A stretch of DNA of 30,134 nucleotides, taken from the IMG/VR virus record IMGVR_UViG_3300015206_000009, positions 1 to 30,134 of that record; one strand, 5' to 3'. Within the stretch, counting starts at the first letter, position 1, and each line of letters opens with the position of its first letter. Made by a program: the position numbers and the translations under genes. The DNA comes from a virus. This document shows, piece after piece, positions 1 through 30,134 of this stretch. The notes below the pieces were generated by a model that saw only the letters and a program-made list of their open reading frames with translations, ran no database searches and was not told the DNA's origin.

Positions 1-78
1 CGCCGCCGCCGCCCACGCCGCCGCCCACGCCGAGTCCGCCGCCGCCCGCGCCGACTCCGTCGCCCACGCCGCCGCCGC
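1..78 (-). repeat. GCG-rich Ala/Trp-coding low-complexity repeat
   Basis: Runs of GCG (Ala) codons are interrupted by TGG (Trp), giving an AAAAWA...AWAAAWAAAA pattern at the visible C-terminal end of the partial protein. Such a tract can vary in copy number and can break an assembly, which may explain why the window begins here. Confidence 0.8.
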
Positions 79-525
79 GTTTACGCGATTCCCCGAAAGG
101 CGCGCTTCGCCCACTTCGCGCACGATGCGCTGTATTTCAGGGAATTTGTCAGACACGAGCGTAATAACGCCGTCGACAGGATCAATCAAATTCCAGGCGC
201 TCCAAAAATCGTAAACGCGCGACAGGTCGGCGCCGACTTTGATCGCCGTGAGGAAACGTTTCGGCCATTCACGCGCGACATCAGTCGGCAGATGCTCGAA
301 AAAGTGATCCTCTAAATGCGCGAGTTCGGCCGGTATGCCAAGTTCCGTTTCGTAATCAGCGTGTGTGTCGCCGTGCAACGTGCAACCGACCGCGCAGCCC
401 TTTCCGTCTTTCCAGTATCCGTAACCTTGGATAATCTGATCGGCCTCCATGTGGGCGCGGACGCGGCGCAAGTATTTGTCGCGGATTTTCGGGTCGTTAT
501 GATATGCGAGTGTACCGGGTGTCAT
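1..525 (-). CDS. Partial Ala/Trp-repeat protein, conserved phage/bacterial hypothetical
   Basis: An open frame of 175 codons starts at ATG 525-523 and runs off the left edge without a stop, so the C-terminus is missing. A strong Shine-Dalgarno (GGAGGA on the minus strand, 537-532) lies just upstream. The N-terminus begins MTPGTLAYHNDPKIR and holds the stretch GYGYWKDGKGCAVGCTLHG, followed by an acidic/aromatic region (EDHFFEHLPTDVAREWP). I recognise this as a conserved hypothetical family of unknown function found in phages and proteobacteria. The last visible 26 residues (positions 78-1) are low-complexity Ala with regularly spaced Trp, typical of that family's C-terminal repeats. It is transcribed away from the structural genes and has its own promoter, so it behaves as an accessory gene. 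No enzyme motif is visible. Confidence 0.85.
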   Translation of the reverse strand, partial: MTPGTLAYHNDPKIRDKYLRRVRAHMEADQIIQGYGYWKDGKGCAVGCTLHGDTHADYETELGIPAELAHLEDHFFEHLPTDVAREWPKRFLTAIKVGADLSRVYDFWSAWNLIDPVDGVITLVSDKFPEIQRIVREVGEARLSGNRVNAAAAWATESARAAADSAWAAAWAAAA

Positions 526-581
526 TTCAAATCCTCCAAAGTGTTCAAGGCTTTTAGTGCTATTTCGTTTAACCTGTAGCG

Positions 582-610
582 ATACTAAACGAAACTGACC
601 GCTCGGTCCA
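582..610 (-). promoter_or_regulatory. Sigma-70-like promoter with palindromic operator, leftward
   Basis: Read on the minus strand, -35 TGGACC (610-605) and -10 TAGTAT (587-582) are separated by 17 bp. They lie upstream of the Shine-Dalgarno of the leftward gene that starts at 525. A GACCG-N2-CGGTC palindrome (597-608) overlaps the -35. On this strand the sequence GACCGAGCGGTCAGTTT closely matches the promoter at 7963-7990, which supports a shared regulated promoter type. Confidence 0.6.
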
Positions 611-639
611 CTATGCGGCGCGCGACTATTCGGGTAGTA

Positions 640-655
640 TGTGAACTATGTCACA
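640..655. promoter_or_regulatory. TGTGA-N6-TCACA palindrome over the terminase start
   Basis: The exact sequence TGTGA, six bases, TCACA spans the ATG of the large terminase gene. This has the shape of a CRP/FNR-superfamily operator. The same element recurs at 10198-10213 and, with one terminal change, at 16139-16154. Its position over the start codon would fit repression of transcription or translation; function is inferred from recurrence only. Confidence 0.4.
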
Positions 656-2267
656 GTTTAACTGGCGCGACCCCGATTACGCGGACGTGTACCGCAAGCG
701 TGCCTCCCGGCTCGCCAAGCTGCGCGCTGATCCTAAGCTACTTGCGCTCGTCAAAATGCACTACGCGCGCAATGCGGCGGAATTCATTGACGATTGGTCA
801 GTCACAGTCGACCCGCGCGTTAAGGGCCGCTCTCCTCTTATGCCGTTCTTGCTGTTTCCCCGTCAGGTCGAGGCCGTGCATTGGATCGACGAGCGCTACG
901 CACAGACCGACCCGAGCAAGGCGCCGGGCGTTATGGTTAAGAGCCGAGATGTCGGGGCTTCGTGGCTGTGCGCCGCTTGGGCCGCGACGAAATGCCTGTT
1001 TACATCACAGTTCCTGGTCGGCTTCGGCTCGGCGATCAAAGACAAGGTTGATAACGGCGGCGACCCCGACTCTATATTTTTCAAAATCCGCATGTTCCTT
1101 GAGTACCTGCCGCCCGAGTTCAAAGGCGGATGGGACATAAAGCGCGACTCGTCGGACATGCGGATCTTATTCCCGGCCACCGGATCGAGCATCATCGGCG
1201 CGTGCGGCGATACTATCGGGCGCGGCGGCCGTAAATCCGTGTGGTTTATCGATGAGTCGGCGCATTTGGAACACCCTGAGAAGGTCGACGCTAACCTCGT
1301 GGCCGCCGCGGATTGCCGCATTGACGTATCGTCGGTGAACGGCACGGCTAACCCTTTCGCTATCCTTGCGCGCTCGATCGACCCGGCGCAGCGGTTCGAT
1401 TTCTCATGGCGCGACGACCCACGCAAGGACGACGAATGGGCCGCCGCGAAGCAAAAGACGATCGACCCGAAGATCTGGAATCAGGAATATCTGTGCGACT
1501 TTAACGCCCTTGTCGACGGTATCATTATTTCGTCGGAAATGGTCGACGCGGCCATAGGACTGCACTTGCGGCGGCCGGACATTGACTTTAGCGGGCCTAG
1601 GCACAGCGCTTTCGATATTGCGGACCAGGGGCGCGACAAATGCGCGCTCGGCTCGCGGAGCGGCAATATCCTCGACTTTATGCAGTCGTGGTCCGGAACT
1701 GGCATGGATCTTGCAGAGTCGGTATCCCGTGCCGTGGCCCTCGTGGAGCAACGCGGCGGCAAGGAAATGATGTACGACGCGGATGGCATGGGCGCAAACG
1801 TGCGGGGCGATGTGCGCGTGATGGGTGAGATACGCAGAGAGAAAGACCCTCGATCGTTTAGCACGGTGCGCGTCGCGGCGTTCCGGGGGTCCGGCGCGGT
1901 GTTGTGGCCTGAGAAAAAAGCGGCACGCAGTGATATTAAAAACAAATTCATGTTCCAAAATTACAAGGCACAAGCCTGGTGGCACTTGGCCACGATGTTC
2001 GGTGAATCGCTCAAGGCGCACCGCGGCGAGGAATTCGACCCAGCGCTCGTCCTGAGCATCGACCCGAAATGCCCTGAGCTTGCGACGTTGCGCGACGAGT
2101 TGTCACAACCGAAATGGAAGTACATGACCACGGGGAAGCTCGTCGTCGATAAGACGCCCGAAGGGGCGCGTTCGCCGAACCTTGCCGATAGTTGCATGAT
2201 GTGCTTCTCCCCGCGGCGCGGCCCGCTCAATATCACGGACGGGACCATAGCGGCTATGGGCGGCTAG
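648..2267 (+). CDS. terL: Terminase large subunit (DNA-packaging ATPase/nuclease)
   Basis: 539 residues, the usual length for a phage TerL. TerL docks on the portal, pumps DNA into the prohead by ATP hydrolysis and cuts the concatemer. The Walker A region is a variant, KSRDVGAS (residues 98-105), rather than a canonical GxxGxGKT. Walker B is VWFIDE (198-203), followed by a coupling motif in SSVNGT (228-233). The nuclease half shows the first acidic site in AFDIADQGRDK (D323), a second in DADGMG (about 377-380), and a late LADS aspartate near the C-terminus. The ATG at 648 has no good Shine-Dalgarno, and a TAGTAT hexamer seven bases upstream raises the option of a leaderless message. The portal follows after 36 bp. 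No small terminase is recognisable in the window. Confidence 0.95.
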   Translation: MSQFNWRDPDYADVYRKRASRLAKLRADPKLLALVKMHYARNAAEFIDDWSVTVDPRVKGRSPLMPFLLFPRQVEAVHWIDERYAQTDPSKAPGVMVKSRDVGASWLCAAWAATKCLFTSQFLVGFGSAIKDKVDNGGDPDSIFFKIRMFLEYLPPEFKGGWDIKRDSSDMRILFPATGSSIIGACGDTIGRGGRKSVWFIDESAHLEHPEKVDANLVAAADCRIDVSSVNGTANPFAILARSIDPAQRFDFSWRDDPRKDDEWAAAKQKTIDPKIWNQEYLCDFNALVDGIIISSEMVDAAIGLHLRRPDIDFSGPRHSAFDIADQGRDKCALGSRSGNILDFMQSWSGTGMDLAESVSRAVALVEQRGGKEMMYDADGMGANVRGDVRVMGEIRREKDPRSFSTVRVAAFRGSGAVLWPEKKAARSDIKNKFMFQNYKAQAWWHLATMFGESLKAHRGEEFDPALVLSIDPKCPELATLRDELSQPKWKYMTTGKLVVDKTPEGARSPNLADSCMMCFSPRRGPLNITDGTIAAMGG

Positions 2268-2303
2268 TGTTACGATGCGCGTACAACCGCCTAGGATACC
2301 CGC

Positions 2304-4496
2304 GTGCTAAATTATCTCAAGTCATTGTTTCGTAAGCGTGCAGCGCCAGTTACGGCCGTTACTACCGTAATCCCCGGTACGCGCAAGCGGCTCGGGCTCG
2401 CCGCATTCTCCGAACTGATCAGCCAGATTAGCACCGCGTCTGACGTGACAATGCTCGACTTGCCGCGCGCGAAGTTCAAGGCGCCCGAGCTACCCGACGG
2501 CGTGCGACCGGCCAAAGCCCCCGCGGCAGGTTATATCCTCGCCATGGATTCGAGCGGCACGCAAGAGCGCGACGTGATGGCCCTCGACGACGTGGGCGGC
2601 TCGACAAGTGCCAGTTTTCTCAATACATCGCCATTCTTCGGCGAAGTGTCGCTCACGTTTCCCGGCTTTGCGTTCCTGTCCACGCTGCAACAGATTTCCG
2701 AGTTCCGCGCCCCATGCGAAGTGACGAGTACGGAAATGACCCGCGAGTGGATCAAAGTCGTATCCAAGGGCGGCGGCAAGGACCAGACTGACAAAATCAA
2801 GCAGATAACCGAGCGTATCGAGGAATTGAAACTGCAAGAGCGGTTTCAAACTGCGATGCTATATGACGCCCAATTCGGCGGCGCGTTCCTGTATTGGAAC
2901 TTTGCGGACGCCGATAAGGATAAGACCGACCAGGCGCGACAATTGCCGCAACTCGTCAGTCAGATCAAAAAAGGCTCGCTCGTATCGGTGACGGCGATCG
3001 AAGCGTACTGGGTCACGCCGTTCTCGTACAACGCTGACCGTCCCGAGAAAGACGATTTCTACGTCCCGCAATCATGGTTCGTCATGGGCCGCAAGACGCA
3101 TCTGTCGCGCTTAATGGTCGTCGTGTCGCGGCCGTTGCCGGACTTGCTTAAGCCGTCGTATAACTTCGTGGGCATATCGCTGGCGCAGCTTATGTTCCCG
3201 TATATTCAGCGCTGGCTGCGCACGGCGAAATCGGTCAATGACCTAATCAACGCATTCTCGATCGTCAACCTCAAGACGGACATGAACGCGACGCTGCAAG
3301 ACGACGGCGCCCTCGTGCAGCGTTTGAAGCTATTCACGGCGATGCGCGACAACAAAGGCGTGTTCGCCACGGACAAGGACAGCGAGGAATTAGAAATCCT
3401 AAACGTGACGCTCGGTACGCTCGATAAGCTGCAAGCGCAGGCGCAAGAGCATATGTCGGCGCCGTCGCATATCCCGCTGATTAAGCTATTCGGCGTGACG
3501 CCTACGGGATTGAACGCTACGGGCGAGGGTGAGATTAAAGTGTGGTACGACTGGGTAGCCGCGCAGCAAGCGCACGCGCTAGGCGACCACATGAACCGGG
3601 CACTGGAAATCGTGCAGATGGACCTGTTCGGCGCGGTCGACGATGACATAACGTACGAGTGGGTGCCGCTATTCCAGCCGACGCCTAAAGAACAGTCCGA
3701 ATTGAATAAAGCTGACGGTGACCGTGACGTAGCGTACATCACGGCCGGGGTTATCTCGCCAGACGAGGCGCGCGCCAAGCTTAAGGCGGACCCCACAAGC
3801 GGGTACGACGGGCTTACGGGCGATGCGCCCGAGCCGCCGCAGGAACTCGACGAGAATGGTAATCCCGTGGAAGGCGTCACACCCGGACCAGGCGACATGA
3901 GCGATGATGGAGACGAGCCAGACGGCGACATGTCGAGTTTCACGATGGACGGCAAATTTGAGGAAAACAAGCACCCTCGCGACAAAGGCGGCAAGTTCGG
4001 CTCGGGTAGCGGAGGCGCTGCGGACCCTCATACCGCAGCGGGCGGTGCAGTCACTAAGCAGTACACCGCGGGCGGCCCGGACGACCCCAGTAAAACGTCC
4101 ATGGTTGTCACGAAGGAATATCATTACGCAGGGCCGCCAGATGACGAGGGGCATAACGGCCCTGCCGGCAAGCTCGATCCTGCGAAGGTTAAGGCATCTC
4201 AAGAAGGAGCCGAGAAGGTCAATAAAATGATGTCCGGACATTACGAGCCGCAAGCCGCGAAAGAAGCCAGCGAGCATTCGCCGCGCGCCGCGCAGGGCGG
4301 AATGAGCAAGGCGCCATTCGTGAATGCATTTATGAAAGATCATAAAAACCGCGAAGACGATATGTCGCGCCTCAGTAAATTACCTGACGACAAGCTCAAG
4401 ACCGCGTTGCAATTGTTGACGAAAAATAAGGTTGACGACGAAGACGCTAAGTACATGAAAGAACTGATTCGCGACGTACTGGCCGCAAGTAAATAA
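2304..4496 (+). CDS. Portal protein, DUF1073/Phage_portal_3 type, with C-terminal extension
   Basis: 730 residues, starting at GTG 2304 behind AGGA (about 2293-2296). Residues about 70-500 resemble the DUF1073 (Phage_portal_3) portals: an N-terminal FFGEVSLTFPGFAFLSTLQQ segment, an LYDAQFGGAFLYW segment, and a C-terminal LIKLFGVTPTGLNATGEGE motif. The portal is the dodecameric vertex through which TerL packages DNA. Beyond about residue 500 is a Pro/Asp/Gly-rich linker, a HPRDKGGKFGSG motif (about 556-567), then a charged, Lys/Asp-rich region ending in a predicted helical segment (SRLSKLPDDKLKTALQLL). Typical portals of this class are about 450-500 residues, so roughly 200 residues are extra. 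The HPRD motif also occurs in the protease at 8997-9875. The function of the extension is unknown. Confidence 0.9.
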   Translation: MLNYLKSLFRKRAAPVTAVTTVIPGTRKRLGLAAFSELISQISTASDVTMLDLPRAKFKAPELPDGVRPAKAPAAGYILAMDSSGTQERDVMALDDVGGSTSASFLNTSPFFGEVSLTFPGFAFLSTLQQISEFRAPCEVTSTEMTREWIKVVSKGGGKDQTDKIKQITERIEELKLQERFQTAMLYDAQFGGAFLYWNFADADKDKTDQARQLPQLVSQIKKGSLVSVTAIEAYWVTPFSYNADRPEKDDFYVPQSWFVMGRKTHLSRLMVVVSRPLPDLLKPSYNFVGISLAQLMFPYIQRWLRTAKSVNDLINAFSIVNLKTDMNATLQDDGALVQRLKLFTAMRDNKGVFATDKDSEELEILNVTLGTLDKLQAQAQEHMSAPSHIPLIKLFGVTPTGLNATGEGEIKVWYDWVAAQQAHALGDHMNRALEIVQMDLFGAVDDDITYEWVPLFQPTPKEQSELNKADGDRDVAYITAGVISPDEARAKLKADPTSGYDGLTGDAPEPPQELDENGNPVEGVTPGPGDMSDDGDEPDGDMSSFTMDGKFEENKHPRDKGGKFGSGSGGAADPHTAAGGAVTKQYTAGGPDDPSKTSMVVTKEYHYAGPPDDEGHNGPAGKLDPAKVKASQEGAEKVNKMMSGHYEPQAAKEASEHSPRAAQGGMSKAPFVNAFMKDHKNREDDMSRLSKLPDDKLKTALQLLTKNKVDDEDAKYMKELIRDVLAASK

Positions 4497-4504
4497 GATA
4501 GTAC

Positions 4505-4534
4505 TTGACCGCGCGGTTAGTAACGGACAATACT
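4505..4534 (+). promoter_or_regulatory. Sigma-70-like promoter with palindrome-type -35
   Basis: TTGACC (4505-4510) is followed by GCGCGGTTAG, a one-mismatch version of the GACCG-N2-CGGTC palindrome, then a -10-like region around GACAATACT (4526-4534). The ATG of the next gene follows at 4542 with no Shine-Dalgarno. The -35 half matches the promoter at 7963 base for base over TTGACCGCGCGGT; the -10 is less convincing. Confidence 0.55.
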
Positions 4535-4541
4535 GCGCGGC

Positions 4542-4793
4542 ATGGAACTTGCATTAATCGCCCTCACGTCGTTTAGCTACGTGTTTCTAAGGGCTTTCCA
4601 ACAACTCAATGTACAGTCATACTCCTACGCACTTGTTCTCCCTACTTCCATGTGTATGGCACTCGGGGACGTATTTCTAGTGACTAACTACGCACGCCAC
4701 GGCGTCGGCCTAGCACTCGTGATCGTCGTCGGTATCTCGTCGGGGGTCGGGTCAGTCTGTGCAATGTATATTCGTAAAAGGATGGTAAAATAA
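4542..4793 (+). CDS. Small integral membrane protein, unknown function
   Basis: 83 residues. Hydrophobic stretches cover about residues 2-18, 28-48 and 53-76, suggesting two or three transmembrane segments, with a short basic tail (IRKRMVK). The N-terminal sequence (SYVFLRAFQQLNVQ) resembles a conserved small phage membrane protein of unknown role. A holin is conceivable from size and topology, but no endolysin or spanin lies nearby. It has its own promoter-like sequence, and the ATG lies 8-11 bases after the -10 region without a ribosome binding site, so a leaderless transcript is possible. Its stop overlaps the next small membrane ORF (TAATG). Confidence 0.75.
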   Translation: MELALIALTSFSYVFLRAFQQLNVQSYSYALVLPTSMCMALGDVFLVTNYARHGVGLALVIVVGISSGVGSVCAMYIRKRMVK

Positions 4794-4882
4794 TGACTCT
4801 AGCCAATCTCGTGTGTTTCGTCGGCGCGTTCACGTGCCTGATTCTTTGTGCCTTAATTGCAGGTAATCCCCGTGGACGATAA
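4793..4882 (+). CDS. Tiny single-pass membrane peptide
   Basis: 29 residues (MTLANLVCFVGAFTCLILC...), almost entirely one hydrophobic helix followed by GNPRGR. The start overlaps the stop of the preceding membrane protein (TAATG), as in translational coupling, and GGATGG (4781-4786) can act as ribosome binding site. Its end overlaps the start region of the next ORF. The overlap and the clean hydrophobic profile argue that it is real; function is unknown. Confidence 0.5.
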   Translation: MTLANLVCFVGAFTCLILCALIAGNPRGR

Positions 4883-5048
4883 GAGACTCAAGCCCGAACA
4901 TTCGCCCACGTACACGCGCGCTGTCGAGCGGGCGGCCCGTGCGGTGCGTGAGATGCAGGCCGCGCCCCTCGAGGCGGGCAAGCCTACGTTTTTCCGCGGC
5001 GCGCGCGTAGTTGCGCGGGTCAAATCAAAACCAGTAACCGGAGAGTAA
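4872..5048 (+). CDS. Small basic hypothetical protein
   Basis: About 58 residues from GTG 4872 (first residues read as MDDKRLKPEH); the frame can be extended to a TTG at 4857. Neither start has a convincing Shine-Dalgarno. The protein is rich in Arg and Ala (RAVERAARAVREMQA) and ends in KSKPVTGE. No domain is recognised. It overlaps the preceding 29-residue membrane ORF and ends four bases before the next ATG, so it belongs to the same transcription unit. Confidence 0.5.
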   Translation: MDDKRLKPEHSPTYTRAVERAARAVREMQAAPLEAGKPTFFRGARVVARVKSKPVTGE

Positions 5049-5052
5049 TCAG

Positions 5053-5337
5053 ATGGCAAAAGCTAAAACATTGGCTGATTTCAAAGCCGCGCACGATCCC
5101 AACGTGATCGTACCCAATAAAATCCGCACAGCCCTCGCATCGATCGAAAAGGAAGGGTCTGAGCATTGGCTATACGAAGTAGACTTCCTGAAACTGTCGG
5201 GGCTCTCGACCACGCAGCTGGCTATGTTCCGCGACCAGTTCGCCGCGCACATTGTCGAGGCGCCCGGCGCGCACGGCAAACAGACCAAGCGCGTATACTT
5301 TGGCAATGCTAAAGTAGCGGCTAAACTCCGAGGATAA
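5053..5337 (+). CDS. Small protein, possibly DNA-binding, sharing an N-terminal motif with the next gene
   Basis: 94 residues, ATG preceded by GGAGAG (5040-5045). The N-terminus reads TLADFKAAHDP, and the next protein begins TLKDFKNSHDP, so the two share an N-terminal module. The remainder (FLKLSGLSTTQLAMFRDQF followed by KRVYFGNAKVAAKL) resembles a small winged-helix or helix-turn-helix fold by pattern, but I cannot assign a family. Only four bases separate it from the metallophosphoesterase, suggesting a functional pair. Confidence 0.7.
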   Translation: MAKAKTLADFKAAHDPNVIVPNKIRTALASIEKEGSEHWLYEVDFLKLSGLSTTQLAMFRDQFAAHIVEAPGAHGKQTKRVYFGNAKVAAKLRG

Positions 5338-5341
5338 TCGC

Positions 5342-6415
5342 ATGACGCGCACGCTTAAAGACTTCAAAAATTCTCACGATCCGGCGACAATCATTGCCGG
5401 GCTTCGCCGGGAGCTTGAGACGGCCCTCACGGTCGCCAGCACCGCCGAGGTACTGCGCGGATACATCGGGACTGCCAAGCTAGCCACGCAAGAGCTTGAC
5501 CTCCCACGATGGGTATATGAGCCAAAGAAGTCCAAGGCGCCGGGCGTGCCTAAGCTCATGTTGTCTGACCTGCACTGGGGCGAAATGGTGCGCTCGTCGC
5601 AGATTGGCGGCGTGAACTCTTACAACCTCGCCATCGCCCGCCGACGGCTGCAAACCGTGGTCGAAACGACGATTGCGCTTTGCAAGATCCTCGACCCGTC
5701 CATGTCATACCCGGGTATCGTCATCCCCCTCGGCGGCGATATGGTGAGTGGCAACATTCACGACGAACTTGCGGCCACGAACGAACTGAATACGATGCCC
5801 ACGGTGATGGACATCTATAAATGCCTCGTCGCCGCTATCACGCTTATGGCCGATACGTTCGGGCATGTGTTCTTACCTTGCGTCTCAGGGAACCACGATC
5901 GTGACACGAAAAAGATTTGGAGTAAGGATCGTAATCACACGTCGTTCGGGTGGTTGCTCTATCAATTTTTGGCCGCCCATTTCGAGAACGACAAGCGTAT
6001 TACGTTCTATATCCCGGACGGTTCGGACGCCCTTTATCGCATCTATGGAACGCGGTACCTACTTACGCACGGCGATCAGTTTCGAGGCGGTGACGGAATT
6101 ATTGGCCCTCTTGGGCCCGTCACGCGCGGCGAGCAAAAGAAAAACACTCGCAACGCGGCGGTCGGCAGCGACTATGACGTCATGGAATTTGGACATTTTC
6201 ACAAGAGGATGCTAACAGCCCGCTTGCGCGGCAACGGATCGCTAAAGGGGTACGACGAGTACGCAGCTGATAATAACTTTGGATTTGAACCCCCGTCGCA
6301 AAATTTTTGGATGACTCACCCTGACCACGGTATTACTTTTGACGCTCCTGTGTACGCAGATACGGCGACTAAAAAGGTTACTAAAACTCAATGGGTATCG
6401 GTGCCTAGTAAATGA
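5342..6415 (+). CDS. Calcineurin-like metallophosphoesterase
   Basis: 357 residues, ATG with GAGGA just upstream. All hallmark metal-binding motifs of the calcineurin-like phosphoesterase family are present in order: DLH (76-78), GGD (131-133), GNHD (183-186), THGD (242-245) and GHFH (284-287). These ligate a two-metal centre that hydrolyses phosphomono- or diesters; the true substrate (DNA end, nucleotide, cyclic nucleotide or protein) cannot be told from sequence. An N-terminal extension of about 65 residues carries the DFK..HDP motif shared with the preceding protein. The stop overlaps the next start (ATGA at 6412-6415), implying coupled translation with the nucleotide-hydrolase-like gene. 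Confidence 0.93.
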   Translation: MTRTLKDFKNSHDPATIIAGLRRELETALTVASTAEVLRGYIGTAKLATQELDLPRWVYEPKKSKAPGVPKLMLSDLHWGEMVRSSQIGGVNSYNLAIARRRLQTVVETTIALCKILDPSMSYPGIVIPLGGDMVSGNIHDELAATNELNTMPTVMDIYKCLVAAITLMADTFGHVFLPCVSGNHDRDTKKIWSKDRNHTSFGWLLYQFLAAHFENDKRITFYIPDGSDALYRIYGTRYLLTHGDQFRGGDGIIGPLGPVTRGEQKKNTRNAAVGSDYDVMEFGHFHKRMLTARLRGNGSLKGYDEYAADNNFGFEPPSQNFWMTHPDHGITFDAPVYADTATKKVTKTQWVSVPSK

Positions 6416-6960
6416 GCATTGAGGACCAGCTACGATATTGCGATCGGCACGGGCACAAATTCGAGACGACGGACGGCTGTCATTGGCGCCTATGCTTGAA
6501 TTGCGGCGCGGATGAAATGCTCGAACCGCCTGCGCGCGGCGTCGCGCCAGTCCCGGCCGCTACTGCGCAAGAGACAGGCGACCCCGCCGACTACACGGGC
6601 GGCCTGGACCCTCGCGTCGGATTGCCGACCGACAACGCACAGCGCAAGTCGCTCCCGATCTTTGACGGAGCAATTATGTATTTTCCATTGGCTCTGCTTG
6701 CCGTGGCCGAAGTCTCGCGCATCGGGAACGAGCAACACAACCCAGGCGAGCCGCTACACTGGGCGCGCGGTAAGTCGATGGACCAATTCAATACCGGACT
6801 GCGCCACACGATGGATCACGCCATGGGCGCGCGATACGATACGGACGGCGGGCGGCACTTAGCTAAAGCGGCATGGCGCGCACTGGCGGCCCTGCAATTG
6901 GATATCGAAGCGGAAGCGCTTGAGGCCGAGAGTGCGAGTCGCAGTCCCCCGGTCGCGTAA
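6412..6960 (+). CDS. dATP/dGTP diphosphohydrolase-like protein (DUF5664/MazZ type) with N-terminal zinc-ribbon-like motif
   Basis: 182 residues. The region 73-165 resembles the DUF5664 family, now named dATP/dGTP diphosphohydrolase: LPIFDGAIMYFPLALLAVAEV, then HNPGEPLHWARGKS, RHTMDHAMG, and DTDGGRHLAKAAWRALAAL. In characterised relatives of phages with modified DNA such enzymes remove the standard purine dNTP. The N-terminus carries C10-x2-H13 and C28-x2-C31, a possible metal ribbon not typical of the family. Start and stop overlap both neighbours (ATGA with the phosphoesterase; about 29 bases with the head gene). No PurZ or other base-modification gene is in the window, so a role in altered DNA is only a possibility. 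Confidence 0.7.
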   Translation: MSIEDQLRYCDRHGHKFETTDGCHWRLCLNCGADEMLEPPARGVAPVPAATAQETGDPADYTGGLDPRVGLPTDNAQRKSLPIFDGAIMYFPLALLAVAEVSRIGNEQHNPGEPLHWARGKSMDQFNTGLRHTMDHAMGARYDTDGGRHLAKAAWRALAALQLDIEAEALEAESASRSPPVA

Positions 6961-7762
6961 ACTCGTCACGGTTCGCCCGGTGCACGCGAATAGCGGCGTC
7001 CGCGAATGGTACGCCGCGCAGCTAATTGCACTCGTGGACGAGATGCACGACGACGTATCGACGGCCGTCCTAGAGACGTACGCGCCTCACGCGCCGAGCG
7101 AGCTTGCCCACGATGCCCCGCGCAAGCGACCTGAGACGATGCTCAAGCGGGCGCTCAAGAAATGGGGCGACATGTGGACGCGCAAACTCGACGGGCTGTC
7201 GCTCGACCTGTCGCGCAAGTTCGCCCGTAAAAACTTCACTGTAACGCAAACGGCCATGAAGGCCGCGTTTCGTGAGGCGGGGTTTACCGTCGCGTTCAAG
7301 CCGAGCCCGGCGAGCGTCACGGCGTACCAGGCCGTAGCGGCCGAGCAAGTCAACCTGATTAAGTCGATCCCGGCGCAGTATCTTAAGTCGGTGCAATCGA
7401 GCGTATGGACTTCGGTGATGAAGGGCGGCGACCTGCACTCGCTGTCGCAGGACCTCGCGAAGAATTACGATGTCACGAAGAAGCGTGCCGCACTGATTGC
7501 AAGGGATCAGAACAACAAAGCGACCGGCGTAATCGAAAAAGTGCGCCAGATGGAGCTAGGGATCACGGACGCTTTTTGGCAACATAGCCACGGGGGAAAA
7601 GTTCCGAGGCCCACGCATCTCGCCGCGGACGGTCGCCGGTATAAAATCGCGCTCGGCATGTGGGATCCGGACGCGAACGGAAAGGGTAAAGGCGCGTTCG
7701 TGCAGCCGGGGTTCCTTATAAATTGTCGCTGTACGAACCGACCGATTTTGCCATTTTTATAG
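6932..7762 (+). CDS. Head morphogenesis protein, Mu gpF / SPP1 gp7 family
   Basis: 276 residues from GTG 6932, chosen because GAGG (6921-6924) is suitably spaced; the frame can be extended to TTG 6920. The C-terminal third is characteristic of the SPP1 gp7/Mu gpF minor head family: LIARDQNNKATGVIEKVRQ, AFWQHSHGGKVPRPTHLA, and a final PGFLINCRCTNRPIL with the conserved Cys pair. These proteins attach to the portal and help early prohead assembly or DNA ejection. The N-terminal part is basic and helical. It overlaps the preceding gene and is followed by a 45-residue ORF. Confidence 0.9.
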   Translation: MRVAVPRSRKLVTVRPVHANSGVREWYAAQLIALVDEMHDDVSTAVLETYAPHAPSELAHDAPRKRPETMLKRALKKWGDMWTRKLDGLSLDLSRKFARKNFTVTQTAMKAAFREAGFTVAFKPSPASVTAYQAVAAEQVNLIKSIPAQYLKSVQSSVWTSVMKGGDLHSLSQDLAKNYDVTKKRAALIARDQNNKATGVIEKVRQMELGITDAFWQHSHGGKVPRPTHLAADGRRYKIALGMWDPDANGKGKGAFVQPGFLINCRCTNRPILPFL

Positions 7763-7775
7763 GAGATTGCGACAC

Positions 7776-7913
7776 ATGGAAACTTCACTTAGCGTAAGCG
7801 ATTGGCTGGACGTATTAAAGTCTCAGTGCCGCTGGCAACTGTACGTCGAGACATTGGCGGCGATGCGAGACGCAGTTGATAAAATGGACGATGAGAGAGC
7901 TTGTAAGTTATGA
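7776..7913 (+). CDS. Small acidic hypothetical protein (45 aa)
   Basis: ATG 7776 follows a good Shine-Dalgarno, AGGAG (7761-7765), which overlaps the stop of the head gene. The product starts METSLSVSDWLDVLKSQC and ends in DKMDDERACKL. It is compact and amphipathic, without a known domain. The strong ribosome binding site supports it. A 13-codon frame (7910-7951) overlaps its stop through ATGA and is probably not meaningful. Confidence 0.5.
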   Translation: METSLSVSDWLDVLKSQCRWQLYVETLAAMRDAVDKMDDERACKL

Positions 7914-7962
7914 ATTGGATGGCCGCGATTGACGCCCTATTGAAACCGTGACGCACGTCCCG

Positions 7963-7990
7963 TTGACCGCGCGGTCAGTTTGAGTATAAT
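7963..7990 (+). promoter_or_regulatory. Strong sigma-70 promoter with 14-bp palindromic operator in the -35
   Basis: TTGACC (7963-7968), a 16-bp spacer and a perfect TATAAT (7985-7990). The perfect palindrome TGACCGCGCGGTCA (7964-7977) covers the -35 and the start of the spacer, so a protein bound there would block RNA polymerase. It lies directly upstream of the helix-turn-helix gene, which suggests autoregulation. The predicted transcription start falls near an in-frame ATG at 7998. Confidence 0.8.
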
Positions 7991-8036
7991 GCGGGGTATG
8001 GACACTATATACCTAGAACCGAGTGAGGATTTCCTA

Positions 8037-8927
8037 ATGTCAAACGATGTAGTTTTTAAAGCACCCAAGTTCCTACCGATGCCCGGCGAGTTAACACCCG
8101 AGGCGACGCGTGAGGCGTTGCTACCCGCGAAGATTAACGCGATGAGTCGCGCTATCGCAGCGGCGCAGTCATTGCCGGAACTGATGAATTACAAAAAGCC
8201 TATCGACGGGCTGGCGGCGGCAGCTAAAACGCTCAAGGAATTCCCCGAGTATGCACGGTCGATGAAACGTGTACAAAAGGAAACGCTCGAAAGAATGGGA
8301 CAATTGCTGTTAGCATATAAATCAGCTTGGAGTACCGGGATCGCTAACCTTTTGCCTCCTAAACTTACGCAAGAACAAGCTATTGAAGCTCGCAGGCGCC
8401 ACGCGGCAGGGGAGACCGCTGCGTCGATTGCAAATTTTTTTGGCGTCTCCGGGGACGTAATACGTCGTGTGATCAGACACCCGAATTATGGAAAAGTGGG
8501 AAGACAGGCTGAGGCGTCAGAACGTACGCAGGCTGCTAAGGCGGCAGGTATACCCGTTGAGACCGCGACGCATGCGGTTCGATTCGCGTCGGCGCCTAAA
8601 CCTCTCAGGGAGAAGATTATCGCGAACGACCGCATATCTAGTTCTATCAACATAATGGCGTCGTTCACTCCTAAATTGGGTAAAAACGGTGGCGGCAATA
8701 AGCACAGTGATGCAGCGGCCATACTTTTTCATGGTGTAGATAGAAGCGCTCCAAGTTTCTCAGGTCGTGCCGGTAGGAATGGGCTAACCCACATTTCAGC
8801 GTGCGTAAGAGCCTTAAATATTTCCGTTATCTCTCAACTCACGACGGAGGAAAAGCAACGCGCCAAAAAACTCATAGTAGAGATGCAAGAAATTCTCGAC
8901 GAAATGGATAGGAGATTAGGACTATGA
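8037..8927 (+). CDS. Helix-turn-helix DNA-binding protein, likely regulator
   Basis: 296 residues from ATG 8037, chosen for the GTGAGGA Shine-Dalgarno at about 8022-8028; the frame also offers ATG 7998 next to the predicted transcription start. The N-terminal half has KPIDGLAAAAKTLKEFPEYA and RVQKETLERMGQLLLAYK, a helical pattern seen in phage and ParB-associated proteins. At about residues 112-150 lies a resolvase/homeodomain-like helix-turn-helix, EQAIEARRRHAAGE then TAASIANFFGVSGDVIRRVI. The C-terminus ends in a charged helix (KKLIVEMQEILDEMDRRL) that could dimerise. It interrupts an otherwise structural run and has its own palindrome-bearing promoter, like a moron gene. Its sequence looks locally more AT-rich than the flanking head genes. 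Its targets are unknown. Confidence 0.75.
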   Translation: MSNDVVFKAPKFLPMPGELTPEATREALLPAKINAMSRAIAAAQSLPELMNYKKPIDGLAAAAKTLKEFPEYARSMKRVQKETLERMGQLLLAYKSAWSTGIANLLPPKLTQEQAIEARRRHAAGETAASIANFFGVSGDVIRRVIRHPNYGKVGRQAEASERTQAAKAAGIPVETATHAVRFASAPKPLREKIIANDRISSSINIMASFTPKLGKNGGGNKHSDAAAILFHGVDRSAPSFSGRAGRNGLTHISACVRALNISVISQLTTEEKQRAKKLIVEMQEILDEMDRRLGL

Positions 8928-9019
8928 GCGTATTCTCAGACGACGAGCAGGGCGCCGCCTCGGCTGATTTGCGTCGTGCTAGTCCCGGGCGGTACTATGC
9001 CCAGGATGCACGACCTTGA
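8924..9019 (+). CDS. Tiny ORF between regulator and protease
   Basis: 31 residues (MSVFSDDEQGAASADLRR...). The ATG overlaps the stop of the preceding gene (ATGA, 8924-8927) and sits behind GGAG (about 8911-8914). Its end overlaps the start of the DUF2213 gene, so translation through it could couple the two. No domain is seen. It may be only a coupling leader. Confidence 0.35.
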   Translation: MSVFSDDEQGAASADLRRASPGRYYAQDARP

Positions 9020-9875
9020 CATTACCTTTGAACCTGAAACCGACTCGGACATAACTCTCGAACCGGACGCCGCTGACGCGCGCCTAATGGCGTTCGATCG
9101 ATCGATGCGTACCGAGACGGTCGACGGCCGCCTACTTGTCGAGGGCTGCAACCTCACCAAAGCGAACGTTTGCCCGTACCTCGGGCGCGAGATTCCGCGG
9201 GCCGCCGAGCTTGGGCTCGATCCCGATAAAATCTACATGCTGTACCGCGATCCGGCGGAAATTGAAGCAGCGGCGCATACTTACGAACGAGTGCCGCTCA
9301 TGATGCAGCACATAGCGTCCACGGCGGACAGCCCGCAAAAGTTCTGCATCGTGGGCACCGTGTCAAACGTGCGTTTCCGGCACCCTTTCCTTGTGGGCGA
9401 TCTCACCATATGGGACGCCGAAGGAATACGCGCCGTCGAGTCGGGCGCGCAGCGGGAGCTATCTTGCGGCTATCGATACTCGGTCGATATGACATCAGGT
9501 GAGGCGGACGGCGTGAAATACGACGGTGTTATGCGCGGTCTGGTTTGCAATCACATCGCCCTAGTCGATCAAGGCCGCGCCGGGCCGGATGTGTTCGTGA
9601 ACGATTCAAAATTTACTGAGTCCGATCATCCTCGCGATATTGCGGGCCAGTTCACAGAATCGGGCGGCGAATCGGGGCAGAATAAACCCATGAAACAAGT
9701 CCCCCGCAAATACCCGTCATATACCCTCGCCGACTTGGAAAAGGCTGTAGCCGAAGGGCGCGGCAATCCGACAATGGTCGAGGAAATCGCAAACCGAAAA
9801 TCAGGCGCGAGTCAGCATAAAGTGACCCCGCAAATCCTCGGCGGTCAAGTGCAGGTAAAATTGGGGCGTATGTAG
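8997..9875 (+). CDS. DUF2213 protein, putative prohead protease
   Basis: 292 residues from ATG 8997; alternatives are GTG 8976 and ATG 9006, none with a strong Shine-Dalgarno. The core shows DUF2213 signatures: GRLLVEGCNLTKANVCPYLG, GLDPDKIYMLYRDPAEI, PLMMQHIAS, RELSCGYRYSVDMT and CNHIALVDQGRAGPDV. The family is thought to supply the maturation protease of the head, with His in the QHI motif and Ser in LSCGY as candidate catalytic residues by analogy with HK97/herpesvirus proteases. After about residue 204 comes HPRDIAGQFTESGG, the linker motif also found in the portal, then a basic tail. In many phages DUF2213 is fused to a C-terminal scaffold domain; here that domain appears as a separate gene at 10228. 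Confidence 0.85.
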   Translation: MPRMHDLDITFEPETDSDITLEPDAADARLMAFDRSMRTETVDGRLLVEGCNLTKANVCPYLGREIPRAAELGLDPDKIYMLYRDPAEIEAAAHTYERVPLMMQHIASTADSPQKFCIVGTVSNVRFRHPFLVGDLTIWDAEGIRAVESGAQRELSCGYRYSVDMTSGEADGVKYDGVMRGLVCNHIALVDQGRAGPDVFVNDSKFTESDHPRDIAGQFTESGGESGQNKPMKQVPRKYPSYTLADLEKAVAEGRGNPTMVEEIANRKSGASQHKVTPQILGGQVQVKLGRM

Positions 9876-9879
9876 CCCC
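9863..9879 (+). other. Short stem-loop at the end of the protease gene
   Basis: GGGGC (9863-9867) pairs with GCCCC (9875-9879) across a seven-base loop that includes the stop region of the protease gene. No T-run follows, so it is not a standard terminator. It may modulate translation of the GTG-started ORF at 9881. Confidence 0.3.
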
Positions 9880-9880
9880 C

Positions 9881-10129
9881 GTGGAGAACTTCAACTCCAC
9901 GCAAACGCCCGACCCGCGTCCCGGCAATTATTACGTTACCGCGCGTAAAGGCGAGTTTTACGTGTTGCTGCGTGGGCCATTCCCGGCGCACGCCGATGCG
10001 CTCGCGGCGGTACGCGAGACAATGCTCAAGGCTTGCGATCTCGACCCGCGCGGACACTGGTACGAATACGGCACGGCGCGCATGAACGAGTACCAGCCCG
10101 ACATAGGAAAGCTAAACTCGTATTTCTAG
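9881..10129 (+). CDS. Conserved small hypothetical protein
   Basis: 82 residues from GTG 9881, with no clear Shine-Dalgarno. The sequence includes NYYVTARKGEFYVLLRGPF, AHADALAAVRETMLKACDL and HWYEYGTARMN. It resembles a conserved small family in phages and plasmids of proteobacteria in which a YYV...LLGPF strand precedes an AHADALAAV helix; function is unknown. It sits between the protease and scaffold genes and is followed by the first sigma-54-like promoter. Confidence 0.7.
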   Translation: MENFNSTQTPDPRPGNYYVTARKGEFYVLLRGPFPAHADALAAVRETMLKACDLDPRGHWYEYGTARMNEYQPDIGKLNSYF

Positions 10130-10137
10130 CCGCACCG

Positions 10138-10155
10138 CGTGCCTTATATGGCACG
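10138..10155. other. Inverted repeat CGTGCC-N6-GGCACG covering the -24 element
   Basis: CGTGCC (10138-10143) and GGCACG (10150-10155) are perfect complements around TTATAT. The right arm is the -24 half of the sigma-54-like promoter. It could be a hairpin ending upstream transcription or a protein site that competes with sigma-54. A shorter TGCCTTGGCA inverted repeat overlaps the second such promoter at 16111-16120. Confidence 0.4.
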
Positions 10156-10165
10156 GGAGTTGCAT
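10149..10165 (+). promoter_or_regulatory. Sigma-54 (RpoN) promoter before scaffold and capsid genes
   Basis: TGGCACG (10149-10155), GGAG, TTGCAT (10160-10165) matches the known RpoN -24/-12 consensus TGGCACG-N4-TTGCW with invariant GG and GC at correct spacing. The expected start is near 10174, about 50 bases before the scaffold ATG. It lies in one of the few intergenic gaps. Confidence 0.75.
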
Positions 10166-10197
10166 AGCCTCGCGGAACTAGATAGTATTGCCGGAAC

Positions 10198-10213
10198 TGT
10201 GACGCGCGTCACA
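10198..10213. promoter_or_regulatory. Perfect 16-bp palindrome TGTGACGCGCGTCACA
   Basis: TGTGA-N6-TCACA, symmetrical across all 16 bases, lies between the sigma-54-like promoter and the scaffold start. Compare 640-655 and 16139-16154. It could be a CRP/FNR-like operator, a phage regulator site, or an RNA hairpin at the ribosome binding site. Confidence 0.55.
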
Positions 10214-10227
10214 CTCCGAGTACCAAT

Positions 10228-10917
10228 ATGAAAATTTCCGCCCTCGTCGCCTCCCTCGCTCCGTTCATGGCAAAAGATGCCAAGATGGAAGACGTACTGG
10301 CCGCCGTGAACGTATCGCTTGCCGCTGACAAGAAAGCGCGCGACGAAGCGAACGGCGCCGCCGAGGACAAAGCGGCGATGGACAAAGCCGCCAAGGACGC
10401 GGGCTACGAAGACGCGGAAGACAAGGCTGCGTGCGACAAGGCGGCCAAGGACGCAGGCTGCGACCCCAAGGATATGGTAAAGGGCAAGGACGGCAATTGG
10501 GGTTTAGGCTCCAAGGACGGCCTGCACCAGAACGCCAAGGATCAAAGCGGCGAGCTCGACGACGATATCGACGCCAGCGACGCAACTCCCGGCAAGCCCG
10601 TCGACGGCACTGCCGCCGCGCTGGACGCCGCTGTGAAATTGGCTGTTGACGCGGCCATTACCGCCGAGCGCGCCCTTGCGGCCGCCCGAGAGGAAGTCAA
10701 GCCGCTACTCGGCAACGTGACCACATTCGACAGTGCGGACGCCGTGTACGGTGCCGCGCTCGATCATCTGAAAATCGACCATAAGGGCGTCCACGCTTCG
10801 GCGTTGCGCTCGATCTACCAGGCGGCCACGAAGCAAGCCCCGGCCCTCGCCGCGGACGCGAAGTCCGTCAAGACTATGGACGAAGCATTCCCCCATCTTA
10901 ACCGGCTCCGTCGGTAA
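10228..10917 (+). CDS. Scaffold-like protein (homologous to the C-terminal part of DUF2213 fusion proteins)
   Basis: 229 residues, acidic and very rich in Ala, Lys and Asp, as expected for an internal scaffold that is removed during maturation. The N-terminus (LVASLAPFMAKDAKMEDVLAA) and C-terminus (EVKPLLGNVTTFDSADAVYG, GVHASALRSIYQAATKQ) look like the region after the protease domain in longer DUF2213 proteins of other phages. The middle has two similar copies of DKAAxDKAAKDAG (about residues 51-80) and then a PKDMVKGKDGNWGLGSKDG segment. There is no strong Shine-Dalgarno; a perfect palindrome ends 14 bases before the ATG. It is the first gene after the sigma-54-like promoter, followed by cement and capsid genes. 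Confidence 0.75.
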   Translation: MKISALVASLAPFMAKDAKMEDVLAAVNVSLAADKKARDEANGAAEDKAAMDKAAKDAGYEDAEDKAACDKAAKDAGCDPKDMVKGKDGNWGLGSKDGLHQNAKDQSGELDDDIDASDATPGKPVDGTAAALDAAVKLAVDAAITAERALAAAREEVKPLLGNVTTFDSADAVYGAALDHLKIDHKGVHASALRSIYQAATKQAPALAADAKSVKTMDEAFPHLNRLRR

Positions 10918-10951
10918 TTCCCCGCGCCAGTAACGCAAGAGACAAGCACAA

Positions 10952-11866
10952 ATGAGCAATTTTCCGAACGTCGTCAACCTGAACCAAGCCCCGGCCGTCG
11001 CTGGCGACTTTGCGTCACAGAATCCCCGCGCGTCTTTGCTTGCCGGTGAAGGGAAGATCGTCGCCCCCGCCAGCGGCATTATCGTGGGCAATTTCGCATT
11101 CTTGCAGCGCGTGGGCGTCGCAGGTAACGAAGTCGACACCCTCTCGCAGTCTTTCACGTCCGGCGCCGAAGTCGGCTTCGTGGCACGTGAGGAGCAGGCC
11201 CTCATTACCGCGTACCTCGCTGGCAATTCGACGGTCATTCCCCAAGGTTTCATGGTTACCCCGTACTCGCGCGGCGATTTCTACGCCCGCTTTGCAGGCG
11301 GCGCGACCCCTGGCGCGGCAGTGTTCGCGGACGAAACGACCGGCGCGGCTCAGTCGGGCAGCGGCACGACTAGTTTCACCGGCTCGGTAGGCTTCACCGG
11401 TACCGCCTCTCTCGGAACCGTGGCGGGACAAGCGCAGTTGACGATCGCCACGATCACGGGTGGCAGCCTCTTGACGATCGGCGATACAGTGACTGGCACG
11501 GGCATTTCGGCCGGGACCACGGTCACCGGACTTGTCAGCGGCACGGCAAGCACTGTCGGCGCGGTTTACAGCCTCTCCGCGGCGGTTACGACCGAAGCGG
11601 CCGAAGCGGTCACCTCGACCAGCACCACGTTGAACGTGACTGCGGTCAGCGCGGGCGAAATCAACGTCGGCGACATCTTGAGCAACGGCTCGGTCATTGC
11701 CGCCCTCGGTACGGGCGTCGGCCTGGTCGGGACGTACATCCTCGCCGCGCCGATCAATCTCGCCTCGGGCACCCTGACGGTTCCCGCTGGCGTCATCGCG
11801 ACGCAGTTCACCGTTGCGAGCTTCGCGAACCCCGGCGAAATCGCCAAAATTACGGCCTGGTACTAA
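10952..11866 (+). CDS. Capsid cement/decoration protein with inserted beta-rich repeats
   Basis: 304 residues. Residues 1-145 (NQAPAVAGDFASQNPRASLL, VGFVAREEQALITAYLAG, MVTPYSRGDFYARF) match the structural cement (Gp24-like) proteins that trim the capsid surface, as does the end (ATQFTVASFANPGEIAKI). Between them, about 146-280, is an insertion of two Gly/Thr-rich beta modules; the first carries TGTGISAGTTVTGLVSGT and the second NVGDILSNGSVIA followed by GTYILA. A related module is inserted in the baseplate J protein (24574-24789). Such Ig-like insertions on capsid proteins are commonly thought to be surface-exposed and to bind polysaccharides; that role is inferred. It lies immediately before the major capsid gene. 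Confidence 0.8.
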   Translation: MSNFPNVVNLNQAPAVAGDFASQNPRASLLAGEGKIVAPASGIIVGNFAFLQRVGVAGNEVDTLSQSFTSGAEVGFVAREEQALITAYLAGNSTVIPQGFMVTPYSRGDFYARFAGGATPGAAVFADETTGAAQSGSGTTSFTGSVGFTGTASLGTVAGQAQLTIATITGGSLLTIGDTVTGTGISAGTTVTGLVSGTASTVGAVYSLSAAVTTEAAEAVTSTSTTLNVTAVSAGEINVGDILSNGSVIAALGTGVGLVGTYILAAPINLASGTLTVPAGVIATQFTVASFANPGEIAKITAWY

Positions 11867-11920
11867 CCGGTAGCCGTGATACAGAATTGAGTCCATAGGA
11901 ACCATTCGAGACAACCCATT

Positions 11921-12946
11921 ATGAAAATCGCATTAGACCAAGCCCGCCTCGCCGAACAGTACGGCATCGTGTACATGCCCGGGCTTGACGCCAGGGGACC
12001 TTTGGACCTGAAATTCATGGACACCGAAATGTCCATGGATGCGCAGCCTCAGCTTGTGACCGCCGCAAACGCGGGCATCCTGAGCTTGTTCACGACCTAC
12101 GTCGACCCGAAATTGATCACCGTGCAAGTCGCGCCGACCAAGGCCGCCGAACTGTACGGCGAGACAAAGTATGGCGATTGGGTCACGGACACCGCGGCAT
12201 TCCCCGTGGTCGAGCGTACCGGCACGACGACCGCGTATGGCGACTACAACGAAGGCGGCGTGTCAGGGTTCAACGTGATCTGGCCGCAGCGTCAGAGTTT
12301 CCATTACCAGATTTTCACTCGATGGGGCGAGCGTGAATTGGCGCGCGCCGCGAAGGCCCGCATTGATTGGGCGAATGGCGTGAACATGGGCGCAGCCCTC
12401 GCCATGCGCAAATTCGAGAACCTGTCGTACCTGTTCGGTATCGCAGGCTTGCAGAACTTCGGCGGTATCAATGACCCGCAGTTGCCCCCGGCGCTGGCCG
12501 TCACTCAGTCGTGGCTGACCGCGACCGACCCGACGATCATCTACGGCGATGTCCTACGCATGGTGCAGCAAGCCGTTGTGCAGTCTCAGGGTTTGCTCAA
12601 TGCGGACAGTGCGTTCACCTTGGGAATCAGCCCGGGTAACGCGATGAATTTCGGCAAGACGAACTCGTTCGGCCTTACCGTGTATTTCATGATCAAGGAA
12701 AACTTCAGGAACCTGAAGATTGTCACGATTCCTGAGTTCTCCACGGCGTCGGCGTCGGGCACTGAGTTGATTCAGTTGATTCCGGCGGAAGTCGAAGGCA
12801 CTCCGGTCGTCTCGAGCGCGTTCACTGAGAAGCAGCGCGCGCACGCGATGATCACCTTGGACAGTTCGTGGCGCCAGAAAAAGTCCTCGGGGACTTGGGG
12901 TACCATTTACTACCAGCCCGCATACGTCGTCTCGATGCACTTCTAA
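11921..12946 (+). CDS. Major capsid protein (DUF2184 family)
   Basis: 341 residues. The sequence follows the DUF2184 major capsid pattern: an N-terminal arm, AANAGILSLFTTYVDPKLI, PTKAAELYGETKYGDWVT, NEGGVSGFNVIWPQRQSFHY, a long helix ELARAAKARIDWANGVNMG, and C-terminal KQRAHAMITLDSSWRQKK. These proteins adopt the HK97 fold and build the icosahedral shell. Its place directly after scaffold and cement genes agrees. No N-terminal delta domain is obvious beyond about 50 residues. Expected to be the most abundant head product and within reach of the sigma-54-like promoter at 10149. Confidence 0.93.
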   Translation: MKIALDQARLAEQYGIVYMPGLDARGPLDLKFMDTEMSMDAQPQLVTAANAGILSLFTTYVDPKLITVQVAPTKAAELYGETKYGDWVTDTAAFPVVERTGTTTAYGDYNEGGVSGFNVIWPQRQSFHYQIFTRWGERELARAAKARIDWANGVNMGAALAMRKFENLSYLFGIAGLQNFGGINDPQLPPALAVTQSWLTATDPTIIYGDVLRMVQQAVVQSQGLLNADSAFTLGISPGNAMNFGKTNSFGLTVYFMIKENFRNLKIVTIPEFSTASASGTELIQLIPAEVEGTPVVSSAFTEKQRAHAMITLDSSWRQKKSSGTWGTIYYQPAYVVSMHF

Positions 12947-12958
12947 GGAATCGCTCGA

Positions 12959-13465
12959 ATGAGTGCATTCACACGAGGCGCCCACGAGGGCGCCTTCGCG
13001 TATGGGACGCCGCACTACTGGGAAGTCGGCGGGCCGCCCTACCCGTCGATTGACGCCATGTTGCAAGCCGGTACGATGCCTGGACAATCGGGAATCGCGG
13101 CCGGTCGCTTCGGATGGGCGAATCCGTCCACGGGTATCGTTGTGAATACCCGTGTAACCGCGCACGATCAGATAGGCGTGGTCATCCCGCGCCGGGTGAA
13201 CTGGGAAGCGGCCTACGTCTCGTGCGGCACGCGGTACATACGTACGGGCTACGGCGTGACGGTTCATACGGCAGGCGCGTTTTGGTTGCGCTTCCCGGCA
13301 GGCGCTTTCCGCGGCGACCCCGTTTATGCTAATCTGATCGATGGTACGGCAGTCTCGAACGTCGGGACTGCAAACACCGAATTGACCAAGTTTTTTGTAA
13401 CGCGCGGGTGTAACCCCGGCGACCTCGCGCAAGTCTCTAGCTTTGCCGGATTCACCACGTCTTGA
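12959..13465 (+). CDS. Putative structural protein after the capsid gene
   Basis: 168 residues, ATG 12959 with AAGGA just upstream. The composition is rich in Gly, aromatic residues and beta-strand patterns (GTPHYWEVGGPPYPSIDAML, NTRVTAHDQIGVVIPRRVN, AGAFWLRFPAGAFRGDPVY). It resembles conserved virion proteins encoded next to DUF2184 capsids, possibly a decoration or minor head protein, but I cannot name the family with certainty. No signal peptide or membrane segment is present. Confidence 0.7.
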   Translation: MSAFTRGAHEGAFAYGTPHYWEVGGPPYPSIDAMLQAGTMPGQSGIAAGRFGWANPSTGIVVNTRVTAHDQIGVVIPRRVNWEAAYVSCGTRYIRTGYGVTVHTAGAFWLRFPAGAFRGDPVYANLIDGTAVSNVGTANTELTKFFVTRGCNPGDLAQVSSFAGFTTS

Positions 13466-13484
13466 TAGTAAAGGAAACACTCAA

Positions 13485-13943
13485 ATGACTACTGGAATTT
13501 TAAACGCGAAACACTCAGGCTCGGCCACGTGCGCCGTCCTCTGCAAACTCTCGAACGGCCTGATTCTCGAAAGCGGCTATTCGTTAACCGCAGGTGGCGT
13601 GTCGCGCTCGGCCGAATATCGGCGCGTGACCCTCGCGGGCGCGAACCTCGTCACGATGCAGCACGCGGAGCAGAACCCCGGCGCCCCGATCGTGTCGACG
13701 CCGTTCCTGCGCGCGGGTATCACCGTGAACGTGGAAGAGGCGTTCGTGGATAAATGGATCAAGGACCACGCGGACAGCAATATCGTTCGCAACAAACTCG
13801 TCATCAAGTGCAAGAATCTGGCCGAAGCGCAAGGCATGGCCGACGCGGATCACCAGCGTAAAACCGGCTGGGAAGCCCGTTCGCCGAACGAAATGAGCGC
13901 CGGCAAGCACGCGATTACGAAGCTCGAACGCGAAGACGCATAA
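13485..13943 (+). CDS. Conserved phage hypothetical protein of the head/connector block
   Basis: 152 residues, starting at ATG 13485 behind AAAGGA (13471-13476); the frame is open further upstream but overlaps the previous gene. It contains TCAVLCKLSNGLILESG, then TVNVEEAFVDKWIKDHADS, a pattern I associate with a small conserved family encoded beside capsid genes (CKLPNGLIL ... FFDAWL). A Lys/Glu-rich C-terminus follows. Its role is probably structural or in assembly; not known. Confidence 0.75.
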   Translation: MTTGILNAKHSGSATCAVLCKLSNGLILESGYSLTAGGVSRSAEYRRVTLAGANLVTMQHAEQNPGAPIVSTPFLRAGITVNVEEAFVDKWIKDHADSNIVRNKLVIKCKNLAEAQGMADADHQRKTGWEARSPNEMSAGKHAITKLEREDA

Positions 13944-13957
13944 AAGGCTGACAGAAT

Positions 13958-14449
13958 ATGCCCGTAATTCCGTGTACAAGTACGCCAGTCGTAACCGGTA
14001 TCGTTCAATTCGTGCCGGCCGATTTCGTGGCCTTGTACCCGGAATTTACGGGACTTTCTAGCGCGCAGCTAAACCAAGGGTTTGCACTCGCGACACTGGC
14101 GCTCGCGAACACGTGTTGCGGCGGTCGCGTGAGTAACGCCGCGCTGCGCGAGACGCTCCTAAATTTGCTGACCGCGCACGTAAGCAAGCTCCTATATGGC
14201 ACGAACGACGGCGCTGGGAATATCTCGCCGCCCTCGGGCGTGGTCGGCCGGATCAACGCAGCGACGCAGGGCGCCGTGACGATGGCGGCCGAAATGATCG
14301 CGACGGCAAACAGCCAATGGTATTTGCAGACGCAGTACGGCGCGATGTATTGGACCATGACGGCGCGATTCCGTACCGCCATTTACGTGGCTCCATTGCC
14401 CACGGGTGACGGCCAATGGGGTGAGGGCTTCGGCGGCTTCGGACTCTAG
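13958..14449 (+). CDS. Head-tail adaptor, DUF4054 type
   Basis: 163 residues, ATG with AAGG upstream. The pattern FVALYPEFTGLSSAQLNQGF, then NLLTAHVSKLLYG and SQWYLQTQYGAMYWTMTARFRT, is characteristic of DUF4054 proteins, the adaptor ring between portal and tail. The position after capsid genes and before neck genes fits. The gene ends one base before the preferred GTG of the next gene. Confidence 0.85.
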   Translation: MPVIPCTSTPVVTGIVQFVPADFVALYPEFTGLSSAQLNQGFALATLALANTCCGGRVSNAALRETLLNLLTAHVSKLLYGTNDGAGNISPPSGVVGRINAATQGAVTMAAEMIATANSQWYLQTQYGAMYWTMTARFRTAIYVAPLPTGDGQWGEGFGGFGL

Positions 14450-14450
14450 C

Positions 14451-14927
14451 GTGGCCAGCACGACCGTCACGGGAGGTGAGAAACTCCAAGCGTACCTCAC
14501 GACTCTAGCCGCGCGGGCGGCGAGCGGCGGCGCGGTAAAGGTCGGATTTCTTGAAGGCGCCCGGTATTCCGATACGCATCCTATCCGCGGCACGGCGCGC
14601 AAGCCTCTACCTGTTGCGCTTGTGGCATTCTGGCAAGAATTCGGCACGAAGCGCGCTCCAGCGCGGCCGTTCTTTCGCACTACGATCGCGCAGAAATCCG
14701 GCGAGTGGGGGGCGATATTCGCTAAGGCGCTCCCGTATTATCAGATGGACGGAGCAAAGGCGCTCGCCGCACTCGGTACTGTAATGCAAAGCGACATTCG
14801 CGCATCTATAGTAACCTGGTCGTCGCCTCCCAATTCGCCGCGCACCGTGGCGATCAAGGGCTTCAATAAGCCGCTGGTCGATGACGGCACAATGCAGCGA
14901 ACGGTCAACTACCAGGTGATGAGCTAA
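14451..14927 (+). CDS. HK97 gp10-like tail completion/neck protein
   Basis: 158 residues from GTG 14451, directly after the preceding stop; the frame can also start at GTG 14421 or 14406 inside the previous gene, and none has a strong ribosome binding site. The product shows the HK97 gp10-like signature: VKVGFLEGARY, VALVAFWQEFGTKRAPARPF, then SDIRASIVTWSSPPNSPRTV and a C-terminal KGFNKPLVDDGTMQRTVNY. Such proteins join the head to the tail or cap the tail end. Neck genes follow. Confidence 0.8.
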   Translation: MASTTVTGGEKLQAYLTTLAARAASGGAVKVGFLEGARYSDTHPIRGTARKPLPVALVAFWQEFGTKRAPARPFFRTTIAQKSGEWGAIFAKALPYYQMDGAKALAALGTVMQSDIRASIVTWSSPPNSPRTVAIKGFNKPLVDDGTMQRTVNYQVMS

Positions 14928-14953
14928 TGCGCGACGAATACGAGGGTTTGTAA

Positions 14954-15148
14954 ATGACACGAAAAAACATAGGCGCGTACACCGCTCCCGGCGTTTCAAT
15001 GCCACCGTTTATTTCGATCAACGTCGAGGCCGACGGGACCGTGGGCGTCCACGTGCGTAGCGCAAACGACGCGGGTCAAGCGGTCATATACATGACTGTC
15101 GACGACGCGAAACGGATATTCGCCGACGCGGCGGGAGCCCTCGCTTGA
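14954..15148 (+). CDS. Small hypothetical protein
   Basis: 64 residues, ATG with GAGGG (about 14941-14945) upstream. It is a compact beta-rich sequence, PPFISINVEADGTVGVHVRS then YMTVDDAKRIFADAAGA. No family is recognised. Its stop overlaps the TTG start of the next gene (TTGA), so it is coupled to the neck genes. An eight-codon frame (14927-14953) between it and the previous gene is probably only a spacer. Confidence 0.65.
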   Translation: MTRKNIGAYTAPGVSMPPFISINVEADGTVGVHVRSANDAGQAVIYMTVDDAKRIFADAAGALA

Positions 15149-15546
15149 ACCTCCACGCTGCCGTCCGCGATGTGATCCCCGCGGTAAATCCTGATATCAC
15201 GGCACAGTTCCAAGCCTCGACGGGCCCGGGCGTTCCGGACGCCTCAGGCAATGTGACGCCGACGTATGCGGCGGCCGTGCCTGTGCGCTGTCAGGTGCAG
15301 CCTCTCTCGCGCGGCGATTTGCGCCAAATCGAGACTCTAAACCTGCAAGGCGTATTCCGCACGGTGTTCATGTTCGGTAACAAGCAAGGCGTCGTGCGCG
15401 TCAATCAGCAAGGCGGCGACCTATTGCAGTTCCCGCAATTCCAAGGACAGGCATCGTCGACATGGCTCGTGGTCAGCGTGGATGGCCCGTGGAACGTCGA
15501 ACAAGGCGGATGGACGAAAATTCTGGTTCAATTGCAGAGCCCGTAA
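15145..15546 (+). CDS. Neck/collar protein (head-closure type)
   Basis: 133 residues from TTG 15145, overlapping the previous stop. It contains NPDITAQFQASTGPGVPDAS, VPVRCQVQPLSRGDLRQIE and WLVVSVDGPWNVEQGGWTKI, which matches phage collar/head-closure-like proteins encoded between gp10-like and tail-terminator genes. The QPLS..DL..IE pattern with a terminal W.K.LV.LQ is typical. Exact family name is uncertain. Confidence 0.7.
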   Translation: MNLHAAVRDVIPAVNPDITAQFQASTGPGVPDASGNVTPTYAAAVPVRCQVQPLSRGDLRQIETLNLQGVFRTVFMFGNKQGVVRVNQQGGDLLQFPQFQGQASSTWLVVSVDGPWNVEQGGWTKILVQLQSP

Positions 15547-15547
15547 C

Positions 15548-16078
15548 ATGTCCTTTACCGTAACCCCCACAATCGATCAAGTCTACGCCGCTGTCGTGAC
15601 GTTTATCCTCGGGATAATCCCTCTCGACTCCGAGCATGTGATTAAGGGCAATCAGAACCGTATTTCCACGCCGACCGGCCCGTACGCTATTTTGAACATC
15701 ATAAGTCAAAAGCGCATCCACACGAACCAGGACACTTGGGACACGACCATACCGGACCCGTCAGGCATCGTGCGCGAGCAAGGCATAAAGCTGGAAATGC
15801 AGGTGGATCTATACGGGCCGCTATCGGGCGATTGGGCGTCGATCTTTTCCACGATGTTCCGCGATGATTACGCGGTACAGATCCTCGCGCCGAACTGCGC
15901 GCCGCTGTACGCCGACGACCCGACCCGCGCGCCGCTTATAACGGCCGAGGCGCAATACTTGGACCGTTGGATTGTACGTGCTCAATTGCAGTACTCCCCT
16001 ACAGTACAAACAACCGACGAATTTTCAGACAGTATAAATATTAGCGTGATTGACGCTACGACCCACTACGGGCCGTAG
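15548..16078 (+). CDS. Tail/neck terminator protein
   Basis: 176 residues from ATG 15548. The frame extends upstream into the preceding gene but this ATG directly follows its stop. It carries FILGIIPLDSEHVIKGNQNR, YAILNIISQKRIHTN, REQGIKLEMQVDLYGPLSGD and WIVRAQLQYSPTVQ, matching the phage neck terminator family that caps the tail tube and receives the head. It is the last gene before the second sigma-54-like promoter, so it probably ends the head/neck transcription unit. Confidence 0.8.
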   Translation: MSFTVTPTIDQVYAAVVTFILGIIPLDSEHVIKGNQNRISTPTGPYAILNIISQKRIHTNQDTWDTTIPDPSGIVREQGIKLEMQVDLYGPLSGDWASIFSTMFRDDYAVQILAPNCAPLYADDPTRAPLITAEAQYLDRWIVRAQLQYSPTVQTTDEFSDSINISVIDATTHYGP

Positions 16079-16079
16079 T

Positions 16080-16105
16080 ACCGGCCGGGACTGGGGTCCG
16101 CCGGT
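16080..16105 (+). terminator. Stem-loop after the neck genes, possible terminator
   Basis: ACCGGC (16080-16085) pairs with GCCGGT (16100-16105), and inside it GGAC (16088-16091) pairs with GTCC (16096-16099) around TGGG. The stem is strong with a small bulge. Only CCCCTTGCCTT follows, not a T-run, so it would be an imperfect intrinsic terminator. It starts two bases after the stop of the terminator gene. Confidence 0.4.
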
Positions 16106-16115
16106 CCCCTTGCCT

Positions 16116-16132
16116 TGGCACGACTGTTGCAT
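16116..16132 (+). promoter_or_regulatory. Sigma-54 (RpoN) promoter before the tail genes
   Basis: TGGCACG (16116-16122), ACTG, TTGCAT (16127-16132) is a full match to the RpoN -24/-12 consensus and identical to the 10149 site at every non-spacer base. Expected start near 16141, about 65 bases before the tail sheath gene. Confidence 0.78.
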
Positions 16133-16138
16133 GTAGAC

Positions 16139-16154
16139 TGTGAGCTAGTTCACG
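16139..16154. promoter_or_regulatory. TGTGA-N6-TCACG palindrome at the predicted tail transcription start
   Basis: TGTGAGCTAGTTCACG is one base short of the TGTGA-N6-TCACA form at 640-655 and 10198-10213. It lies at about -2 to +13 of the predicted sigma-54 start, where a bound protein would repress. Confidence 0.45.
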
Positions 16155-16206
16155 CTTCGGCCAGGGCGTTTCGTGGCGCCGTTCACAGTTTTGGAATAAA
16201 TACCCC

Positions 16207-17724
16207 ATGTCAAACAGTATCCCGGCCTCGCAATTAATTTCTGTTCAACCGGGTGTATTGGGCACTGGCGGGAGTCCCCTCAGCCTCAACGGCGTGATTC
16301 TCGACAATTCCGCCTTGGGCGTGCAAATTCCGATTGGACAAGTTCTCGCGTTCCCAACGGCCACTGCGGTGCAAAATTTCTTCGGTGCGAACTCGCCCGA
16401 GGCTCTTGCGGCAAATATCTATTTCGCGGGCTTTATCGGGGCGGGTACGATCCCCGGTAACCTATTCTTCGCTCAGTACAATACGGCGGCTGTCGCCGGA
16501 TATGTGCGCGGCGCCTCGCTCGCGGCGTCCTCGCTGACGGCGATTCAAGCTCTTTCCGGTACGCTCACGCTGTCGATTAATGGCGTCTCGACCGTCTCGG
16601 CGGCAATCAACCTCGCCAGCGCGACCAGTTTCAGTAACGCCGCAGCGCTGATTCAAACAGGTATCCAGGCGGGAGCTCCCACGAATACCGCGACCGTCGC
16701 ATTTAATGCGCAATTGAGCGCGTTCGTCATTACGTCGCCCACGACCGGCGCGGCCAGTACTATGACTGTTGCCACTGTGAGCACGCTGGCGACCGGCCTC
16801 GGACTTACCGCGGCGGCGGGCGCCGTCGTTTCTCCGGGCGCGGCAATCGCGGTTCCCGCCACGCTCATGGCGACGATTACCAGTCAGACGCAAAACTGGT
16901 TTAAGTTCACCACATTGGTCGAACCGGTCATCGCGGTCAAACAAGCGTTCGCAGCGTGGGTGCAGACCACGAACGACACGTACGCATACGTCGCGTCTGA
17001 CTCGGACATTACGCCTACGCAGTCGACCAATGCCGCGACTTCGTTCGGCAATATCGTCAAAGCGGCGAATATGGACGGCGTGATCGCGATTTACGATCCG
17101 AACGCCAGCGGCTTGAATTTCTTCAATCTCGGCGCAACCGCGTCGATCAATCCGAATCAGGTCAAAGGCAATACCTCGTTCGCGTATCTCTCTCAGGCCG
17201 GACTCGTGCCGAGCGTGACGGACGCGACCACGGCAAACAACCTGATCGCGAATGGATACAATTTCTACGGCGCGTACGCGACGGCGAACCAGGCTTTCCA
17301 GTTCTACCAGACCGGCTTTATAGCGGGTCAGTGGGGCACCGATCAGCGGTACACGAACCAGCGCATTATTAATGCGGCCCTGCAATTGGCCGTGCTGACG
17401 TTCCGCGCCAGTGTGAAGTCCCTCCCGTACACCCAGGCAGGATACAACGGGATTCGCTCGGCGTGCCTTGGGCCGATTCGACAAAACCTCTCTTTCGGCT
17501 CGATCAACCCCGGTGTGGTATTGAGCCCGTCGCAAGCGGCCGCGGTAAACATCGCAGCCGGAACGAAGATCGATCAGACACTTTCAACGGACGGCTGGTA
17601 CCTGCAAATTCTCGATCCCGGTTCCGTGGTTCGCGGACAGGGCGGATCGCCCAATATCACGTTTTGGTACACCGACGGCGGAAGCATCCGCACAATCAAT
17701 ATCTCGAGCATCGACGTAGAGTAA
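16207..17724 (+). CDS. Tail sheath protein (DUF3383 family)
   Basis: 505 residues. It begins MSNSIPASQLISVQPGVLG and has GVILDNSALGVQIPIGQVLA, AANIYFAGFIGAGTIPGNLF, TNDTYAYVASDSDITPTQST, AGFNFYGAYAT-like NGYNFYGAYATANQAFQFYQ, GQWGTDQRYTNQRIINAALQ and a C-terminal DPGSVVRGQGGSPNITFWYT. These match the DUF3383 contractile sheath family. The sheath surrounds the tube and contracts to drive it through the cell envelope, so this gene identifies a myovirus. It is the first gene after the second sigma-54-like promoter and heads the tail operon. Confidence 0.93.
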   Translation: MSNSIPASQLISVQPGVLGTGGSPLSLNGVILDNSALGVQIPIGQVLAFPTATAVQNFFGANSPEALAANIYFAGFIGAGTIPGNLFFAQYNTAAVAGYVRGASLAASSLTAIQALSGTLTLSINGVSTVSAAINLASATSFSNAAALIQTGIQAGAPTNTATVAFNAQLSAFVITSPTTGAASTMTVATVSTLATGLGLTAAAGAVVSPGAAIAVPATLMATITSQTQNWFKFTTLVEPVIAVKQAFAAWVQTTNDTYAYVASDSDITPTQSTNAATSFGNIVKAANMDGVIAIYDPNASGLNFFNLGATASINPNQVKGNTSFAYLSQAGLVPSVTDATTANNLIANGYNFYGAYATANQAFQFYQTGFIAGQWGTDQRYTNQRIINAALQLAVLTFRASVKSLPYTQAGYNGIRSACLGPIRQNLSFGSINPGVVLSPSQAAAVNIAAGTKIDQTLSTDGWYLQILDPGSVVRGQGGSPNITFWYTDGGSIRTINISSIDVE

Positions 17725-17729
17725 AAAAT

Positions 17730-18179
17730 ATGAGTCGTACCATAACATCTGCGAATGACGTTTTTATCATCACCGTGCAAGGCCTGGCCACGCTATTGGG
17801 GATCAACCCGCAATTTCAGTTGCAAGGGTTCGCCACGGATGACGCATTCGACATCGGCGACAGTAGCCCGGTACTCGTGCGTAAGGGCGTGGACGGCCGC
17901 AAATCGAGCGGTTACACGCCGTTCTTGATCGAGCAAACGATCCATTTGCAAGCGGACAGTTCAAGCATTGATTTCTTCGACAATTGGCTAGCGGCCATGA
18001 ATTCGATTCAAGAGGATTTGCCTTGTGACGGGTCGATCGTCAGCCCAAGCGTGGGCAAAATCTACACGTTGAGCAACGGCTCAATGACGCGCAATTTGCA
18101 GATGGCGCCGAACAAAAAAGTCAAAGAGCCTCAGGCCTATCAAATTACCTGGGACACGGTGACGGTAGCCAATATGTAA
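17730..18179 (+). CDS. Tail tube protein
   Basis: 149 residues from ATG 17730, five bases after the sheath stop; the frame is open upstream within the sheath gene but that part is not coding. It has SANDVFIITVQGL, FQLQGFATDDAFDIGD, KGVDGRKSSGYTPFLIEQTI, DNWLAAMNSIQEDL and GKIYTLSNGSMTRN, a pattern shared by the tube proteins found after DUF3383 sheaths. Tube subunits stack into the inner channel. The size and order (sheath, tube, chaperone, tape measure) are classic. Confidence 0.88.
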   Translation: MSRTITSANDVFIITVQGLATLLGINPQFQLQGFATDDAFDIGDSSPVLVRKGVDGRKSSGYTPFLIEQTIHLQADSSSIDFFDNWLAAMNSIQEDLPCDGSIVSPSVGKIYTLSNGSMTRNLQMAPNKKVKEPQAYQITWDTVTVANM

Positions 18180-18215
18180 TTCTGCCGCCCGCGGGCGGTG
18201 CACTCGGGAGAGACG

Positions 18216-18644
18216 ATGCGGAAAACTGAGCACGTGACGATCGCGACGAAAAACCGCGACCACGGGAAAACCTTTGTCGTGACGGAACTCGGGGCGTGGG
18301 CCGCGTTGCAATGGTGCGCTAAGGCGCTTCTAGCTCTCTCGCAGTCCGGCACGGCCATCAAGCCGGGGTCACTCATAAAGGCGGCCAACGGCGGCCCTGA
18401 GACGCTGGCGACCCTCGGGTTAGAGATATTCTCCCTTGTCCCGGCGCACGTCGCATTGCCTCTAATGGATGAAATCAAGGCGTGCGTGTCGTTCCAGCCG
18501 CCCGGCGCGGTCGTGACGGTATCGATTGGGGAAGGGCAGTTGTGCCAAGTCGAGGAACCGTCCACGTGGTTCATTTTGCTTAAGCACGCATTCGCGCTGC
18601 ATTTGTCTTTTTTACCGGCCGCCCCGTCCCCGCCTACGGCGTAG
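18216..18644 (+). CDS. Tail assembly chaperone, short form
   Basis: 142 residues from ATG 18216 behind GGGAGAG (18207-18213). It lies between the tube and tape-measure genes, where the chaperone that wraps the tape measure is nearly always encoded. The sequence has TIATKNRDHGKTFVVTELGA, then helical WAALQWCAKALLALSQ and a Cys-bearing C-terminal half. Near the end the frame contains T TTT TTA (18608-18614), with TTT and TTA as its zero-frame codons, a canonical -1 slippery heptamer. Slippage would replace the last nine residues with the downstream frame, giving a long form ending at 18838. Confidence 0.85.
   Translation: MRKTEHVTIATKNRDHGKTFVVTELGAWAALQWCAKALLALSQSGTAIKPGSLIKAANGGPETLATLGLEIFSLVPAHVALPLMDEIKACVSFQPPGAVVTVSIGEGQLCQVEEPSTWFILLKHAFALHLSFLPAAPSPPTA
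18608..18614 (+). other. Programmed -1 frameshift slippery site T TTT TTA
   Basis: The heptamer is in the correct phase of the chaperone frame (codons TTT 18609-18611 and TTA 18612-18614). After slipping back one base, the new frame is open from 18614 to the stop at 18838. Downstream, GGCCGCC (18617-18623) can pair with GGCGGCC (18659-18665), a possible stimulatory stem or part of a pseudoknot. Confidence 0.8.
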
Positions 18645-18838
18645 GAATGGCGCCCCGCGGCGGCCTGATCGATTACGTGAATATGCCCGCGATTATCGGT
18701 ATGATAGTGTCAGCCGATAAAGCTACGCTATTCGAACTACAGCACGTTTACGGGCTTGAGGATGCGTACAACATCGCTGAAATTATCCTCGTGGACAGCC
18801 ACAATCACGCAAAGATGCGAGCGGCGCCGCGCAAATGA
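18614..18838 (+). CDS. Tail assembly chaperone C-terminal extension made by -1 frameshift
   Basis: In the -1 frame relative to the upstream gene, 74 codons follow the slippery site, containing GGLIDYVNMPAIIGMI, KATLFELQHVYGLEDAYNIA and DSHNHAKMRAAP. Joined to 133 residues of the short form, the product would be about 207 residues, analogous to lambda gpG-T. An internal ATG at 18647 could also start it separately (63 residues), three bases after the short-form stop. The LxELQxVYxxEDxYxxxE pattern is typical of the second chaperone frame in myoviruses. It overlaps the tape measure start (ATGA). Confidence 0.78.
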   Translation, partial: TGRPVPAYGVGMAPRGGLIDYVNMPAIIGMIVSADKATLFELQHVYGLEDAYNIAEIILVDSHNHAKMRAAPRK

Positions 18839-20322
18839 CTTTAATCGACGAACTTGTAGTCCTTCTACGCCTCGACGCGAAGCAATTCGACAAAGCCGCG
18901 AAAGAGCAAGTTGCGGCCGTACAAAACGTCAAAAAGAAAATCAACGTCTCGAATGAGGATCAAGAGCGCATTGATAACTCGCGTGCGCAACGGACAAGCG
19001 AGCGCGAAAAGCGACAGGAAAAGGAACGAAAGGACCGCGACCGAGAGCGCGGCAAGTCGACGCAGGAACTAGGCGATAAAGTCAAAGACGTAGCGTTTGG
19101 CATTGGCGGCGCGGTGCTTGGGTTCGAGACGCTCAAAGGCGCTGTGAATTTCCTTGGCAACCTGTCTACGGCTACGGCTAAGCTCGGGCGCGACTCTCAG
19201 AATCTCGGCATGTCCGCCGTCGGTTTACAGACGTGGGGTAACGCAGTCGAGCGCGCAGGCGGCAACGCGGACGACGCGAAGGCCAGCTTTGCCGCGCTAT
19301 CTCAGCAAGTAAGCGCATTCCAGCTCCGCGGCGATGCATCCGGTCCACTTATGCGTATCGCTCAAAACGTCGGTGTGAACCCCCTAGACGAGAACCGCAA
19401 CGCGCGCCCGTTCGATCAGGTGTTGCCTGAAATCGTGGACGCCGCGATTAAGCGTTATGGGCGTGTGAACGCCGCAAACATACTCGGCGGCGCGGGCGTG
19501 GCTGAAGGTTTCTTCAATTTGATGGCAGACCCGAACCGGGCAAAGTACATCGCCGACGGGCAGGCGCGTGCCTTTGCGACGCAAACCGCCGTGGATCGGT
19601 CGCAGGCCGCAGGCGCCGTGCGCGCGGGCGTCGGGCAAACTATAAAGTCCGGAGCGTCAGGATTCCTCGACAATGCGACGCTTTTTATCGCCGATTCGCA
19701 AGAACACTCTCACGACTTTACAGGCGGCGTATTTGGTGAGGCGGCGGCGTATTACGGCGATCTATTTAAAAGCCTCGTCGGTGCAGGTCCCGGCAACCAC
19801 AATCCCGGCAATTTGATGGGAAAAGACGGCAAGACATTGCGTCATTTTCAGACCGACGCGGCGGGACTGGCGGCGCTAAACGAGGATTTGCATGTCAAGA
19901 TCGCCAAAGACGGCCTGAATACCATATCTAAGATCCTCGACAAATACGCGCCTGAGTTCGATGCGAACGGCAAGAAAATAAACAACACGCCTGAGTACAA
20001 AGCGTTCGTTGCTAAGAAGTCCGGTTTTAGTGTGAACGACGCCCTAGAGGATAACTTCAAGACTCGGGATAGAATAGAACAAGCGATGGTCGCATTCGAA
20101 AACGCCGAAGGGCGCGGCGCGCAGGTCTCTCGAGCTATGTCCACGCCGGGTGCGGGCACAGTGGGCGGTACCACGACGAACGGCGGCGATACTACCCTCC
20201 ACGTGGGCACGATCAACGTCAACGCGCCGAATGCACGTGACGCCAACGGCGTGGCCGGCGGCATACTCTCGGCGATGGATAACAAACTGGCATCCCAGTC
20301 AAATACAGGGATGACACCTTAA
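18835..20322 (+). CDS. Tape measure protein with embedded peptidoglycan-hydrolase-like domain
   Basis: 495 residues. It begins with a helix (DELVVLLRLDAKQFDKAAK) and a highly charged coiled-coil-like region (about residues 40-75, Arg/Glu/Lys rich), then a Gly/Ala hydrophobic segment (VAFGIGGAVLGFETLKGAVN) and an SQNLGMSAVGLQTWGNAVER motif typical of tape measures. Around residues 318-415 is GPGNHNPGNLMGKDGKTLRH, AAGLAALNEDLHVKI, NTISKILDKYAPEFDANGKK and YKAFVAKKSGF, resembling the NNPGNL muralytic domain found in virion lysozyme/transglycosylase proteins. Such a domain would open the cell wall during injection. The protein is short for a tape measure, so a short tail is expected. Confidence 0.85.
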   Translation: MTLIDELVVLLRLDAKQFDKAAKEQVAAVQNVKKKINVSNEDQERIDNSRAQRTSEREKRQEKERKDRDRERGKSTQELGDKVKDVAFGIGGAVLGFETLKGAVNFLGNLSTATAKLGRDSQNLGMSAVGLQTWGNAVERAGGNADDAKASFAALSQQVSAFQLRGDASGPLMRIAQNVGVNPLDENRNARPFDQVLPEIVDAAIKRYGRVNAANILGGAGVAEGFFNLMADPNRAKYIADGQARAFATQTAVDRSQAAGAVRAGVGQTIKSGASGFLDNATLFIADSQEHSHDFTGGVFGEAAAYYGDLFKSLVGAGPGNHNPGNLMGKDGKTLRHFQTDAAGLAALNEDLHVKIAKDGLNTISKILDKYAPEFDANGKKINNTPEYKAFVAKKSGFSVNDALEDNFKTRDRIEQAMVAFENAEGRGAQVSRAMSTPGAGTVGGTTTNGGDTTLHVGTINVNAPNARDANGVAGGILSAMDNKLASQSNTGMTP

Positions 20323-21021
20323 ATGCCTAGTGTGTTCATATCTGTCCCACAATTCCCTAACGTGCCGATGCTCCCGGGCGTCCCTCAATTGGTGCGCGCG
20401 ATAGGCGCTTTAATATCGGCACCGACTCTGACGACCGGGAGTCCCGCGCCCGGGATTCTCCGCGTGGCCGCCGCTACAGCGCCCGTGTGGGGCGTTTTTG
20501 ACTCAGGGGGCAATCAAGCGATATCCCCTGAGTCAATCATGGACTTCAATGCGCGGTTCGAATACCGCGTCGCCGATTACCCAGTGCAGGCCGGGCAATT
20601 CTCAAACTTTAATAAAGTGACCGTACCGGCCGAAATTCCAATCCGCATGGTGACAGGGCTTACCTTAGACGACCGCACACAATTTGAATCGGATTGCCGC
20701 TCCGTTGCGGCGTCGCTCGACCTCTTTACCATCATGACGCCTGAGAATACGTACGTTGGGTACAATGCGACGCGATTAGAATTCTCCCGGCGCGAGACGC
20801 AAGGCGCGTTTTTCACTGAAGCGGAGATGTTTTTTCGCCAAATTCAGCAAGTCACGCCGCAATATTCCTCGACCACGGCGGCGGCTGCGAACACCGCGAA
20901 CGCGCAGAATCCCGGAGCGAAACCCGTGACGGGGCGCGGCCTCGTGCAACCCGTGGCCGTCCCTAGCGCGCTGTCGAGCGTGATAACGGATATAACTACC
21001 GGGGCGTTGCCGGGCGCATAA
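20323..21021 (+). CDS. Dit-like baseplate protein
   Basis: 232 residues, starting one base after the tape measure stop. It holds WGVFDSGGNQAISPESIMDF, YRVADYPVQAGQFSNFNKVT, AEIPIRMVTGLTLDDRTQF and YNATRLEFSRRETQGAFFTE, which matches the Dit-like baseplate protein family of myoviruses. These form the ring that connects the tube to the hub. The C-terminal tail is Ala/Pro-rich and probably flexible. Confidence 0.82.
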   Translation: MPSVFISVPQFPNVPMLPGVPQLVRAIGALISAPTLTTGSPAPGILRVAAATAPVWGVFDSGGNQAISPESIMDFNARFEYRVADYPVQAGQFSNFNKVTVPAEIPIRMVTGLTLDDRTQFESDCRSVAASLDLFTIMTPENTYVGYNATRLEFSRRETQGAFFTEAEMFFRQIQQVTPQYSSTTAAAANTANAQNPGAKPVTGRGLVQPVAVPSALSSVITDITTGALPGA

Positions 21022-21022
21022 T

Positions 21023-21352
21023 ATGCTACAGGTACCTCTCGCCGCAGTTCCATCGCAGCAACTCTCGATCACGCTCGACGGTCAGAACTGCCTGATAGCC
21101 GTGTACCAAAAGACCACGGGATTATATTTTGATATGCAATTCAACGGTGTGCCTTTTACCTCGACAGTGCGCTGTCTCAATCGGGCGCGACTGTGCGAGG
21201 ACCGGCAGTACCTCGGCTTCGTGGGCGACTTTCTTTTTTTCGACACTCAAGGCGACTCAGACCCGACGTTTGATGGGTTAGACGGCCGGTATATGCTGGT
21301 ATACCTACAAGCGGCGGATATTGCGGCAATCGTGGCGGCTGGTCTCACATGA
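21023..21352 (+). CDS. Baseplate plug protein
   Basis: 109 residues. The compact sequence with SQQLSITLDGQNCLIAVYQK, GLYFDMQFNGVPFTSTVRCL and FLFFDTQGDSDPTFDGLDGR matches the phage baseplate plug family (former DUF6983). It follows the Dit-like gene and overlaps the hub gene start (ATGA, 21349-21352), so the three are translationally linked. Confidence 0.85.
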   Translation: MLQVPLAAVPSQQLSITLDGQNCLIAVYQKTTGLYFDMQFNGVPFTSTVRCLNRARLCEDRQYLGFVGDFLFFDTQGDSDPTFDGLDGRYMLVYLQAADIAAIVAAGLT

Positions 21353-22347
21353 GCACCGTAGGTACGAGTTTCGCGCAAAAACTCTTACGGGTAAAATTTA
21401 CGCTGTCGAACGGCGCGACGTTTCCCGCGGGACTACCTGGCGACCCGCCAAATCAATTGACGCTCACGGGGCTCAAAACAACTGCCGTTATCAATAGCGC
21501 AGGGTTCCCGGCGTTCCCAACCTGCGACATTAAAATATACGGCATGGCGCAGTCGGACATGAACACAATCAGCGCACTAGCGTTTGAAGTGACTGGCGTC
21601 AGCCCAAACACGGTGCAAATCGACGCATCGAGCGACGGCGGCGTATCGTTCTCCACGGTGCATGCGGGGCAAATCGTATTCGCGAACATCGCATATAACC
21701 CGCCCGAGGCATACCTACAAGTGTCCGGGCAGATGGGATTTTTCAACCAATTGAACCCGGCGACGCCCACGAGTTATACGGAGTCGGTTGCGGTCGCTAC
21801 GGTGATGTCCACGATAGCAGCGAAGATGAATTTGGGATTCGAAAATAATGGCGTGACGACGCAAACGGGCCGGCCGGTCTATTACCCCGGCGTGCTGACC
21901 GAGCAATTGAGGGACGTGGCTGCACATTACGGTGTGGATGCGTATATGGAGTCGAGCGCGACGGGCAAGCCGGTAGTGCCCGGCTCAAAAGTCAACTCGC
22001 TGCAAACTCTCGCGATATGTCCGAAGGGTGCGCCGCGCGGTACGCCGGCGTTTAACCTGTCGCCTCAGTCGGGTCTCGTGGGATACCCTACAACCGATTC
22101 CCGTGGGTACATCCGTGCGACGGCGCTGTATAACCCGAATTTTCGATTCGGCGGGCCCCTCACTATCTCAGGCTCAGACGTGGTGATTGACTTAAATCTC
22201 AACACGTCCAAGACGCTCAACAGCCGCGCAAATGGCTCGTGGATGATTGGGCAGATGGTGCATCGACTCGATGCGGTGAAATTTGACGGTGCGTGGTTTA
22301 CGGACCTCTTGTTGTACGCCCCCTCGCAGAGTCCGCCGCAGTCATGA
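21349..22347 (+). CDS. Baseplate hub protein (E217 gp41-like)
   Basis: 332 residues. The order of segments, FAQKLLRVKFTLSNGATF, LKTTAVINSAGFPAFPTCDI, IYGMAQSDMNTISALAF, AYLQVSGQMGFFNQLNP, YYPGVLTEQLRDVAAHYGVD and ANGSWMIGQMVHRLDAVKFD, fits the hub family described in Pseudomonas phage E217. The hub is a trimer that carries the spike and closes the tube. Both ends overlap neighbours by ATGA (plug before, spike after). Confidence 0.85.
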   Translation: MSTVGTSFAQKLLRVKFTLSNGATFPAGLPGDPPNQLTLTGLKTTAVINSAGFPAFPTCDIKIYGMAQSDMNTISALAFEVTGVSPNTVQIDASSDGGVSFSTVHAGQIVFANIAYNPPEAYLQVSGQMGFFNQLNPATPTSYTESVAVATVMSTIAAKMNLGFENNGVTTQTGRPVYYPGVLTEQLRDVAAHYGVDAYMESSATGKPVVPGSKVNSLQTLAICPKGAPRGTPAFNLSPQSGLVGYPTTDSRGYIRATALYNPNFRFGGPLTISGSDVVIDLNLNTSKTLNSRANGSWMIGQMVHRLDAVKFDGAWFTDLLLYAPSQSPPQS

Positions 22348-23006
22348 GTACACCAGACGCCGCGGTCTTCGGAACGCAAACCCCGCAAGTCGAGGGCGAC
22401 GATTACAACACCCTCGTATTTGCCGTGCAACAGATTCTGGCGAAAGTCAACACGTGTAGCATCGTGCAGGTTATGGCGTGCACGAACGCGGGCGGCATAG
22501 TACCGGCCGGGACTGTCGACGTGCAGCCGCTTATCAATCAAATGACCGGCGCCCGCGTCGCCGTCCCACACGGGATAATTTCTAAGCTACCGTACTCCCG
22601 AATGCAAGGGGGCAATAGTGCGATAATTTTGGACCCCCAGCCCGGCGACATCGGTGTAGTGGTATTCTCGCAGCGCGACATAACCCACGTGGTCAACTCC
22701 CGTGCGCGAGCTAACCCGGGGTCGTTCCGTCAATTCAATTGGGCGGACGGGATATACATCGGCGGAATTCTCAACCTGACGCCAAATCAATACGTAGTCT
22801 TCACGCCCTCCGGTATCTCAATTGTCAGCCCGACCCTCGTCACGGTGCAGGCTCCTACCGTCAACGTGCAGGCGTCTTCAAGCGCGACCGTAAACGCTCC
22901 CGTGGTTAACATAGAGGGCGGTGGGACGGTTATCGACGGCAAACCGTACTTGCCTCATACTCACATATCCGCCTCGCCTGGTAGTCCCACAGGGCCCGTG
23001 ATATGA
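22344..23006 (+). CDS. Membrane-puncturing spike, Gp138 family
   Basis: 220 residues from ATG 22344, overlapping the hub stop. The N-terminal OB-like part has NTCSIVQVMACTNAGGIVPA, ISKLPYSRMQGGNSAIILDP and GDIGVVVFSQRDI, typical of Gp138-type spikes. A central region of short repeated strands (SPTLVTVQAPTVNVQASSS, TVNAPVVNIEGGG) predicts a trimeric beta-helix. The tip ends LPHTHISAS, with an HxH motif that in characterised spikes such as P2 gpV binds iron at the apex. The gene order hub, spike, wedge is standard. Confidence 0.9.
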   Translation: MSTPDAAVFGTQTPQVEGDDYNTLVFAVQQILAKVNTCSIVQVMACTNAGGIVPAGTVDVQPLINQMTGARVAVPHGIISKLPYSRMQGGNSAIILDPQPGDIGVVVFSQRDITHVVNSRARANPGSFRQFNWADGIYIGGILNLTPNQYVVFTPSGISIVSPTLVTVQAPTVNVQASSSATVNAPVVNIEGGGTVIDGKPYLPHTHISASPGSPTGPVI

Positions 23007-23365
23007 CGCAGCAATTCTCCACGCTTTTACTCTCGACTGACCTATGGGACCTCGTGGTCGACGCGAACGGTAATATAGCTGTTGCGGACCCCCCTTATGC
23101 GCTCGCTCAGGACGTGGCGTCCGCGATCAAAACCTTTCTCGGCGAAGTGTGGTATGACGAGACGCTCGGCATTCCGTATTTTCAGCAAATCCTAGGTAAG
23201 ACGCCCCCGGCGAGCGTGTTTAACGCCCAAATGGTCGCGGCGGCGCGCACGGTGCCCGGCGTGGTCAGCGCGACTTGCACCATAACTAGCTTCCAAAATG
23301 GTACAGTTACCGGTCAGGTCCTTTTTAAAGACTCAAACGGCCAGAACGGCGCGGTGAATTTCTAA
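23003..23365 (+). CDS. Baseplate wedge protein, gp25-like
   Basis: 120 residues, ATGA overlap with the spike gene. It contains DLVVDANGNIAVADPPYALA, QDVASAIKTFLGEVWYDETL and GIPYFQQILGKTPPASVFNA, a good match to the gp25/gpW-like wedge proteins that initiate sheath assembly. Its stop shares a base with the start of the baseplate J gene (TAATG). Confidence 0.9.
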   Translation: MTQQFSTLLLSTDLWDLVVDANGNIAVADPPYALAQDVASAIKTFLGEVWYDETLGIPYFQQILGKTPPASVFNAQMVAAARTVPGVVSATCTITSFQNGTVTGQVLFKDSNGQNGAVNF

Positions 23366-24867
23366 TGTCTGGCACGGCCGTACCCTCAATCCAGTTCACC
23401 GACACAGGGCTAGTTCTCCCGCAAGAGTCTGCGATTCTGGCGGGCGCGCAGTCGGATATAAACGCTGCATTCGGCAACAAGCTCAATCCGGCGCTCAACA
23501 CTCCGCAAGGGCAAATTGCGTCGAGCTTGTCAGCGATCGTGAGTGACAATAACGATCAGTTTGCTAAGTTCGTCTCGCAAGTCGATCCCGACACAAACGA
23601 CGGCGCATTCCAAGACGCCATCGCCCGTATCTATTTTTTGAACCGCAACCCGGGTAATCCCACGGTTGTGCAGTGCGTTTGCGTGGGCGCGCTCGGGACT
23701 GTTATACCTGTCGGCGCACAAGCACAAGACACGTCCGGCAACCTGTACCTATGCACTCAGGCGGGGGTTATCCCTGTATCGGGCAATATCACTTTGCCGT
23801 TCGCTAACACCACGATTGGGCCCGTAGCGTGCCCCGCGAATACGCTCACGTCGATTTTTCAAGCTATCCCGGGATGGGACACGATCAATAACCCCGCGCC
23901 CGGCGTGGTCGGCTCGAACGTCGAGACGGCCGCGGAATTTCGCACGCGACGCGATCAATCTGTAGCGCTCAATGCCCATGGGTCGCTGCCATCGATTTAC
24001 GCAGCTGTCTTCGACGTGCCAGGCGTGATCGATGGGTTTGCGGTCGAGAACGTCACGGACTCTGCGACAACGGGAGCCGTAATCGGTACAGGGGGCGCGG
24101 CCATCCCGAACCCGACGGCGTTTTCCGTGTCGGCGCACTCGGTTTACGTGGCCGTGACCGGAGGCCTCGCGTCGGCGGTCGCTCGAGCGATATGGACGAA
24201 AAAAGACCTTGGCTGTCAGATGAACGGAAATACGACCGTGGTCGTCACCGATACCAGCGGCTACAGTTTCCCGCAACCTGCGTACAATATTACGTTTGAG
24301 ACGCCCCCGGCCGTCGCGTACAACCTGATAATTAATATCAAGAATTCCGGCGCGCTCCCCTCTACGATCGTCGCCGACGTGACGGCCGCGGTTGCCGCAC
24401 AATTTAACGGTGTGGTCGGCGCGTTGCTTCCGAACGGCGTCACGGCGCGGACGAGCGGGGCGCGAGTGCGCATCGGGTCGCTGTTGCTTGCCGCGGCATT
24501 CTACGGGCCGGTCGCCTCGTGCGAGGGTCCGGGCGTGCCCGTGCAAGTTCTATCGATATTCTTAGGGACGGCGTTTACGGGCTTAGGAACACTTGTGGGA
24601 GGGACTAATGTCCTGACGATCACTACGGCGTCCACGGGGTCCCTGACGCCCTCTACGGCCGTCTCAGGAGTCAATATCCCGGCAGGGACGACGATTGTGC
24701 AGCAGTTGACGGGTACGCAGGGGGGTATCGGTACATATCAGATGTCCGCGAACGCGACGGCCACGGTCGGAGCGCCAGAAGCGATTACTGGGTCCGGATC
24801 GACCGCGCAGCAAATTGGCATTAACCAACAGCCGACGCTCGGGAACGTCGTCGTCAACCTGGTCTAG
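23365..24867 (+). CDS. Baseplate J (gp47-like) with an inserted beta module
   Basis: 500 residues, longer than the usual roughly 350-400 for this family. It shows the baseplate J pattern: GLVLPQESAILAGAQSDINA, NTPQGQIASSLSAIVSDNND, ARIYFLNRNPGNPTVVQCVC, ETAAEFRTRRDQSVALNA, VDGF-like VIDGFAVENVTD and VYVAVTGG. Near the C-terminus, VQVLSIFLGT should continue into TAQQIGINQQPTLGNVVVNL, but a Gly/Thr-rich module of about 72 residues (404-475; SGVNIPAGTTIVQQLTG, GGIGTYQMSANAT) is inserted. The module resembles those in the cement protein. Baseplate J forms the wedge that bears fibres, so an exposed adhesive module here could help contact the cell. Confidence 0.9.
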   Translation: MSGTAVPSIQFTDTGLVLPQESAILAGAQSDINAAFGNKLNPALNTPQGQIASSLSAIVSDNNDQFAKFVSQVDPDTNDGAFQDAIARIYFLNRNPGNPTVVQCVCVGALGTVIPVGAQAQDTSGNLYLCTQAGVIPVSGNITLPFANTTIGPVACPANTLTSIFQAIPGWDTINNPAPGVVGSNVETAAEFRTRRDQSVALNAHGSLPSIYAAVFDVPGVIDGFAVENVTDSATTGAVIGTGGAAIPNPTAFSVSAHSVYVAVTGGLASAVARAIWTKKDLGCQMNGNTTVVVTDTSGYSFPQPAYNITFETPPAVAYNLIINIKNSGALPSTIVADVTAAVAAQFNGVVGALLPNGVTARTSGARVRIGSLLLAAAFYGPVASCEGPGVPVQVLSIFLGTAFTGLGTLVGGTNVLTITTASTGSLTPSTAVSGVNIPAGTTIVQQLTGTQGGIGTYQMSANATATVGAPEAITGSGSTAQQIGINQQPTLGNVVVNLV

Positions 24868-24872
24868 CGACC

Positions 24873-25544
24873 GTGCAAAACCTCGAACAGACGATTATTA
24901 GCCAATACGCTAATTCACCGTCACTCACGCAATTACTCTCGAATTTCAACCAATACCTTGATCCGTCTGCTAATTTCGATCAGTTCCTTTCGTTCGTATG
25001 GGATGTGGACACGGCGCAAGGCTTCGGCCTAGACATTCTCGGGCGCATCGTGGGCGTCTCGCGCGTGATCCCAATCCCAGGCACGCAAGGTTCATTCGGG
25101 TTTCAGACAGCCGACGTGCCCGCGGATTGGCAGACGTTCGGCAGCGTGAACGCCCCTGGTACGGGCGGCCCGTTCTTTGCTGGACAGGTCAGCACGGGCA
25201 GCTTCTCTCTAAACGATACGGCGTATCGAACGCTCGTACTGGCAAAAGCCCTAGCGAACATCGCAGCCACGACGGCGCCCGCGCTTAATCAATTGGTTAC
25301 GAACTTATTTCCCGGCCGGGGACGCGCCTATACCATAGACGGGCGCGACATGACCATGACGTACGTCTTTGAATTTTCGCTAAGTAGCATCGAATTTGCT
25401 ATCCTGTCATTTAGTGGTGTGCTACCGCATGGCGGCGGCGTACAGACTAAAATCTCAGTAGTCCCGGTCGTTACTGGGTTTTTCGGTTTTTCCGAAATGG
25501 GCCTAGGCGTGGTTACATTCGGTTTTGGCGTTTTCGCATCGTAA
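24873..25544 (+). CDS. Baseplate protein, DUF2612 family (tail protein I-like)
   Basis: 223 residues from GTG 24873, five bases after the baseplate J stop. The segments QYANSPSLTQLLSNFNQYLD, FLSFVWDVDTAQGFGLDILG, RIVGVSRVIPIPG and YRTLVLAKALANIAATTAPA match DUF2612, whose members occupy the gpI-like position linking the wedge to tail fibres. The C-terminus is rich in Phe and Gly (VTGFFGFSEMGLGVVTFGFG). It ends the baseplate block and is followed by a tandem repeat before the first fibre gene. Confidence 0.87.
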   Translation: MQNLEQTIISQYANSPSLTQLLSNFNQYLDPSANFDQFLSFVWDVDTAQGFGLDILGRIVGVSRVIPIPGTQGSFGFQTADVPADWQTFGSVNAPGTGGPFFAGQVSTGSFSLNDTAYRTLVLAKALANIAATTAPALNQLVTNLFPGRGRAYTIDGRDMTMTYVFEFSLSSIEFAILSFSGVLPHGGGVQTKISVVPVVTGFFGFSEMGLGVVTFGFGVFAS

Positions 25545-25568
25545 AAGCACGTAAGCACGTAAGCACGT
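25545..25568 (+). repeat. Three tandem copies of AAGCACGT
   Basis: Perfect 8-bp direct repeats at 25545-25552, 25553-25560 and 25561-25568, followed by AAGG, fill the gap between the DUF2612 stop and the first fibre ATG at 25583. The AAGG (25569-25572) may serve as ribosome binding site, so repeats may tune its context. They are too short and unspaced for CRISPR. Confidence 0.85.
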
Positions 25569-25582
25569 AAGGTACCCGCAGC

Positions 25583-26701
25583 ATGTCAGGCGCTCCCACT
25601 CCGCAAATTCTACTTGAGCCGATCGCCTCGGACGCAACGTCTGGATTTATTACCAGCCCGATACCCGACGCACCTACAGGTACGGTCGCGGCCAGTGTGC
25701 AACAAGGGTTTCCTCCTATCACGATGACAAGCGAACTTGCCGGGGGCTTGCCGCCTCTCGGGCAGGACATGAACGGGTTTCTAAACTTGCTCAGCGGGCA
25801 CACGTTTTTCTTACAGTGTGGACAGCCTTACCCATTCAATGCCGCTTTAGCCGCGGCAATCGGCGGGTACGCTAAAGGCGCAATCCTAGGCTCTGTCCCG
25901 GACGCGGGCGGCGCGGCATTGTGGCTAAACACGGTAGCGGGAAACACGTCAAACCCTGATACGACGACTAACACAGGGTGGGCTCCGTTGGCAGCAAACG
26001 GAGTGACCGGAGTCACTGCATTGACGGGGGGTACGCTAACCCTCACCGGGGCGCAGTCGAAATACCCAGTAATTGTCCTCTCAGGCACCCTGACATCAAA
26101 TTTGACCGTGAACCTGCCGGCTGGAGCGTCGCAACGATGGCTGTTCGTGAATGCCACGATAGGCGCGTTTGCCATGTCTGTGCAGACCCCTTCGAACCTC
26201 GCAAGTGTGGCCGTACCGCAAGGCGGGTTCGCCTCACCCACGGGTGTATACGGGATCGGCGACGGCAACATTTACCCAAGTGTCGCGCCGTTATCAGTGC
26301 CTATCTCGCAAGCTCCCTCCCCCCTGTCGCTCGTAGAGCGTACGAATACCGGTGCCGTACTCGCGACGGTGTTTAATAGCAGTGAGGCGGCAACGAATCC
26401 GGCGATTACAAACGTGTACGTGGACGACGGTACAGGTAATTTGCTCAAGATATCGTTGGCCAATCTCGTAGCGCAATTGCCGGCGCAAGGCTTACCGCAG
26501 ATCCGTGCGGCGCAGGCGTCGATGGTGAATGGGGCTAATCGGGTCAATTTTGCGACGCCGTTCCCCGCGTCATGCGTTTCCGTCGCGTTGACTCCTAACG
26601 GAGCTACTGCGACGTTCGCCGTCACGGCGTTCGACCGGTTCGGTTTTAACGCGAACGTCGGCGTAACCGAATCGTATACGTATATCGCGGCGGGGAATTA
26701 G
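25583..26701 (+). CDS. Tail fibre-like protein A
   Basis: 372 residues. The N-terminal part has GTVAASVQQGFPPITMTSEL, GGLPPLGQDMNGFLNLLSGH, AALAAAIGGYAKGAILG and NTSNPDTTTNTGWAPLAANG, a baseplate-attachment module repeated in the next protein. The middle (TGVTALTGGTLTLTGAQSK) and C-terminal part (VNGANRVNFATPFPASCVSV) are Thr/Ala-rich beta fibre sequence. The C-terminal segment resembles the terminal domain of H-type tail fibres. It probably forms part of the receptor-binding apparatus. Confidence 0.8.
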   Translation: MSGAPTPQILLEPIASDATSGFITSPIPDAPTGTVAASVQQGFPPITMTSELAGGLPPLGQDMNGFLNLLSGHTFFLQCGQPYPFNAALAAAIGGYAKGAILGSVPDAGGAALWLNTVAGNTSNPDTTTNTGWAPLAANGVTGVTALTGGTLTLTGAQSKYPVIVLSGTLTSNLTVNLPAGASQRWLFVNATIGAFAMSVQTPSNLASVAVPQGGFASPTGVYGIGDGNIYPSVAPLSVPISQAPSPLSLVERTNTGAVLATVFNSSEAATNPAITNVYVDDGTGNLLKISLANLVAQLPAQGLPQIRAAQASMVNGANRVNFATPFPASCVSVALTPNGATATFAVTAFDRFGFNANVGVTESYTYIAAGN

Positions 26702-26703
26702 CT

Positions 26704-27438
26704 ATGTCTGGCGTCACGATCGTATACAAAATCACGGAACTGTTCGCAAAGAACGCGACAGCCGCGACAATAAATTTACCCGTTCCGAATGCGACGCCCG
26801 GGCCGTCGGCGCCTAACCTCGCCTCATTCGACACGGGATTCCCAGTGATCAATTTCCAGCCGATTACCGCAGGCGGCGTACCCCCGAGCGGCAAGGATAT
26901 CAACGGCCTATTCTACATGATGTCGCAATACGGGCTGTCAATGCAGGCCGGGCAAGCTATCCTTATGTACGACGCGGCCACGCAAGCCGCAATCGGAGGC
27001 TATGCGGCTAACGCGCTATTGACTAAAGCGTCAGGCTTCGGCTACTGGTTAAATTTTATCGCGGGTAACATGAGTAATCCTGACACGGGCGGTACGGGCT
27101 GGTCCTCACTGACGCCTGATCCCGTAGGCGCGTTGCAATTGGGCGTCGCGGCCGGAACATACAATAATTACTCGCCGGCAGGGTTCGACGGGTCAATAGG
27201 ATTTCTCGACATCACGCCTAGCGGCGCAGTGATTATCACAGGGGTCGCAGCGGGCGAGGACGGGCAGTACCTCGTGATAACCAATCTATCAGGCTCTCAG
27301 ACTGTCACGCTGGACAGCTTAAACAGCGGATCGCTCGCGCAAAATCAGCTACGCTTGCCGGGTAATATCGTGCTGGTGCAAAATAACGGTATCACATTGC
27401 GATACTCAAAATTCTTAGGCTTGTGGGTGCTTGCATGA
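26704..27438 (+). CDS. Tail fibre-like protein B, paralogue of protein A
   Basis: 244 residues. Residues about 40-140 (GFPVINFQPITAGGVPPSG, KDINGLFYMMSQYGLSMQAG, AATQAAIGGYAANALL and NMSNPDTGGTGWSSL) align with the N-terminal module of the preceding protein. The C-terminal part has FLDITPSGAVIITGVAAGED, YLVITNLSGSQTVTLDSL and QNNGITLRYSKFLGLWVLA, a typical small beta domain. It overlaps the start of the next, longer fibre gene by ATGA (27435-27438). The pair likely makes baseplate-proximal fibre segments. Confidence 0.78.
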   Translation: MSGVTIVYKITELFAKNATAATINLPVPNATPGPSAPNLASFDTGFPVINFQPITAGGVPPSGKDINGLFYMMSQYGLSMQAGQAILMYDAATQAAIGGYAANALLTKASGFGYWLNFIAGNMSNPDTGGTGWSSLTPDPVGALQLGVAAGTYNNYSPAGFDGSIGFLDITPSGAVIITGVAAGEDGQYLVITNLSGSQTVTLDSLNSGSLAQNQLRLPGNIVLVQNNGITLRYSKFLGLWVLA

Positions 27439-30134
27439 AACTGACACGTCATATTCTCTCGTCGATCGCGTGCGGATTCTTCGCCGCCTCGGCGCTCGTT
27501 CCGACCGCCGCTCTCGCGCAAGTGTTCAATATATTCGAGCCGGGCTGCGGACTCTCAGGCACGTGGAACTCTCAGACTCTACAACTCGGCGCGGGCTCGA
27601 CGTGTGTGCAAGGGAACTTGCCGGTAACGAATCAGAATAGCGGTACCTCGGCTAGCTCCACGACGTTCTGGCGCGGTGATGGCACGTGGGCAACGCCTCC
27701 CGGCACGGGCGGCGGCACGGTCAATAGCGTAGCCCTGACGGCGCCGAGCGTGTTCACCGTGACCGGCTCGCCTATCACTTCAACAGGCACGCTCGCGGTT
27801 ACATTCACGGCCGCGCAGACGGCGAACAGTTTCTTGGCGACACCTAACGGCACGACCGGCGCGCTCGGCTTACGCGCGATCGTCGGCGCTGACGTACCGG
27901 CCGCATTGCTCGGCTCGTCCGGTAACGGCGGCGTAACAGGTAATCTACCCGTCACAAATTTGAATAGCGGCACGGGCGCGTCAAGCACTACGTTCTGGCG
28001 CGGCGACGGGACTTGGGTCACGCCTCCGGGCGGCGTATCGAGTGTGGCGGCTTCGGTCGTCTCCCCGTTGTGCTTGAGTGGGTCGCCGATCACGACGACG
28101 GGTACGCTCGCATTCACGTGGTGCGGCGGCCTCACCGGGAACCAAGTATTTGCGACCCCGAACGGCACGACCGGCGCACCCGCGCTGCGCGCTCTGGTCG
28201 GTGCGGACATCCCGCAGATAAATCTAGCGGCTTCGGGCGTGGGCGGGGTCGGCGGGAATTTGCCTACGACGAATTTGAACGGCGGTACGGCGGCTAGTTC
28301 CACGACGTTTTGGCGTGGAGATGGTATATGGGCGGCGCCCGCAGGCGCGGGGCCAGCGAATCCTACGGGCACGGTAGGCCTGACAACGGTCAACGGCACC
28401 TCAACCACGTTCATGCGGTCGGATGCGGCGCCCGCGTGGAGTCAAGCATTATCGCCGACGAATACCGGCAATTGGGCTTTTACGCCTGCGAGCGGTGTAG
28501 GACTCACCGCCAACGGCGCGTCCGGGCAATTCGCCGCCGAAGTATTCGGCAATTTATCATCTGGTAATTCAAAGGGGCTTGTTATAGCGTCGGGAACGAC
28601 GTCAGCCGATTTCACATTTTCTATAAAAAATGCCTCTCAAACAACATCTTTCGCTCAGATGCTTGGCGACGGAGGAATGTTTTTAGGAAGTCCCACGGGT
28701 GCCGACAAAGGCTTAGGTACTCTCAATGCACAAGGACTATTCGTAAACGGTGTAGCGACTTCGGTCGCAGTCGGCGCGAGTCCCTCTGCAAGTGTCGGCC
28801 TGACAGCAGTAAACGGATCGTCGTTGTCGTGGATGCGCTCGGACGCGGCGCCCGCGCTGAATCAGGGGGTATCCCCGACGATGACAGGGAATTGGACGTT
28901 TAGCCCCACGAGTGGTACAGCCCTAACCGTGTCCCCCGTATCAGGATCGACGGGTATATTGGTTAACGGTGGTACGGGTACAGGTTTCTTTGCGACATTA
29001 CCTGGGGCTACGACAGGGGCTTACATCACTTTTCAACAAGGATCGCAACCCGCGTGGTCATTCTATCAGACGGCAAGCTCTAACACATTTCACATGTTTA
29101 ACGGCGGTACGGCCGAGGACGCGTTCACGATCAGCGAGGCGAACAATTGGACAATAAGCGCGCCGACAAGCGGCGTAACGCTGCAAGTCAACGGCGCGGC
29201 GGGCGCCTCGTTCGCGAATCCCTCCGCAGTCTTCACGTCGCCCAATACGACCGGTCAGAGCAACGGCCCGGTCATTCAAGCCGGAACGAATGCTAACGAC
29301 ACTGCATTCGTGGTCAACAACGCGCCGGACACCCTGAACTATTTAGTGGTGGGCGGCGACGGCGGCGTCACGGCCGGCGCGCCGACGGGCGGGGACGAAG
29401 GCTTAGGATCAGTCAACGCGACCGGTCTATTCGTCAATGGCGCGCCGGTATCCGTTGCAGTCGGCGCGAGTCCCTCTGCAAGTGTCGGCCTGACAGCAGT
29501 AAACGGATCGTCGTTGTCGTGGATGCGCTCGGACGCGGCGCCCGCGCTGAATCAGGGGGTATCCCCGACGATGACAGGGAATTGGACGTTTAGCCCCACG
29601 AGTGGTACAGCCCTAACCGTGTCCCCCGTATCAGGATCGACGGGTATATTGGTTAACGGTGGTACGGGTACAGGTTTCTTTGCGACATTACCTGGGGCTA
29701 CGACAGGGGCTTACATCACTTTTCAACAAGGATCGCAACCCGCGTGGTCATTCTATCAGACGGCAAGCTCTAACACATTTCACATGTTTAACGGCGGTAC
29801 GGCCGAGGACGCGTTCACGATCAGCGAGGCGAACAATTGGACAATAAGCGCGCCGACAAGCGGCGTAACGCTGCAAGTCAACGGCGCGGCGGGCGCCTCG
29901 TTCGCGAATCCCTCCGCAGTCTTCACGTCGCCCAATACGACCGGTCAGAGCAACGGCCCGGTCATTCAAGCCGGAACGAATGCTAACGACACTGCATTCG
30001 TGGTCAACAACGCGCCGGACACCCTGAACTATTTAGTGGTGGGCGGCGACGGCGGCGTCACGGCCGGCGCGCCGACGGGCGGGGACGAAGGCTTAGGATC
30101 AGTCAACGCGACCGGTCTATTCGTCAATGGCGCG
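27435..30134 (+). CDS. Long tail fibre / adhesin-like protein with signal-peptide-like N-terminus, partial
   Basis: 900 codons are open to the right edge, so the end is missing. The start overlaps the previous gene. The first 28 residues (MKLTRHILSSIACGFFAAS, then ALVPTAALAQ) have the basic, hydrophobic and AxA parts of a Sec signal peptide with predicted cleavage before Q29, unusual for a tail fibre. Next come three copies of an NLPVTNxNSGT-SASSTTFWRGDGTW module, then units with VGLTAVNGSSLSWMRSDAAP, SPTMTGNWTFSPTSGTALTV and GLGSVNATGLFVNG. The last complete unit is duplicated exactly (period 690 bp, 230 codons in frame). The repetitive Gly/Ser/Thr beta architecture fits a trimeric fibre shaft. 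Receptor-binding tip is beyond the window. Confidence 0.85.
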   Translation, partial: MKLTRHILSSIACGFFAASALVPTAALAQVFNIFEPGCGLSGTWNSQTLQLGAGSTCVQGNLPVTNQNSGTSASSTTFWRGDGTWATPPGTGGGTVNSVALTAPSVFTVTGSPITSTGTLAVTFTAAQTANSFLATPNGTTGALGLRAIVGADVPAALLGSSGNGGVTGNLPVTNLNSGTGASSTTFWRGDGTWVTPPGGVSSVAASVVSPLCLSGSPITTTGTLAFTWCGGLTGNQVFATPNGTTGAPALRALVGADIPQINLAASGVGGVGGNLPTTNLNGGTAASSTTFWRGDGIWAAPAGAGPANPTGTVGLTTVNGTSTTFMRSDAAPAWSQALSPTNTGNWAFTPASGVGLTANGASGQFAAEVFGNLSSGNSKGLVIASGTTSADFTFSIKNASQTTSFAQMLGDGGMFLGSPTGADKGLGTLNAQGLFVNGVATSVAVGASPSASVGLTAVNGSSLSWMRSDAAPALNQGVSPTMTGNWTFSPTSGTALTVSPVSGSTGILVNGGTGTGFFATLPGATTGAYITFQQGSQPAWSFYQTASSNTFHMFNGGTAEDAFTISEANNWTISAPTSGVTLQVNGAAGASFANPSAVFTSPNTTGQSNGPVIQAGTNANDTAFVVNNAPDTLNYLVVGGDGGVTAGAPTGGDEGLGSVNATGLFVNGAPVSVAVGASPSASVGLTAVNGSSLSWMRSDAAPALNQGVSPTMTGNWTFSPTSGTALTVSPVSGSTGILVNGGTGTGFFATLPGATTGAYITFQQGSQPAWSFYQTASSNTFHMFNGGTAEDAFTISEANNWTISAPTSGVTLQVNGAAGASFANPSAVFTSPNTTGQSNGPVIQAGTNANDTAFVVNNAPDTLNYLVVGGDGGVTAGAPTGGDEGLGSVNATGLFVNGA
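28767..29456 (+). repeat. 690-bp direct repeat, copy 1
   Basis: From 28767 the sequence is repeated 690 bases downstream with no difference that I could find by eye. The unit is 230 codons, in frame. Immediately upstream (28763 and 28766) the two copies differ, so the boundary is sharp on the left. A diverged relative of its first part lies upstream from about 28360. Confidence 0.92.
29457..30134 (+). repeat. 690-bp direct repeat, copy 2 (truncated by the window)
   Basis: 678 of 690 bases are visible before the right edge, all apparently identical to copy 1. The repeat could continue into more copies outside the window, or this could mark an assembly boundary. Confidence 0.92.

Follow-up and report, generated by a model that had tools for sequence, protein, structure and literature searches.

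Two identical sigma-54-type promoter motifs precede the scaffold-like and tail sheath genes of an uncultured contractile-tailed phage

The window, by which we mean the whole 30,134-nt stretch of viral DNA analysed here, takes in the left-hand and structural portion of the genome of a contractile-tailed phage, with genes for terminase, portal, head morphogenesis, protease, a scaffold-like protein, major capsid protein, connectors, sheath, tape measure, baseplate and fibres. Three genes, all on the plus strand, matter most for what follows: the scaffold-like gene (10228-10917), whose match is to the C-terminal half of a protease family, phrog_2229; the major capsid protein gene (11921-12946; phrog_264, 4e-58); and the tail sheath gene (16207-17724; phrog_205, 6e-69). 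A scaffold role for the first of these is suggested by the fused protease-scaffold arrangement in the nearest relative, an IMG/VR contig described below (L003/G001). Exonuclease-like, dATP/dGTP diphosphohydrolase-N-like and HNH-endonuclease-like genes are interspersed among the head genes (5342-8927), and two neighbouring tail-fibre genes at 25583-27438 have similar N-terminal parts, as expected of paralogues, and are also paired in the nearest relative. No Rfam family matched the window at E-values up to 1.

Bacterial -24/-12 promoters follow the consensus TGGCAYR-N4-TTGCW. The window holds two exact matches to TGGCACG-N4-TTGCAT, namely TGGCACGGGAGTTGCAT at 10149-10165, 5' of the scaffold-like gene (promoter 1), and TGGCACGACTGTTGCAT at 16116-16132, 5' of the tail sheath gene (promoter 2), the latter being the second identical copy picked out in an earlier, sequence-only reading of this DNA. 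Scanning both strands of the whole window returned these two plus-strand, intergenic copies and no other exact match, while the reversed control pattern gave none; the expectation is approximately 0.0008 exact matches per window, or 3e-5 in its 1,114 non-coding bases. Each copy has GG at -25/-24 and GC at -13/-12 with 10 bases between them, and so falls within the bacterial consensus. Each also lies outside coding sequence at a promoter-like distance upstream of a gene: the predicted start of promoter 1 is at approximately 10175, giving a leader of about 53 nt, and that of promoter 2 at approximately 16142, giving a leader of about 65 nt.

When the window was scored with a profile built from -24/-12 sites of other phages, promoter 2 gave the best value in the window (24.0) and promoter 1 scored 19.9. 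A third, near-consensus site, TGGCATGGATCTTGCA (about 1699-1715, plus strand; score 22.0), lies inside the terminase gene, and a weak one, CGGCATGGAACTTGCAT (about 4537-4554, plus strand; 14.9), overlaps the start codon of a holin-like ORF; it is doubtful that either is functional. Below these four, no site in the window scored higher than 8.7. Scatter of the motif inside genes, which would speak against a promoter role, thus amounts to the one near-consensus site in the terminase gene and counts weakly.

The two copies are identical at 13 of 13 sigma-54 consensus positions, whereas agreement drops to 1 of 4 bases in the spacer, 11 of 40 upstream and 21 of 60 downstream. Retention of the consensus bases between divergent flanks argues for selection on the positions contacted by sigma-54 and against a copied block; a mobile element or a recent duplication was rejected on the same ground, the differing flanks and spacers.

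Promoter 1 sits in a gap of 98 nt (10130-10227) between an ORF at 9881-10129 and the scaffold-like gene, and promoter 2 in a gap of 128 nt (16079-16206). The earlier description of these as the only sizeable gaps of the morphogenesis region holds from about 10 kb onward; further left there are gaps of 259 nt (4794-5052) and 217 nt (7763-7979). The copies had also been placed at the heads of the head and tail units. This is correct for the sheath, but promoter 1 heads the scaffold/major-capsid part rather than the whole head unit, as the terminase, portal, head-morphogenesis and protease genes all lie upstream of it. The start ATG of the tail sheath gene is identical in relatives, which counts against the gaps being coding, and recoding of TAG, which could make them so, is ruled out by the normal use of TAA, TAG and TGA. 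A GC-rich hairpin at 16060-16115 was considered as a terminator before promoter 2 and rejected: it folds no better than shuffled sequences (z -0.62) and lacks a clear T-run.

The nearest relative, at 54 kb, is collinear with the window through the structural region, and its best-matching proteins are 72-82% identical; searches with the scaffold and portal found no closer one. Sheath and capsid matches in cultured phages, which include a Helicobacter pametensis prophage and phages of Aeromonas, Klebsiella, Pseudomonas, Burkholderia and Acinetobacter, are all below 60% identity. Both promoter-bearing gaps are missing from the nearest relative. Its sheath gene starts 5 nt past the preceding gene, and the same junction measures -24 to +19 nt in nearly all relatives, thus leaving few bases at most where the window has 128 nt; the exceptions are L040 and L041 (79 nt) and L017 and L058 (larger or unaligned). 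Protease and scaffold form one ORF in the nearest relative and are separated in the window by ORF 9881-10129 and the 98-nt gap. A relative of this 82-aa ORF is located elsewhere in the nearest relative's contig (69% identity), indicating that the protease-scaffold gene was split, with the ORF at the break. No exact or near-exact -24/-12 site was found at the corresponding places in the closest or the more distant relatives, which leaves this phage as the only one with the arrangement. Since the gaps are specific to it, spacer DNA has been gained at two points, with the same perfect promoter motif in each.

Both leaders also carry a candidate operator. The sole perfect 16-bp palindrome in the window, TGTGACGCGCGTCACA (10198-10213), is an exact TGTGA-N6-TCACA centred at about +30 of promoter 1, and a near-palindrome with one mismatch, TGTGAGCTAGTTCACG (16139-16154), is centred at about +5 of promoter 2; this unequal distance counts against the explanation favoured below. 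A further site of this type, TGTGAACTATGTCACA (640-655), lies before or at the terminase start. With up to two mismatches, TGTGA-N6-TCACA occurs 17 times in the window against 7.2 expected, a number reached in none of 100 shuffles. The core GTGA-N6-TCAC occurs at 641, 10199, 16140 and 26003, against an expectation of 0.33 (none of 300 simulations reached four), and three of these four sites stand at the head of a gene, namely those for terminase, scaffold and sheath. The nearest relative's contig has it 28 nt ahead of the terminase ORF and, on the opposite strand, 59 nt ahead of a helicase gene; one more copy falls in the gap that follows a third gene, at 14586, and another within a gene. Given this recurrence at gene heads in both phages, the palindrome probably serves this phage family as an operator and predates the two sigma-54 promoters. 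A second common element, similar to TGACCG-N(2-3)-CGGTC, lies upstream of the palindrome before the terminase gene in both phages and also precedes it at the helicase gene of the relative (580-660 in the window; near 21317 and 53653 in the relative's contig).

The position of a palindrome over a predicted start suggests repression. Its half-sites are identical to those of the CRP-type site TGTGA-N6-TCACA, exactly so at 10198, and, judged by sequence, a phage-encoded regulator and a CRP protein are equally possible binders. In E. coli, inhibition of the sigma-54 promoter Pu by CRP-cAMP has been reported (PMC3900584).

Similar motifs were sought across IMG/VR with the pattern TTGGCACG-N4-TTGCAT and its reversal as a control, comparing clustering and intergenic placement rather than raw counts. 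Among the matches listed, 43 of 89 for the target pattern had a second degenerate copy within 300 bp, compared with 0 of 80 for the control, and 51 of 89 lay outside ORFs of at least 100 aa, compared with 1 of 80. A neighbour set of 116 distinct copies, with up to three mismatches anywhere, shows GG and GC to be essentially invariant, although the set was seeded from the consensus and its fixed positions are partly guaranteed. The seeding does not guarantee the freedom seen elsewhere: C and T in equal proportion, followed mostly by G or A, and A or T after TTGC. The spacer is free. Together, the clustering, placement and pattern of variation support the presence of real sigma-54 sites in phage genomes, and the two sites of the window are among the best scorers on the profile of the 116 copies.

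In the loci of this survey (L086-L170) the sites form intergenic -24/-12 arrays that are either tandem, at intervals of 26-28 or 47 bp, or divergent, with 42 bp between the members of a pair; examples are L097 (10194-10434), L106 (1457-1610), L129 (6537-6750) and L166 (1513-2210). These arrays mostly precede small genes of unknown function, whereas the window has a pair before scaffold and sheath. In the unrelated contigs L086-L090, GTGA-N6-TCAC is found beside many -24/-12 sites, with its centre typically at -0.5 to +10.5 of the predicted start. At least 28 such palindromes lie within 100 bp of a -24/-12 site in the target loci, against one or two expected from background density, a count to be read with the knowledge that L086-L091 were picked for having one such pair each. 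Few or no such motifs occur in cultured phages whose proteins are related to the motif-flanking ones of two IMG/VR contigs.

To fire, sigma-54 promoters need an activator that is driven by ATP and linked to signals of nutrient state or stress. We consider it highly probable that the two sites are promoters for host RpoN that boost the scaffold and major capsid genes and the sheath and tube genes, respectively, and we strongly infer the use of sigma-54 itself at both. The coordinated RpoN-dependent control of head and tail genes proposed in the sequence-only reading is thus well supported by the sequence, short of proof. Host sigma-54 (RpoN) holoenzyme, assumed to be present in the host, would sit waiting at both promoters, which would fire once a host enhancer-binding protein became active in the infected cell. 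Promoter 1 would then yield scaffold and major capsid transcripts and promoter 2 those for the sheath and following tail genes, most likely as late structural-gene transcripts that supplement those reading through from upstream. Both promoters may also be held down by a common regulator, probably a repressor, bound to the TGTGA-N6-TCACA-type operator at or just after the start. Both sigma-54 and the activator would be supplied by the host, as neither sigma-54 nor its activator domain (PF00158) was found in the nearest relative's contig or in 29 motif-bearing records, where a host activator would be invisible. In the window, itself a genome fragment, neither an activator gene nor, upstream of the promoters, an enhancer-like site was found.

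Three other explanations were weighed. It is unlikely, in our estimation, that a different DNA-binding protein, such as a phage regulator, recognises the 13-base motif, which would then merely resemble a sigma-54 site. The regular spacing of the arrays in other phages (26-28 or 47 bp) could be that of operators or iterons, and 30 such contigs encode no sigma-54 activator; on the other hand, the positions that vary among copies are those that the sigma-54 consensus leaves free, the motif is non-palindromic, and in the window each leader has a single motif at a promoter-like distance from its gene. Ordinary sigma-70 promoters are a very improbable reading. By eye, TTGCAT of copy 1 and TAGTAT 17 bases downstream (10160-10188) make a loose fit to -35 and -10 boxes, but the equivalent -10 position of copy 2 reads TCACGC, a consensus scan found no sigma-70-type site near either copy, and TGGCACG would stay unexplained. 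Chance matches or non-functional relics are scarcely credible: the motifs are conserved in no sequenced relative, as such an origin would have it, but chance falls far short of explaining a pair of perfect matches, in divergent surroundings, in phage-specific spacers that total 226 nt.

If host sigma-54 does drive these promoters, placing capsid and sheath under its control would couple virion output to host physiology. A broader proposition, for which we see the chances as evenly balanced, is that host sigma-54 is a widely used and largely unrecognised transcription channel of uncultured phages, acting at intergenic -24/-12 promoters that are often in arrays and repeatedly coupled to operators. 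On this proposition, such phages would use sigma-54 without encoding it or its activators, and the lineage of the window would use it to boost scaffold/capsid and sheath expression. The IMG/VR survey suggests that the strategy may be common in phages yet to be cultured, and we see the occurrence of sigma-54-type sites across uncultured phages as the aspect that most merits further work.

The sequence-only reading knew of no described phage strategy in which morphogenesis genes depend on RpoN, but one has been described. For Pseudomonas phage YuA (NC_010116, Yuavirus), GenBank annotates three experimental, high-activity -24/-12 promoters in the structural region: one directly before scaffold (38392-38570), one at 40888-41035 and one ahead of a tail gene (47152-47312). 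The phage is reported to need host sigma-54 strictly for its development, and phage use of this factor to be rare, though not unprecedented (PMC5053324). YuA is the only cultured example of sigma-54 control of virion genes that we found. As in the window, several -24/-12 promoters stand before head and tail structural genes, but YuA is a siphovirus with another gene set, and the contractile-tailed phage of the window is unrelated to it. The YuA promoters are far from consensus, with no exact TGGCACG-N4-TTGC, whereas the window copies are perfect; nor were any GTGA-N6-TCAC palindromes found in the 50 kb of YuA examined, compared with four in the window. A P22-like podovirus in IMG/VR (L112) carries a pair of identical -24/-12 motifs, at 3294-3309 and 6651-6666 in reverse-complement coordinates. 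One follows the terminase gene and precedes a 104-aa ORF, portal and scaffold; the second lies between scaffold and the major capsid gene. Bacterial -24/-12 promoters share the core, spacing and degeneracy of those in the window, which differ in lying on a phage and before virion genes. Sigma-54 promoters at phage virion genes were therefore already known from YuA, and the window adds a new, unrelated contractile-tailed example with perfect motifs, the third phage type, after YuA and the podovirus, in which sigma-54-type promoters stand at virion genes.
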